The notes under the pieces were generated by a model. That model was given only the letters and a program-made list of their open reading frames with translations. It searched no databases and was not told where the DNA came from. Positions 1-54,827 of a stretch of DNA of 54,827 bases are shown one piece after another (the first letter of the stretch is position 1; each line of letters opens with the position of its first letter). Made by a program: the position numbers and the translations under genes. This DNA is from Epilithonimonas hominis (GTDB lineage: Bacteria > Bacteroidota > Bacteroidia > Flavobacteriales > Weeksellaceae). The stretch covers positions 1-54,827 of the forward strand of contig NZ_RJTU01000028.1 in NCBI RefSeq assembly GCF_003730015.1, written 5' to 3'.

Positions 1-133
1 TAACCCGAACTCAGGTTAAAATATTAAAAGATTAAATGATTGGAATTACTACCGTATTGAAAATCAAAAAGAATCTTTATCTGAAAAAAATCATAAATAG
101 TGGTTTTAATTAGTCTAATCAAATTTTCATTCC

Positions 134-141
134 TATTTTTG
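134..141 (+). promoter_or_regulatory. -7 promoter element for ccsBA
   Basis: TATTTTTG matches the flavobacterial -7 consensus TAnnTTTG. It ends 18 bases before the ATG at 160. No clear -33 TTG lies 19 bases upstream, so this is a motif-only call. Confidence 0.5.
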
Positions 142-159
142 CGAATCATAATTTTCAGA

Positions 160-3100
160 ATGAAAAAGATACAGGATATTCTTATTTCTACAAGGACAAT
201 GGCAGTGTTGCTACTTGCTTTCGCCATCTCCATGGCCGTGGCTACGTTTGTTGAAAATGATTACGGAACACCAACAGCTAAAGCTTTAATTTACGAAGCC
301 AAATGGTTTGAAGTTATAATGTTTTTGCTGATTCTTAATTTTATTGGAAACATTGGGAGATATAGACTTTGGAGAAGAGAAAAATGGCCTGTTCTGGTTT
401 TTCACCTCGCATTTATCCTGATTTTTATAGGCGGCGCGATAACCCGTTATATCAGTTTCGAGGGGACAATGCACATCCGCGAAGGCGAAACTTCCAATGA
501 AATTGTCACCGACAAGCATTTTTTCAAAATTAAAATTGAGCAGAAAGGAGAGCAGCAGAATTACCACGATGTTCCTTACTTGATGTCGCCTTTGCATCAC
601 AACTTTCAGGCAACTTATGATTTCCTTGGTAAGGAGAAAATTGTAGTAAAAGCTTTGGATTATATCCAGAGAAAGAAAGACAGTTTAGTTGCAGGTAACG
701 GCAAAGAATATCTGCACTTGGTTTCTACAGGCGATATGGGTGGTAGACAAAATATTTATCTGGCTGAAGGCGAGGTTCAGAATATCAACGGAACTTTGGT
801 GAGTTACAATAGAACGTCTATTGACGGTGCTGTCGAATTCCAGAAAAAAGACGGACAGCTTTATATCAAAACACCAAGTGATGCCTCTTACATGACGATG
901 GCTACACAAGCTACAGGAACAACAAAAAAAGATGAATTCCAGCCTTTGGCGCTCAGAAGCCTCTACACCGTCGATCAGTTGAAATTAGTAATTCCTGAGG
1001 GAACTAAAAAAGGAAAACTGGTTGCGTACGAAGGTGATAAACAGAAAGATAAAGATGTGCCGGATATGTTAAAAGTGGAAGTTGCCGGACCAAAAACTAA
1101 GCAGGTTGTTGACCTTATAGTTGAAAAAGGAAATCCAAATAATTACAAACAGATTCATTTAGATGGACTGGATATAATGCTTGGATTCGGACCAAAAGTC
1201 TATTCCACGCAGCCTTTTGCCTTGAAATTAGATAAATTCGTGATGGAAACTTATCCTGGTAGTTCTTCGCCATCAGCTTATGAATCACATGTGAAAATTG
1301 TGGATGAAGGAAAGGAAACGCCTTATAAAATATATATGAATCACGTTCTTAATTATAAAGGATACCGATTTTTCCAGGCGAGTTTTGACCCAGACAGAAA
1401 AGGAACAGTTCTTTCAGTAAACCATGATTTTTGGGGAACACTCATCAGTTACATTGGTTATGCGTTTCTGTTCGTTGGAATGTTTGTAACGATGTTTTGG
1501 AAAGGATCCCGTTTCTGGAATCTTAATAAAATGCTGAAGCAGGTGAGCGCTAAAAAAGCGGCAACATTGATTCTAATTTTGCTAAGTTTCGGGTTTCATG
1601 CTCAGGAAATTGATATGCACGGAAAAGATGGCAGCCACGAAGGGCACGCCCATTCTACAGAAATTAAACCTACATCTTCCGGGAAAAATCCGACGGTGAT
1701 TGATGGGGATGCAATGGTCAAAAATATAGAAATCAATAAAGAACATGCGGACAAGTTTGGTTACCTTCTGGTTCAGAACTATGAAGGACGGATTGTTCCA
1801 GCTAATACTCAGGCACTTGACATTCTTCATAAATTGACAAGCAGAAGTAAGTTTCAGAATCTTGATGCTAATCAGTGGTTTTTAGCTGCAACAATAGATC
1901 CGATGTTCTGGGCGCAAGTCAACATTATCAAAATCGAAACTGCTGGGAAGGTAGGGAAGGATTTGAGAGCTAAAACCAAAGCTACAGATGAAGGATTTAC
2001 CAGTTTAATCAAATTGTTTCCTGCAGATAAAAATGGAAATCTGCGTTTTGTTTTGGAAGATGATTTTAACGAAGCGTTTCGTAAAAAAGCATCAGAAAGA
2101 ACAAGATATGATGAAGCTGTTATCAAACTGAATGACAAAGTTCAGGTACTGAACGGCATTATGTCTTATCAATATTTCAGAACTGTTCCGGTTAAAAATG
2201 ACTCAAACCACACTTGGAATTCGGTAATGACACCTGATTTTGAAGCAGATGAAAATGCACAGGCGGTTTTAGGTCCTTATTTATCAAGTGTTCTAATGGC
2301 AACACAAGGCGGTAGCTGGGCAAAAGCCGATGCAGAGCTTAAGAAAGTAGAAGAGTATCAACAAAAATGGGGTAAAAATGTAGTGCCTTCTGAAACCAAA
2401 GTTAAGCTTGAAGTTCTAATGAATACATTGGATATCAACTTCAAATTGTTGATTTTCTATACAATCATTGGAGGTTTATTATTGGTTTTAGGTTTTGTAG
2501 AATTATTCAGACCGCGCAAAATTCTTCATAATGTTATAAAAGCATTGATTTACATCGGTGCAATTGGTTATATTTTTCATTTCCTTGGTTTGGTCGGAAG
2601 ATGGTACATCTCTGGTCACGCACCTTGGAGTAACGGATATGAAGCAATTATTTTCATCTCTTGGGTTGGTATTTCGGCTGGATTTGCTTTGTACAGAAAC
2701 TCCAATACTTTGATTCCAGCAGCAGGATTTTTGGTTGCAGTAATTATGATGGGATTTGCGCACGGAGGTTCTGCGTTGGATCCACAAATTACGCCATTAG
2801 TTCCTGTTTTAAAATCATATTGGCTTGTGGTGCACGTAGCAATTATCACCTCGAGTTACGGATTCTTCTCATTATCGATGTTAATCGCAATGATTTCCTT
2901 GATTTTTTATGTGATTTCAAATAAAGAAACATTCAAAAAACATAATGACACGACGTTAAAAGAATTGGCTATCGTGAGTGAAATGTCTTTAAACATTGGA
3001 TTGTTGGCTTTGACTATCGGAAACTTCTTAGGTGGAATTTGGGCCAATGAATCCTGGGGTCGTTACTGGAGCTGGGATCCAAAAGAGACCTGGGCATTTA

Positions 3101-3393
3101 TTTCAATTATGATTTACGCATTTGTCATTCATATGAGATTGGTGCCGGGATTGAGAGGAAGATATACTTTCCATGTGGTTACGATGTTTGCATTCTGCTC
3201 AATGGTGATGACTTATTTTGGTGTAAACTATTATTTATCTGGACTGCATTCTTATGCAAAAGGTGACCCGATTCCTTTGCCAACTTGGGTTTATGTGAGT
3301 CTTGCATATATGTTTCTGCTTTCTTTGGCTGCCTGGTTCAAATACAGGAAGCTGAATGACAAAAACGAAAAACGAACTCAAATTGAACCATAA
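160..3393 (+). CDS. ccsBA: Cytochrome c maturation protein CcsBA (ResB-CcsA fusion)
   Basis: System II cytochrome c synthase, an inner-membrane protein that carries haem outward and attaches it to apocytochrome c. The product is 1077 aa. The ResB/CcsB half has membrane segments near residues 10-30, 50-100 (with a membrane His near 82) and 425-445, around a large periplasmic domain. The CcsA half has the haem-handling tryptophan-rich motif WGRYWSWDPKETW near residues 966-978 and several conserved histidines. Between the halves, near residue 470, is a second signal-peptide-like hydrophobic stretch followed by a His-rich segment (HGKDGSHEGHAH). The ATG at 160 is preferred over an upstream start at 100 because the promoter motif lies between them and the first membrane segment follows directly. 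Transcribed alone, with a strong terminator downstream. Family assignment is secure. Confidence 0.95.
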   Translation: MKKIQDILISTRTMAVLLLAFAISMAVATFVENDYGTPTAKALIYEAKWFEVIMFLLILNFIGNIGRYRLWRREKWPVLVFHLAFILIFIGGAITRYISFEGTMHIREGETSNEIVTDKHFFKIKIEQKGEQQNYHDVPYLMSPLHHNFQATYDFLGKEKIVVKALDYIQRKKDSLVAGNGKEYLHLVSTGDMGGRQNIYLAEGEVQNINGTLVSYNRTSIDGAVEFQKKDGQLYIKTPSDASYMTMATQATGTTKKDEFQPLALRSLYTVDQLKLVIPEGTKKGKLVAYEGDKQKDKDVPDMLKVEVAGPKTKQVVDLIVEKGNPNNYKQIHLDGLDIMLGFGPKVYSTQPFALKLDKFVMETYPGSSSPSAYESHVKIVDEGKETPYKIYMNHVLNYKGYRFFQASFDPDRKGTVLSVNHDFWGTLISYIGYAFLFVGMFVTMFWKGSRFWNLNKMLKQVSAKKAATLILILLSFGFHAQEIDMHGKDGSHEGHAHSTEIKPTSSGKNPTVIDGDAMVKNIEINKEHADKFGYLLVQNYEGRIVPANTQALDILHKLTSRSKFQNLDANQWFLAATIDPMFWAQVNIIKIETAGKVGKDLRAKTKATDEGFTSLIKLFPADKNGNLRFVLEDDFNEAFRKKASERTRYDEAVIKLNDKVQVLNGIMSYQYFRTVPVKNDSNHTWNSVMTPDFEADENAQAVLGPYLSSVLMATQGGSWAKADAELKKVEEYQQKWGKNVVPSETKVKLEVLMNTLDINFKLLIFYTIIGGLLLVLGFVELFRPRKILHNVIKALIYIGAIGYIFHFLGLVGRWYISGHAPWSNGYEAIIFISWVGISAGFALYRNSNTLIPAAGFLVAVIMMGFAHGGSALDPQITPLVPVLKSYWLVVHVAIITSSYGFFSLSMLIAMISLIFYVISNKETFKKHNDTTLKELAIVSEMSLNIGLLALTIGNFLGGIWANESWGRYWSWDPKETWAFISIMIYAFVIHMRLVPGLRGRYTFHVVTMFAFCSMVMTYFGVNYYLSGLHSYAKGDPIPLPTWVYVSLAYMFLLSLAAWFKYRKLNDKNEKRTQIEP

Positions 3394-3414
3394 GCCGACT
3401 GGAATATAAATTAT

Positions 3415-3441
3415 AACCGAACTTTAATAGTTCGGTTTTTT
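3415..3441 (+). terminator. Rho-independent terminator after ccsBA
   Basis: Nine-base stem AACCGAACT / AGTTCGGTT with a five-base loop, followed by a T run. Confidence 0.9.
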
Positions 3442-3532
3442 TATGAATAATAAAGAAAAGCAGCAATGGTAAGTAATCTGAGGAATAGATGTTATACTGA
3501 ATTCTGAATATTTTAACTAAATTTCAGTGTAT

Positions 3533-3540
3533 TATTTTTG
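3533..3540 (+). promoter_or_regulatory. -7 promoter element for the SPFH gene
   Basis: TATTTTTG, matching TAnnTTTG, 68 bases before the ATG at 3609. The predicted leader is therefore about 60 nt. Motif-only call. Confidence 0.4.
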
Positions 3541-3608
3541 TAATGATAAATGACGAAGATTTTTGCACTTGATCTTTTAATTCGTTATCTTTAAAAAAAA
3601 TAACTCTT

Positions 3609-4511
3609 ATGATTTTTATTTGGATTATCGTCTTTTTTGGACTGATTACTTTATTTGCTTCTTTTTTTACAGTAAAACAGGAAACAGCAGCTATTGTAGA
3701 GCGCTTAGGAAAACTTCATTCCGTACGACATGCGGGTCTTCATCTCAAGATTCCGTTTATAGATCAGATTTCTAAAAGAATGAATCTTAGAATCCAACAG
3801 CTGGATGTGATTATCGATACCAAAACGCTTGACAATGTTTTCATAAAAATGAAAGTTTCCGTTCAGTATCAGGTCATCAGAACTCAGGTTGGCGATGCTT
3901 ACTATAGACTGGAAAATCCGGAATCTCAGATCACTTCTTTTGTGTTTGATGTCGTAAGAGCAGAGGTGCCAAAGTTGAAACTGGATGATGTGTTCGTAAG
4001 AAAAGACGATATCGCAGTTGCTGTAAAAGGAGAGCTTCAGGAGGCCATGAACAGTTACGGTTATGATATCATCAAAGCATTGGTGACAGACATCGATCCG
4101 GATGAACAAGTAAAACATGCGATGAATAGAATTAATGCGGCTGAACGCGAAAAAACGGCTGCAGAGTATGAGTCAGAAGCGCAGAGGATCAGAATCGTAG
4201 CTGTAGCAAAGGCGGAAGCTGAATCCAAAAAACTCCAGGGCCAAGGTATTGCAGATCAAAGAAGAGAGATTGCAAAAGGCTTAGAAGAATCTGTAAAAAT
4301 GCTGAACAGTGTGAAGATAGAACCGCACGAAGCATCTGCACTGATTGTGGTAACCCAGCATTATGATACACTTCAGTCCATTGGGGCTAACAATAGATCT
4401 AATTTGGTTTTACTGCCTAATACACCAACTGCAGCCAGCACAATGCTTAATGATCTGGTAGCAGCGATGGCTGTTTCTAAACAAATAGATAATGTTGATA
4501 ATAAAAGATAG
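3609..4511 (+). CDS. SPFH/stomatin-like membrane protein
   Basis: 300 aa member of the SPFH (stomatin/prohibitin/flotillin/HflKC) superfamily. Such proteins oligomerise on the inner membrane and are linked to membrane microdomains and protease control. One N-terminal transmembrane helix (residues 1-20) is followed by the SPFH core (GKLHSVRHAGLHLKIPF and the following strands, about 22-190). Next comes a charged, Ala/Glu-rich coiled coil (about 175-235, NAAEREKTAAEYESEAQRI). The sequence is closer to the stomatin or plant HIR type than to HflC. It stands alone between two terminators, without the NfeD partner often found beside bacterial stomatins. Family is secure; the cellular role is unknown. 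Confidence 0.9.
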   Translation: MIFIWIIVFFGLITLFASFFTVKQETAAIVERLGKLHSVRHAGLHLKIPFIDQISKRMNLRIQQLDVIIDTKTLDNVFIKMKVSVQYQVIRTQVGDAYYRLENPESQITSFVFDVVRAEVPKLKLDDVFVRKDDIAVAVKGELQEAMNSYGYDIIKALVTDIDPDEQVKHAMNRINAAEREKTAAEYESEAQRIRIVAVAKAEAESKKLQGQGIADQRREIAKGLEESVKMLNSVKIEPHEASALIVVTQHYDTLQSIGANNRSNLVLLPNTPTAASTMLNDLVAAMAVSKQIDNVDNKR

Positions 4512-4540
4512 TGAAAGTAAAATCTCTGTCTGCAAAGTAG

Positions 4541-4568
4541 AAAGTCTGAGTCAATCAGACTTTTTTTT
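4541..4568 (+). terminator. Terminator after the SPFH gene
   Basis: Nine-base stem AAAGTCTGA / TCAGACTTT, loop GTCAA, then eight T residues. Confidence 0.9.
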
Positions 4569-4823
4569 ATTAAAAATAGGTATTCAGCAATATGCTAACC
4601 TGAAACAATTTGAAACAGCCAGTTTACATTTAGAGAAATAAAATCAAAAATGCATAGCTTAAAATCTTAAATGTGTTATTTGAAAGTTATCCGTAGCTAT
4701 CAATTATTCCGTAAAATTGTGAAAAAGCTTATTATTTTTGAAAAATTTATCAATTCAAATAGAAACTATACAATTCGAAGTAACAAATAAGTCAAAGTAA
4801 AGACTTTTATATAAAATATTAAT
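4569..4823. other. Intergenic region upstream of the ABC transporter
   Basis: AT-rich stretch with a TATTTTTG -7 motif at 4733-4740, 83 bases before the ATG at 4824. No small ORF, RNA or repeat was recognised here. Confidence 0.4.
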
Positions 4824-5723
4824 ATGGTGAAAATACTGGAAGTAAAAAACCTGACCAAAAAATTTAAACATATTGCGGTCAATAACATTTCGTTCGACGT
4901 AGAAAAAGGAAATGTTTACGGATTGCTGGGGTCAAACGGAAGTGGAAAATCTACCACTTTCGGGATGCTGCTTTCCACCATCAATCCTACTTCTGGTAGC
5001 TGGAAATGGTTCGGGAAAGAAGGGACTGATACAGACACGCTTAAAAAAATTGGTGCGATCATAGAGCAGCCAAATTTCTACCCTTATCTCAGCGCAGAGA
5101 AAAATTTGCAGATTGTAGCTGAAATAAAAGGTGTTTCTGAAAAGAGAATTGATGAAGTTTTAGAAGTTGTCAATCTGCTTGCAAGAAAAAAAGATGCATT
5201 CAAAACATATTCTCTTGGGATGAAACAGAGATTGGCTATCGCATCGGCTTTGCTGGCTAATCCTGAAGTTCTTATTTTGGACGAACCTACCAATGGACTG
5301 GATCCCGAAGGAATCATCCAGATCCGGGAGATCATCAGCCAAATTGCAAAATCCGGAACCACCATTATTGTCGCAAGCCATCTTTTGGATGAGATTGAGA
5401 AAATATGTTCTCACGTTATCGTTTTGAAACAAGGAACTGCCATCTATTCCGGATCTGTGGATGCGATGAGTAATACCAAAGGCTTCTTTGAACTGAAAGC
5501 TGAGAATACTTCACAATTAATGTCTGCGTTGGAATCATTGGGAATATTCTCTTCCGTAAAAGAACGAGATAACCTCATAATAGCTCAGATTTCAGAGGAT
5601 ATCTCTGCTTCGGAACTCAACAGAAAACTTTTTGAAAAGGGAATTGCACTCGCACATCTGCAAAAGAAAAAAGAAAGTCTAGAAACCCAATTCCTTGAAC
5701 TTGTAAAACAAAATAACCTATGA
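4824..5723 (+). CDS. ABC transporter ATP-binding protein
   Basis: 299 aa ATPase of an ABC-2-type exporter. Visible motifs are Walker A GSNGSGKS (near residue 36), the signature SLGMKQRLA (near 132), Walker B LILDEPTNGLDP (near 150) and the switch His in VASHLLDE. The C-terminal 80 residues form the extension seen in drug/bacitracin-type exporters. It overlaps the following permease gene by ATGA, so the two are translationally coupled and should form one complex. The substrate cannot be told from sequence. Resemblance to the gliding-motility ATPase GldA is only family-level. Confidence 0.92.
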   Translation: MVKILEVKNLTKKFKHIAVNNISFDVEKGNVYGLLGSNGSGKSTTFGMLLSTINPTSGSWKWFGKEGTDTDTLKKIGAIIEQPNFYPYLSAEKNLQIVAEIKGVSEKRIDEVLEVVNLLARKKDAFKTYSLGMKQRLAIASALLANPEVLILDEPTNGLDPEGIIQIREIISQIAKSGTTIIVASHLLDEIEKICSHVIVLKQGTAIYSGSVDAMSNTKGFFELKAENTSQLMSALESLGIFSSVKERDNLIIAQISEDISASELNRKLFEKGIALAHLQKKKESLETQFLELVKQNNL

Positions 5724-6565
5724 TACGCCTTCTAAAATTAGAATATTTCAAAAACTTGAACTACAATCCATTTAGGATCTTTGCATTGCTGTATTTTCTT
5801 GTTCTCACTTTGCTCTTGTTTATTGGTTTGGTAGATTTTGATCTCGCGGGACTCAAAGTTAATCTGAAAGAACAGGGAATGTATAATTTTCCCGGAATTT
5901 GGAATTTTACCACCTATATTGTCGGCCTGCTAAAGATTTTTCTTGGATGCATCATTGTATTTTCTATTTGTCAGGAATTCAGTAATAGGATGTTTAAGCA
6001 AAACATCATCGATGGTCTTAGCAGAGAAGAATTTATAGCTTCCAAATTGCTAACCATTCTGGTTTTTACTATTTTTTCTACATTGCTTGCTTTTACAATT
6101 GCGCTCGTTCTTGGAAAGACTTATTCTGATACGCAGGATGGTAAATTAATTTTTAAAGAGATTTATTTTATTTTCAATTATTTTCTCAAATTATTTACAT
6201 TCTTCACATTCTTGATGTTCTTATCTGTTTTGTTTAGAAAATCGATTTTTGTTTTTCTTGGGTTTTTTATGCTCTGGTTTGTAGAAGGCGTTTTTTCCGG
6301 AATTGAAAAGTTTATGCTTTTGAAAAATGTAGCACAGAAAGACAAAGCTCGAGTGATGCTGGAACATCATTTCATCACGGACTATCTCCCATTGGAAAGT
6401 ATGTCCAGCCTGATTCCAAACCCGCTGGTGAGAACCAAAATGGCTCAGATGATTGGCATGGATTTTAAGCTTGATTATCCGTTTTATAGTGTTATTGCAT
6501 GTCTTGTCTGGTCATTAATTTTTATTGGTGGCAGCTATTTAATTCTTAAAAAGAAAGACTGGTAA
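5720..6565 (+). CDS. ABC transporter permease (ABC-2 type)
   Basis: 281 aa inner-membrane protein with about six hydrophobic segments: near residues 20-40, 70-90, 110-135, 150-170, 175-195 and 255-275. It overlaps the ATPase gene by four bases (ATGA) and is followed by a terminator, so the pair forms a two-gene transcription unit. Sequence is poorly conserved outside the membrane helices, as is usual for ABC-2 permeases. The call rests mostly on context and topology. Substrate unknown. Confidence 0.85.
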   Translation: MIRLLKLEYFKNLNYNPFRIFALLYFLVLTLLLFIGLVDFDLAGLKVNLKEQGMYNFPGIWNFTTYIVGLLKIFLGCIIVFSICQEFSNRMFKQNIIDGLSREEFIASKLLTILVFTIFSTLLAFTIALVLGKTYSDTQDGKLIFKEIYFIFNYFLKLFTFFTFLMFLSVLFRKSIFVFLGFFMLWFVEGVFSGIEKFMLLKNVAQKDKARVMLEHHFITDYLPLESMSSLIPNPLVRTKMAQMIGMDFKLDYPFYSVIACLVWSLIFIGGSYLILKKKDW

Positions 6566-6610
6566 AAACTTATTTTTTTACGGTTATATTTAATCATTCT
6601 ATTTAATAAA

Positions 6611-6642
6611 AATGCTATTGAATTATCGATAGCATTTTTTCA
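6611..6642 (+). terminator. Terminator after the ABC permease
   Basis: Stem AATGCTAT / ATAGCATT, extendable by two pairs, with a T run after it. Confidence 0.85.
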
Positions 6643-6729
6643 TTTAAATGACCATTTTTATTTTCAATAAATGCCTTATTTTAGAGGTTTTATAATGCTA
6701 TTTTTAACCCAATTTTAACTTTTAAACTG

Positions 6730-6759
6730 TTGATTTTAACAATAAAACGGATAATTTTG
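6730..6759 (+). promoter_or_regulatory. Complete flavobacterial promoter for the bat pair
   Basis: TTG at 6730-6732, a 19-base spacer and TAATTTTG at 6752-6759: a full match to TTG-N19-TAnnTTTG. The -7 element ends five bases before the ATG at 6765, so the transcript is predicted to have little or no leader. Confidence 0.75.
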
Positions 6760-6764
6760 CATTG

Positions 6765-7496
6765 ATGGATATTAGGTCGTTTCTAACCACATTGGTTTTT
6801 TTATTTTTCACACAGTTTTTTGTAGCTCAGAAGAGTTACAATGCGCTTGTGTATGAAGGTAATAAAAAATTTGATGCGAAGGATTATAATGCTGCAACTG
6901 GGAAGTACCTGGAAGCTATATCTGAAAAGAGCGGAAATTACACAGCCCATTACAATTTGGGCAATTCACTTTATAAAAGTAAGAAGTACGAAGAAGCATC
7001 TGCAGAGTATCAGAAATCTATTGGACTTACAAAAAGTAAATATGAGAAAGCCGCAGCATTGTACAATCTTGGAAATGTTTCGATGCAGTCTAATAATCCG
7101 GAAAAAGCAGCAGATTTTTACAAGCAATCACTGAAACAGGATCCTTACAACGAGGCTGTGCGCAAGAATTATGAAATCGCTAAGCTGAAGGATAAAGAAA
7201 AGAAAGAGCAACAAAAGCAGAAAAACAACGGCAAAGGAGGAGGAAAGGATCAGAAAGATCAGGACCAGTCTGGGAAAGGTAATCAGAAAAAGAACGATCA
7301 GAACGGACAAGGCGATCAGCAGAAAGGTGATAGCCAGGGAAAACCAAATCAGCCTAAAAAGCAAGAAAATAAAATACCTGAAGAGGCAGAAAACACAATA
7401 TTGCGGGATATTGAAAACCGGGAACGGGAAACCGCAAGAAGAATTTTAAACAAAAGAGCCAATTCGATGCCGCAAAGCAACGAAAAGGACTGGTAA
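6765..7496 (+). CDS. BatC-like TPR protein
   Basis: 243 aa. N-terminal signal peptide or anchor (FLTTLVFLFFTQFFVAQ), then about three tetratricopeptide repeats (residues 25-140, for example NYTAHYNLGNSLYKSKKYEEA and ALYNLGNVSMQSNNPEKAADF). A highly charged Lys/Gln/Gly-rich low-complexity region covers about 145-205, and a conserved tail carries ETARRILNKR. This layout matches BatC/BatE proteins of the Bacteroides aerotolerance (Bat) cluster, a periplasmic scaffold for the VWA proteins BatA/B. ATG 6765 is chosen over TTG 6762. The next gene, batD, overlaps by one base (TAATG). MoxR, the DUF58 protein, BatA and BatB are not in the window, which is unusual. Confidence 0.82.
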   Translation: MDIRSFLTTLVFLFFTQFFVAQKSYNALVYEGNKKFDAKDYNAATGKYLEAISEKSGNYTAHYNLGNSLYKSKKYEEASAEYQKSIGLTKSKYEKAAALYNLGNVSMQSNNPEKAADFYKQSLKQDPYNEAVRKNYEIAKLKDKEKKEQQKQKNNGKGGGKDQKDQDQSGKGNQKKNDQNGQGDQQKGDSQGKPNQPKKQENKIPEEAENTILRDIENRERETARRILNKRANSMPQSNEKDW

Positions 7497-9238
7497 TGAT
7501 AAAAAAAAGTTTATACATATTATCTATTCTGGCATCGTATTTTTCGTTTGCCCAGGTTAATCTTTACTCGGAAGTCAATACGAAGGAGGCCCGTGTCAAT
7601 AATCCTTTTGTTTTTACTGTTGTACTGGATATTTTCGGTGAAGATCTGATCCAAGAAACTCCAATCAAACTTCCTGACTTTTCAAAATTTGATTATGCCG
7701 TATCTTCTGAGCAAAGCACGTTCATAGATCCTGTCAAAAAAATCAGGATTAACCAAATTGTTTGTCAGATCTCTTTGGATCCAAAAGAGGCTGGAAATCT
7801 CCGTGTAGGTTCTGCACTGGTAAAGGTGAATGGTAAGATTTATAAAACGGAACCAATTGATATCAACGTAAAGGAAGCCGATAAAAAGCCACTTGCCAGC
7901 AATGCAACAAGCCCTGCAAAAAATATGTATGTGAATATGCAGGTTTCTGACAGAGATGTCTATAAAAATGAGCCAATAATCGGTGTTATAAAAGCTTATT
8001 CAAAAAATATAGCTGGTTTCCGACATTTGGAACCTGCAAGATTTGAATCGGCAAAAAATTTCGCCATTAGATCGATTGCTAATTTTGATGAATCTATTGA
8101 AGAGTCAGATAATGATTTTTCTTCGCAGGTGGTTGCTATGTTTGTGATAGTGCCCAAAGTGGCAGGAATAATGGAAATTCCGCATGCAGAAGTACCTTTC
8201 AAAAATCATAAAAGCGAGTTGATTTCCAATAAAGTGAAAATCAATGTGAGGAAGCTTCCTGATGGTGCACCGATACATTACAAGAATGCTGTTGGAAAAT
8301 ATGATTTTAAAGTCGATTTCGTGGACAAAGGGAAGGAAAATTTTGAAATCAACAAAGCGTTTAATATCAGTGTAAAAGTGAGTGGGACTGGTAATCTTTC
8401 CCCATCAATATTGCCAAAAATCCTTCCTTCTCCAGAGTACGAAGTGTTCGAACCAAAAATTATCAACAATTCTATCCCAACTTCCGAAGGTATTGAAGGA
8501 GAAGTTCAGGCGCAATATGTCATCATTCCTAAAAAACGTGGCGACATTAGGATATTAACCGAAGATTTTTCTTATTTTGATCCGAAAGAGGAAAAATATG
8601 TTGAAGTCGGACAAAAATTTCTGATGCTGAAAGCAGTTACTCCGCAGGATATTGCCAATTCTAAATCAACTTTGCAAAAAGTCAATGAATATACCAATAA
8701 TGTATTGGATAAGGTTGATTCTCAAGTTATAAGTACTCAGAAACTAAAAATTAATGTGCATAAAAGTGTCAATTGGTCTGGCATACTTGGAAATATGGTT
8801 ATCGTTTTTCTGGGTGGCAGTGTATTAATTTATTTTTTTAGAAAATATAGAGAAAAGAAAAGATTGGAGGAAGCTAAAGCAAAAGATCGTAAAAAACCCA
8901 TTATTAATATAGAAGAAACTGAAGCGCTTCTCAGAAAAAAGGTAGATTTTGATACTAATTCTTATTTGGGCTATATGGGAAAAATGTTGGAACAGGACAA
9001 TCAAAGCCGGTTTTTTGAAGGTTTTGAAAGCTTAAAGTCCGATGCAGATCAGTATTGTCTCAATCATTATTCGTTAGATTTTGCAGGATATCTGAGATCT
9101 AAAGCAGGAAGTAGTTTGTACGAAAAATACAATACTATGCTTACAATGATTAGTATTGAAAAATATTCTCCATTTTCTTCCAAAGAAAAACTGCAAGATA
9201 TTTTTAGAGAAATCGAGGGTGTATATAAACAGCTTTAA
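7496..9238 (+). CDS. batD: BatD-like protein (oxygen tolerance family)
   Basis: 580 aa. Signal peptide at residues 1-19 (ends SFAQ), a long beta-rich periplasmic BatD region (about 20-400), one membrane helix near 425-445 (MVIVFLGGSVLIYFF) and a basic cytoplasmic domain of about 130 residues. BatD works with BatA/BatB/BatC in the envelope; the name comes from aerotolerance and stress phenotypes, but the biochemistry is unresolved. It is translationally coupled to the BatC-like gene. No terminator is evident before marC. Confidence 0.85.
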   Translation: MIKKSLYILSILASYFSFAQVNLYSEVNTKEARVNNPFVFTVVLDIFGEDLIQETPIKLPDFSKFDYAVSSEQSTFIDPVKKIRINQIVCQISLDPKEAGNLRVGSALVKVNGKIYKTEPIDINVKEADKKPLASNATSPAKNMYVNMQVSDRDVYKNEPIIGVIKAYSKNIAGFRHLEPARFESAKNFAIRSIANFDESIEESDNDFSSQVVAMFVIVPKVAGIMEIPHAEVPFKNHKSELISNKVKINVRKLPDGAPIHYKNAVGKYDFKVDFVDKGKENFEINKAFNISVKVSGTGNLSPSILPKILPSPEYEVFEPKIINNSIPTSEGIEGEVQAQYVIIPKKRGDIRILTEDFSYFDPKEEKYVEVGQKFLMLKAVTPQDIANSKSTLQKVNEYTNNVLDKVDSQVISTQKLKINVHKSVNWSGILGNMVIVFLGGSVLIYFFRKYREKKRLEEAKAKDRKKPIINIEETEALLRKKVDFDTNSYLGYMGKMLEQDNQSRFFEGFESLKSDADQYCLNHYSLDFAGYLRSKAGSSLYEKYNTMLTMISIEKYSPFSSKEKLQDIFREIEGVYKQL

Positions 9239-9259
9239 GGAATTGTCAATAAAGTTTCT

Positions 9260-9267
9260 TATTTTTG
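9260..9267 (+). promoter_or_regulatory. -7 promoter element for marC
   Basis: TATTTTTG 22 bases before the ATG at 9290. It suggests independent transcription of marC and the next small gene. Motif-only. Confidence 0.4.
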
Positions 9268-9289
9268 TGAAATCTTTAAAGTTAAAGTT

Positions 9290-9892
9290 ATGGAATTTTT
9301 AGAAGAATTTTCGGTCAAAGAGACAATGACTGCATTTATGGTTTTATTTGCGGTTATTGATATCCTTGGATCTGTGCCAATCATTGTTTCGCTGAGACAA
9401 AAATTCGGAAGAATCGAGTCTGAGAAAGCTGCAATAGTTGCAGGATTGTTAATGATTTCATTTTTATTTATAGGAAATAATATTCTGAAATTCATTGGTG
9501 TGGATGTCAATTCATTTGCGATAGCAGGTGCTTTTGTTATTTTCATCATAGCCATAGAAATGATTCTGGGGATAGAAATTCATAAAACCAATCAGCCGCA
9601 GGCCGCTTCTATTGTTCCGATTGCGTTTCCGCTTATTGCCGGTGCAGGAACACTGACTACAACGCTCTCACTAAGAGCAGAATATCACGATATCAATATC
9701 ATTTGTGGTATTGTACTTAACACCATTCTTGTCTATGTCGTTTTGAAGCTTGCGCCGTGGATTGAGCGAAAAATGGGTGAAGGTTCTTTGCAGGTTTTAC
9801 AAAAAGTTTTCGGAATTGTGCTTTTGGCTATCTCTATTAAATTATTTACTGCTAACTTTGCGCAACTGTTTCAAAATTATATTCATTTTTAA
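9290..9892 (+). CDS. MarC family integral membrane protein
   Basis: 200 aa with six predicted membrane helices, matching the usual MarC/UPF0056 length and pattern. Conserved features include an N-terminal FAVIDILGSVPIIV segment and the PIAFPLIAGAGTLTT segment near residue 105-120. The family was once linked to multiple antibiotic resistance in E. coli, but that link was later withdrawn. Amino acid or small-molecule export is suggested and unproven. It is followed 12 bases later by a small membrane protein. Confidence 0.9.
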   Translation: MEFLEEFSVKETMTAFMVLFAVIDILGSVPIIVSLRQKFGRIESEKAAIVAGLLMISFLFIGNNILKFIGVDVNSFAIAGAFVIFIIAIEMILGIEIHKTNQPQAASIVPIAFPLIAGAGTLTTTLSLRAEYHDINIICGIVLNTILVYVVLKLAPWIERKMGEGSLQVLQKVFGIVLLAISIKLFTANFAQLFQNYIHF

Positions 9893-9904
9893 TCATCAGA
9901 AATT

Positions 9905-10099
9905 ATGAAAACGTTTTATAAAGTATTTTTAGTTTTATTCATCATATTCATTGGGATTAATATCTATGCAATTGACTGGAGATCCGGATTTTTTGATGAA
10001 GATAATACCAAGTTTATATTCTCTATTTCAGCAGGAATCTTGGGTGTTATTGTAGTTTATATTCTACATACCTGGAGTAAGCTGGCAGAAAAAAAATAA
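9905..10099 (+). CDS. Small two-helix membrane protein, unknown function
   Basis: 64 aa with hydrophobic helices at about residues 5-24 and 37-57, and a basic C-terminus. No known domain was recognised. It begins 12 bases after marC, probably in the same transcript, and ends at a strong bidirectional terminator. A MarC partner is possible but unsupported beyond adjacency. Confidence 0.7.
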   Translation: MKTFYKVFLVLFIIFIGINIYAIDWRSGFFDEDNTKFIFSISAGILGVIVVYILHTWSKLAEKK

Positions 10100-10100
10100 A

Positions 10101-10133
10101 AAAACGCTTCAGATTTCTGAAGCGTTTTTTTTA
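10101..10133. terminator. Bidirectional terminator between convergent genes
   Basis: Near-perfect hairpin of at least 11 base pairs (ACGCTTCAGA / TCTGAAGCGT) flanked by an A run on the left and a T run on the right. It can stop transcription from both sides. Confidence 0.92.
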
Positions 10134-10370
10134 GTTCATTTCGGAAAGTATATTTCTCAGAAGCTTGATGCCTGTTTTGTTAATTTTATGTTGTGACTTT
10201 TTGTTATCCCATTGAGAGAGGATTTCTTCCACAAGTTCATCTTCGCATTCATATCTATCCTCGTCATCGAACATTACTGTTCTCGCAAAGTGAATGAGTT
10301 CATCTTTATTAACTTCTTCCGAAAGAAACCTATCACAGATTTTTATCAACTCTTTTTTTGTGATAATCAT
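10131..10370 (-). CDS. Small acidic protein, unknown function
   Basis: 79 aa, mostly helical and acidic (DDEDRYECEDELVEEIL near residues 35-51), with no signal peptide or membrane segment. I do not recognise a family. It lies 29 bases downstream of the acyl-CoA ligase on the same strand, so it may be in that transcript. Coding evidence is the clean ORF that exactly fills the space between the ligase gene and the terminator. Confidence 0.65.
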   Translation of the reverse strand: MIITKKELIKICDRFLSEEVNKDELIHFARTVMFDDEDRYECEDELVEEILSQWDNKKSQHKINKTGIKLLRNILSEMN

Positions 10371-10399
10371 TGATATTTATTTAGTGATTGAATGTAAAA

Positions 10400-12157
10400 T
10401 TATCTGTCATAAAGTTTATCATATAACTTGATAAAATGTTCCTTTATGGCTTTCCTTTTTAATTTGAGGGTAGGTGTTAGTAAACCATTATCTTCAGTCC
10501 ATATTTCTGGTGTCAATTCAATTTTTTTGACCTGTTCCCATTTTCCGAGATGTACATTTATTTTAGAAATTTCTTTTTCAATTTCAGCTTTCAGCTCTTT
10601 AGAACTGGCAATTTCTTCAGGTGAACTACCAATGTTTAGATTGTTTTTTGAAGCCCAGCTTTTGGCGAATTCAAAGTCTGGCTGAACCAAAGCTGTAGGC
10701 ATCTTCTCACCATCACCTACAACCATAATCTGCTCAATGAACTGCGATGCTTTTGCAAGATTTTCAATGACCTGAGGTGCTACATATTTTCCTCCGGAAG
10801 TTTTGAACATTTCTTTTTTACGGTCTGTGATGAAGAGAAAATTGTCTTTATCCAATATCCCAATGTCGCCAGTTTTGAAATAGCCATCCTCCGTAAAAGC
10901 TTCTTTTGTTTGCTTTTCGTCTTTGTAATAGCCTTGTGTTACGGTTGGTCCTTTTACAGTAATTTCGCCGTCTTCCTGTATTTTTACATCAATATTTTTT
11001 ATAGGTCTTCCAACAGACCCTATTTTGGTATGCTCAAAGCTGTTTACAGCAATTACAGGTGACGTCTCGGTCAGTCCATAACCTTCCAGAATAGGAATTC
11101 CCGCAGCATGAAACATCGTGTTAAGACGTTTTGATAATGCAGCAGACCCGGAAACCAATGTAATAATATTGCCACCTAAACCTTCTCTCCATTTGCTAAA
11201 CACCAATTTATCCGCTATAATGTGAGCCAGTGATTTAGAATCACCAATTTTATATTTTTCAGCTACTTTAATTGACCATAAAAATATTTTAGATTTTAGG
11301 CCTCCAGCTTCCGTTCCGCGTTTGTAGATTGCGTCATAAACTTTTTCTACCATTCTCGGAACCACCGTCATATATTGTGGTTTTATCTCCTTCAGGTTTT
11401 CGCTTAGTTTCTCGTTGCTTTCTGCAAAATAGATAGAAATTCCATTCGTGGCAAAAAGATAAATAATCATTCTTTCATAAACATGGCAAAGCGGAAGAAA
11501 ACTAAGTCCTTTGTTTTTGGAATCTTTATGCGGAACTCTATCTTCGCAGCCTAACACATCAGATACAATGTTTTTGTGTGTAAGCATTACACCTTTTGGC
11601 TTTCCTGTGGTTCCGGAAGTGTAGATAATGGACACCAGATCATCTTCTGATATGGAATCTTTTATGGTTTCCACTTCCTGCTGATTATCGGTTTCTTTGC
11701 CAGATTCTAATAATTCTTTCCAGTTTTTAGCATTCTTTACATCATCGAATGTAAAGATATCTTTCAGTTCAGGAAGTTGGCTTTTAATTGTATTGATTTT
11801 GTCAAACAATTTTTCATCCGAAACGATACAGATTTTTGAGCCAGAGTTTTCCAGATTGTACACGCAGTCTTCGGAAGATATCGAAGGATAAATAGGAACT
11901 GTGACAGCGCCAATTTGCAAAGCCGCCTGATCAAAAAAGCACCATTCAACTCTGTTTGTGGATGTGATGAGCGCGATTCTGTCTCCTTTTTTTATGCCAT
12001 ATTTTAAAAGTGCCCGGGACAGTTGGTTGGTAATCCTGATGTATTCATCCGTAGATATTTTTTCCCATTTTCCATTTCTTTTGTCGCATACAAAATCATC
12101 TTTCTCGAAATGTGCTTTCGAATAATACGGAATATCAAAAATCCTTTTTACTTCCAT
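10400..12157 (-). CDS. Long-chain acyl-CoA synthetase (AMP-forming), copy 2
   Basis: 585 aa member of the adenylate-forming superfamily: fatty acid + ATP + CoA to acyl-CoA + AMP + PPi. The P-loop-like motif IYTSGTTGKPKGV is at 178-190. The A5 motif GYGLTETSPV lies near 355 and A8-type DRKKEMFKTSGGK near 450. The length is typical of the bacterial/eukaryotic FadD15/ACSL-like branch. It is a clear tandem paralogue of the upstream gene (12266-14035), with near-identical blocks throughout. A -7 motif (CAAATATA on the top strand) sits at 12192-12199. Fatty acid chain preference is not visible from sequence. Confidence 0.92.
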   Translation of the reverse strand: MEVKRIFDIPYYSKAHFEKDDFVCDKRNGKWEKISTDEYIRITNQLSRALLKYGIKKGDRIALITSTNRVEWCFFDQAALQIGAVTVPIYPSISSEDCVYNLENSGSKICIVSDEKLFDKINTIKSQLPELKDIFTFDDVKNAKNWKELLESGKETDNQQEVETIKDSISEDDLVSIIYTSGTTGKPKGVMLTHKNIVSDVLGCEDRVPHKDSKNKGLSFLPLCHVYERMIIYLFATNGISIYFAESNEKLSENLKEIKPQYMTVVPRMVEKVYDAIYKRGTEAGGLKSKIFLWSIKVAEKYKIGDSKSLAHIIADKLVFSKWREGLGGNIITLVSGSAALSKRLNTMFHAAGIPILEGYGLTETSPVIAVNSFEHTKIGSVGRPIKNIDVKIQEDGEITVKGPTVTQGYYKDEKQTKEAFTEDGYFKTGDIGILDKDNFLFITDRKKEMFKTSGGKYVAPQVIENLAKASQFIEQIMVVGDGEKMPTALVQPDFEFAKSWASKNNLNIGSSPEEIASSKELKAEIEKEISKINVHLGKWEQVKKIELTPEIWTEDNGLLTPTLKLKRKAIKEHFIKLYDKLYDR

Positions 12158-12191
12158 TGAATGTTAATTTTTTTTAAACTGTCGTTTAGCG

Positions 12192-12199
12192 CAAATATA
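12192..12199 (-). promoter_or_regulatory. -7 promoter element for the second acyl-CoA ligase
   Basis: Top strand CAAATATA is TATATTTG on the coding strand, a TAnnTTTG match, 34 bases before the ATG at 12157. Together with the terminator at 12236-12261 it suggests that the two ligases are separate transcription units. Confidence 0.5.
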
Positions 12200-12235
12200 A
12201 ATAAATAAGAAGTTTCCCGGTGTTAGTATTTGCAT

Positions 12236-12261
12236 AAAAAAAGCTATCCTATGGATAGCTT
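12236..12261 (-). terminator. Terminator between the two acyl-CoA ligase genes
   Basis: Nine-base stem AAGCTATCC / GGATAGCTT with a three-base loop. The top-strand A run to its left becomes the U tract for leftward transcription. Confidence 0.85.
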
Positions 12262-12265
12262 ATAG

Positions 12266-14035
12266 TTAACTTCTATACATTCGGTCATACAAATCCTGGA
12301 ATTCTTCCTTGATAGCTTTTCTTTTTAGTTTGAGTGTGGGTGTCAGCAGTCCGTCATCGATGGTCCATACTTTAGGTGTCAGTTCAATTTTTTTGATCTG
12401 TTCCCATTTTCCAAGATTTTCATTTATCTTTTCGATTTCCTTCTCAATTCTAGATTTGATAGCAGGATTAGCAGCGATTTCTTTATGGGAATCGATGACT
12501 TTTACATGGTGTATTTCTGCCCAGTTTTTGGCAAAATCAAAATCTGGCTGAACCAAAGCACAAGGCATTTTTTCACCATCACCAACCACCATAATCTGTT
12601 CAATAAACTTGGAAGCTTTAGCAAGGTTCTCAATCACCTGTGGTGCAACAAATTTACCTCCGGAAGTCTTGAACATTTCTTTTTTTCTGTCTGTAATAAA
12701 AAGAAAGTTATCCTCATCAAGATGACCAATGTCACCAGTTCTAAAATATCCATCATCCGTAAACGCCTCCTTTGTTTTTTCCTCATCTTTATAATAACCT
12801 TCAAAGATGGAAGGTCCTTTTACGACAATTTCTCCATCTGATTCTATTCTAACCTTTACATTTTCCAAAGGAATACCAACGGAGCCAACTTTTACTTTTC
12901 CAAAACTGTTCACCGAGATTACTGGCGAGGTTTCTGTCAGCCCATAGCCTTCCAAAATCGGGATTCCTGCGGCGTGGAACATTATATTTAGTCTTCTGGA
13001 TAAAGCTGCTGAACCGGACACCAAAGTTATGAGGTTGCCGCCAAGTCCTTCGCGCCATTTTTTAAATACAAGTTTGTCCGCAATGTTGTGCATAAAGGAT
13101 TTAGGCTTTCCTAAGTCGTATTTTTCGGCGATACCTAATGACCAGAGAAATATTTTAGATTTTAGACCGCCAGCAGAAGTTCCTTTGTTATAAATAGAGT
13201 CGTAAACTTTTTCTACAAGTCTGGGAACAACAGTCATGTAGTGAGGCTTTACTTCCTTTACATTTTCGCCGATTTTTTCAACGCTTTCTGCAAAATATAT
13301 CGAAATTCCGTTGCTTAGATAAAGATAAAAAATCATACGTTCGAAAACATGGCAGATTGGAAGAAAGCTTAACGATCTTACTTCTTTATAGTTCAGGTTT
13401 TTATCTTTAGGAATTCTTGGTGTGCTTGCTGTTACATTAGAAACCAAATTTTGATGCGTGAGCTGAACGCCTTTTGGCTTTCCAGTGGTTCCGGACGTGT
13501 AAATAATGGTGGCAATATCTTCCGGATTGATAGAGCTGGCCAAATCATCCACTTCAATCTGGGTTGCATCATTCTCGCCAAGATCCAAAATTTCATTCCA
13601 GTTCGGAGCACCATCAATCTCATCAAAGGTGAAAACACCAACCAATGAAGGAATCTGGGGTTTAGCTTTGGTTATTTTTTTATATAACTCGCTGTCGGAA
13701 ACAAAACAATATTTGATCTCGGAATTATTAAAGATGTATACATAATCCTCAGGAGAAATCGTTGGATAGACAGGAACTGTAACCACACCAATTTGCGAAA
13801 TTCCGAGATCCATTACTGCCCATTCTGTTCGGTTATTAGAGCTTATGAGTCCTATTTTATCACCTGGTTTTATGCCAAGTTTCAAAAGTCCTCTAGAGAT
13901 TTTATTTCCTTGGTTAATGAATTCGACTGTAGATGTTTTTATCCATTTTCCGTTTTTTTTGGTTACAAGACAGTCTTCTTTTGGAAATTTTTCCAGCGCA
14001 AGAGCAGCAAAGTCAAATATTCTTTTAACGTTCAT
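12266..14035 (-). CDS. Long-chain acyl-CoA synthetase (AMP-forming), copy 1
   Basis: 589 aa with the same architecture as its neighbour: IYTSGTTGKPKGVQLTH near residue 180, GYGLTETSPVISVNSFG near 360, and DRKKEMFKTSGGKFVAPQV near 455. It activates fatty acids to acyl-CoA for beta-oxidation or lipid synthesis. The divergent acyl-CoA dehydrogenase at 14184 fits a fatty acid use locus. The two ligases look like an old tandem duplication, since conserved blocks are shared but the linkers differ. Confidence 0.92.
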   Translation of the reverse strand: MNVKRIFDFAALALEKFPKEDCLVTKKNGKWIKTSTVEFINQGNKISRGLLKLGIKPGDKIGLISSNNRTEWAVMDLGISQIGVVTVPVYPTISPEDYVYIFNNSEIKYCFVSDSELYKKITKAKPQIPSLVGVFTFDEIDGAPNWNEILDLGENDATQIEVDDLASSINPEDIATIIYTSGTTGKPKGVQLTHQNLVSNVTASTPRIPKDKNLNYKEVRSLSFLPICHVFERMIFYLYLSNGISIYFAESVEKIGENVKEVKPHYMTVVPRLVEKVYDSIYNKGTSAGGLKSKIFLWSLGIAEKYDLGKPKSFMHNIADKLVFKKWREGLGGNLITLVSGSAALSRRLNIMFHAAGIPILEGYGLTETSPVISVNSFGKVKVGSVGIPLENVKVRIESDGEIVVKGPSIFEGYYKDEEKTKEAFTDDGYFRTGDIGHLDEDNFLFITDRKKEMFKTSGGKFVAPQVIENLAKASKFIEQIMVVGDGEKMPCALVQPDFDFAKNWAEIHHVKVIDSHKEIAANPAIKSRIEKEIEKINENLGKWEQIKKIELTPKVWTIDDGLLTPTLKLKRKAIKEEFQDLYDRMYRS

Positions 14036-14183
14036 AATATATTCTTATTAAAATATTATTAAAATTCTGTTTACATTATCGTAAATATAATTTTTTTTTC
14101 TAAGATTACAAAATATTAAATTTTACTTTGAAATTTTCGCAAAAAGTTTAATTTTACGAACGAAAAATATAATAAAAATTTTT

Positions 14184-15326
14184 ATGGATTTCAATTTAAC
14201 AGAAGAACAACTGATGATACAGCAGGCAGCAAGAGATTTTGCACAGGCAGAACTTTTGGAAGGTGTCATAGAACGAGACAATGAGCAAAAATTTCCTTAC
14301 GAGGCTGTCAAAAAGATGGGCGAAATGGGATTTTTAGGAATGATGGTGGACCCAAAATACGGCGGTGCGGGACTGGATAGTATTTCTTACGTTTTAGCGA
14401 TTGAAGAGATTGCTAAAGTTGATGCTTCCGCTGCGGTTGTAATGTCAGTAAATAACTCTTTGGTATGCGCAGGTTTGGAAAAATTCTGTAATGAAGAGCA
14501 GAAAATGAAATATCTAAAACCTCTGGCAAGTGGTGAGGTAATCGGGGCGTTTGCATTGTCCGAGCCAGAAGCCGGGTCAGATGCTACTTCCCAATCTACA
14601 ACAGCTGAAGATAAAGGGGATTATTATCTTCTTAACGGAACTAAAAACTGGATTACTAATGGTGGAAATGCTACATATTATATAGTTATTGCACAGACTA
14701 ATCCGGAAAAAAAGCATAAAGGAATTAATGCTTTTATTGTGGAAAAAGGTTGGGACGGTTTTGTTGTTGGAAAGAAAGAAGATAAGTTGGGAATCCGTGG
14801 AAGTGATACACATTCATTGATGTTTACAGATGTTAAGGTACCGAAGGAAAACAGAATTGGAGAAGATGGTTTTGGGTTTAATTTTGCAATGGCTGTACTC
14901 AATGGCGGTAGAATCGGGATTGCTTCCCAGGCATTAGGAATTGCTTCTGGTGCTTATGAACTGTCTTTGAAATATGCTAAAGAAAGGAAGTCTTTTAAAA
15001 CAGAGATTATTAACCATCAGGCTATCGCTTTCAAACTGGCAGATATGCACACTAGTATTATGGCAGCAAGAATGCTGATTTACAAAGCGGCTGCTGAAAA
15101 AGACGAAGGAAAAGATATCTCAGAAAGTGGTGCGATGGCAAAATTGTACGCGTCTCAGGTCGCAATGGACACTACTATTGAAGCGGTTCAGATCCACGGT
15201 GGCTATGGATATGTGAAAGAGTATCACGTAGAAAGAATGATGCGTGATGCTAAAATCACGCAGATTTACGAAGGGACTTCAGAAATTCAGAAAATTGTAA
15301 TTTCAAGATCAATTGCGAAGAAATAA
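14184..15326 (+). CDS. Acyl-CoA dehydrogenase (short-chain/butyryl-type)
   Basis: 380 aa flavoprotein catalysing alpha,beta-dehydrogenation of acyl-CoA and passing electrons to ETF. It shows the classic FAD/substrate motif FALSEPEAGSDATSQSTTA (near residue 122), WITNGG, RIGIASQALGIA (near 238), and the C-terminal catalytic-base region IYEGTSEIQ (Glu near 364). Length and motifs fit the bacterial short-chain class. It is divergent from the acyl-CoA ligase gene across a 148-base gap and ends at a terminator. Chain-length preference is inferred. Confidence 0.93.
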   Translation: MDFNLTEEQLMIQQAARDFAQAELLEGVIERDNEQKFPYEAVKKMGEMGFLGMMVDPKYGGAGLDSISYVLAIEEIAKVDASAAVVMSVNNSLVCAGLEKFCNEEQKMKYLKPLASGEVIGAFALSEPEAGSDATSQSTTAEDKGDYYLLNGTKNWITNGGNATYYIVIAQTNPEKKHKGINAFIVEKGWDGFVVGKKEDKLGIRGSDTHSLMFTDVKVPKENRIGEDGFGFNFAMAVLNGGRIGIASQALGIASGAYELSLKYAKERKSFKTEIINHQAIAFKLADMHTSIMAARMLIYKAAAEKDEGKDISESGAMAKLYASQVAMDTTIEAVQIHGGYGYVKEYHVERMMRDAKITQIYEGTSEIQKIVISRSIAKK

Positions 15327-15348
15327 TACAACTCGATTTTAAAATATG

Positions 15349-15380
15349 AATCCGTCTCACAACTGAGGCGGATTTTTTTT
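15349..15380 (+). terminator. Terminator after acyl-CoA dehydrogenase
   Basis: Eleven-position stem AATCCGTCTCA / TGAGGCGGATT with one G-T pair, loop CAAC, then eight T residues. Confidence 0.9.
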
Positions 15381-15433
15381 GGTTATTATTGAGGGTTTTC
15401 GTATATTTATATCTGATAATCAGAAAGTTGTTT

Positions 15434-15601
15434 ATGAATTTTAAGCATTACAATCAAAATCAGTTGGTTTTGTTTCCTTATAGTTTTGAGGATTTGATTC
15501 CCGAAAATCATCCTGTTCGGATCGTTAATGATATTTTGGAGAAGGTAAACATTGACCCGCTCCTGAAAGCTTACAGCAAAGAAGGGACAAAACCAATCTG
15601 A
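15434..15601 (+). pseudogene. IS1182-family transposase remnant (N-terminus only)
   Basis: The reading frame begins MNFKHYNQNQLVLFPYSF and continues through IPENHPVRIVNDILEKV. This resembles the start of IS1182-type transposases, which are normally around 450-500 aa. Homology stops after about 50 residues (…YSKEG) and a stop follows at once. The next 120 bases have no recognisable transposase sequence and no terminal inverted repeats were found. This is a dead insertion-sequence stub between the acyl-CoA dehydrogenase terminator and the 3' end of the peptidase gene. Confidence 0.75.
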
Positions 15602-15755
15602 TGTTCTTCATGCGGCTAATTTTTATGTGGCTTTTAAACTTTATCCGTTTTGGGATAATGAACTGAAGCGTCACAGAAGACAAAAATGTGATTGCGAGAA
15701 ATAGAAAATGCCAAAGTATGGACTTCAGCATTTTTAATTATCAAGATTTGTCTTA

Positions 15756-17891
15756 TTATTTAACGATTTTCATCTCGTTGATCAACCATTTTGCATCGGC
15801 AAATTTGTCAATCACGAAAAGAATATATTTGGTATCTACCATAATGTTTCTACACAATTTAGGATCATAATTAATATCACTCATCGTGCCTTCCCATTGT
15901 CTGTCAAAATTAAGCCCGATCAGATTTCCGTAAGCATCCAAGGCAGGACTTCCGGAGTTTCCGCCAGTTGTGTGATTGGTTGCTGTAAAATTCACTGGAA
16001 CATCGCCTGTTCTATCTTTATAAATTCCGTAATCTTTGGTATTATAAAGACTGATTAATTTTTTAGGCAAATCAAATTCATAATCGCCGGGAATATATTT
16101 TTCCATCACACCAGCAAGATGCGTTTGATAACCATAAGTAACAGCATCTCTTGGGTTAGAACCTTTTACTTTTCCATAAGTTACACGCAATGTGGAATTG
16201 GCATCTGGAAAGAATTTTCTGTCTTTATCCGTTTCCATTTGTTGTGCCATAAACTGTTTTTGCAATGCATCAATTTCAGTTTGCAGAGAAGTTACTTTTT
16301 CGTGAGTTGTTTTTACATAAGTTCCTTTGATTGATGCATAAAGTTGAACAACAGGATCTTTTTTAAGCGCTTGAACCAAAGCGTTTTGATCTGCAAAAAC
16401 TTTATTGATGTCAGAATAAACTGTTGCGCTGTTCACTTTTCCGCTTCCCATTACTACAGAATTTTTTGCCCAGTTTTCTATGGTTGAAATATTTTGGTTT
16501 ACATCTTTATAATTTTCAAAACCAGCTGGTAAAAATTGTTGAGGCGTTTTGTTGGCATAAAGTGCTACAACTTTTGCAGTAACTTTTGCATCAAGACCGC
16601 TTTCATAATCTTTATAAATTTCAGACAATCTAGATTTTAGTTGATCCAAAGATTTTTGAGAAGAAGTTCCGTTTTCAACAGCTTCTACATAGCTTCCAAA
16701 TAAACTTCCTAGTGCCAAAGTTTCCGCATTTCTTGGCAACTCACTGTAGTAAGCTCTGTTCAAAGCATAAGGCGCTTGCTCATTATAAAGTTTATTAAGT
16801 CCGTCAATTGTTGTTTTGATAGCCGGATTTTTTGAAATCAAAGATTGCTCATATTGCTGCTTCTTTCCAACAGCATTAGACTTTTTAAGACCTTCTATTT
16901 CGCCTTGCCATTTTTTCCAGGCATTTGAGATTCTAGCATACTTAGAAGCATATTTGATTCTTGTTGCATTGTCCACTCTCATCTTTTCGTCAAGGGTTTT
17001 CAACGTGACATCACGAACCGAAATCATTGCTGGATCAATCTCCGTCATTATTTTTTCAACGGCTACAGCAGGAAGATATTCCGTTGTTCTTCCCGGGAAT
17101 CCGAATACAAATGTGAAATCATCCTCTTTCTTATCCTTGATAGAAATTGGCAAGAAATGTTTCGGAGTGTAAGGGATATTATCTTTGGAATATTCTGCAG
17201 GTTTATTATTCTTATCAGCATAAATTCTGAACATAGAAAAATCCCCCGTATGTCTTGGCCAAACCCAGTTGTCTGTATCAGAACCGTATTTACCAATAGC
17301 CTGTGGCGGTGCGCCAACCAAACGGATATCTTTGTAAGTCTCTATGACATAAGCATAAAACTTATTGCCATAATACATAGATCTTACAGAAATTTTCTGA
17401 TAGCTCTCAGGTTTTTGAGAAGCAATGTAAGCATCTGTGTTTTGTTTGATTTTTGCATCCAGATCTTTTCCAGTAAGACCGTTAGTTCCGGCAAGAATGT
17501 CTTTTGTAACTTCTTTGATATCAGTGATGAAATCTACAGTCACTCCAGGATTTGGTAATTCTCCATTCATATCTTTTGCCCAAAACCCGTTGGTCAAAAG
17601 GTCATTTTCTACAGTAGAATGAGATTGGATATTGTCATAACCACAATGGTGATTGGTTAGTAACAAACCTTTTCCCGAAATGATTTCCGCAGTACAACCA
17701 CCATCAAACTGAACAACAGCATCTTTGATGCTCGCTTTTTCTGGATTGAAAATATCTTTTGCAGAGATTTTCATTCCCAGTTCTTTCATTTCTTTTTCAT
17801 TAACTTCTGTCGGAATCCACATTCCTCCGTATTGCTGTGCAAATGTCATTACTGTTGACAATGCAAAAGCTGATAAGAGAATTTTTTTCAT
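15756..17891 (-). CDS. dpp11: S46 family dipeptidyl peptidase, DPP11-type (Asp/Glu-specific)
   Basis: 711 aa periplasmic serine peptidase that removes dipeptides from peptide N-termini. Signal peptide at residues 1-18 (ends TFA), catalytic His in TNHHCGY (His81/82), and nucleophile Ser646 in the GNSGSPAL motif. Family members are about 710-720 aa. Specificity clue: Arg664, in the NFDRQWEG motif, lies 47 residues from the C-terminus and 18 after the catalytic Ser. These are the spacings of Ser655/Arg673 in Porphyromonas gingivalis DPP11, where DPP7 has Gly. I therefore infer cleavage after Asp/Glu rather than hydrophobic residues. Single-gene unit. Confidence 0.92.
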   Translation of the reverse strand: MKKILLSAFALSTVMTFAQQYGGMWIPTEVNEKEMKELGMKISAKDIFNPEKASIKDAVVQFDGGCTAEIISGKGLLLTNHHCGYDNIQSHSTVENDLLTNGFWAKDMNGELPNPGVTVDFITDIKEVTKDILAGTNGLTGKDLDAKIKQNTDAYIASQKPESYQKISVRSMYYGNKFYAYVIETYKDIRLVGAPPQAIGKYGSDTDNWVWPRHTGDFSMFRIYADKNNKPAEYSKDNIPYTPKHFLPISIKDKKEDDFTFVFGFPGRTTEYLPAVAVEKIMTEIDPAMISVRDVTLKTLDEKMRVDNATRIKYASKYARISNAWKKWQGEIEGLKKSNAVGKKQQYEQSLISKNPAIKTTIDGLNKLYNEQAPYALNRAYYSELPRNAETLALGSLFGSYVEAVENGTSSQKSLDQLKSRLSEIYKDYESGLDAKVTAKVVALYANKTPQQFLPAGFENYKDVNQNISTIENWAKNSVVMGSGKVNSATVYSDINKVFADQNALVQALKKDPVVQLYASIKGTYVKTTHEKVTSLQTEIDALQKQFMAQQMETDKDRKFFPDANSTLRVTYGKVKGSNPRDAVTYGYQTHLAGVMEKYIPGDYEFDLPKKLISLYNTKDYGIYKDRTGDVPVNFTATNHTTGGNSGSPALDAYGNLIGLNFDRQWEGTMSDINYDPKLCRNIMVDTKYILFVIDKFADAKWLINEMKIVK

Positions 17892-17966
17892 TTCAAATTT
17901 TTAAAATTTTACGAATTTAATTAAAATTTTTGGAAGAGATTATTCAACTTTGCTTAAATATCAGAC

Positions 17967-17996
17967 AAAAAAAATAGAATCTGATTTAGATTCTAT
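17967..17996 (-). terminator. Terminator after the thioesterase gene
   Basis: Nine-base stem ATAGAATCT / AGATTCTAT, five-base loop, with a top-strand A8 run to its left. It abuts the thioesterase stop codon. Confidence 0.85.
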
Positions 17997-18409
17997 TATA
18001 ATTCTGGGTTTGTATTTTTAACATGAAGTCGATCCTCAACATATTCGATTTTTGTTTTTCCGTGCGGTTTTGGCAATCCATCTTCGCCAAGAGCTACGAA
18101 AACCAATTTATCAATGGTGATGATTTTCTGATGTGTCATTTTATTTCGAACTTCACATCTTAGTGTTAGAGAGGTTCTACCAAATTCCACTGCTTCAATT
18201 CCAATCTCAATAATGTCGCCTTGTTTAGCAGAGCTTACTAAATTGATTTCAGAAATATACTTTGTTACCGCCCTCGAATTTTCTAACTGAATAATTGCAT
18301 AAAGTGCCGCTTCTTCATCAATCCATTGCAAAAGTCTTCCTCCAAAAAGTGAGTGATTTGGGTTAAGGTCTTCTGGTTTTATCCATTTTCTAGTATGATA
18401 ATTCATCAT
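17996..18409 (-). CDS. Acyl-CoA thioesterase (hotdog fold)
   Basis: 137 aa, hydrolyses acyl-CoA to fatty acid and CoA. The NHSLFGGRLLQWIDEEAA block (residues 18-35) is the N-terminal signature of the YciA/ACOT7-like branch. It is followed by a VSSAKQGDIIEIG strand pair and FGRTSLTLRCEV. Single-domain length is typical for bacterial members. The start could be Met1 or Met2. A -7 motif (top strand CAAAGGTA, 18435-18442) lies upstream. The substrate is unknown. Confidence 0.88.
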   Translation of the reverse strand: MMNYHTRKWIKPEDLNPNHSLFGGRLLQWIDEEAALYAIIQLENSRAVTKYISEINLVSSAKQGDIIEIGIEAVEFGRTSLTLRCEVRNKMTHQKIITIDKLVFVALGEDGLPKPHGKTKIEYVEDRLHVKNTNPEL

Positions 18410-18434
18410 AATTCTATATTCATTTAAATTGATA

Positions 18435-18442
18435 CAAAGGTA
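18435..18442 (-). promoter_or_regulatory. -7 promoter element for the thioesterase
   Basis: Coding-strand TACCTTTG matches TAnnTTTG, 25 bases before the start codon. Confidence 0.45.
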
Positions 18443-18557
18443 AAATTTATTAAAACACTTATTCCAAAAGAATCATAGAAACTATGGATAACAGCATTAA
18501 TTTTTAGAAATATCTGCAAATTATTTTGGTTGAATTTTTGATTACCTAGAATCTTAG

Positions 18558-18565
18558 TATTTTTG
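18558..18565 (+). promoter_or_regulatory. -7 promoter element for aguB
   Basis: TATTTTTG with a TTTG at 18537-18540 (17-base spacer, slightly short), 15 bases before the ATG. Confidence 0.5.
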
Positions 18566-18580
18566 TAAAAATTTTTAGAA

Positions 18581-19456
18581 ATGTCAAAGGTTAAAATCGG
18601 AACAGTTCAGATGTCTTGTGTTGCTGATAAGCAATCTAACCTGAACAAAGCCATCGAAAAAATAAAAGAAGCAGCGGCAAAAGGTGCTCAAATAGTTTGT
18701 TTACAAGAACTTTTTACGTCATTATATTTTTGTGATGTTGAAGATTATGACAATTTCGAATTGGCAGAAGCAATTCCCGGTCCTTCAACCGATGCACTTT
18801 CTGCAGTTGCTAAAGAATTGGGTGTTGTTATTATTGCTTCATTATTCGAGAAAAGAGCGCAAGGTCTTTATCACAATACAACAGCTGTCATTGATGCAGA
18901 CGGAACTTACCTAGGGAAATACCGTAAAATGCATATTCCGGATGACCCTGCTTTTTATGAGAAATTCTATTTTACACCAGGCGATTTAGGTTACAAAAAT
19001 TTTGATACAAAATTCGGAAGAATCGGAGTGTTGATTTGTTGGGACCAATGGTATCCGGAAGCTTCAAGAATTACTGCATTGATGGGAGCAGATATTATGT
19101 TTTATCCCACAGCGATTGGTTGGGCAACAGACCAAGACGAAGAAACCAATCAAGACCAATATAATGCTTGGCAGACGATTCAGCGTTCTCACGCAGTTGC
19201 AAACGGTGTTCCTGTGGTTTCTGTAAATAGAGTAGGCTTCGAGCAAGACGGTGCTATGAAATTCTGGGGCGGAAGTTTTGTAACTAATGCTCAAGGAAAG
19301 CTTTTGTATTTGGCTTCTCACGACAAAGAAGAAGTTGTAGTAACAGAAGTTGACCTTGCTCAATCAGATTATATGAGAAAGCACTGGCCTTTCTTGAGAG
19401 ACAGAAGAATCGAGACTTATTCGCCGATTACAAAACGTTTTATTGACGAAGACTAA
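18581..19456 (+). CDS. aguB: N-carbamoylputrescine amidase
   Basis: 291 aa nitrilase-superfamily enzyme: N-carbamoylputrescine + water to putrescine + CO2 + NH3. The catalytic Glu-Lys-Cys triad is visible as Glu43 (LQELFTS), Lys116 (YRKMHIPD) and Cys153 (LICWDQWYPE). The C-terminal SPITKRF and the DEETNQDQYNAWQ segment are typical of AguB. It pairs with agmatine deiminase (aguA) downstream; together they convert agmatine to putrescine. A repeat-flanked four-helix-bundle gene has come to lie between them. Confidence 0.94.
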   Translation: MSKVKIGTVQMSCVADKQSNLNKAIEKIKEAAAKGAQIVCLQELFTSLYFCDVEDYDNFELAEAIPGPSTDALSAVAKELGVVIIASLFEKRAQGLYHNTTAVIDADGTYLGKYRKMHIPDDPAFYEKFYFTPGDLGYKNFDTKFGRIGVLICWDQWYPEASRITALMGADIMFYPTAIGWATDQDEETNQDQYNAWQTIQRSHAVANGVPVVSVNRVGFEQDGAMKFWGGSFVTNAQGKLLYLASHDKEEVVVTEVDLAQSDYMRKHWPFLRDRRIETYSPITKRFIDED

Positions 19457-19459
19457 TTG

Positions 19460-19503
19460 TCAGAGGACAGATGTCCGATGTCGGAGGTCAGAAGTCAGAA
19501 GAT
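19460..19503 (+). repeat. Dispersed GTCAGAAGTC-type repeat, block 1
   Basis: Quasi-tandem words (GATGTCCGA, GTCGGAGGTCAGAAGTC). GATGTCCGA at 19470-19478 is the inverse complement of TCGGACATC in block 2 (19545-19553). The 17-mer at 19487-19503 recurs with one mismatch at 35589-35605. Confidence 0.75.
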
Positions 19504-19541
19504 TGTAATTCTAAACGTATTAACAAAACATAATAATTAAA

Positions 19542-19571
19542 ACTTCGGACATCAGTCTTCCGACTTCCGAC
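19542..19571 (+). repeat. Dispersed repeat, block 2, upstream of the four-helix-bundle gene
   Basis: Contains CTTCGGACATC at 19543-19553, repeated directly at 19965-19975 on the other side of the gene. It also contains CTTCCGACTTCCGAC. Partly self-complementary to block 1. Confidence 0.75.
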
Positions 19572-19580
19572 AAAAAAAAT

Positions 19581-19943
19581 ATGGCTTTTAAATTTGAAAA
19601 ATTACGAGTTTGGCAAAAAGCTTTGGAATTATCTACATTAGTTCATAATGTCACAAGAGAATTTCCAAAGGAAGAACTGTTTATTCTTACTTCTCAAATT
19701 AAAAGAGCCGCAGATTCTGTTAATTTGAATATTGCAGAAGGCTCTACAGGGCAATCAAATAAAGAATTTATCAAGTTCTTAAGATATTCTTTACGTTCCA
19801 ATATAGAAGTAGTAAGTTGTATTTTTATAGCAAAAGAAAGAGAAATTATTTCAGAAGAAAATTTTAATAAAATATATGAGATGAGTGAAGAAATTTTAGC
19901 AATGATTTCAGCACTGATCAAGAAACTAGATAATGAACAATAA
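19581..19943 (+). CDS. Four helix bundle protein (23S rRNA intervening-sequence type)
   Basis: 120 aa, all-helical, with the family signature FEKLRVWQKALELS at the start, RAADSVNLNIAEGS near residue 46 and RYSLRSNIEVVSC near 74. The family (bacterial 23S rRNA intervening sequence protein, related in fold to Avd of diversity-generating retroelements) forms pentamers and has no agreed function. The gene is between aguB and aguA, with related repeats on both sides, and its last 11 bases overlap the aguA start. Its position suggests later arrival in a pre-existing aguBA pair. No reverse transcriptase is nearby, so it is not part of a retroelement here. Confidence 0.9.
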   Translation: MAFKFEKLRVWQKALELSTLVHNVTREFPKEELFILTSQIKRAADSVNLNIAEGSTGQSNKEFIKFLRYSLRSNIEVVSCIFIAKEREIISEENFNKIYEMSEEILAMISALIKKLDNEQ

Positions 19944-21021
19944 TAATAACACCGAATTACAATCTTCGGACATCGGACATCAGACTTTGGACTTGGAAAA
20001 CTATGTTTTCCCCGCAGAATGGGAAGAACACGAGGCAACTTGGTTATCTTGGCCACATAAAGAAGAGTCTTGGCCGGAGAGAATCGATTTGATTTATCCT
20101 GCTTACGCACAATTCATCGCTGAGTTGACGAAAGGCGAATTTGTTTGCATCAATGTAAAAGACCAAGAGATGCAGGCTTTTGCAATGGAACATATTTCCA
20201 AAGCCGGCGCAGATATTTCTAAAGTCGAATTCTATTTCCACGAAACCAATGACGCTTGGTGCAGAGACCACGGTCCGGCATTTTTGGTTAATAAAAACGG
20301 AGAAGAACCTAAAAAAATAATTGTGGATTGGGGCTTTAATGCGTGGGGAGGAAAGTATCCGCCATTCGAGTTGGATGATGTGATTCCAACTAAAATTGCC
20401 GAAGAAAAAGGTTTGCCTGTTCTTTATCCCGGAATTATTATGGAAGGCGGTTCTGTTGAATTTAACGGTGCTGGAACTGTTTTGACTTCCAAATCTTGTT
20501 TGCTTAATGAAAACAGAAATCCGCATTTGTCGAAGGAACAAGTGGAAGAATTTCTGAAAAAATATTATGGACAAAAGCAAGTTCTTTGGGTTGATGATGG
20601 CATTGTTGGCGATGATACAGACGGTCACGTAGATGATACCATCCGTTTTGTGAATGAAAATACAGTTCTAACAGTAATCGAAGATAACCCTGAAGATGAT
20701 AATTACGAAATTCTTCAAACCAATCTTCGTCAGTTAGAAGAAATGACTTTGCTCAACGGCGAAAAGCTGAATATAATTCAGCTTCCAATGCCAGACCCTG
20801 TTTACTGTGATGGACAAAGGTTGCCTGCTTCTTATGCTAATTTTTATATCGCCAACAAGTCAGTCATTGTGCCTACTTACCGATGTGATAAAGATGAATT
20901 GGCTTTAGAAATCATTCAAAAATGTTTTCCTGATAGAGAAGTGGTTGGGATAGATTCTACCGACATTATTTGGGGATTGGGAAGCTTCCATTGTTTGAGC
21001 CAGCAAGAACCTTTAGTATAA
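19933..21021 (+). CDS. aguA: Agmatine deiminase
   Basis: 362 aa guanidino-group hydrolase: agmatine + water to N-carbamoylputrescine + NH3. Motifs are FPAEWEEHEATWLSWP at the conserved start, NDAWCRDHGP (near 109), EGGSVEFNG (near 172), DGHVDDT (near 231) and the catalytic Cys354 in GLGSFHCLS. The first 23 residues (MNNNNNTELQSSDIGHQTL…) precede the conserved start and are largely encoded by block 3 of the dispersed repeat. The ATG overlaps the preceding gene by 11 bases, so expression may depend on translational coupling. A terminator follows. Confidence 0.95.
   Translation: MNNNNNTELQSSDIGHQTLDLENYVFPAEWEEHEATWLSWPHKEESWPERIDLIYPAYAQFIAELTKGEFVCINVKDQEMQAFAMEHISKAGADISKVEFYFHETNDAWCRDHGPAFLVNKNGEEPKKIIVDWGFNAWGGKYPPFELDDVIPTKIAEEKGLPVLYPGIIMEGGSVEFNGAGTVLTSKSCLLNENRNPHLSKEQVEEFLKKYYGQKQVLWVDDGIVGDDTDGHVDDTIRFVNENTVLTVIEDNPEDDNYEILQTNLRQLEEMTLLNGEKLNIIQLPMPDPVYCDGQRLPASYANFYIANKSVIVPTYRCDKDELALEIIQKCFPDREVVGIDSTDIIWGLGSFHCLSQQEPLV
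19963..19997 (+). repeat. Dispersed repeat, block 3, inside the aguA reading frame
   Basis: Contains CTTCGGACATC (19965-19975), an exact direct copy of block 2. It continues with GGACATCAGACTTTGGAC words and encodes aguA residues about 11-22. Confidence 0.75.
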
Positions 21022-21025
21022 AATC

Positions 21026-21050
21026 AATCCGCTGAAAAAGCGGATTTTTA
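21026..21050 (+). terminator. Terminator after aguA
   Basis: Eight-base stem AATCCGCT / AGCGGATT with loop GAAAA and a T run. Confidence 0.9.
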
Positions 21051-21058
21051 TTTTTTAG

Positions 21059-21066
21059 TAAATTTG
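21059..21066 (+). promoter_or_regulatory. -7 promoter element for the MFS gene
   Basis: TAAATTTG, exact TAnnTTTG, only four bases before the ATG at 21071 and directly after the aguA terminator. A leaderless transcript is predicted. Confidence 0.6.
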
Positions 21067-21070
21067 TGAA

Positions 21071-22468
21071 ATGAGCGAAACTTTGCCTCTAGATTCCGTT
21101 AAAAAATTTCTTCCACTGATATTAGCTACTGCGATTTTTATGCAGATGCTGGACTCTACGATTCTGAATACATCTTTGCCTTCAATTGCCAGAGATTTGA
21201 ACGAATCTCCACTTAATATGCAGAACACAATCATAAGTTATGTTCTCACATTAGCCCTGTTTATGCCTGTTAGCGGATTTTTGGCGGACAAATTCGGGAC
21301 TAAGAATGTTTTCATAACTTCTTTAGCTTTATTTTCACTCGGTTCGTTGTTTTGTTCTTTGTCACAAAATTTAACAGAATTAGTAATTTCCAGAGTGATT
21401 CAAGGTGTTGGCGGAAGCTTAATGACACCTGTTGGAAAACTCGCACTCATCAAAACATTTGACAAAAGTGAACTTCTCAAGGCAATGAATTACGCGATTA
21501 TTCCAGCTTTGATTGGTCCCGTTTTAGGACCTTTGGTTGGTGGATATTTGGTGGATTACTTGTCTTGGCATTGGATTTTTCTGATTAATATTCCGATTGG
21601 CGTTTTAGGAATTGTTTTAGGCTTAAAGTATATGCCGAATTACAAATCTCCCGTCATCGATTTTGACTTGAAAGGATTTCTAATTTTCGCAATGGCTTCA
21701 TTATCACTTTCTATTTCGTTGGAATTATTCGGAAATGCTAAGAATATAACACCCGTTTTATTGGTATTTTTGTTAGGATTCTTGATGTTGTTTTTTTATT
21801 ATAAACACGCCAAAAAAGATAATAATCCAATATTTCCACTCAATCTTTTTCAGGTTCGTACGTTTAGAGTTGGGATTTTGGGGAATTTGGCTACAAGATT
21901 GGGAATCAGCTCAATACCATTGTTAGTTCCTTTGATGATACAGATTGCTTACGACCAATCGGCATTCACATCGGGTTGGATTGTCGCACCAATGGCATTG
22001 ACTTCGATGTTTGGGAAATCTGCGGTTATCAAGATTTTGGATAGATTTGGTTATCGTTCTACGTTGATGGTCAATACATTTATCATTGGTTTTCTCATTT
22101 GTTGTCTGGCGATTCCGAGTATTCACAGTTCAATTTATTGGTACGTTCCGCTTTTGTTGTTGCTTGGATTTTTCAACTCGATACAATTCACGTCAATGAA
22201 TACGATTTCCATTGCCGACCTCAGAACTTATCAGACGAGTAGTGGTAATTCGTTGGTTTCTGTTAATCAGCAATTTGCGATTGGATTTGGAGTTGCGTTT
22301 GGATTAATTATTCTAAAGATTTTTGAAGGCGATACCAAGTTTATTCATAACGAGATTCATAATGCTTTCCGTTATACATTTTTGATTGTTGGTTTTCTAA
22401 CAATTCTGTCAGGCTTAGTTTTCCGAAGACTGAATTCCAGAGACGGCGATAATATGAAATCAGTTTAA
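21071..22468 (+). CDS. MFS transporter, DHA2 family (EmrB/QacA-like)
   Basis: 465 aa with about 13-14 hydrophobic segments, the DHA2 pattern. Family motifs are LDSTILNTSLPSIARDL in helix 1, motif A-like GFLADKFGTKNVF between helices 2 and 3, RVIQGVGGSLMTPVG in helix 4 and the antiporter motif C GPVLGPLVGGYLVD in helix 5. It is a proton-coupled multidrug or metabolite exporter. No EmrA partner is adjacent. Its substrate is unknown, and the aguA proximity is probably incidental because a terminator separates them. Confidence 0.92.
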   Translation: MSETLPLDSVKKFLPLILATAIFMQMLDSTILNTSLPSIARDLNESPLNMQNTIISYVLTLALFMPVSGFLADKFGTKNVFITSLALFSLGSLFCSLSQNLTELVISRVIQGVGGSLMTPVGKLALIKTFDKSELLKAMNYAIIPALIGPVLGPLVGGYLVDYLSWHWIFLINIPIGVLGIVLGLKYMPNYKSPVIDFDLKGFLIFAMASLSLSISLELFGNAKNITPVLLVFLLGFLMLFFYYKHAKKDNNPIFPLNLFQVRTFRVGILGNLATRLGISSIPLLVPLMIQIAYDQSAFTSGWIVAPMALTSMFGKSAVIKILDRFGYRSTLMVNTFIIGFLICCLAIPSIHSSIYWYVPLLLLLGFFNSIQFTSMNTISIADLRTYQTSSGNSLVSVNQQFAIGFGVAFGLIILKIFEGDTKFIHNEIHNAFRYTFLIVGFLTILSGLVFRRLNSRDGDNMKSV

Positions 22469-22484
22469 AGGATTATTAAACATT

Positions 22485-22617
22485 AAACCACAAAAGTCAA
22501 AAAAAAAAAAAAATTATAAAAAAATCTTATAAAGAGCAAAATAGTTAAGGTCATTATCCTTATTTAAACATTTGATAAACTTAAGGAAATTTAAAACTTT
22601 TGTGACTTTTGTGGTTT
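22485..22617. repeat. 133-base palindromic element with AACCACAAAAGTCA ends
   Basis: Perfect 15-base terminal inverted repeat: AAACCACAAAAGTCA at 22485-22499 and TGACTTTTGTGGTTT at 22603-22617. Inside is a homopolymer A tract and AT-rich DNA. No coding capacity. It lies just after the MFS stop codon. Confidence 0.75.
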
Positions 22618-22749
22618 TCAAAACAGATTTAAACAGTTAAGATTTTGTTTAATAACCTTAATAAAATCAATTTTTTGATTTCTTAAATTCTTTTAGACTA
22701 AAATAGCTTACCTTCTTTTATTTAAAATTAAGAAACTAAATTTTATCTT

Positions 22750-22922
22750 AGAGCTTGTTTAAGTTTGTATCAGAAATGATTTTATAACCACATAGACACA
22801 TAGTTTTTGTAAAAATAAGAGAAAAAAAAAGTAAATATTATACTTCTTTTTTTTCTTTTTGCACTTAATCTTGAGGTTTTCTATGCGACTATGTGGTTTT
22901 AATTAATTTTTAAACAAGCTCT
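22750..22922. repeat. 173-base nested palindromic (MITE-like) element
   Basis: Three concentric inverted repeats. Outer 13-base perfect arms are AGAGCTTGTTTAA (22750-22762) and TTAAACAAGCTCT (22910-22922). Middle arms are AACCACATAG (22786-22795) and CTATGTGGTT (22889-22898), extendable to about 18 positions with two mismatches. An inner A-rich/T-rich pair surrounds 22821-22855. The AACCACA core is shared with the neighbouring 133-base element. Confidence 0.8.
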
Positions 22923-22944
22923 TAATTAAATTTTTAGTAATCGT

Positions 22945-24129
22945 ATGGATTTTTCAAAATTAATTTCTTCTGATATTCAAAACTATATCAATCAAAATCT
23001 CAATTCTGATGTAACTAAATTATTATTGAAAAAATCGCCATTCCCTGATGTTTCGATGCAAGAAATCGTACAACAAATCAAAGGCAGAAAAACAGCCGAA
23101 AAGAAGTTTCCATTCCTCACAAAAGAAGGAATTATTTTTCCTCCAAATCTCAATCTGGAACAAGCTTCATCCCAATCAACCGCAGAATATAAAGCTCAAA
23201 ATCTTACAGGAAAATCTTTCCTCGATTTAACTTGCGGATTCGGGATTGATGCTTATTTTTTATCCAAAAATTTTGATGAAGTTACTTTAATAGAACAAAA
23301 TCCAGAATTGATTTCAATCGTCGAAAATAACTGGAAAACCTTAGATAGAAAAGCGAATTTCATTAATGAAAATCTTGAACAATTCTTAGAAAGTCTCCGA
23401 GAATCTCAGACTGATAATGGAAAAGGTTTCGATATCGTTTATCTTGACCCAGCAAGAAGAGACCAGCAAAACAAAAAGAAGTTCCTGCTTGAAGACCTTT
23501 CTCCAAATCTATTAGAAATAGAAGATAAATTGCATTCAATTTCGGATAAAATTATTGTGAAATTGTCGCCGTTGATTGATATTTCATATTTGATTTCAGA
23601 ATTAAAAAATATTAGTGAAATTCAAATTATTGCAGTTAGAAATGAAGTCAAAGAATTAGTTTTAATTATTGAAAATAATCTATCAACCGGCAACCAACAA
23701 CCAACAACTATTAAATGTGTAAATCTTGAATCTAATGAACCTGAGTTTTTATTCAATTTCAATGATGAAAAATCAGCAAAGTCAGAATTCTCAGAAAGTT
23801 TGAAATTCCTTTATATTCCAAACAATTCGATATTGAAAGCAGGTGCATTTAACATCATTTCAGAAAAATTCGGATTGAAAAAACTTCATCCAAATACTCA
23901 TTTTTATACTTCAGAAAACAAAATTGAAAATTTCCCTGGCAGAGTTTTAGAAATAGAAAAAATCGAGGCAAAAGATTTGAAAAAAGGAGAGAAGTATAAT
24001 TTAGTTTCTAAAAATTATCCTTTAAAACCAGAAGAAATCAAGAAAAAATATAAACTGAATGACGGCGGAAATCATTACCTGGTTTTCACGCAATCGATTA
24101 ATGGAAAAGAAATCCTGAGAAGCCATTAA
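22945..24129 (+). CDS. PG_1098-type class I SAM-dependent methyltransferase with THUMP-like domain
   Basis: 394 aa. The N-terminal helical part is followed by a Rossmann methyltransferase core: SAM motif I is LDLTCGFGIDAYFLSKN (near residue 94), acidic motif II TLIEQNP, and YLDPARRD (near 168) as the catalytic-type motif. The C-terminal region (ferredoxin-like plus THUMP-like) matches the PG_1098 family of Bacteroidota, thought to modify RNA; the target is not established. At 23680-23712 the frame crosses a run of CAACCAACAACC-type words encoding STGNQQPTTI. This looks like intergenic repeat sequence taken into the gene. Confidence 0.88.
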   Translation: MDFSKLISSDIQNYINQNLNSDVTKLLLKKSPFPDVSMQEIVQQIKGRKTAEKKFPFLTKEGIIFPPNLNLEQASSQSTAEYKAQNLTGKSFLDLTCGFGIDAYFLSKNFDEVTLIEQNPELISIVENNWKTLDRKANFINENLEQFLESLRESQTDNGKGFDIVYLDPARRDQQNKKKFLLEDLSPNLLEIEDKLHSISDKIIVKLSPLIDISYLISELKNISEIQIIAVRNEVKELVLIIENNLSTGNQQPTTIKCVNLESNEPEFLFNFNDEKSAKSEFSESLKFLYIPNNSILKAGAFNIISEKFGLKKLHPNTHFYTSENKIENFPGRVLEIEKIEAKDLKKGEKYNLVSKNYPLKPEEIKKKYKLNDGGNHYLVFTQSINGKEILRSH

Positions 24130-24228
24130 TTTAATTTATTGATTAACAAAGCTTTAATTAGATGTTAATTATTTAGCCATATTTTTAAAAATAATTGAAT
24201 CTACGTTCATCTTCACATAAAAATTCAC

Positions 24229-24236
24229 TACATTTG
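24229..24236 (+). promoter_or_regulatory. -7 promoter element for typA
   Basis: TACATTTG, exact TAnnTTTG, ending 12 bases before the ATG. Confidence 0.55.
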
Positions 24237-24248
24237 CACGCGTAAAAA

Positions 24249-26063
24249 ATGGATATGCAAAACATTAGAAATATAGCGATTATCGCACACGTTGACCACG
24301 GAAAAACGACGTTGGTTGATAAGATTATTCACGCAACAAACATCTTCAGAGAGAATCAGGAGAGTGGTGAGTTGATTATGGATAACAACGATCTGGAAAG
24401 AGAAAGAGGAATTACGATTCTTTCAAAAAACATCTCAGTAAATTACAAAGACACAAAAATCAACGTCATCGATACACCTGGTCACGCCGATTTTGGTGGT
24501 GAAGTAGAAAGAGTTTTGAAAATGGCTGATGGCGTAATCTTATTGGTAGATGCGTTCGAAGGACCAATGCCACAAACAAGATTCGTACTTCAAAAAGCTT
24601 TGGAACTTGGTCTTAGACCTTTGGTTGTAATTAACAAAGTTGACAAACCAAACTGTCGTCCAGACGAAGTTCACGACCAAGTTTTCGATTTGTTCTTCAA
24701 CTTGGATGCTACTGAAGAGCAGTTGGATTTTCCAACTTTCTATGGTTCATCTAAGCAAGGTTGGTTCAACACTTCATTAGAAGAAACTGATAATATTTTC
24801 CCATTATTAGACGGGATTTTACAATACGTTCCAGAACCAAAAGTAACTGAAGGTAACTTGCAAATGCAGATTACTTCATTAGATTTCTCTTCGTTCTTAG
24901 GAAGAATTGCAATCGGTAAAGTTACGAGAGGTGAGGTTAAAGAATCTCAATGGATTGGTCTTGCTCAGGCAGACGGAAAAATTGTGAAAGGAAAAGTAAA
25001 AGAACTTTACGTTTTCGAAGGTCTTGGAAAGAAAAAAGTAACTGAAGTACAAGCTGGAGATATCTGTGCTGTTGTAGGTTTCGATGCGTTCCAGATTGGA
25101 GATTCTTTTGTTGATTTAGAAAATCCTGAGCCATTGGAAAGAACTGCGATTGATGAGCCAACGTTGAATATGACGTTTTCTATCAACAATTCACCTTTCT
25201 TTGGTAAAGATGGTAAATATGTTACTTCAAACCACCTTAAAGAAAGATTAACTAAGGAATTAGAGAAAAACTTGGCATTAAGAGTTCAACAAACTGACGA
25301 TGCGAACACTTTCCTAGTTTTTGGTAGAGGTATTCTTCACTTATCCGTTTTGATTGAAACGATGAGAAGAGAAGGTTACGAAATGACAATTGGTCAGCCA
25401 CAAGTTATCTTGAGAGAAGACGAAAATGGTCAAAAATTAGAGCCTTATGAGTCTTTGGTTGTTGATGTTCCAGAAGAATTTGCATCTAGAGTTATCGATT
25501 TGGCAACTCAGAGAAAAGGTGACCTTCACATTATGGAAACTAAAGGTGAAATGCAGCACATGGAATTTGAGATTCCTTCCAGAGGTCTAATCGGATTACG
25601 TTCTCAAATGTTGACAGCTACTGCTGGTGAAGCTATTATGGCACACCGTTTCACAGAATATAAGCCTTTCAAAGGTGCAATTCCTGGAAGAAACAATGGT
25701 GTATTAGTAAGTAAAGGAACTGGTCCAGCTACAGAATATTCTATCAATAAACTTCAAGATAGAGGTAAGTTCTTCGTTGATCCAGGTGAGGAAATCTACA
25801 CAGGTATGATTATCGGTGAGCAAAATAAGCCAGGAGATTTGGTTGTAAATATTGTAGAAGCTAAACAGTTGAACAATATGCGTGCAGCCGGAAAAGATAA
25901 AGATACTGGTGTTGCACCAAAAATCTTGTTCTCTCTGGAAGAATGTATGGAATACATCCAAGCTGATGAAGCAATAGAGGTAACACCTAACTTCATCCGT
26001 ATGAGAAAGAAAATCCTTTCTGAAGAAGATAGAAAAAGATTGGAAAGACAAGCGAAAGCTTAA
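24249..26063 (+). CDS. typA: Ribosome-associated translational GTPase TypA/BipA
   Basis: 604 aa, full length for the family. GTPase motifs are G1 AHVDHGKTTL (near residue 14), G3 DTPGHADFGGEVER (near 76) and G4 NKVDKP (near 132). EF-G-like domains II, III and V follow, then the BipA-specific C-terminal domain with MRAAGKDKDTG. It binds the 70S ribosome and assists ribosome assembly and stress or cold adaptation. The start may be Met1 or Met3; both directly precede NIRNIAIIAHVDHGK. Single-gene unit between a -7 element and a terminator. Confidence 0.97.
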   Translation: MDMQNIRNIAIIAHVDHGKTTLVDKIIHATNIFRENQESGELIMDNNDLERERGITILSKNISVNYKDTKINVIDTPGHADFGGEVERVLKMADGVILLVDAFEGPMPQTRFVLQKALELGLRPLVVINKVDKPNCRPDEVHDQVFDLFFNLDATEEQLDFPTFYGSSKQGWFNTSLEETDNIFPLLDGILQYVPEPKVTEGNLQMQITSLDFSSFLGRIAIGKVTRGEVKESQWIGLAQADGKIVKGKVKELYVFEGLGKKKVTEVQAGDICAVVGFDAFQIGDSFVDLENPEPLERTAIDEPTLNMTFSINNSPFFGKDGKYVTSNHLKERLTKELEKNLALRVQQTDDANTFLVFGRGILHLSVLIETMRREGYEMTIGQPQVILREDENGQKLEPYESLVVDVPEEFASRVIDLATQRKGDLHIMETKGEMQHMEFEIPSRGLIGLRSQMLTATAGEAIMAHRFTEYKPFKGAIPGRNNGVLVSKGTGPATEYSINKLQDRGKFFVDPGEEIYTGMIIGEQNKPGDLVVNIVEAKQLNNMRAAGKDKDTGVAPKILFSLEECMEYIQADEAIEVTPNFIRMRKKILSEEDRKRLERQAKA

Positions 26064-26083
26064 TTTTTCCCAAATATTATGTC

Positions 26084-26113
26084 AAAAGCATCCATTAGTG
26101 GATGCTTTTTTTG
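26084..26113 (+). terminator. Terminator after typA
   Basis: Eleven-base stem AAAAGCATCCA / TGGATGCTTTT, four-base loop, T run. It overlaps the TTG (-33) of the next promoter. Confidence 0.9.
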
Positions 26114-26140
26114 TTATTCTAATTTTATCGTTTAGTTTTG
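26111..26140 (+). promoter_or_regulatory. Complete flavobacterial promoter for the GHL10 lipoprotein gene
   Basis: TTG at 26111-26113, a 19-base spacer and TAGTTTTG at 26133-26140. The -7 element ends six bases before the ATG at 26147. This supports that ATG over the upstream TTG at 26138, which lies inside the promoter. Confidence 0.75.
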
Positions 26141-26146
26141 CAAACT

Positions 26147-27712
26147 ATGCGTTTCAGATTATCATTTTTCCAAATATTATTGCTGGCAGTTTTTGTGGTT
26201 TCTTGTGCAACAAAAACTAAAAAATCAACTTCCAAATCAGATGTTAAAAAACCTGTTGTAAAGACAGAAGTTAAACTTCCGCCAAAACCAGTTGTCAAAT
26301 TGGATAACATTGATTTACCTGAAATCAAAAGAGAGTTCCGTGCAGTTTGGATTGCCTCAGTGGCGAATATCAATTGGCCTTCCCGAAACAATCTTTCCGC
26401 AGATCAACAAAAGCAGGAAGCTGTTCAGCTTTTGGATTTATTGGTAAGTTTGAATTTCAATGCGGTTATTCTACAAGTTCGTCCTTCGGCTGATGCGTTG
26501 TATAAAAGCCCTCACGAACCTTGGTCTTATTTTTTAACTGGACAAATTGGTGTTGCACCTTATCCAGAATATGATCCTTTGGAGTTTTGGATTGAAGAAT
26601 GTCATAAACGAGGTTTAGAATTCCATGCTTGGCTCAATCCGTTCCGTGCGCATCATTCCAATGGAGGTACCATTTCATCAGAATCTATGGTTAGAAAATC
26701 ACCAGAAAATGTGGTGAGACTGAAAAACGGAATGTATTGGTTTGATCCGGCTGATGACAGAACGCAAGAGCAGGCTTCAAAAGTGATAAAAGACATCATC
26801 TCAAGATACGATGTGGATGGAATTCACCTCGATGATTATTTTTATCCTTACGCCGAATATAACGGAGGAAAAGATTTTCCGGATTACAAAACTTGGTCAG
26901 CTTACCAAAACTCTGGCGGAACACTTTCCAGAGCAGATTGGAGAAGAGCAAATGTCAACAAATTCGTGAAGCGAATCTATGACGAAATCAAAATTCAAAA
27001 AAATGATGTAAAATTTGGAATCAGTCCGTTTGGAATTTGGAAACCCGGTTTTCCTTCTGGAATCAAAGGGTCTTCTCAGTACGATGAATTGTATGCTGAT
27101 GCCAAACTTTGGCTGAACCAAGGCTGGATCGATTATTTTACGCCACAACTTTATTGGCCGATTGACTCAGCAGGTCAAAGCTTTCCACTCTTGTTGCAAT
27201 GGTGGAACGATGAAAATATAAAAGGTCGCCATCTTTGGCCAGGTCTTAATACTGTTGCTATAAAATCTTCGAATCCTGTTTCAGAAATTGCAAGAGAAAT
27301 AGATGTTACAAGACAAATTGTAAAAAATAATACAGGCCAAGTGCATTGGAGCATAGCGGGAATCACTAAAAGTAAAGCAATGCAGGATGAACTGAAGCTA
27401 AACGTGTATAAAGATAAAGCCCTGATTCCTGAAACCAAATGGCTGTCTTCAAAAAATCTGCCGGAGTTGGATGTGACGTGGACACAACAGCAAGGTCACT
27501 TCTTACTGAATTGGAATAAACAATCTGAAGCATTATCGTACGTGCTATATCTGAAATATGGCAATACTTGGCAGACAGAAATTCTTGCTCCAGAGCTGTT
27601 GTCCAAAAAGGTTCCTTCAGAATCTAATGGAAAAAAATTATCAACATTCGTAATAAGATCTCTGAATAGATTAGGAAAACTGAATGATTATAAAGCTGTT
27701 GTCGTGAATTAA
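26147..27712 (+). CDS. GHL10/DUF187-type glycosyl hydrolase-like lipoprotein
   Basis: 521 aa. Lipoprotein signal peptide ending in the lipobox VVSC (Cys about 20), followed by a Lys-rich linker. A TIM-barrel glycoside-hydrolase-like domain (about 65-390) begins REFRAVWIASVANINWPS and includes LQVRPSADALYKS, GLEFHAWLNPFR, VDGIHLDDYFYPY and GISPFGIWKP. This order is typical of the GHL10 family, seen in enzymes acting on envelope glycans including peptidoglycan-derived strands. A C-terminal beta-rich domain of about 100 residues follows. The substrate is not established. The start is fixed by the promoter position. Confidence 0.9.
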   Translation: MRFRLSFFQILLLAVFVVSCATKTKKSTSKSDVKKPVVKTEVKLPPKPVVKLDNIDLPEIKREFRAVWIASVANINWPSRNNLSADQQKQEAVQLLDLLVSLNFNAVILQVRPSADALYKSPHEPWSYFLTGQIGVAPYPEYDPLEFWIEECHKRGLEFHAWLNPFRAHHSNGGTISSESMVRKSPENVVRLKNGMYWFDPADDRTQEQASKVIKDIISRYDVDGIHLDDYFYPYAEYNGGKDFPDYKTWSAYQNSGGTLSRADWRRANVNKFVKRIYDEIKIQKNDVKFGISPFGIWKPGFPSGIKGSSQYDELYADAKLWLNQGWIDYFTPQLYWPIDSAGQSFPLLLQWWNDENIKGRHLWPGLNTVAIKSSNPVSEIAREIDVTRQIVKNNTGQVHWSIAGITKSKAMQDELKLNVYKDKALIPETKWLSSKNLPELDVTWTQQQGHFLLNWNKQSEALSYVLYLKYGNTWQTEILAPELLSKKVPSESNGKKLSTFVIRSLNRLGKLNDYKAVVVN

Positions 27713-27778
27713 ATTAAACGTTCAATATTGTTTTATAATATTTTAAAATGTTTAAATTCGGAGAAATTATTTTCCGGC

Positions 27779-28882
27779 ATGAATATCAACAGAAGAGATT
27801 GGCTGAAAACCGCTTTTTTGGGAAGTGCAGCTTTGACACTTTCGCCATTAGAATTTTTGGCAAACGAAACTCCGAATTTCAATGAATTAAAAAACAGCAA
27901 CGAAACAATTCGGCTTTGCTTTAACGAAAATCCGTTTGGAACTTCGCCCAAAGCTTTGGAAGCAATGCAGAAAAGTCTGAGTCTATCCTCTAGGTATGAT
28001 TTCAAATTGGCTGATGTTTTGTGTGAGAAAATTGCTGGAAATAATAATGTCAAAAAAGAGAATATTTTGGTTTCTGCGGGTTCGTCTTTTCTTTTGGAAT
28101 TGATTACCAAATATGTGTCTCTGGACAAAGGTCACATCATTATTCCAGACCCATCATTCACGATATTCGCACCTATCGCTGAGTTTCTTGGAATGTCAAA
28201 ATCGGTGATTGAGCTGAACGATAAAAAGAAAATCGATTTGGAAAAGATGAAAAATTCTATCCAAAAAGACACGAAGCTCATCTACATTTGCAACCCGAAT
28301 AATCCAACAGGAGATTTGCTTTCAAGACTGGAAATTGAGAATTTTATCAAATCAATTCCAGACAACATTATCGTTTTGGTTGATGAAGCTTACATCGAAT
28401 TTACGACTCAGAAATCTCTCAGCGATTTGGTTGATGTCTATAAAAACCTGATTGTCACGAGAACATTTTCCAAACTTTATGGATTTGCAGGTGCAAGATT
28501 AGGTTACGCTATCGGAAACCCAAAATTAATTGTTGAATTGAAGAAACTACAAAGCTGGAGTGGTGCAGAAATAAGTGTTGTAACAATGGCTGGTGCAATT
28601 GCGGGAATGGATGATAAAGAGTTTATTTCTAAAGTTTTGGATAACAATCAAAAAGTGAAAGATTTTACGATTTCAGAATTTAATAAACGGGGAATTAAAA
28701 CCATTCCATCTTCTGCTAATTTTGTTTATTTCTCATTGGAAAATTACAAAAGCGATTACTTCAAAAAGTTGAAAGAAGCTAAAATTCTCGGCGGAAAAAC
28801 GTATGAAGAAAAAGGGAAGTGGACGCGGATTAGTTTGGGGACAATTGAAGAAATGCGAAAATACTTTGATGTGATTTCTTAA
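27779..28882 (+). CDS. Tat-exported PLP-dependent aminotransferase (HisC-like)
   Basis: 367 aa fold-type I aminotransferase most like histidinol-phosphate aminotransferases. The PLP-domain motifs are NPNNPTGDLL (near residue 177), DEAYIEF (near 203) and TFSKLYGFAGARLGYAIG with the Schiff-base Lys near 229. The N-terminus reads MNINRRDWLKTAFLGSAAL, a twin-arginine signal peptide followed by a hydrophobic core. The enzyme is therefore probably folded with PLP in the cytoplasm and exported. It is not in a his operon, so histidine biosynthesis is unlikely. ATG 27779 is chosen over upstream TTG 27728 because it starts the Tat signal. Confidence 0.87.
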   Translation: MNINRRDWLKTAFLGSAALTLSPLEFLANETPNFNELKNSNETIRLCFNENPFGTSPKALEAMQKSLSLSSRYDFKLADVLCEKIAGNNNVKKENILVSAGSSFLLELITKYVSLDKGHIIIPDPSFTIFAPIAEFLGMSKSVIELNDKKKIDLEKMKNSIQKDTKLIYICNPNNPTGDLLSRLEIENFIKSIPDNIIVLVDEAYIEFTTQKSLSDLVDVYKNLIVTRTFSKLYGFAGARLGYAIGNPKLIVELKKLQSWSGAEISVVTMAGAIAGMDDKEFISKVLDNNQKVKDFTISEFNKRGIKTIPSSANFVYFSLENYKSDYFKKLKEAKILGGKTYEEKGKWTRISLGTIEEMRKYFDVIS

Positions 28883-28886
28883 TCTG

Positions 28887-29759
28887 TCAAGCCAAAATAT
28901 TACTAAACTCCTTCCGATACTGAGACGGACTTTTCTGCGTATGTTCTTTAAAAGTTTTGTTGAAGTAACTGAAATTATTAAATCCGCTGTCAAAACAAAC
29001 CTCGGTAATACTCATTGGTTGTTCTGCCAGTAGTTTTAGAGAATGCGTGATTCGATATTCATTCACAAATTGAGTGAACGTTTTGTTTGTAATTTTCTTA
29101 AAATATCGGCAAAAAGAAGGAACTGTCATATTGGATAATTCGGCAACGGTTTCCAAAGTGATTTGCTCCTTAAAATGGTCTTTCACATAATTGAAAATCA
29201 CATTGATGCGGTCATTATCTTCTTTTTGCGTTTGCAAATAGTATTTTGAAGCATTTAGGATTTTATAATCTTGGGTTAGTGACATCTGATCCAGAACTTC
29301 AATCAGAAGAAGCAATTTGATCAGAGAATGTGATTCCGTCAATGCATCAATTTTGGGTTTCAAAGCTTTTTTAAAATCTTCCCCGAAAACAATTCCACTT
29401 TTTGCTTTTTTCAACAATGCAGAAATCCTGTTCATTTCTACAGCCTTCCAAAAATCCTGACCGAGAAATTCTTTTGAAAACTGAATCACCACTTCATATT
29501 CATTTTTTGTGTTCTCATTCGTCATTCCACAATGCGGAAGATTACTTCCGATAAGAATCAGATCGCCATCAGTAAAATAAGAAATATTACTGCCTATTTG
29601 TCTTTTACCAGAACCTTTGTGAACAAATATAAGCTCAATTTCCGGATGATAATGCCAGAAATTGGACTTTATATTTTCATCACGATGATATTTGAGACAT
29701 GTAAAACTGCTTCCCACATCAGGACTAACAGATTCTAAAACTGGATTATAATGTTTCAT
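28887..29759 (-). CDS. AraC family transcriptional regulator
   Basis: 290 aa. N-terminal cupin-like sensing domain (about 20-150, WHYHPEIELIFVHKGSGKR and GDLILIGSNLPH). C-terminal double helix-turn-helix AraC DNA-binding domain (about 190-287) carries SMTEVCFDSGFNNFSYFNKTF-type sequence. The ligand and targets are unknown. It is convergent with the aminotransferase (stops four bases apart) and divergent from the secreted protein at 29925, which is a plausible target. The -7 motif lies four bases upstream of its ATG. Confidence 0.92.
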   Translation of the reverse strand: MKHYNPVLESVSPDVGSSFTCLKYHRDENIKSNFWHYHPEIELIFVHKGSGKRQIGSNISYFTDGDLILIGSNLPHCGMTNENTKNEYEVVIQFSKEFLGQDFWKAVEMNRISALLKKAKSGIVFGEDFKKALKPKIDALTESHSLIKLLLLIEVLDQMSLTQDYKILNASKYYLQTQKEDNDRINVIFNYVKDHFKEQITLETVAELSNMTVPSFCRYFKKITNKTFTQFVNEYRITHSLKLLAEQPMSITEVCFDSGFNNFSYFNKTFKEHTQKSPSQYRKEFSNILA

Positions 29760-29763
29760 TGCA

Positions 29764-29771
29764 CAAAGATA
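29764..29771 (-). promoter_or_regulatory. -7 promoter element for the AraC regulator
   Basis: Coding-strand TATCTTTG, exact TAnnTTTG, four bases before the start codon. Leaderless mRNA predicted. Confidence 0.55.
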
Positions 29772-29886
29772 AGATAATATAAATATATGTTTTATATTGT
29801 CTTAAATACTAAATTAATATTTAGTTAATGTTAAAATAGTATATACTTCTGAAAATTGAATGGTATTATAAGAGTTTAATCCTCTA

Positions 29887-29894
29887 TAGATTTG
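29887..29894 (+). promoter_or_regulatory. -7 promoter element for the secreted protein
   Basis: TAGATTTG, exact TAnnTTTG, 30 bases before the ATG at 29925. No matching TTG at the standard spacing. Confidence 0.45.
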
Positions 29895-29924
29895 CTTCAT
29901 CATTAATCAAGTAAATCAATTATT

Positions 29925-30521
29925 ATGAAAAATATATTAAAGTTAAGTCTAATTGTGGGTGCATTATTTTTCACAATTAACATCTCAGCAAAAGATAGAG
30001 TCTTTTCAATATCGTTAGTGGACGTCAGTTCCAAAGTTTTAAAGTTTGAGGTTGTGAATGCGGAGAATGTCTCTCTTTATTTTTATAACGATAGAAAAGA
30101 TGAAATCTACTCAGAAAATCTTGGCAACAGAGCTATTGTTGAGAAAACCTATGATCTTTCTACCCTTTCCACAGGCGAATATTTTCTGGTAGCTGAATCG
30201 GAATTCAAAATAGAAAAATATAGAGTGACCATTGATAAAGATGGAAATGTGAAAGCAGAAAAAACCCCTGTACTGGCATTAAATAAACCTGAATATACGA
30301 TTGAAAACAACATAGTAAAACTATATATGAACAATGTTGAAAACGGCGTCAATGTTTCCATTTCAGATTTAGCTAACAATGAATATTACAACCAAACTGT
30401 TAATACAAAAAATGGTGAGATCAATCTTAAATTTGATTTCAATGCCAATAATTCTGCTGCCTATGTTATCAGCGTAACAAAAGACGGCGCTGTGTTTAAC
30501 AGACTGATTACTTTGAAATAG
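29925..30521 (+). CDS. Secreted protein of unknown function
   Basis: 198 aa with a clear signal peptide (residues 1-22, ends NISA/KD). The rest is predicted mostly beta-strand with two similar halves: each has a strand-rich stretch ending in a GEYFLVAES or AAYVISVTKDG-like segment. This suggests two Ig-like sandwiches. No C-terminal sorting signal with PNP motif. Its own promoter and terminator make it a single-gene unit, divergent from an AraC regulator. Confidence 0.72.
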   Translation: MKNILKLSLIVGALFFTINISAKDRVFSISLVDVSSKVLKFEVVNAENVSLYFYNDRKDEIYSENLGNRAIVEKTYDLSTLSTGEYFLVAESEFKIEKYRVTIDKDGNVKAEKTPVLALNKPEYTIENNIVKLYMNNVENGVNVSISDLANNEYYNQTVNTKNGEINLKFDFNANNSAAYVISVTKDGAVFNRLITLK

Positions 30522-30553
30522 TTTCTCTAAACTAAGGTTATATATTATTTTCT

Positions 30554-30584
30554 AAAAGCTTCACATTGTGTGAAGCTTTTTTTG
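30554..30584 (+). terminator. Terminator after the secreted protein gene
   Basis: Twelve-base stem AAAAGCTTCACA / TGTGAAGCTTTT, three-base loop, T run. Confidence 0.92.
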
Positions 30585-30606
30585 ATTATTACAATTTAAT
30601 TAAAAT

Positions 30607-30635
30607 AAAAAAATCCCAATATCAAATTGGGATTT
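30607..30635 (-). terminator. Terminator after the pyruvate oxidase gene
   Basis: Ten-base stem AAATCCCAAT / ATTGGGATTT with five-base loop and an A run on its left (U tract for leftward transcripts). Confidence 0.88.
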
Positions 30636-30641
30636 GTGAGA

Positions 30642-32378
30642 TTATAAAACTTCTTTGATATGCTTATAATTGCTTGTGATAGTATCCGCAACTTCTTTGA
30701 AGTTACCATCCAGCATCATTTTTGTCATCGCAACGCCCATACCTTTCATCTGTTCCCAGCCAACTTTTGGTGGCATTGCCAGAGCATTTGGATCGGTAAA
30801 AATATTGACCAAAACTGGACCATCAATTGCTAATGCATCTTGAATTGATGTTTCTACTTTTTCCGGATCTGTAACATTGATGCCATTGATGCCGAAAGCT
30901 TGAGCCAATAACCCAAAATCTGGATTAACCACATCAGTTTCGTTATCAGGAATACCGTTAACTTCCATTTCTAATTTTACCATTCCCAAAGATCTGTTGT
31001 TCAATACAATAATCTTGATGGGAAGATTATATTGTTTGATGGTCGCGATATCTCCCAACAACATAGAAAGTCCGCCATCACCACAAAGTGCAATCACCTG
31101 CTTATCCGGATGGGACAGCTGAGCACCAATAGCCATTGGCATTGCATTGGCCATAGTGCCGTGATTGAAAGATCCTAAGAGTTTTCTCTCTCTAGTAGCT
31201 TCTAGATATCTAGCACCCCAGACACAGCACATTCCTGTATCGACTGTGAAAATGGTATCTTTATTAGCCTTTTGATTGATTGTTTCCGCTACGAATTCGG
31301 GTGAGATATGGTTTTCTTTGCCTTTATCCTCAACATAAGATCTAAGATTTTTTTTTACTTTTTGATAGAAGTCTAGTTGCTTGTCAAGAAAATCTTGATT
31401 ATCATTGATTTTAATTAAAAGTAGAAGATTAATTAAAGAATCCTTTATTTTTCCAGCAAATCCTCTTGTCAATTGGGCTCGTCTTCCTAAACGCTCTGGC
31501 TTATCATCTATTTGAATAATTACTTTATCAGTAGGCATAAATTTTACATAAGGAAAATCGGTACCTAAAAGTAAAACAATATCAGCTTCGTGCATCGCTT
31601 TGAAGGCGGAAGGTAAACCCAAAAGTCCAGTCATTCCAACCTCATAAGAATTATTATATTGAATACCCATTTTTCCACGGAAAAAATATCCTATTGGTGC
31701 TTTCAGTTTTTCTGCTAAAGCAACAACTTCTGTGTGAGCTTCGGAAGCTCCTATTCCACAATAGATTGCTACTTTTTTTCCTGAATTAAGCTGATTTGCG
31801 ATCCAGTTTATTTCTTCTTCTGAAGGAATGATTCTAGGATTTGTCTTGAATACGAGATCAGAACTAATGTTTTTTTCACATTTAGCCTCAAAAAGATCAC
31901 CCGGAACACCTAAAACCGAAATGCCTTTTTGTGATATGGCGTGTTGAAAAGCAGCTTGTAACATTCTTGGAGCTTGTTCTGGTGTATTGGCTACCTGATT
32001 GTAAACAGAGCAGTCATCAAACAATTTGATGGTATTAGTTTCCTGAAAATAAGATGTACCAAACTCAGAACTCTCGCAAGTTGATGCTATGGCAAGAACT
32101 GGAACATTTCCTCTATTAGCTTCGTACAAACCATTAATCAGATGAACGTGTCCTGGACCAGAACTTCCTGCGCAGACCGCCAAACCATCTAGCTCAGCTT
32201 CGGCAGCCGCCGCAAAAGCACCGACTTCCTCATGTCTTACGTGGATCCATTGGATAGAACCTTCACGTTTTATAGCATCATTTAAAAAATTAAGGCTGTC
32301 TCCAGTGACAGCATATATACGTTTAATCCCTGCTTTTACAAGAATCTCTACAAATTGTTCGGCAATATTTTTTGACAT
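30642..32378 (-). CDS. poxB: Thiamine diphosphate-dependent pyruvate oxidase (PoxB-like)
   Basis: 578 aa ThDP enzyme, close in length to E. coli PoxB, which oxidatively decarboxylates pyruvate to acetate and CO2 with quinone as acceptor. Visible features are the ThDP-activating Glu in HVRHEEVGAFAAAAEAEL (about 50), the central FAD/Rossmann domain (about 190-330) and the ThDP-Mg motif starting GDGGLSMLLGDI (near 430) and ending in NN. Alternatives within the family (acetolactate synthase, sulfoacetaldehyde acetyltransferase) are less likely, as the start AEQFVEILVKAGIKRIYAVTGDSLN is PoxB-like. Single-gene unit. Confidence 0.88.
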   Translation of the reverse strand: MSKNIAEQFVEILVKAGIKRIYAVTGDSLNFLNDAIKREGSIQWIHVRHEEVGAFAAAAEAELDGLAVCAGSSGPGHVHLINGLYEANRGNVPVLAIASTCESSEFGTSYFQETNTIKLFDDCSVYNQVANTPEQAPRMLQAAFQHAISQKGISVLGVPGDLFEAKCEKNISSDLVFKTNPRIIPSEEEINWIANQLNSGKKVAIYCGIGASEAHTEVVALAEKLKAPIGYFFRGKMGIQYNNSYEVGMTGLLGLPSAFKAMHEADIVLLLGTDFPYVKFMPTDKVIIQIDDKPERLGRRAQLTRGFAGKIKDSLINLLLLIKINDNQDFLDKQLDFYQKVKKNLRSYVEDKGKENHISPEFVAETINQKANKDTIFTVDTGMCCVWGARYLEATRERKLLGSFNHGTMANAMPMAIGAQLSHPDKQVIALCGDGGLSMLLGDIATIKQYNLPIKIIVLNNRSLGMVKLEMEVNGIPDNETDVVNPDFGLLAQAFGINGINVTDPEKVETSIQDALAIDGPVLVNIFTDPNALAMPPKVGWEQMKGMGVAMTKMMLDGNFKEVADTITSNYKHIKEVL

Positions 32379-32461
32379 AGTATTATGAATTTTACAACAT
32401 CAAAATTTACAAAAAATATTCCAAGCAAATGTTTATTAATAATAAGTAAATGTTAAAGAAA

Positions 32462-33460
32462 TCAGTGAAAATGTTTTGGAAATGCTTCTTGCGGAGTTTG
32501 TTTCAGAATATTGAGCATAAACCAAGATTTAAGAAAACCGTAACCGTATGAAAACATTTGGATGTAAGTAGAAATTATCGCCATTCCGGCAATGCTGATA
32601 TTTTTTGTAACAATCAAAGCGTGCAAGAAAACTAGAAATGTATAAAGTCCATACAAAGCAAGAATCAACCCATTTTCCCAAACGAAATAATGAATAACTC
32701 CAACCAGATAACCCAACAGAAAAAGGCTCGGAAACCAAAACGTAGGTTTCACATATTTTGGATGTCTTTGATTAAGGATTGGTCTTGCACAACCGAATTG
32801 ATACACTTGTTTTGAGAATTTGCCAAAGTCAGTTCGACGTTTGTGATAAACGCCAATATTATCGTAGAATAAAGTGGTGTAGCCATTTTCCCAAAACGTC
32901 ATTGATAAATCTGGGTCTTCGCCAATTCTCATTTCAGAAAACCCACCAATGCTCAAAAATTTTTCCTTATTCACGCCCATATTGAAACTTCTTGGCTGAA
33001 ATTTCGTCACGGCTTTTTTGTTTCCGCGGATTCCGCCAGTTGTGAAAACTGAAGTCATAGAATAAGAAATGGCTTTCTGCATCAGATTGAAACCTCTGTG
33101 CGCTTTGTCTGCACCTCCAAACGCATCACAAGGATTCTCAATAATGTTTTTCTTGATATTTTCAATGTAATCTGTTTCTACAATCACGTCAGAATCTACA
33201 AAAATCAACCATTCATTTTTCGCTCTTTTTGCACCATAATTTCTACTCAGTCCAGGCCCGGAATTCTCTTTCCTAAAAAACTGAATATCCAATTGTTCTT
33301 GAAATAATTCAACCGTTGGGAGAAGTGCTATTTTGGAACCATCATCTACAATGATGACTTCGAAGTTTTTATCTGTCTGATGAGAAAGAGAATTCAGAAG
33401 CTCGAATAATTCGTCTTTTCTATTGAAGATAGCGATGATGATGGAGATTGTTGGATTCAA
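32462..33460 (-). CDS. Glycosyltransferase family 2 protein
   Basis: 332 aa. GT-A fold: NPTISIIIAIFNRKDEL start, nucleotide-binding VDDGSK (near residue 40), metal-binding DSDV (near 92) and the acceptor-side EDPDLSMTFWENG (near 182). Two to three membrane helices at the C-terminus (about 240-310) anchor it in the inner membrane. It transfers a sugar in surface polysaccharide or lipid glycosylation, but no glycan cluster surrounds it. It is downstream of, and probably co-transcribed with, the RNA methyltransferase and a 37-codon ORF. Confidence 0.88.
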   Translation of the reverse strand: MNPTISIIIAIFNRKDELFELLNSLSHQTDKNFEVIIVDDGSKIALLPTVELFQEQLDIQFFRKENSGPGLSRNYGAKRAKNEWLIFVDSDVIVETDYIENIKKNIIENPCDAFGGADKAHRGFNLMQKAISYSMTSVFTTGGIRGNKKAVTKFQPRSFNMGVNKEKFLSIGGFSEMRIGEDPDLSMTFWENGYTTLFYDNIGVYHKRRTDFGKFSKQVYQFGCARPILNQRHPKYVKPTFWFPSLFLLGYLVGVIHYFVWENGLILALYGLYTFLVFLHALIVTKNISIAGMAIISTYIQMFSYGYGFLKSWFMLNILKQTPQEAFPKHFH

Positions 33461-33476
33461 TTTTATAATTTAATAT

Positions 33477-33590
33477 TTATTTCAAATTTTTGAAATGTTG
33501 TTTCGCTTCTTTATCATTTTTCTTTTTTCCATTTCCATTTGAAAAAAGATTGAAAAATTCAAAAATTAATTCGATGAGATTACCGATCAT
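33477..33590 (-). CDS. Small ORF (37 aa) coupled to the RNA methyltransferase
   Basis: The ATG at 33590 overlaps the methyltransferase stop codon as ATGA, the arrangement used for translational coupling. The product begins MIGNLIELIFEFFNLF, a short amphipathic/hydrophobic helix, followed by a Lys/Asn-rich polar tail (NGNGKKKNDKEAKQHF). The ORF ends 17 bases before the glycosyltransferase start, filling the gap precisely. No family recognised. Coding status is inferred from position and composition only. Confidence 0.5.
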   Translation of the reverse strand: MIGNLIELIFEFFNLFSNGNGKKKNDKEAKQHFKNLK

Positions 33591-34747
33591 TCTTTAATTT
33601 TATGAAGTTTCTTTGTCCCGTCATACATTTCATACTGCAAAAATCTCGTCTCCAATTTCCCATTGAAAAGCTTGATTTTTCTTGAAGGTCTCAATCCAAT
33701 TTTCTTCGGAGCGTCCAAGTCTGCAGAAATCAACCAAGCCAAAGTATTTGGATAATTTTGTTTGAAAGTATCTCCGATTTTCTTGTAGAAATCATCATCA
33801 TTGATAGAAATTCTCTCATCATAAGGCGGATTGAACACTATTAATAAAGGGAACATATCTTTTTCTGAATCAAAGAAATTTTGTTTTCTTACTTCGATGA
33901 TATCTTCCATTTCTGCTGATTCAATATTCGCTCTTGCTGCATCCAAGGCGCTATAATCAATATCGTAACCAACGATCTTTCCGGTGAATTCCTTCACACG
34001 GTTCAGTCGTACTTCTTTTATGGTTTTGAATAATTCAGAATCATAGTTTTTCCAATTCTGAAAAGCAAAATTCCTTCTGAAAGTCTGTGCTGGCAAATCC
34101 ATTGCAATCATCGCCGCTTCTATCAATAACGTTCCGGAACCACACATTGGGTCTAGGAAATTACCTTTTCCGTCCCAACCAGCAAGTTGCAACATTCCGC
34201 TAGCCAAAACTTCATTAATTGGCGCAACCGTTTGTTCCTTTCTGTAACCACGTTTGAAAAGTGGGTCTCCAGAACTGTCAAGAGAAATCGAAACCAATTC
34301 TCTGTCAATATGAAGATGGAATTTGATATCCGGATTGTCTTTACTAATGTTCAGTCTTACCTTATGTTTTTCCTGGAAATAATCAACAATGGCGTCTTTC
34401 ATTTTCAAAGTCATAAACTGCGAGTGACTGAATCTCTCAGAGTTCACAGTCGCATCTATCGCAAAAGTTTGATTCGGCTCCAAAAATTGGTCCCATTCAA
34501 ACTTGTATAATTTATCGTAATATTTGGTCTCGTTAAAAGCTTTGAACTCCATTATAGGAACCAAAATCTTAAGAGCGGTTCTGCAAGAATAATTGAGTTT
34601 GTAAAGAAAACCAAGGTCGCCTTCACAAGTTACGGCGCGGTTTTTAACTTCCACTTTTTTACCTCCTAATTTCTTAACTTCTTCAGCCAAAACCTGTTCT
34701 AGACCAAAGAAAGTTTTGATTTGTATTTGCAGATTATCTGTATTCAT
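33587..34747 (-). CDS. THUMP domain RNA guanine-N2 methyltransferase (RlmL/RlmK-like)
   Basis: 386 aa. N-terminal ferredoxin-like plus THUMP domain (about 5-160; FGLEQVLAEEVKKLGGKKVEVKNR) for RNA binding, then a Rossmann methyltransferase. SAM-site motif is FLDPMCGSGTLLIEAA (near residue 197) and the catalytic N-methylation motif is NPPYDERIS (near 308). The single methylase domain matches the RlmL N-terminal half, the bacterial enzyme that makes m2G in 23S rRNA. The exact target is inferred. The -7 motif is four bases before the ATG. Confidence 0.92.
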   Translation of the reverse strand: MNTDNLQIQIKTFFGLEQVLAEEVKKLGGKKVEVKNRAVTCEGDLGFLYKLNYSCRTALKILVPIMEFKAFNETKYYDKLYKFEWDQFLEPNQTFAIDATVNSERFSHSQFMTLKMKDAIVDYFQEKHKVRLNISKDNPDIKFHLHIDRELVSISLDSSGDPLFKRGYRKEQTVAPINEVLASGMLQLAGWDGKGNFLDPMCGSGTLLIEAAMIAMDLPAQTFRRNFAFQNWKNYDSELFKTIKEVRLNRVKEFTGKIVGYDIDYSALDAARANIESAEMEDIIEVRKQNFFDSEKDMFPLLIVFNPPYDERISINDDDFYKKIGDTFKQNYPNTLAWLISADLDAPKKIGLRPSRKIKLFNGKLETRFLQYEMYDGTKKLHKIKE

Positions 34748-34751
34748 AGCG

Positions 34752-34759
34752 CAAAAATA
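34752..34759 (-). promoter_or_regulatory. -7 promoter element for the RlmL-like gene
   Basis: Coding-strand TATTTTTG, four bases before the start codon at 34747. Leaderless mRNA predicted. Confidence 0.6.
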
Positions 34760-34768
34760 TGGATTTTA

Positions 34769-34827
34769 GTTGATGGTTGTTGGTTTATAGTTGATAGAAA
34801 TTATTATAACTTATAAAAACCATCAAC
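34769..34827. repeat. Inverted repeat between divergent promoters
   Basis: Perfect ten-base arms GTTGATGGTT (34769-34778) and AACCATCAAC (34818-34827), with further related words (TAGTTGATAG, CAACTATCC) around them up to 34853. It fills the space between the two divergent -7 elements. Confidence 0.65.
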
Positions 34828-34858
34828 AAACAACTATCCACTGTCCACCAAAAATCAC

Positions 34859-34866
34859 TATTTTTG
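34859..34866 (+). promoter_or_regulatory. -7 promoter element for the 34871 methyltransferase
   Basis: TATTTTTG four bases before the ATG. Leaderless mRNA predicted. Confidence 0.6.
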
Positions 34867-34870
34867 CAGG

Positions 34871-35650
34871 ATGCAATGGTTCGAAGAATGGTTTGATACA
34901 CCATATTATCATATTCTTTACAAAAATCACGATTACCAAGAAGCAGAAGATTTTCTGAATCTTTTAACTGATTACGTGAATCTTGAGAAAAATTCAAAAA
35001 TAATTGATTTAGCTTGTGGAAAAGGCAGACATTCGGTTTACCTTAACAAATTAGGTTATAATGTTTTAGGGTTGGATTTATCTGAGCAAAGTATCCGTTT
35101 TGATAAACAGTTTGAGACAGAAACTTTGAAGTTTCAAGTTCACGATATGCGAAATAAAATAGAAAGTGAGCATGTAGATGCGGTTTTCAATCTGTTTACG
35201 AGTTTTGGATATTTTGAAACGGAGGAAGAGGATAGAAGTGTTTTCCAGTCTGTTTCCGATGTATTGAAGGATGAAGGTTATTTCGTTTTGGATTTTCTGA
35301 ATTCTGATTATGTGAAAAATGGCATCGTTCCAAACAGTTCCATCGAAAGAGAAAATATTACCTTTAATATTCAAAAACATATTGAGAATGATTTTATTAT
35401 CAAAGAAATAGATTTTGAAGACCAAGGCAAAAAGTTTCATTTTTTCGAACGTGTAAAACTGACTTCTCCAGAGAAAATTCTGAAATTTGCAGAAGACTTT
35501 GGTTTTGAATTAATCCAGCGTTGGGGCGATTATCAATTGAACGAATTTGTTGAAAAGAGTTCTCAGAGATGTATTAACTTGTTTAAATGTCAGAAGTCGG
35601 AAGATGGAAGCGTGAAGACTTCCAGCATCCCACTTCCAATTTCCATCTAA
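34871..35650 (+). CDS. Class I SAM-dependent methyltransferase
   Basis: 259 aa. Starts MQWFEEWFDTPYYHILYKNHD, a conserved lead of a small bacterial methyltransferase group. SAM motif I IIDLACGKGRHSVYLNKLG is near residue 43 and motif II VLGLDLSEQS near 66. The substrate (metabolite or small molecule) is unknown. The last about 20 residues (QKSEDGSVKTSSIPLPISI) are encoded by a dispersed repeat also found near aguA; the natural C-terminus probably ended near INLFKC. The ZIP transporter starts three bases after the stop. Confidence 0.88.
   Translation: MQWFEEWFDTPYYHILYKNHDYQEAEDFLNLLTDYVNLEKNSKIIDLACGKGRHSVYLNKLGYNVLGLDLSEQSIRFDKQFETETLKFQVHDMRNKIESEHVDAVFNLFTSFGYFETEEEDRSVFQSVSDVLKDEGYFVLDFLNSDYVKNGIVPNSSIERENITFNIQKHIENDFIIKEIDFEDQGKKFHFFERVKLTSPEKILKFAEDFGFELIQRWGDYQLNEFVEKSSQRCINLFKCQKSEDGSVKTSSIPLPISI
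35589..35647 (+). repeat. Dispersed GTCAGAAGTC-type repeat, block 4, coding in a methyltransferase
   Basis: The first 17 bases (35589-35605) differ at one position from 19487-19503. The rest is an imperfect inverted repeat: GATGGAAG words near 35603-35610 face CACTTCCAATTTCCATC near 35631-35647. It encodes the last residues of the methyltransferase. Confidence 0.75.
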
Positions 35651-35653
35651 ATT

Positions 35654-36346
35654 ATGATAATTATTCTATTAATTTTAAGTGTTCTGATTGGCGTTTTTCT
35701 CGGAAAATATTTCGGAAGCAAACAACAGTTCGCCAAAAATCTTCTCATTTTAAGCGCAGGTTTCCTGATAACGATTTGCTTGAATGAAGTTTTTCCAGAA
35801 GTTTATCATTCCGAAGACCATAATATTGGGATTTTCGTGATTCTTGGAGTTCTAATTCAGATGTTATTGGAAAGTTTGACCAAAGGCTTTGAACACGGAC
35901 ATCTTCATCATCATTCGGATGAGCATTCTATCATTCCAGTTGCTTTGATTATTGGACTTTTTGTCCACGCTTTTATAGAAGGAATTCCTTTGTCCCACGA
36001 GAAAGAAACGTTGTCGCCTTATCTTCTGGGTATTTTATTTCATAACATTCCGATTTCTTTTGTTTTGGGAAGTTTCTTGGCACACAGCAAAAATTTTACA
36101 ACCAAATTCTGGTTCATTGTTTTGGTATTTGCCTTGGCTTCACCTTTAGGAATAATTTTAGGAAAATACTTTGACGAAAATCTGAAAGTTTATTTCTTGG
36201 CAGTAGTGGGCGGAATTTTCCTTCATATTTCGTCCGTCATTATTTTTGAGAGCAACAAAAATCATAAGATGGACTGGCAAAAAATTGTCCTGGTTATCTG
36301 TGGTATTGCGCTAGCTTTAGGCGGGCATCTTTTTCATGGACACTGA
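35654..36346 (+). CDS. ZIP family metal transporter
   Basis: 230 aa inner-membrane protein with about seven to eight helices. A His-rich loop (HGHLHHHSDEHS, near residue 78) precedes the metal-site helices. These carry FVHAFIEGIP (near 104) and FHNIPISFVLGS (near 126), the paired His/Glu and His/Asn motifs of ZIP helices IV and V. It imports divalent metal such as zinc or iron. It is three bases downstream of the methyltransferase, so probably co-transcribed with it. Confidence 0.92.
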   Translation: MIIILLILSVLIGVFLGKYFGSKQQFAKNLLILSAGFLITICLNEVFPEVYHSEDHNIGIFVILGVLIQMLLESLTKGFEHGHLHHHSDEHSIIPVALIIGLFVHAFIEGIPLSHEKETLSPYLLGILFHNIPISFVLGSFLAHSKNFTTKFWFIVLVFALASPLGIILGKYFDENLKVYFLAVVGGIFLHISSVIIFESNKNHKMDWQKIVLVICGIALALGGHLFHGH

Positions 36347-36391
36347 TTAAAAAATTTTATTTTACCAAAGGAAAATCCTAAATTTACCTAA

Positions 36392-36775
36392 ATGTTTTTT
36401 ATGGGATTTTTAGATCAAATATTCGGAAAAAAAGAAGATCAGGATCACAGTACATCGCTGTGGAAGAAAATAGAATCACAAAAAGATCTGGATGCAGCAT
36501 TAGAAAAATCTTCTCAGCAAAAAGTTCTGATTTTCAAACACTCTACGAAATGCTTTATCAGCAAAACCGTACTTCGTTCCTTCGAAAAGCAAATGCAGGA
36601 GTCGGATAAAAATTTTGGTTATTATTTTCTTGATCTTTTGGCGTACAGATCTATTTCGAATGAAATAGAATCACGCTTTGACGTTGTACATCAAAGCCCG
36701 CAGCTTATTGTTTTAGAAAACGGAAAAGCGATTTACAATGCTTCTCATCAAAATATTGATCTGGATAAAATATAA
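36392..36775 (+). CDS. ytxJ: Bacillithiol system redox-active protein YtxJ
   Basis: 127 aa thioredoxin-fold protein. The LIFKHSTKCFISKTV segment (Cys54) is the single-cysteine monothiol active site typical of YtxJ, and QSPQLIVLENGKAIYNASH near residue 102 holds the cis-Pro region. YtxJ proteins are thought to be debacillithiolating bacilliredoxin-like factors, which suggests that the host makes bacillithiol. The start may be Met1 or Met4 (36401). A TAAATTTA -7-like motif lies five bases before Met1. Confidence 0.88.
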   Translation: MFFMGFLDQIFGKKEDQDHSTSLWKKIESQKDLDAALEKSSQQKVLIFKHSTKCFISKTVLRSFEKQMQESDKNFGYYFLDLLAYRSISNEIESRFDVVHQSPQLIVLENGKAIYNASHQNIDLDKI

Positions 36776-36805
36776 TACACCTCCTAAACTTAACAAAAAT
36801 TGCAA

Positions 36806-37399
36806 ATGGAATATAATAACTTTCGGAATCATCTTTCCAGAATACTAGGTGTGCCAATAGAAAGCTTGGAAATGTGCTCTTCATTTTATGAAATAAAGCA
36901 CGCTAAAAAGAATGAAGTTATTCTGAGAGAAGGCGAGGTCTCTGACTGCACATTTTTCGTAGAAAAAGGACTTTTGCGAATGTATTCTATTGATAAAGCT
37001 GGAAAGGAACATGTGATACAATTTGCTCCGGAAAACTGGATTATCTCTGATACCACTAGCCAACTACTGAATGAAAAATCCAGGTTTTACATAGAAGCTA
37101 TTGAGGATAGCATCATTGTGGTAACAAGAGAAGGTTTTTTTGAAAACTTATCTAAAATCTATCCCGATGTAGCAGAAAAAAATCAAAGGCTGATGTTCAA
37201 TCACATCAAAAACCTACAAAACAGAGTGAATGCTTTAATCAGTACAACGGCAGAAGAACGCTATCTGGATTTTATAAAGAAATATCCGGACCTGATGCTC
37301 AGAGCACCACAATGGATGGTAGCATCTTACTTGGGAATTACGGCAGAAAGTCTGAGCCGGGTGAGAAAAGAACTGGCCAAGAAAAAATTTGAAATTTAA
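36806..37399 (+). CDS. Crp/Fnr family transcriptional regulator
   Basis: 197 aa. Cyclic-nucleotide-binding-like beta barrel (about 20-120, ILREGEVSDCTFFVEKGLLRMY) plus a C-terminal winged helix with recognition helix YLGITAESLSRVRKEL (near 173-188). No FNR-type N-terminal Cys cluster, so it does not sense oxygen through an Fe-S cluster. The effector is unknown. ATG 36806 is chosen over TTG 36800. The nuclease gene overlaps its 3' end by 11 bases, and a GNAT gene follows, giving a three-gene operon. Confidence 0.9.
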   Translation: MEYNNFRNHLSRILGVPIESLEMCSSFYEIKHAKKNEVILREGEVSDCTFFVEKGLLRMYSIDKAGKEHVIQFAPENWIISDTTSQLLNEKSRFYIEAIEDSIIVVTREGFFENLSKIYPDVAEKNQRLMFNHIKNLQNRVNALISTTAEERYLDFIKKYPDLMLRAPQWMVASYLGITAESLSRVRKELAKKKFEI

Positions 37400-37901
37400 G
37401 ATTTTGAAATATTTCCTTTTATTGCTTTTCAGCAGTGTGTATTATTTTAGTCAGGATGTGGATGCCAATTTGAGGAACCAAACTTTTTCTGCAAAAGTGA
37501 TTGGCATTTCTGATGGCGACACGATGGAAGTCCTATTTAGATACAAGCCTATAAAAATAAGATTAGCTCATATTGACGCTCCGGAAAAAAGAGGAACTCA
37601 ACCTTTTGGGAATAACTCAAAGAAGGCATTGTCAGATCTTTGTTTCGGGAAAATTGTGACTGTCCAATCCGAAAAATATGATCGTTACAAGCGTTTGATC
37701 GCTGTGATCATTACTGATAAAAATAAAAACGTAAATAAAGAAATGCTTCGGCTAGGAATGGCATGGCATTATAAAAAATATTCCAACAACGCTGAGTATG
37801 CTCAATTGGAAAATCTGGCAAGAAAAAATAGGGTAGGACTTTGGCAAGATCAGAATGCCATTGCACCTTGGCTATGGCGAGAAAATAAAAAGAAAAAATG
37901 A
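37389..37901 (+). CDS. Thermonuclease family (SNase-like) nuclease
   Basis: About 170 aa. An N-terminal signal peptide (KYFLLLLFSSVYYFS) is followed by a staphylococcal-nuclease OB fold. Motifs are GISDGDTMEVL, IRLAHIDAPE (catalytic Arg and Asp), and EKYDRYKRLIA (second Arg/Tyr block). It is a secreted or periplasmic Ca-dependent nuclease. No in-frame ATG precedes the signal peptide; the start must be TTG at 37389 or 37404. It overlaps the Crp-like gene, which suggests translational coupling. The GNAT gene overlaps its stop as ATGA. Confidence 0.9.
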   Translation: MKFKILKYFLLLLFSSVYYFSQDVDANLRNQTFSAKVIGISDGDTMEVLFRYKPIKIRLAHIDAPEKRGTQPFGNNSKKALSDLCFGKIVTVQSEKYDRYKRLIAVIITDKNKNVNKEMLRLGMAWHYKKYSNNAEYAQLENLARKNRVGLWQDQNAIAPWLWRENKKKK

Positions 37902-38344
37902 ATCAAGAAATTTTAAGGGCCGAAATTACCGATATACCTGTATTATGTAAAATGATGAAGGATTTTTATGCCATAGATCATTACCCCTTCAACGAGAATC
38001 TGGTTACAAAAAATTTTGAAATATTTATTGAAAATGACAAATATGGCGAATGTTTCAAAATCATCTCTGAGGAGCAGATTGCAGGATATATTATTCTTAC
38101 AAAATATTTCAGTTTCGAGTTTGGAGGCGAGATTTTGTTTTTAGATGAATTGTACATTAAACCAGAATATCAGGGAAAATCTCTCGGGAAAAAGTCTCTG
38201 GAATTCGTAAAAGACTATTCAGCTGAAAAAAAGTTTCCTGTTGTACTTCTGGAAATAGAAAACCATAATGAGAAAGCAAAAAAGCTTTATGAACATTATG
38301 GCTTCCAAAAGCATAAACGGAGTCTGATGATTCTTAAGAATTAG
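37898..38344 (+). CDS. GNAT family N-acetyltransferase
   Basis: 148 aa. GNAT fold with the acetyl-CoA pyrophosphate loop YIKPEYQGKSLGKKSLEF (near residues 87-104) and the C-terminal IENHNEKAKKLYEHYGFQKH motif (near 124). The acceptor substrate is unknown. Its ATG overlaps the nuclease stop (ATGA), so it is the third gene of the regulator-nuclease-acetyltransferase operon, and a terminator follows. Confidence 0.9.
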   Translation: MNQEILRAEITDIPVLCKMMKDFYAIDHYPFNENLVTKNFEIFIENDKYGECFKIISEEQIAGYIILTKYFSFEFGGEILFLDELYIKPEYQGKSLGKKSLEFVKDYSAEKKFPVVLLEIENHNEKAKKLYEHYGFQKHKRSLMILKN

Positions 38345-38347
38345 AAA

Positions 38348-38376
38348 GGCTTTAGAATTTCTAAAGCCATTTTATT
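38348..38376 (+). terminator. Terminator after the GNAT gene
   Basis: Nine-base stem GGCTTTAGA / TCTAAAGCC, loop ATT, followed by ATTTTATT. It separates convergent transcripts. Confidence 0.8.
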
Positions 38377-38392
38377 ATATAAAATTTATCTT

Positions 38393-38641
38393 TTATTTGT
38401 CGATGGAGCCCATTACTTTCTGGGCAAAAGAATTAAGTGCGTCTTTTTCACTCATTCCGTTTTTTACATTAGCGTGAACTTCTAAAGCACCGCAGATATT
38501 GGTTATCAACTCACCAGCAACATTCATATCTTCCTCAGAAACATTACGGAACTCGCAAAAACTTTCTAAAACTTCTAGCGTAGCTTCTAGTTTTTCCGGC
38601 GTTTGATTCTGGTAAAATTGTCTTATGATTGGTAATTTCAT
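38393..38641 (-). CDS. Small conserved protein linked to thioredoxin/peroxiredoxin (DUF6952-like)
   Basis: 82 aa, helical, soluble, with no signal peptide and two non-motif cysteines (SFCEFRN, NICGAL). It resembles small flavobacterial proteins encoded next to thioredoxin and peroxiredoxin genes. Here it lies 52 bases after the thioredoxin gene on the same strand. A role in the peroxide/thiol pathway is a context inference only. Confidence 0.75.
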   Translation of the reverse strand: MKLPIIRQFYQNQTPEKLEATLEVLESFCEFRNVSEEDMNVAGELITNICGALEVHANVKNGMSEKDALNSFAQKVMGSIDK

Positions 38642-38693
38642 TTTAATAAATTTAGAAATTATAACATTTAGAGATTAAGAAATTTCTTAATTT

Positions 38694-39005
38694 TTAACCT
38701 TTTAATTCGCTGAAAAGATTGTTAAGGCTTTCAGCCTGATTGGTTTGAACCTGATTTTTCAAACTTCCCCCTTCAAATGCTGCAAAAGTTGGTAGATTAT
38801 CTACCGTTGCCAATTTTCTGCTTTCCGGAAATTTTTCTGCATCCACATAATAAAAAGGGATATCTTCATTTTCTGCAGCTAATTTTTTGAACTTTGGCTT
38901 CATAATTCTGCAGTTTCCACACCAAGTTGCTCCATATTGAACCATTACTTTGTCATTCTCCTGAATGATTTGCTGTAATGTGTCTCCTGTAAGTTCTATA
39001 TACAT
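38694..39005 (-). CDS. Thioredoxin family protein
   Basis: 103 aa, single thioredoxin domain with active site WCGNC (Cys29/Cys32) and cis-Pro in NLPTFAAFEGG. Cytoplasmic, with no signal peptide. The non-standard GN dipeptide between the cysteines differs from the GP of general thioredoxins. It sits directly downstream of a 2-Cys peroxiredoxin on the same strand and is a likely reductant for it. Confidence 0.92.
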   Translation of the reverse strand: MYIELTGDTLQQIIQENDKVMVQYGATWCGNCRIMKPKFKKLAAENEDIPFYYVDAEKFPESRKLATVDNLPTFAAFEGGSLKNQVQTNQAESLNNLFSELKG

Positions 39006-39043
39006 TTTTGTGATTTTTTAAATGTGATAATTATTAACTTGAA

Positions 39044-39089
39044 AATATGATGATTTGTTAATGAGTTGATAAAAACAAATCATCATATT
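39044..39089. repeat. 16-base perfect inverted repeat between prx and trx
   Basis: Arms AATATGATGATTTGTT (39044-39059) and AACAAATCATCATATT (39074-39089) with a 14-base loop. No T run, so not a typical terminator. Flanking words TAATGAG/CTCATTA extend the symmetry. Confidence 0.75.
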
Positions 39090-39108
39090 ATCTCATTATC
39101 AAATCGAT

Positions 39109-39741
39109 TTAGTTTTTGCTTAGGTACTCAGCAACACCTTTTCTGTCGGCGTTCATTGCGTCTTTACCTTCTTCCCAGTTAGCAGGACAAACTTCACCAT
39201 GCTTCTGAACGTGTGCATATGCGTCAACAAGTCTCAGATATTCTTTCACGTTTCTTCCCAGCGGCATATCATTCACAGACTCGTGGAAAATTCTCCCCGT
39301 TTCATCGATAAGGTAAGTCGCTCTGTAAGTTACGTTAGATCCTGTAAATACCTCGTTTCCTTCTTCATCATATTCCAAATCCTGATCTACAATTCCAAGA
39401 ATATTTGCTAATTGTCTGTGTGTGTCTGCTAGAATTGGATATGTTACACCTTCTATTCCGCCATTATCTTTTGGGGTGTTTAGCCAAGCGAAATGAACTT
39501 CGTTCGTGTCGCAAGAAGCTCCGATTACGATTGTATTTCTTTTTTGGAACTCTGGCAAAGCCTCTTGAAACGAGTGTAGTTCTGTTGGACAAACGAAAGT
39601 GAAATCTTTCGGATACCAGAATAAAAGTACTTTTTGCTGATTATTAACCGCTTCTTCGAAGATGTTGATTTTAAGATCATCACCCATTTCACTCATTGCA
39701 TCAATTGCTACATTTGGAAATAATTTACCTACTAATGACAT
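39109..39741 (-). CDS. 2-Cys peroxiredoxin (AhpC/Prx1 type)
   Basis: 210 aa. Peroxidatic Cys51 in the FTFVCPTELHSF motif and resolving Cys185 in HGEVCPANW. The GASCDTNEVHFAWLNTPKDNGG segment is typical of the AhpC/Prx1 class. It reduces hydrogen peroxide and organic peroxides in the cytoplasm, with the adjacent thioredoxin as the probable electron donor (no AhpF in the window). A -7 motif lies at 39781-39788. Confidence 0.94.
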   Translation of the reverse strand: MSLVGKLFPNVAIDAMSEMGDDLKINIFEEAVNNQQKVLLFWYPKDFTFVCPTELHSFQEALPEFQKRNTIVIGASCDTNEVHFAWLNTPKDNGGIEGVTYPILADTHRQLANILGIVDQDLEYDEEGNEVFTGSNVTYRATYLIDETGRIFHESVNDMPLGRNVKEYLRLVDAYAHVQKHGEVCPANWEEGKDAMNADRKGVAEYLSKN

Positions 39742-39780
39742 AATATTTAAGTTTAAATTGTTTATTTAAATTTTCTGTGA

Positions 39781-39788
39781 CAAAATTA
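39781..39788 (-). promoter_or_regulatory. -7 promoter element for the peroxiredoxin operon
   Basis: Coding-strand TAATTTTG, exact TAnnTTTG, 39 bases before the ATG. A TTTTG occurs upstream at a longer than usual spacing (about 23 bases). Confidence 0.5.
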
Positions 39789-39912
39789 AACAGATTTTAT
39801 GAATTGGAAAACAAAATGTAATTTATAAAATCTATCGAAGTGAAAGATATGTCTCGACTTGAATTTATACCAAATTTCGGCAAAAAACATTAGAAAAAAA
39901 ATGATGAAACTC

Positions 39913-39943
39913 ATAAAAAAATCCGCTTTAATAAAGCGGATTT
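39913..39943 (-). terminator. Terminator after the aspartate aminotransferase gene
   Basis: Eleven-base stem AAATCCGCTTT / AAAGCGGATTT, loop AAT, with a top-strand A run on the left. Confidence 0.9.
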
Positions 39944-39948
39944 AATTA

Positions 39949-41139
39949 TTAAAACTGATCAAGACAATCTTTAATTCGTCTCATGGCTTCTCTCAGTTCT
40001 GCTTCAGAAGCTGCATAAGAAAAACGAATACATTCTGGACTTCCAAAACTTACACCGCCTACACAACCAACGTGTGCATTCTCCAGTAAGAACATGGCAA
40101 AATCATCTGAATCTTTAATTTCTGTTCCATTAAGATTCTTTCCGATGAAATAAGAAATGTCTGGGAAGAAGTAGAACGCACTTTTCGGAAGATTGCATTT
40201 GAAACCTTTGATGTCTTTCATCAAATCAAAAACCAAATCACGTCTTTTATGGAATTCTGAAATCATATACTGCAACTCAGACGGATCCATTTGTAAAGCA
40301 GTGATAGAAGCTCTTTGAGCAACTGTATTTGCGCCACTGGTCATTTGTCCCTGAACTTTGTCACAAGCACTTGCAAGCCATTCTGGACAAGCAGAATATC
40401 CGATTCTCCAACCCGTCATTGCAAACGCTTTACTCATTCCGTTTATCACTGCTGTTTGCTCATAAACTTGAGGGAAACTTGCTATAGAAACGTGCTCTCC
40501 TTCATAATTGATGAACTCATAAATTTCGTCAGAAATGATTGTTACATGCGGATATTTGGCCACAACATTGGCGATAGCTTCCAATTCTTCTCTTGTATAG
40601 AAACTTCCAGAAGGATTACAAGGCGAACTATAAAGTAAGGCTTTGGTTTTTGGCGTGATAGCTTTTTCTAATTGTTCAGCAGTAATTTTGAACTCTGTTT
40701 CAATAGAAGTTTCAATGAAAACCGATGTTCCACCAACCAATTTTACCATTTCGTCATAACTCACCCAATATGGAGCAGGAAGAATCACTTCATCTCCGTC
40801 ATTCACAATTGCCGACAGAACATTGATGATGGATTGTTTTGCGCCATTTGAAACACAAATTTGAGTGGGTTTATAATCTAGATTATTATCTCTTTTCAGT
40901 TTTGCAGAAATAGCTTGTCTGAGTTCTAAAAATCCTGGTACAGGCGAGTAGTGGCTGTAGTTTTCATTAATAGCATCAAAGGCTGCTTGTTTAATTTTTT
41001 GCGGAACATCGAAGTCTGGTTCTCCCAAAGTTAAACTAATAACATCTATTCCTGCGGCTTTCATCTCGCGCGCCTTATTACTCATTACAAAAGTCTGAGA
41101 ATAGCTCAGCCTGTTTAATCTGTCAGAAATCTTACTCAT
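39949..41139 (-). CDS. Aspartate aminotransferase, class I/II (subgroup Ib-like)
   Basis: 396 aa PLP enzyme: aspartate + 2-oxoglutarate to oxaloacetate + glutamate, or closely related specificity. Motifs are TLGEPDFDVPQ (near residue 36), PCNPSGSFY (near 175), SDEIYEF (near 203) and the PLP Lys in INGMSKAFAMTGWRIGY (near 236). The TGWRIGY pattern is typical of the bacterial Ib subgroup. MSKISDR (Met3 of the longest frame) is taken as the start. The -7 motif is at 41175-41182. Confidence 0.93.
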   Translation of the reverse strand: MSKISDRLNRLSYSQTFVMSNKAREMKAAGIDVISLTLGEPDFDVPQKIKQAAFDAINENYSHYSPVPGFLELRQAISAKLKRDNNLDYKPTQICVSNGAKQSIINVLSAIVNDGDEVILPAPYWVSYDEMVKLVGGTSVFIETSIETEFKITAEQLEKAITPKTKALLYSSPCNPSGSFYTREELEAIANVVAKYPHVTIISDEIYEFINYEGEHVSIASFPQVYEQTAVINGMSKAFAMTGWRIGYSACPEWLASACDKVQGQMTSGANTVAQRASITALQMDPSELQYMISEFHKRRDLVFDLMKDIKGFKCNLPKSAFYFFPDISYFIGKNLNGTEIKDSDDFAMFLLENAHVGCVGGVSFGSPECIRFSYAASEAELREAMRRIKDCLDQF

Positions 41140-41469
41140 TATCAAAAGAATTATATTAATTACTTATAAATAAACAAATATAATTTTTTATCTCAGAAAA
41201 TGGAGTTTGAAAAGTCTATATTTTAGTAATTCAATTTCTTATTCGTTCTAAATCAATACTTAACAAAAATATAGAATGTTCCCTAATTGAGAATAGTTAT
41301 TTTACTGTTTGATTTTATTTTAATAAAAGTTTAAAATTATCAAAACATGCTCAAGGTAAAACAAAGAGTACATGTTTTTGTTTTCTAAGGCTCATTTTAA
41401 AACAACATTGTCAAATTCCCAACGGTATTTTTTTATAGATATTAACAAATCTTTTCATAATTTCGCCTT
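41140..41469. other. Divergent intergenic region between aminotransferase and rsmG
   Basis: About 330 AT-rich bases. On the minus strand a TATATTTG -7 element (top strand 41175-41182) serves the aminotransferase. On the plus strand TAATTTCG at 41458-41465, one mismatch from consensus, ends four bases before the rsmG ATG. Nothing else recognisable. Confidence 0.45.
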
Positions 41470-42105
41470 ATGTCTTTAGAATTAATTTTACAATATTTCC
41501 CAAATATTACCAGCGAACAAAAAAAACAATTTGCAGAACTAGAAGTGCTGTACAAAGATTGGAATGAGAAAATCAACGTGATTTCCAGAAAAGACACAGA
41601 CAGTCTTTATGAGAAACATATTCTTCACTCTTTAGGAATCGCAAAAGTGATGGCGTTTGCAGATAATACCAAAGTTTTGGATATCGGAACCGGAGGCGGT
41701 TTTCCTGGAATTCCTTTAGCAATTTTATTCCCTAATGTACAATTCACTTTGGTGGACAGCATCGGAAAAAAAATCACAGTGGTAAAAGGTGTTGCCGAAA
41801 GTCTCGGACTGAAAAATGTGACTGCTCATCATATGAGGGCAGAGCAGTTAAAGGAAAAATTCCATTTTGTGGTCAGCAGAGCCGTAACGCAGATGCCGGT
41901 TTTCCTAACTTGGCTGAGAGGAAAATTTGAAAAAGACCAATTCAATCCAAAGCATAACGGCGTTCTTTATCTAAAAGGCGGAGAATTAGCCGAAGAATTA
42001 GCAGGATTGAAAGCAGAAATTTTCAGTTTGAAAAATTATTTCGAAGGCGAATTTTTCGATACCAAAAAAGTAGTTTACCTTTCAAAAGGTAACTTCAATA
42101 ACTAA
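41470..42105 (+). CDS. rsmG: 16S rRNA (guanine527-N7)-methyltransferase RsmG
   Basis: 211 aa, typical length. Characteristic blocks are YKDWNEKINVISRKD (near residue 28), SAM motif VLDIGTGGGFPGIPLAI (near 70), VDSIGKKITVV (near 95) and FVVSRAVTQMP (near 137). It makes m7G527 in 16S rRNA; loss of the homologous enzyme gives low-level streptomycin resistance. A small lipoprotein gene follows 13 bases later, so the two are likely co-transcribed. Confidence 0.96.
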   Translation: MSLELILQYFPNITSEQKKQFAELEVLYKDWNEKINVISRKDTDSLYEKHILHSLGIAKVMAFADNTKVLDIGTGGGFPGIPLAILFPNVQFTLVDSIGKKITVVKGVAESLGLKNVTAHHMRAEQLKEKFHFVVSRAVTQMPVFLTWLRGKFEKDQFNPKHNGVLYLKGGELAEELAGLKAEIFSLKNYFEGEFFDTKKVVYLSKGNFNN

Positions 42106-42118
42106 ATTAGAAATGATT

Positions 42119-42538
42119 ATGAAGAAAGTATTTATTTTATCAGTTTTAGCGGTGTTTTTAGCATTTGCCGTTTCGTGCAAGGACAATGATGATTACAGCC
42201 AGATTGAAGAAGTTTTTGCAACCAAAATAGACAGCGTGAAAATCCCGATGGATACAATGTCTCTGGGTGTCACGCAGGAGATTTTAGCCTATTCTACGTT
42301 CAAAAAAACTTGTGAAGGTATTTACAGTTACGATTATAATTACACCAACGATTCGGTCCGCACAATCGCCAATTTTGCTTACAAAACCAATGACGTTTGT
42401 GGCGACGGAACTTATGTTGATGGTAGCAGAATTAACTTCAAACCCATAAAAATAGGAACTTATACTTTCAAATTCTGGACAGGAAAAGACACCGCTGGAA
42501 CCAATACTTTTCTTGAGAAAAAAGTGGTTGTAGAATAA
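42119..42538 (+). CDS. Putative lipoprotein, unknown function
   Basis: 139 aa. Lipoprotein signal peptide MKKVFILSVLAVFLAFAVSC with the lipid-modified Cys at residue 20 followed by KDND, an acidic stretch compatible with outer-membrane/surface export in Bacteroidota. The remainder is predicted beta-rich with two further cysteines (KKTCEGIY, NDVCGDG) that could form a disulfide. Start at ATG 42119 rather than 42113. No family recognised. Located just after rsmG; its transcript probably runs to the terminator at 42872. Confidence 0.75.
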   Translation: MKKVFILSVLAVFLAFAVSCKDNDDYSQIEEVFATKIDSVKIPMDTMSLGVTQEILAYSTFKKTCEGIYSYDYNYTNDSVRTIANFAYKTNDVCGDGTYVDGSRINFKPIKIGTYTFKFWTGKDTAGTNTFLEKKVVVE

Positions 42539-42976
42539 TTTGAGGAGCTTAATCCCGCTTTCCACTATATTTTTTTTGTCATTGCGAACGAAGTGAAGCA
42601 ATCTGTTGAACATTTAGCCATCGCAATAGCAAAAAAGGATGCCGTTGCAAAACGAAGTTTAGACGATGCACATAGAAATATAAAAGTAAGAGTCAATCGG
42701 GGCTAGGGATTTTGTCATCCAAATAAAGTTTTAAAATCAAAAAGAAATTAACCACAACTTTTGTCATTGTTTGATAAGCGAAGCGTCTTTGCGAGCTTAA
42801 AAATGTTTTCAATATTTTCAAAAAATATTTGCGGACTTTACGTTTAAATGAATCAAAAAATAATTAAATTGAGCCTTTAAGTTTTTAAAGGCTTTTTTAT
42901 AAGATAGTATGAGCATTTTCAGTCTATCACCAATTAGCTTTATCAATTATAATTAATCAATTATCAATTATAAAAA
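42539..42976. repeat. 438-base non-coding region with repeat fragments
   Basis: Contains GTCATTGCGAACGAAGTGAAG near 42579-42599, a member of the widespread TCATTGCGA-type dispersed repeat. A related partial copy (GAAGCGTCTTTGCGAG) is near 42780. Later, TATCAATTATAA is repeated directly at 42941-42952 and 42962-42973. No ORF found. A terminator lies within at 42872. Confidence 0.65.
42872..42899 (+). terminator. Terminator of the rsmG-lipoprotein transcript
   Basis: Nine-base stem AGCCTTTAA / TTAAAGGCT, loop GTTT, then six T residues. It lies about 330 bases beyond the lipoprotein stop, leaving the repeats in the 3' UTR. Confidence 0.85.
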
Positions 42977-45682
42977 ATGCAGTTTCTTCAGAAGATTATT
43001 ACAGAGTTATTAGAAAATCATCAGGACATTTCCGAGCTGGATATTGTTCTTCCCGGAAAAAGACCAATGGTTTTCATCAAAAGAATCCTGAAGGAAAAAC
43101 ATTACGAAGGACTTTTACCGAATTTCGTCACAATAGACGAACTCATCGCAGAACTTTCAGAAAATGTAGAAATCAAAGGAATTGCGCTTTGGCTCTTTTC
43201 TTTCCGTATTTACAATAAGATTGATTCTTCTGAAGATTTTTCTGGTTTCTTGAAATGGTTTCCGACCTTGCAGAAAGATTGGGACGATATGATGAAGTTT
43301 TCCGATGACGACCAGAAAATTTTGCTTTGGATGTTGGACGAGGAACGGATTAAAAATTGGGGCGAAAACCTCGGCGACGATGACAACCCAAGAAAACGAA
43401 ACCTCAATTTCTGGCGAAAAATGAACGAGTTTCTACCACTTCTGAAATCAGAACTTCAAAAAGAAAATCTCGCCACTTCCGGAATGTTATATCAGGAAGG
43501 ATTTTCCAAGATTGAAAACTTTGCTAAGCAAACCAATCGTCAATTTGTATTTTGTGGTTTCAATGCGTTGTCTAGAGTAGAAGAACAATTGGCAAGACAA
43601 CTTTTGCAATGGAATAAAGCGGAAACTTATTTCCAAGCCGACCAATATTATATTGACGACGAAAGACAAGAATCCGGAAAATTCCTGCGAGAAACCTTGA
43701 AATGGAAAGAGTTTAATGACAGCAGAGATTTTAAATGGATTGAAAATCAATTTAATCAACCAAAAAATATTAAAACCTATGAAGTTTCGGGAAATATTGT
43801 TCAAGCGAAATTCCTTCCTGAAATTTTAAAAAAAATTCCGAAAAAAGAATTCTCGGAAACAGCTTTGGTTCTGTTGGATGAGAATCTTTTGCCTGCGGTT
43901 TTAGACAGTTTAAATGTTGTAGAAAGCGTAAACATCACAATGGGATTTCCGTTAAAGAATCTCTCGTTCAGTAATGCGATTAAAAAACTGTTTTATCTTC
44001 ACAAACAACAGGAGAAAAAATCATCAAGCTATTATTACGCCGATGTTTTGCCAATCCTAGAAGAATTACCAAATGACGAAAAAGATTCTGAAGTCATCAG
44101 GGATTTTGTCGCAACAATAGAGGAAAGAAACATTGTTTATATTTCCAAAACTTTTCTACAAGAATTACTCGGAAATTTGAGTTATTTCCAGCTTTTACAG
44201 AAGCCAGAAAACTCCCAACAATTTTTAGATTTATTAATTAAATTTTGTTACGAGCTTAAATTCAAAGAACTGGATGACATTCAGTATGAGAATATTGCGT
44301 TGTTTGAGAATGTTTTCAAAATCATCAAAAATCAATTATTACCTTACCACGTTGATGTTAAAGTAGAAACTCTCGAAGTTCTCATTAATCAATTGGTCAA
44401 TTCAGAAAGTATTGATTTTGTGGGAGAACCACTGGCTGGATTCCAGATTATGGGACTTTTGGAAACACGTCTTTTGAACTTTAAAAATGTGATTCTCCTT
44501 TCCGTTAACGAAGGGAAATTACCTTTAGGAAACACTCAAAATACTTACATTCCATTTGATGTTCGCAAGAATTTCGGCTTGAATACTTTCTTGGAAAATG
44601 ACAGTATTTATGCTTATCACTTTTACCGATTGATCCAGAATTCGGAAAATGTTCATTTGCTTTACAATGCGTTGAGTTCGGGCGTAAATACAGGCGAAAA
44701 AAGCCGTTTCATCACCCAATTGGAAATGGAAAGTCCGCACAAGATTGAACACGTTATTATCGAAAATTCCTCAGAGCCAATTGCTCAGGAATTGATGAAA
44801 ATTGATAAAAATGAAGAAGTAATACGACTTTTGAACGAATGGAAGAAGCGAGTTTCGCCTTCCCATCTTGTGACCTATCTTTATAATCCGATTGATTTTT
44901 ATCTTAATAATCTTCTCAAAACCAGAGAAACCAACGAAATTGAAGAAGAACTTTCGCAAAGAAATTATGGAAATTTGGTTCATTATGCATTGCAATATTT
45001 ACACGAACCGATTAAAGGTAAAATATTATCGGTTAATGATTTAGAAGGTTTACTTCAACAAACAGATTCAGCAATTGATTTTGCAATTGAAAAATTGAAA
45101 CATCAGCAGGAATTCTATGAACGCGGAATGAATTACATCCATAAAGAAATCGCCAAAAGGGTCGTTCGTAATATTGTGGAGTATGATTTGGAGTTAGTCA
45201 AAAATGGTTCTGCTTTGGAGATTTTGGATTTGGAAAAAGAAATCAATTGTGATTTTTTCCTTGATGAAAATCAAAACGATAAAATCAGTTTTTATGGTTT
45301 TATTGATAGAATCGACAGACTCGACGGAATCACAAGAGTCATCGATTATAAAACGGCAAAACCTAAAAAATTAACGGTTAATCTTGGGAAAAATAAGGAA
45401 GAGAAACTTCCTGAATTATTTTTTAATGATGAATACAAACAAGCGTTACAGCTTTCGATTTATAAATATTGTATCAAAAACGTTTTGAATATCAATCCGG
45501 AAAATATAGAAACTGCAATCTGGTCTTTTGCCGAAGTCAATAATGGTCCACAAAAACTGAATTTCATTGATATTGAGGATAATGAAGTAGAGGATTCCAT
45601 CAGAAATCTGATTGCGGAAATTTTGAATCCGGAAGTTCCGTTTGAGGAAAGAGAAAAGGTGATCCGGAAGATTACTTTTTAA
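42977..45682 (+). CDS. AddB/RecB-like PD-(D/E)XK nuclease family protein
   Basis: 901 aa. The first about 600 residues resemble the inactive helicase-like part of AddB proteins (no complete Walker A). The C-terminal 270 residues form a RecB-family nuclease domain: SPSHLVTYLYNPIDFYLNNLL (near 630), RNYGNLVHYALQYLHE (near 668) and the active-site block DRIDRLDGITRVIDYKTAKP (near 783, with Asp and Lys of PD-(D/E)XK). It would act with an AddA/UvrD-type helicase-nuclease in double-strand break repair, but no AddA gene is in the window. Its 3' end overlaps the convergent T9SS gene by 11 bases. Confidence 0.88.
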   Translation: MQFLQKIITELLENHQDISELDIVLPGKRPMVFIKRILKEKHYEGLLPNFVTIDELIAELSENVEIKGIALWLFSFRIYNKIDSSEDFSGFLKWFPTLQKDWDDMMKFSDDDQKILLWMLDEERIKNWGENLGDDDNPRKRNLNFWRKMNEFLPLLKSELQKENLATSGMLYQEGFSKIENFAKQTNRQFVFCGFNALSRVEEQLARQLLQWNKAETYFQADQYYIDDERQESGKFLRETLKWKEFNDSRDFKWIENQFNQPKNIKTYEVSGNIVQAKFLPEILKKIPKKEFSETALVLLDENLLPAVLDSLNVVESVNITMGFPLKNLSFSNAIKKLFYLHKQQEKKSSSYYYADVLPILEELPNDEKDSEVIRDFVATIEERNIVYISKTFLQELLGNLSYFQLLQKPENSQQFLDLLIKFCYELKFKELDDIQYENIALFENVFKIIKNQLLPYHVDVKVETLEVLINQLVNSESIDFVGEPLAGFQIMGLLETRLLNFKNVILLSVNEGKLPLGNTQNTYIPFDVRKNFGLNTFLENDSIYAYHFYRLIQNSENVHLLYNALSSGVNTGEKSRFITQLEMESPHKIEHVIIENSSEPIAQELMKIDKNEEVIRLLNEWKKRVSPSHLVTYLYNPIDFYLNNLLKTRETNEIEEELSQRNYGNLVHYALQYLHEPIKGKILSVNDLEGLLQQTDSAIDFAIEKLKHQQEFYERGMNYIHKEIAKRVVRNIVEYDLELVKNGSALEILDLEKEINCDFFLDENQNDKISFYGFIDRIDRLDGITRVIDYKTAKPKKLTVNLGKNKEEKLPELFFNDEYKQALQLSIYKYCIKNVLNINPENIETAIWSFAEVNNGPQKLNFIDIEDNEVEDSIRNLIAEILNPEVPFEEREKVIRKITF

Positions 45683-46745
45683 TGAACTTACCTATGAAAT
45701 TTTTATTTTTTGTAGTGATTTTCAATATATAATTCCCTTTCGTAAGATAACTTACATCAAAAGAATTGCTAACCAATCTGCCTTCCGTATTGTAAACACC
45801 GATCGACAGAATTTCCTTTTCTGTAATATTAGTTTGTATTGTATTTTTTACAGGATTCGGATAGATAATGAGCCGGTTTTTTTCTGTTTCGGAAACACTT
45901 AGATTCGGAAAATAAAGATATTTGGCATTAGCAGGAACAAAGATGCCGTTGGTCTCGGTTCCCGTAACACTTAGGACGGGGATTTTGCTGTCTTTGGAAA
46001 ACCACTGATAAGAAACTTCTCTCACATTTTGCGTGGTGGAATTTCCTTCATATGTCACGGTAATGTCGTGATCGGATACAGACTTAAGTTTCAGGACACT
46101 GGTAAATGTTTTATTAGGAATCATCAGTTTTCCCCAGCCTTCTACCGTATTCTGACGTGTTCCTGTGGAAGCTACCTGCAAATTGTAACCCAGGTTTGTA
46201 AAATTCATACTGATGCTGTTGGGATTGGTGTAAGAATCTCCATATATGATTGGGAATTGATACAGGACATCAGGCTGCGTATATTCTACGATTAGCGGCG
46301 CATTTGTCCCGTTGAGATTCACTTGTGCGGCATACATTTTTGCCAGCAGTCGCGAAGTGCTTTTTTTATAAAAAACATAGGCATCCGAGATACTGTAGCC
46401 TCCGAAAGAATAATCGTCCGGCAATGGTGCTGCAAGATTGAAAGCATTATTAAACTGGTTGTTGCAATTGAGGTAATAAGAATGATACAGGCACCAGATC
46501 GTTCTGTAGTTACTTTGAGAAGTTGGGTTTACGAATTCGGAAGTGTCGGTTCCGGTACCCTGGATGCCGGAATAATCCCATGTGATATCAGTTCCTGCCT
46601 GAGTAAAATTAAAAGCCGCGATACCTTGGGAGGTGGTTAGGTTTATGGAAGTTCCTATATCCGCATAATCTGTAGATGAATAAGAAATCTGAGCGCTTCC
46701 CGATAAGCTCATAAAGACAGCAAGTAATAAAGTTTTTTTCATCAT
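45672..46745 (-). CDS. T9SS type A sorting domain-containing secreted protein
   Basis: 357 aa. Signal peptide at residues 1-18 (LLLAVFMSLSGSAQ), a beta-rich body of about 270 residues without a recognised catalytic motif, and a C-terminal type A sorting domain of about 75 residues. The sorting domain has the RLIIYPNPVKN signature, the IGVYNTEGRLV block and a final GNYILKITTKNK…GKFIKK. It is exported by the type IX secretion system and anchored or released at the cell surface. The function of the body is unknown. Confidence 0.9.
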   Translation of the reverse strand: MMKKTLLLAVFMSLSGSAQISYSSTDYADIGTSINLTTSQGIAAFNFTQAGTDITWDYSGIQGTGTDTSEFVNPTSQSNYRTIWCLYHSYYLNCNNQFNNAFNLAAPLPDDYSFGGYSISDAYVFYKKSTSRLLAKMYAAQVNLNGTNAPLIVEYTQPDVLYQFPIIYGDSYTNPNSISMNFTNLGYNLQVASTGTRQNTVEGWGKLMIPNKTFTSVLKLKSVSDHDITVTYEGNSTTQNVREVSYQWFSKDSKIPVLSVTGTETNGIFVPANAKYLYFPNLSVSETEKNRLIIYPNPVKNTIQTNITEKEILSIGVYNTEGRLVSNSFDVSYLTKGNYILKITTKNKNFIGKFIKK

Positions 46746-46868
46746 TTGTTTTTTTTCAAAATTAAAAAAAACTTTTCTGAAGTTGGAAATATTATAGAAA
46801 AATAATTGTAAAAATTATATGTAATGAATAAATCAAATTGTTTTTAAAGACTATTTGAAAAAAATTTA

Positions 46869-48050
46869 TTACCCAAAAGCATTGATTCCCGTAATATCCA
46901 TTCCTGTAATCAAGAGATGAATGTCGTGAGTCCCTTCGTAAGTGATCACAGATTCCAGGTTGGCAGCGTGGCGCATCATCGGGAATTCTCCCATTATACC
47001 CATTCCGCCAAGCATTTGTCTGGATTCTCTTGCAATATCGATTGCCATTTTCACATTGTTTCTTTTTGCCATAGAGATTTGTGCAGGCGAAGCCTTATGT
47101 GCATTTTTCAGATTTCCCAATTGCAGGCAAAGCAATTGCGCTTTGGTGATTTCTGTTAAGAATTCTGCCAGTTTCTTCTGCTGGAGCTGGAAAGAGGCAA
47201 TCGGTTTCCCGAATTGTTTTCTCTCTTTGGTATATTGAACAGCCGTACAATAACAATCCATCGCTGCTCCAATCACACCCCAAGAAATTCCATATCTCGC
47301 TGAGTTAAGACAAGATAACGGACCTTTCAATCCTTCAACATTAGGAAGTAGATTTTCTTTCGGAACTTTCACATTATTGAAAACCAATTCTCCGGTTTTC
47401 GATGCTCTAAGACTCCATTTGTTATGCGTAGTTGGTGTGGTGAAACCTTCCGTTCCGCGTTCCAGAATCATTCCTCTTACTTTTCCGTCTTCACCTTTTG
47501 CCCAAACTACAGCGATGTCTGCAACTGGAGCATTGGTAATCCACATCTTGGTACCATTCAAAAGATAATGGTCTCCTTGGTCTGTGAATTTGGATTCCAT
47601 AGAAGAAGGATCAGACCCGTGGTTAGGCTCTGTCAAACCAAAACATCCAATCATATCACCAGAAGCCAGCTTCGGAAGGTATTTTCTTTTCTGTTCCTCA
47701 GAACCATACTCGAAAATAGGAAACATTACCAAAGAAGACTGTACAGAAGCCGCAGAACGCACTGCCGAATCTCCTCTTTCCAATTCCTGCATTATCAATC
47801 CATAAGAGATTTGGTCAAGTCCCGGACCGCCATATTCTTCAGGAATGTATGGGCCAAGCGCACCGATATTTCCCAATTCTTTCATCAATCCTGGGATATC
47901 CGTATGATTTTGCGCTGCTTCATCTATCTTCGGCATTACAAAACCCTCCACCCAATTCCTTACAGAATCGCGGATAAGCTTGTGTTCTTCGGTCAAAAGA
48001 GCGTCTATGGAGTAATAATCTGGTATGCTTGATAACGGGTAATATGACAT
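46869..48050 (-). CDS. Glutaryl-CoA dehydrogenase-like acyl-CoA dehydrogenase
   Basis: 393 aa flavoenzyme; glutaryl-CoA dehydrogenases convert glutaryl-CoA to crotonyl-CoA + CO2 in lysine and tryptophan breakdown. Family-typical blocks are GCFGLTEPNHGSDPSSMES (near residue 137), SLRASKTGELVFNNV (near 205), NSARYGISWGVIGAA (near 244) and the catalytic Glu in the TYEGTHDIHLLI tail. These favour GcdH over other classes. Start MSYYPLSSIPDYY at 48050; the longer frame upstream lacks homology-like sequence. It is single and 29 kb away from the other fatty acid genes. Confidence 0.9.
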   Translation of the reverse strand: MSYYPLSSIPDYYSIDALLTEEHKLIRDSVRNWVEGFVMPKIDEAAQNHTDIPGLMKELGNIGALGPYIPEEYGGPGLDQISYGLIMQELERGDSAVRSAASVQSSLVMFPIFEYGSEEQKRKYLPKLASGDMIGCFGLTEPNHGSDPSSMESKFTDQGDHYLLNGTKMWITNAPVADIAVVWAKGEDGKVRGMILERGTEGFTTPTTHNKWSLRASKTGELVFNNVKVPKENLLPNVEGLKGPLSCLNSARYGISWGVIGAAMDCYCTAVQYTKERKQFGKPIASFQLQQKKLAEFLTEITKAQLLCLQLGNLKNAHKASPAQISMAKRNNVKMAIDIARESRQMLGGMGIMGEFPMMRHAANLESVITYEGTHDIHLLITGMDITGINAFG

Positions 48051-48178
48051 TATTTTTGTTTTGCCTAAAAATAAAGCTTTTCCTGAATTACCAAAAAGTT
48101 TTGTTAACAATTAATTTACTTTCTACGGTTGTTGGATTCACTTATTCTAATAAAGAACTACATTCCACATTAAATTGA

Positions 48179-48186
48179 TATATTTG
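48179..48186 (+). promoter_or_regulatory. -7 promoter element for the restriction endonuclease gene
   Basis: TATATTTG, exact TAnnTTTG. It ends 18 bases before the original ATG (48205) but 150 bases before the next in-frame ATG (48337). This supports 48205 as the true start. Confidence 0.55.
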
Positions 48187-48204
48187 AAAAACAATTTTAG
48201 TAAA

Positions 48205-48915
48205 ATGACAGAAGAACAAAGGATTGAGATTTTAAACAATGCAAAAGACTTTTTTAGAAGTGAAATTGTAATTAGTCATATTGAAGGTGCTTGTTAACGT
48301 GCGAGTAAATTATCTGAATATAATGTAAACCCTTTCATGTTTAAATATCTTGCAAATTTTCTTACTGGAAATGATAACGCCGAAAGTATTGCAAAAGCAT
48401 TAGTCTTACCAAGAATTCTTGGTTCTTCTATAAATACTTCCTTTGGTATGAAAGTCCAAAAATTGATTGGTCAACTATTCCAAGGATTAGGCTCTACAAC
48501 ATCTGGAATTGATATTGAATTTATTGACGGAATTGATGGTCGAAGAAAATATTGTCAACTAAAAGCTGGTCCTAATACAATCAATCACGATGATGTTACT
48601 ACGGTAATTAATCACTTCAATGGTGTGAGAAATTTAGCGAGAACCAACAATCTTAATATTGGAATTAATGATATGATTGTAGGTGTGATTTATGGAGAAG
48701 AAGCTGAATTGAGTTCACATTATAAAAAAATATCGCAATCTTATCCAGTAATTATAGGAAAAGAATTTTGGTATAGATTAACTGGAAAAGAAGATTTTTA
48801 TCTTGATTTGATTGATGCTATTGGTGATGTCGCGTTAGAAGTAGATGGAAGTCACATTGTAGAACAAACTATTTCAAATCTAGCGATAGAAATTCAAGCA
48901 AAATATTTTGATTAA
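48205..48915 (+). pseudogene. Type II restriction endonuclease (PmeII-like), interrupted by an in-frame stop
   Basis: The frame opens at ATG 48205 (MTEEQRIEILNNAKDFF…), meets TAA at codon 31 (48295-48297), then continues in the same frame (RASKLSEYNVNPF) into a 192-codon ORF starting at ATG 48337. Read through, it would be about 236 aa. The core GIDIEFIDGIDGRRKYCQLKAGPN fits a PD-(D/E)XK nuclease variant with Asp and a Q-x-K pair. The C-terminal part (YPVIIGKEFWYRLTGKEDFY) is intact. Family name is by recollection of PmeII-type endonucleases. The cognate methyltransferase is convergent, 15 bases away. The shortened product lacks 44 N-terminal residues; it might be made by reinitiation, or the enzyme may be inactive. 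Confidence 0.78.
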
Positions 48916-48930
48916 AATAAGTATTGATTC

Positions 48931-50160
48931 CTATCTTGTTTTATAATAATCATTCAAAAACTTGATGATTGAATAGCCAATTTCTCTACCTAAATTAACA
49001 GGTACGGCATTTCCTATTTGTTTGTATTGTTGAGACATTGGTCCCGCAAAATGCCAATCATCTGGAAAAGTTTGTATTCTTGCATATTCGCGGACTGTAA
49101 AGGGACGAGTTTCATCTGGATGACAACGTTCTGTTTGCTTCTGCGCTGGACTGCAAGTTAATGTCAAACAAGGTTCGTCCCAACCGATTCGTCGTGCCAT
49201 CCCTGTTTTTCCTCCTCCTAGATAAAAACTAGCTCCCATAAACTCCTTTTGAATATCTAAAGGCAAATCTCTCCAATATCCTTTTGGCGGAACTAAATCC
49301 AAAACATTTTTTTTACTTTCAGGATATTTTACTCCATCAGACTTTGGAACATTAGTGTCAAATAAATCGCCTTTTTTCAAAGCATCTTTTAGGTTGTAGA
49401 TTTTCTTGTAAGGTTTTGGATATTCATATTTTACATCAATATCTTTTCGAATACCAACTAAAATTAAGCGCTCTCTTTTTTGTGGAACTTTGTAATTAAT
49501 AGCTTTCAAAACTTCAACTGGAACCACATTATAACCAATTTCGTCTAATATGGAAATCATTCCTTGCAGAGTTTTCCCATTATCGTGACTTAAAAGACCT
49601 TTTACATTCTCACCAATACAAATTGGAGGATTTACTTCTTTTACTACACGAGCAAATTCATAGAACAAAGTTCCTCTAGCATCTTCGAAGCCTAGTCTTT
49701 TACCTGCATAACTAAATGCCTGGCAAGGAAACCCGCCTGTTACAACATCAACTTGATTATGGTAGCTGAAAAAGCTAAAGTTCTTTATATCGCCTTCATA
49801 GACATTCCAATTCGGGCGATTTGTTCTCAAAGTTTCACAAGCGTGTTTATCTATTTCATTCAATGCAACACATTTTAGACCTGCTTTTTCCATTCCAACG
49901 GCTAAGCCACCTGCACCTGCGAAAAGCTCTAAAACTTTATACTCGTTAAGTGGTTCAGCAAAATTTGAAACAGTTTCTATTATTTCATCTTGTATAAATT
50001 CTGAAAACAATGCTTGCACATCATCTTTGCGATAAACTCTATAATTGCTCATAGGTTCTCGTACTGCTGAAAGCTTTCCTTCTTCATCCCAACGACGAAG
50101 AGTTTTTGTGCTTTTATTAAGTAATTTTGCTGTTTCTGAAATAGTTAAATATTCGCTCAT
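48931..50160 (-). CDS. DNA (cytosine-5) methyltransferase with N-terminal MerR-like HTH
   Basis: 409 aa. Residues 1-50 form a MerR/excisionase-type helix-turn-helix (YLTISETAKLLNKSTKTLRRW, with a YRVYRKDDV wing). A complete C5-methyltransferase follows: motif I VLELFAGAGGLAVG (77-89), catalytic Cys146 in GGFPCQAFS, ENVKGLL, QKRERLILVG, and motif X QIGNAVPVNL. It methylates cytosine in the site of the neighbouring type II endonuclease. The fused HTH suggests autoregulation, as known for other HTH-bearing C5 methylases. ATG 50160 is chosen over TTG 50175. A -7 element is at 50192-50199. Confidence 0.93.
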   Translation of the reverse strand: MSEYLTISETAKLLNKSTKTLRRWDEEGKLSAVREPMSNYRVYRKDDVQALFSEFIQDEIIETVSNFAEPLNEYKVLELFAGAGGLAVGMEKAGLKCVALNEIDKHACETLRTNRPNWNVYEGDIKNFSFFSYHNQVDVVTGGFPCQAFSYAGKRLGFEDARGTLFYEFARVVKEVNPPICIGENVKGLLSHDNGKTLQGMISILDEIGYNVVPVEVLKAINYKVPQKRERLILVGIRKDIDVKYEYPKPYKKIYNLKDALKKGDLFDTNVPKSDGVKYPESKKNVLDLVPPKGYWRDLPLDIQKEFMGASFYLGGGKTGMARRIGWDEPCLTLTCSPAQKQTERCHPDETRPFTVREYARIQTFPDDWHFAGPMSQQYKQIGNAVPVNLGREIGYSIIKFLNDYYKTR

Positions 50161-50199
50161 AACCAAATTGTACAAGGTTGGACATTGGTTACAAATTTA
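50161..50199 (-). promoter_or_regulatory. Methyltransferase promoter with candidate operator
   Basis: Coding-strand TAAATTTG (top strand CAAATTTA, 50192-50199) is an exact -7 element. Between it and the ATG lie AACCAA (50161-50166) facing TTGGTT (50185-50190), and a perfect eight-base palindrome TTGTACAA (50168-50175). Position over the predicted transcription start fits an autorepressor site for the HTH-methylase. Confidence 0.45.
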
Positions 50200-50250
50200 A
50201 TCTAAAATTTTTCAGATTTCCAAGAAAAATATATAAAATTTTCAAGCTTG

Positions 50251-50275
50251 AAAAAAACTCCAAACCAATTGGAGC
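50251..50275 (-). terminator. Terminator after the AsmA-like gene
   Basis: Six-base stem CTCCAA / TTGGAG with an A7 run on the left, just downstream of the AsmA stop for leftward transcription. Confidence 0.75.
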
Positions 50276-50282
50276 TTTCCTT

Positions 50283-53180
50283 TTACTTCTTCTTCAAATC
50301 TTTATCAATCTGCTTTTCGGCATTCTCAGCTTTCTTTTCCTGAGCACGTTTTTCCTTTCGTTGTTGTGCTCGGGATTTTTTCTCGGCGCGTTTTTCTTCT
50401 CGGATAACTTTGTTGGATTTTGTATTATACAAAGCTTCTATAATACCTTGTCCGGTCTTGCTGAAGATTTTGATTTTCGGTTTCTCGTGCGTTCCTGTGA
50501 CTACAATTGGGAATCCAATCCATCCGGCGGGTGGTAATCCAACTCTCACTCGGAAATCCAGCAAACCATTGAAACTTGTCGTTCCACTAATCGTCGGTCT
50601 CAGAACAGAAACTTTAAAAGTAAACGGCTCTACGTGAATCAAATTATTATTGATGCTCGTTTTGATATCCACACCTTTCATATCCGGATTATCAAAGGCA
50701 TTCGCTCCAATATTATCGCCAACTGCGGAAAGCATTTTTAGGTTTTTGACTTCCACATCTTTAAGGTTCACATTTCCGCCACCTTCTAATGACGGGAAAA
50801 TCGGTTTCATATTGCTGTCAAAATCGCCTTTCAGTTTGTAATCCAAAGAGACAATCCCTTTCACGTCTTTCGCGGCAGTCGCCATTTCACGCACCATATC
50901 AATTTCTTTGTAAGCCCTTTGAACATCGAAGTCTGCAACATTCAATGCTACGTCATAATTAGCTGTGATTGGTGATTCGTCCTGATATCTTGCATCGATT
51001 TTCATTCTACTTCCTATGATGTCAAAACTTGTATTTTTCAGATAAACTTCGCCTTTGCTTACGGAAGCTAATCCCAAAAGATTATTCAGTCCAAGTCCTT
51101 TGAATTCTACTTTTTTCGCATTAGCTTCCAATGAAACATCCAGATTTTTTGGAACAATGACAACACCACTGCTTTTCGGATGTTCTTCTTTCGCATACTC
51201 TACAGAAAGCGATTTGTCTTTGTTGTCGCCTTCTTTCAGCGCCATAAATTCATCAATCAAAATATAATTGGATTTGAGATGGAATTTGCCGTGAAGCGTT
51301 CCTTTTCTTTCGATGAAGTAATTGATGGTATTGAGAAGATAACCATTCAAAGCAAAATCGGATTTTCCATAAGTTGCAAAGAATTTTCTAAACCACATTT
51401 TCTCATTCTCAAACTCGAAATTACCTTCTTTGATATAGAATGATTTCGGAAGATATTCGGTGGTAGCTTTAATATTTTTCAGAATTAAATTCCCTCTGTT
51501 ATCAAGTTTGCTGTATTGTCCGGTTGTCGCATAACTTTGACGACCATTCAAAGATAAATCCGCCATAATCAAACCGCTGATATCCAAACCTTCTTTTTTG
51601 AAAACTTTGTAGATTCTGCCAACATTCAAAACACCTTTTGCTCTGACTTTGTACAATAAATCCTCAAAATCCTGCAAATCTGCATTCACAAAAACAGGAT
51701 TGCCTTCAAAATCAAATTTGAAAGGGTCGAGTTTTACACCCAGACTTTTAAATGTTCCGTCGGTATTATGAATATTCGCTAAAATGTTGATATTCTGAAT
51801 TGGATTTGGATAATATTTTGTTTTCAGCCAGCCATTTTTTAGATTGAAATAACCTTTCGTTTTCGGGAATAATTTTTTGTCAAAATTAAAGATTCCATTT
51901 GACTGAATATCAGTATTCATAAGCCCCTTTAGTTCAATATCTTTCAATCCTAAAGCTGCATCTAAAGTTGCCAAATCGATTCCGCCTTTGATATTAGCAT
52001 TGATATTCATTTCATTTAAACCTTGTGTTCTGACTTTTGCACGGAATTGATTATTCTTGCCTAAATCAAAACTTAGATTTCGCAAATCGAGTAGGAGTTT
52101 GTCTGTGTCTAGCGCAGGCAACTCGACATTCATATCCAGATTAAGATTGTTCATCGGCACAGGTGCATTGCTGTTGGAAACAAAACCATTATCGACTTTA
52201 AGACTTGCTTTCAAATCTGGTTTTTGATTTTTCGGCTCACTGAATCTTCCTTTTAAACTAAAAAACAAATCGCTGTTTCCCTCGATTTTTGTATCCTTAA
52301 CCCAGCTAAGATATTGTGGAGGCAAAACGGACAACATATCTTTAATCGTCGTTTTCTCCGAAGCCGCATTGATATTAAGGTTATATCCATCTTTCAGAAT
52401 ACTCACAAATCCTGTGAATTTCAAAGGAAGTTCATTGATTCTTAGTTCATTTTTTCTCAAGACAAAAGTCAATGCATTGGTGTTGATTCTCGTAATCAAA
52501 TCGGCTTTCAGATATTTCTTTTGTGCGTACCAAATTCGATTGAGTGCAAAATCTATTTTTTCAATTTCGAGGTCGGTTTTTAAATCAAAAATATCTTCGC
52601 TCAGTCCACCTTTACCAGTATAATTCAGATTTTTTGCCTGAACCAAAACATTGGCCGCGTGGTCATTGTATTTGATATTCCAGTTTTTCAGTTTAATTAA
52701 ATCCAATTTAATGGATGCTCCGGTTCCTGTTGTATCTTTTGGTTTTTCGGACGGTTTTGAAACGTAAACATTATAATTGGCTTCGCCTTTGGAATTAACA
52801 AAAACATTGGCAGTTGCGTCGTTCACATAGATTTCATCGATTTTAACTTCTCTATTGAAAATCAGATTTTTCAGATTGATTCCAACTGCTACTTCTTTTG
52901 CTGCAAGTAATGTATCTTGTTCAAAAGGTTTTGAACCTTTCAACAAAAAATCGTCTACGGAAACCGTGAGGGAAGGGAAGTGACGGAAAAAAGTAAGATG
53001 CGTTTTCTTATAATCCAATTCTCCGGCAAGGTGTTTATTCGCAAAAAACTTAACCTGCTGAGAAATGGTTCCCGGAAACAAAATCGGGATAATGAACATT
53101 AAAAATAGGATAGAAGCGATGGTGATTCCCAGCCATTTTAATATTTTCAGCAATATCGTTTTTACATTAACCGCACTCAT
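50283..53180 (-). CDS. AsmA-like outer-membrane biogenesis protein
   Basis: 965 aa. One N-terminal membrane helix (about 9-31, ILKWLGITIASILFLMFIIP), then a very long periplasmic beta-rich region typical of AsmA/TamB-type repeating beta-groove proteins. A C-terminal AsmA-like block covers about 780-920 and a final Lys/Glu/Arg-rich tail (about 925-965) is predicted to be a charged helix. Such proteins bridge the periplasm and are proposed to carry phospholipid to the outer membrane. The start MSAVNVKT at 53180 is chosen because the longer frame (to 53255) would run through a terminator hairpin at 53231-53263. Confidence 0.87.
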   Translation of the reverse strand: MSAVNVKTILLKILKWLGITIASILFLMFIIPILFPGTISQQVKFFANKHLAGELDYKKTHLTFFRHFPSLTVSVDDFLLKGSKPFEQDTLLAAKEVAVGINLKNLIFNREVKIDEIYVNDATANVFVNSKGEANYNVYVSKPSEKPKDTTGTGASIKLDLIKLKNWNIKYNDHAANVLVQAKNLNYTGKGGLSEDIFDLKTDLEIEKIDFALNRIWYAQKKYLKADLITRINTNALTFVLRKNELRINELPLKFTGFVSILKDGYNLNINAASEKTTIKDMLSVLPPQYLSWVKDTKIEGNSDLFFSLKGRFSEPKNQKPDLKASLKVDNGFVSNSNAPVPMNNLNLDMNVELPALDTDKLLLDLRNLSFDLGKNNQFRAKVRTQGLNEMNINANIKGGIDLATLDAALGLKDIELKGLMNTDIQSNGIFNFDKKLFPKTKGYFNLKNGWLKTKYYPNPIQNINILANIHNTDGTFKSLGVKLDPFKFDFEGNPVFVNADLQDFEDLLYKVRAKGVLNVGRIYKVFKKEGLDISGLIMADLSLNGRQSYATTGQYSKLDNRGNLILKNIKATTEYLPKSFYIKEGNFEFENEKMWFRKFFATYGKSDFALNGYLLNTINYFIERKGTLHGKFHLKSNYILIDEFMALKEGDNKDKSLSVEYAKEEHPKSSGVVIVPKNLDVSLEANAKKVEFKGLGLNNLLGLASVSKGEVYLKNTSFDIIGSRMKIDARYQDESPITANYDVALNVADFDVQRAYKEIDMVREMATAAKDVKGIVSLDYKLKGDFDSNMKPIFPSLEGGGNVNLKDVEVKNLKMLSAVGDNIGANAFDNPDMKGVDIKTSINNNLIHVEPFTFKVSVLRPTISGTTSFNGLLDFRVRVGLPPAGWIGFPIVVTGTHEKPKIKIFSKTGQGIIEALYNTKSNKVIREEKRAEKKSRAQQRKEKRAQEKKAENAEKQIDKDLKKK

Positions 53181-53230
53181 AAACTTTAATTTTTCGGAAT
53201 AATTCAAAGATTGTGCTAAAAGTAATTCAC

Positions 53231-53263
53231 AAAAAAATCCTCTCTGAAATTTCAAAGAGGATT
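53231..53263 (-). terminator. Terminator of the SGNH hydrolase operon
   Basis: Stem AATCCTCT / AGAGGATT enclosing a self-complementary TGAAATTTCA core with one mismatch, and a top-strand A7 run on its left. It ends leftward transcripts from 53461-54747. Confidence 0.8.
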
Positions 53264-53310
53264 ATATGCTTTTAAAATATTTAAACTTGTTTTTACAGAA
53301 TTGTTTTTAT

Positions 53311-53446
53311 CGCAAAGTCGCAAAAGTTAATCCTATTAAAAATGTGTTAAGTCGCAAAAAAAATGGAGATTTTCATTTTTAACGAAGTTAAAAACTTTGT
53401 GCCTTGAAAACATAATTTCTTTTAGTAAATAATTTGTGCCTTTGCG
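53311..53446. repeat. Imperfect palindromic repeat, CGCAAAGTCGCAAA type
   Basis: Arms CGCAAAGTCGCAAA (53311-53324) and TTTGTGCCTTTGCG (53433-53446), 12 of 14 positions complementary. Additional internal copies GTCGCAAAA (53351) and AACTTTGTGCC (53393). It lies in the 3' UTR of the SGNH hydrolase transcript; no coding capacity. Confidence 0.7.
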
Positions 53447-53460
53447 TTAAAAAATAAATT

Positions 53461-54087
53461 TTAAAGATATTTCTCAATAATTGGAATTGCAATTTCAGCC
53501 ATTATTCCGTAACCTTTTTCGTTGGGATGAACACCATCCTTGGAAAGCAGAATTTCTTTATCGTGTAAAAAAGCTGAATGAAAATCAATATAATTTAATG
53601 AATTTTCAGTTGCAATAGTTTTAAGGATTTGATTATAAATTAAAACATCTTCATTGGTTCTCACTTTTCCTGTTGGAGAAACTTTCGAATCGATGTTTTC
53701 TGAAAGAGGAAGAATGCTTACCAGATAGATGTCTTTGGAATATTGTTTAGCGTTTTGAACAGCAATTTCAATATTAGTTTTGAATTGTTCCGGATTTACC
53801 AATTGATTTTCATCTTTTTTTGCCAAATCATTAGCTCCGTAACCGATGAAAATGATGTTTCCATCAGCGGAATTTCTGGCTTTCATTTCGTGAGACATTC
53901 TATTGAGCAAACCTTCCGTTGTTTCGCCACCAATTCCGAGATTGAAAAGAATTAATTCGTTACTCCCTTCATTATATTTTTGCAAAGCATATCGTTTCAG
54001 GATATCAACCCAGCCGCCAAAAACGCCATCATATTCTCCGTAAGTAATGCTGTCTCCGAAGAATAATCCATAGATCATCTTGTTCAT
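53461..54087 (-). CDS. SGNH/GDSL-type esterase
   Basis: 208 aa SGNH-fold hydrolase. Block I FFGDSITYG (catalytic Ser near residue 12), block II NLGIGGETTEG (Gly), block III GYGANDLAK (Asn) and block V DGVHPNEKGYG (catalytic Asp/His near 189-192). No signal peptide, so probably cytoplasmic; lysophospholipase or acetyl-esterase activity is typical of the family, but the substrate is unknown. Start Met1 or Met4. It is last of three same-strand genes (54747, 54405, 54087) ending in one terminator. Confidence 0.9.
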   Translation of the reverse strand: MNKMIYGLFFGDSITYGEYDGVFGGWVDILKRYALQKYNEGSNELILFNLGIGGETTEGLLNRMSHEMKARNSADGNIIFIGYGANDLAKKDENQLVNPEQFKTNIEIAVQNAKQYSKDIYLVSILPLSENIDSKVSPTGKVRTNEDVLIYNQILKTIATENSLNYIDFHSAFLHDKEILLSKDGVHPNEKGYGIMAEIAIPIIEKYL

Positions 54088-54114
54088 TAATTTAAAACTT
54101 TTGTAATTTTAATT

Positions 54115-54405
54115 TTAATTTTTTGGTTTTAAAAGTACTGAAAACAAAAGTCCGATTCCTACGATTGCATCCACAATATTCCACAGTTCTCTGCCTAATG
54201 CAATTTTGAAAAACGGTTGAAAGAGTAATGCCAATGCTCCATAGATAATCATTTCCGTATGTTTGCCTTGGTGATTGGCTTGGTACGCTAATGTTCCAAA
54301 TCCTATCAACGCTAAAAACCGCACCAGTTGATAATATCCGTAAGGCATTTTTGCAAGGCAGAGGAAGATAAGGATTGCCAATGTTATTTTTATTAATCGT
54401 TCCAT
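54115..54405 (-). CDS. Small multi-helix membrane protein (DUF6804-like)
   Basis: 96 aa with three to four hydrophobic segments (about 5-20, 25-40, 50-68 and 75-92). It resembles small uncharacterised Bacteroidota membrane proteins (tentatively DUF6804). It starts three bases after the stop of the preceding gene and ends 28 bases before the esterase, consistent with one operon. Function unknown. Confidence 0.72.
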   Translation of the reverse strand: MERLIKITLAILIFLCLAKMPYGYYQLVRFLALIGFGTLAYQANHQGKHTEMIIYGALALLFQPFFKIALGRELWNIVDAIVGIGLLFSVLLKPKN

Positions 54406-54408
54406 AAT

Positions 54409-54747
54409 TTAAGGTTGATGTTGAAAACAATAACCGTTACCAATACTTGTCATATGTCGGCATCGTGTCCCTTTTTTAGTGTATCCTATGCATTGTTGAG
54501 TCTTGGATTGTCCTTGTGTTCGTTTACTGATTAAACTTTGGGGAGTTCCCATTGTCGGTTTGCAAATTTTGCAAGGTTGCAGTCCTTGATTAACAGCACT
54601 TGTTACATTTAGTTTTTGTGATACATTTTTAACCATTCTGCAAGAAGCCAAGTGATATTTATTACCGGATGGTGTTTTATAAACTGTTTGGGCAAGTAAA
54701 TTTGAACTTAGAAAAAAGCAAAATAATATTGTTAAAAGGTGTTTCAT
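54409..54747 (-). CDS. Small secreted cysteine-rich protein (Ada-like and DUF5763-like motifs)
   Basis: 112 aa. Signal peptide at residues 1-19 (ends NLLA). The first module, GNKYHLASCRMVKNV…PCKICKP (about 28-64), has the His/Cys spacing of small Ada-type metal-binding motifs. The second, QCIGYTKKGTRCRHMTSIGNGYCFQHQ (about 85-111), has a Cys-x-Cys-x-Cys-x-His pattern seen in DUF5763-like zinc modules. It likely binds metal or is disulfide-bonded outside the cytoplasm. Role unknown. First gene of the three-gene operon. Confidence 0.78.
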   Translation of the reverse strand: MKHLLTILFCFFLSSNLLAQTVYKTPSGNKYHLASCRMVKNVSQKLNVTSAVNQGLQPCKICKPTMGTPQSLISKRTQGQSKTQQCIGYTKKGTRCRHMTSIGNGYCFQHQP

Positions 54748-54827
54748 ATAAAAACTTTAATTATTCTCACTATACGCTTTTTTATAATTTGAAGTATTCA
54801 ACACTATTTAGTCGTTCCTTAACAAAA

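Follow-up and report, generated by a model that had tools for sequence, protein, structure and literature searches.

The locus studied here raises the question of whether a Type II restriction endonuclease gene that is interrupted by an in-frame stop codon beside an intact methyltransferase gene has lost its function, still gives rise to a shortened enzyme, or only appears to be broken. It lies in a stretch of 54,827 nucleotides of Epilithonimonas hominis (contig NZ_RJTU01000028.1), which we refer to as the window. The stop codon, a conserved upstream start, an intact methylase frame, and the near-absence of other differences at the break are directly observed. Altogether, we consider it probable that the locus is a recently disarmed Type II restriction-modification (R-M) system in which the nuclease is cut by a nonsense codon and the methylase is kept and probably active; its specificity is probably GGNCC-like and its origin probably horizontal, and the loss of the methylase in a sister genome (G236) would be covered by an Eco47II-type methylase.

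The endonuclease frame carries a single in-frame stop codon

The preliminary description of the window held that the frame from ATG 48205 is open apart from one TAA and is preceded by a −7 promoter element. Translation of 48205-48915 confirms the former: 30 residues are followed by a single stop (TAA at 48295-48297, codon 31) and then by 205 open codons, and the frame closes with TAA at 48913-48915. The list of open reading frames gives the nuclease solely from ATG 48337 (192 amino acids). The features of the gene, with the evidence in brackets, are as follows:

48179..48186, plus strand: TATATTTG, −7-like promoter element of the endonuclease gene (shared with G236, similar in 6 of 10 further relatives)
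48205..48915, plus strand: whole original frame of the EcoO109I/PmeII-family Type II endonuclease gene, interrupted at codon 31 (translation, PF14511, homolog starts)
48295..48297, plus strand: in-frame TAA, derived in the window lineage (sense codon in 10 of the 10 outgroups used)
48337..48915, plus strand: open frame left after the stop, starting at a newly derived ATG; 192 amino acids, without the N-terminal helix (outgroups, start context, models)

In profile searches, the 192-amino-acid part from 48337 matched PF14511 (RE_EcoO109I) with 107.5 bits at a cut-off of 22.5; the read-through frame with X for the stop scored 118.3 bits, the match starting from codon 37. Codons 1-30 on their own matched no family, and the nuclease was unmatched in NCBIfam. 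The curated profile cut-off for the EcoO109I/PmeII family is exceeded and an EcoO109I-like fold is present, but the uninterrupted polypeptide is absent (TAA at codon 31). The relative is annotated as 'PmeII family type II restriction endonuclease' in three of four plasmid records, and intact copies of the nuclease occur in G236 as well as in records of Flavobacterium, Chryseobacterium, and Soonwooa.

The promoter element was located at 48179-48186, i.e., 18 bases ahead of ATG 48205, and has the form TAnnTTTG, which we take to be the Bacteroidota −7 promoter type. Among the 11 relatives checked, G236 has the identical element at the same 18-base spacing, two (L010, L011) have the element at 24 bases, and four (L018-L021) have TATCTTTG at 17-18 bases; the TAnnTTTG form was not found before the start in the remaining four (L005, L006, L007, L012).

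Homologs start at the equivalent of position 48205

Homologs normally beginning at the equivalent of 48337 would have spoken against a break. A PF14511 search of 320 genomes of the window's family gave 16 positives, the window's genome counted. In the comparison of starts, which omits distant EcoO109I-like proteins (L002-L004) and short fragments (L016, L017), all 10 family loci (L005-L008, L010-L015; 47-97% identical) have an ATG exactly 44 codons ahead of the 48337 column and an open N-terminus. A scan of genome contigs gave 50 named loci, of which 46 have an in-frame ATG 41-44 codons ahead of this column. Among the other four, L056 ends at a contig edge and L052, L064, and L067 are frameshifted, past the column in L052 and L067 and ahead of it in L064. 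Five of the family loci share their genomes with named loci, and the sets are thus not independent of each other. Homologs therefore start at the equivalent of 48205 in both sets, and a normal start at the equivalent of 48337 was not observed.

The nuclease frame is broken in 5 of the 50 named loci, all of them MAGs by record title; these include L058 (an insert with a stop) and L060 (a late frameshift), which keep the start, count among the 46, and are broken further on. In the other 45 the nuclease frame is unbroken, with L056 visible in part only. Methylase sequence is present in 49 of the 50 and its matched parts are free of stops throughout, with the qualification that the methylase of L040 is only a fragment and that the matches in L059 and L061 begin at residue 70-72.

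The break is recent relative to a sister genome

The sister genome carries the same R-M pair in the same place (collinear over 42977-54088, 94% identity). Between window and G236, the sole differences in codons 1-88 of the nuclease are the stop and position 48337, with no silent change, and over 48140-48470 only positions 48295 and 48337 differ. Comparison with 10 outgroups shows that both changes arose on the window branch. Judged from this near-zero divergence around it, the break is recent. For codons 46-236, the same outgroups assign no replacement and 10 silent differences to the window branch, and 6 replacements (in 5 codons) and 10 silent differences to the G236 branch, with 5 silent ties. 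Because the break is so recent, the well-kept downstream frame says little about selection after the break, and its good state is no proof of selection for a shortened product.

Over 42977-54088, the divergence between window and G236 forms a mosaic, in which 100-base blocks at 0% lie beside blocks of 10-26%. This pattern suggests recombination, either between both lineages or with a third.

The methyltransferase of the window is intact

The neighboring gene is convergent with the nuclease gene:

48931..50160, minus strand: MerR-type HTH and C5-cytosine methyltransferase, 409 amino acids, intact (PF00145, motifs; the G236 ortholog stops at codon 247)

As had been proposed, this enzyme is complete: motifs I, IV, VI, VIII, IX, and X were all recovered by regular expression, and PF00145 covers 324 of 324 profile positions. 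The genome of the window is in draft form (94 contigs), with ratings of 100% completeness and 0.1% contamination. Searched for PF14511 and Eco47II nucleases, it gave a single PF14511 match, the linked and broken nuclease; an Eco47II nuclease was not found by the profile search of the draft genome, nor was a second close methylase, the next best match being 35% identical. Given the draft state, a gap could hide a second methylase or a second nuclease. The methylase of the window probably still methylates the genome as an unpaired enzyme, and the pairing of its subfamily with Eco47II nucleases in five of five genomes suggests GGNCC as its specificity. The Eco47II site is of the GGNCC type according to the available text of PMC10305163, which calls the methylase assignment uncertain, and the EcoO109I site contains GGNCC (PMC7337904, in part).

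In the sister genome the methylase is broken and the nuclease is intact

In G236, the methyltransferase (L068) has a TAA at codon 247 of 409, past motif VIII (codon 227) and ahead of the recognition domain. No ATG start lies near this break; the first in-frame TTG is codon 261 and the first ATG codon 308. The G236 nuclease is intact and its 5 derived codons avoid the invariant columns of A1. Based on six outgroups, the methylase has 9 replacements in G236 (9 codons, the stop counted) and 5 in the window (4 codons), with 15 and 16 silent differences, respectively, and 4 ties. Columns in which all six outgroups agree are hit by five of the nine G236 codons (3, 246, 247, 270, 368) and by none of the four window codons. 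The TAA of the G236 methylase may also be a base-call error.

An intact Type II nuclease without its methylase is expected to be lethal. Because a lone nuclease should kill the cell, other methylases were sought in G236. A second, intact methylase is 85% identical to that of the window and adjoins a PF09553 Eco47II endonuclease (280.3 bits), giving a further feature:

L128:7411-9407 (G236): second complete R-M system, Eco47II type (GGNCC) (PF09553 match, methylase similarity)

Over residues 246-340, which we chose ourselves as the target-recognition region, this second methylase equals the window enzyme at 82 of 95 positions. The Eco47II nuclease is above the cut-off in 5 of 23 genomes of the genus, and the methylase subfamily adjoins it in all five. 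Because the subfamily adjoins Eco47II nucleases as well as PF14511 nucleases, its partners come from two nuclease families that are unrelated but have GGNCC in common in their known sites. The frames and the sequence similarity in G236 fit a separated R-M system whose components are putatively active and of shared specificity; most likely, the G236 nuclease relies on an unlinked isospecific methylase. The neighbors of the Eco47II system are an HsdR-N-domain protein and, by eye, transposase- and recombinase-like genes.

Weighing the explanations of the stop codon

The likely explanation is a recent loss. In this scenario, an EcoO109I/PmeII-family nuclease with a convergent HTH-C5 methyltransferase of GGNCC-like specificity would have been acquired horizontally; a nonsense codon would then have split the N-terminal helix from the catalytic body, thus recently inactivating the nuclease, and the whole methyltransferase would go on methylating the genome, now unpaired. 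The G236 cell would survive by virtue of the methylase of the Eco47II-type system, which would cover the same sites. Of the readings in the preliminary description, that of a disarmed system with a kept methylase is supported by the conserved start at 48205, the intact methylase, the near-zero divergence, and the lack of any derived replacement after codon 45. Structure predictions point in the same direction. The model of the intact G236 nuclease (mean pLDDT 88.3) has a single long N-terminal helix (residues 3-33) and matches the 1wte/1wtd fold over its whole length, and in the relative AvaII, N-terminal helices are stacked on the core (PMC7337904, in part). The 192-amino-acid body of the window modeled alone has a mean pLDDT of 71.4, dropping to 44-69 over residues 1-50 and to 45-76 over residues 151-192; the central part reaches 82-92, compared with 87-97 in the intact protein. 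We consider it more likely that function is lost than retained in the remnant, and cutting activity has presumably been lost in the window nuclease.

The other reading in the preliminary description, a shortened and less toxic nuclease made when translation reinitiates at ATG 48337, is weakened by our data and unlikely, even though the ATG is itself newly derived; the same holds if such an attenuated enzyme were started at this ATG directly. The column has Leu in 10 of 10 outgroups and, among 83 distinct sequences including the window, Leu in 75, Val in 4, Ile in 2, and Met in 2. Both Met carriers, the window and the rumen MAG L064, are the two that are broken, independently of each other, upstream of the column, and in L064 the N-terminal frame ends in a TAA 8 bases ahead of the ATG. 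Of the 513 single substitutions that could occur in codons 32-88, just 6 would create an ATG, a figure that sits uneasily with pure chance. Moreover, there is little structure around the 48337 start (−1.0 kcal/mol, compared with a median of −3.7 for window genes), and this start outscores 84% of 275 internal in-frame ATGs. However, its context ranks among the poorest 11% of the 36 window genes, even with the start itself included in this training set, while ATG 48205, outside the set, ranks at 42%. Initiation in Flavobacterium is favored by A at −3 and Bacteroidetes avoid extra AUGs near starts, as described in parts of PMC6847099; 48337 has T at −3 and an out-of-frame AUG at 48323. In addition, EcoO109I itself shows Met at this column in the alignment, so that the residue does not have to mark a start; the model lacking residues 1-44 is poorer; and the comparison of the window with L064 is post hoc, with n = 2 and one of the two a MAG.

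A similarly small probability attaches to the idea that the R-M system is intact and the TAA reflects an error in sequencing or assembly. The genome is a draft, the remainder of the nuclease gene is well kept, and all five broken frames among the named loci are in MAGs. In the available text of Ershova et al. (PMC3488263), annotated frameshifts in two archaeal methylase genes were, or probably were, sequencing errors, and a Brucella resequencing cited there made 109 of 138 frame breaks vanish. Against an error, the TAA arises by substitution rather than by a homopolymer indel, another derived substitution lies 42 bases away, and the estimates of completeness and contamination are favorable.

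Two further readings make more of the two-piece layout. According to one, which we regard as quite improbable, shortened or two-piece nucleases can arise repeatedly when a nonsense codon is combined with a new start, as would have happened in the window and the distant L064, each with an ATG at the codon before the next helix, and the product would be of lowered activity or split, not dead. The other, that a 30-residue helix-1 piece and the 192-residue body assemble into an active, naturally split endonuclease, strikes us as very improbable. The stop does lie near the end of the N-terminal helix (3-33) and the new ATG just ahead of a long helix (46-54), the body alone is predicted to be less ordered, and L064 has a comparable layout; but a 30-residue peptide is likely unstable, the start context at 48337 is weak, and no such enzyme was found in the literature searched. 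The L064 homolog (L064:1102-1808) has a one-base N-terminal frameshift and its ATG at the column of window position 48337.

Relation to known systems

Returning to the preferred reading of a disarmed nuclease beside a kept methylase, the locus resembles EcoO109I/PmeII systems (PF14511) in its profile, the 1wte/1wtd fold of the sister protein, and the conserved start, and differs in the interruption at codon 31. Like orphan C5 methyltransferases of decayed R-M systems, the intact methylase lies beside a broken nuclease; unlike in typical orphans, the remnant is still linked and almost complete, as in a first step of decay. The decay of a Type II nuclease through a nonsense codon, with the methylase next to it retained, is an ordinary event, here caught unusually early and with an unusual sister partner.

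That partner qualifies the preliminary view that the endonuclease goes first: this order fits the window but not G236, in which the methylase is broken instead, a loss probably tolerated via the second methylase. That a methylase of the same site guards against loss of the first is established for Dcm/EcoRII (PMC3874152, in part). G236 is similar in that a second methylase, probably of the same specificity, would make the loss survivable; it appears to differ in that its nuclease stays chromosomal and the linked methylase alone is lost. Separated Type II systems were predicted and, as of 2012, experimentally unproven (PMC3488263, in part). G236, with an intact nuclease, a broken linked methylase, and an unlinked one, resembles these systems and solitary endonucleases; however, in the available text of that paper all unlinked methylases are solitary, whereas that of G236 belongs to a complete Eco47II R-M system. 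In Mycoplasma agalactiae, a nuclease subunit is likewise disrupted in some strains and a methylase in others (PMC9465063, in part), but there through altered poly(A), poly(G), and GA tracts in Type I, Type III, and CpG genes, and here by single substitutions in a Type II pair in two species. Finally, the G236 stop past motif VIII falls in a region that tolerates division, as in the split C5 methylases M.AquI and M.SssI fragments (PMC3404938, in part); unlike these, G236 has no ATG start near the break.

Taken together, the sister genomes show one Type II R-M locus as its decay begins, by each of the two routes available: nuclease first in the window, methylase first in G236. They provide a natural experiment on the addiction idea, according to which nuclease loss is free and methylase loss is survivable only with another methylase on the same sites, which G236 seems to have. 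If the first nuclease of G236 is active, loss of the second methylase should be lethal.

Insertion site and origin of the R-M pair

The extent of the insert was estimated from an R-M-free site in a congener (G220):

48097..50258, no strand assigned: R-M insert, approximate extent, flanked by genes for an acyl-CoA dehydrogenase and an AsmA-like protein (compared with the R-M-free site in G220, L079)

The alignment to G220 matches on the left until 48096 and on the right from 50259; both flanking genes were named by eye from their translations, without a family search. Among 17 congener loci without the R-M pair, 12 contain both flanking genes and 5 stop short of the second. The intergenic length in these 12 is 147 bases in G219, 137 bases in G220, and about 0.5 to 1.4 kb in the other ten (seven measured lengths and three from match positions). 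Related R-M pairs in four Flavobacterium records have 82-83% DNA identity, which fits horizontal transfer, and the system was probably acquired in this way. Between 48110 and 50283, the cargo of the gap varies among congeners and consists of the R-M pair, other single open reading frames, or almost nothing.
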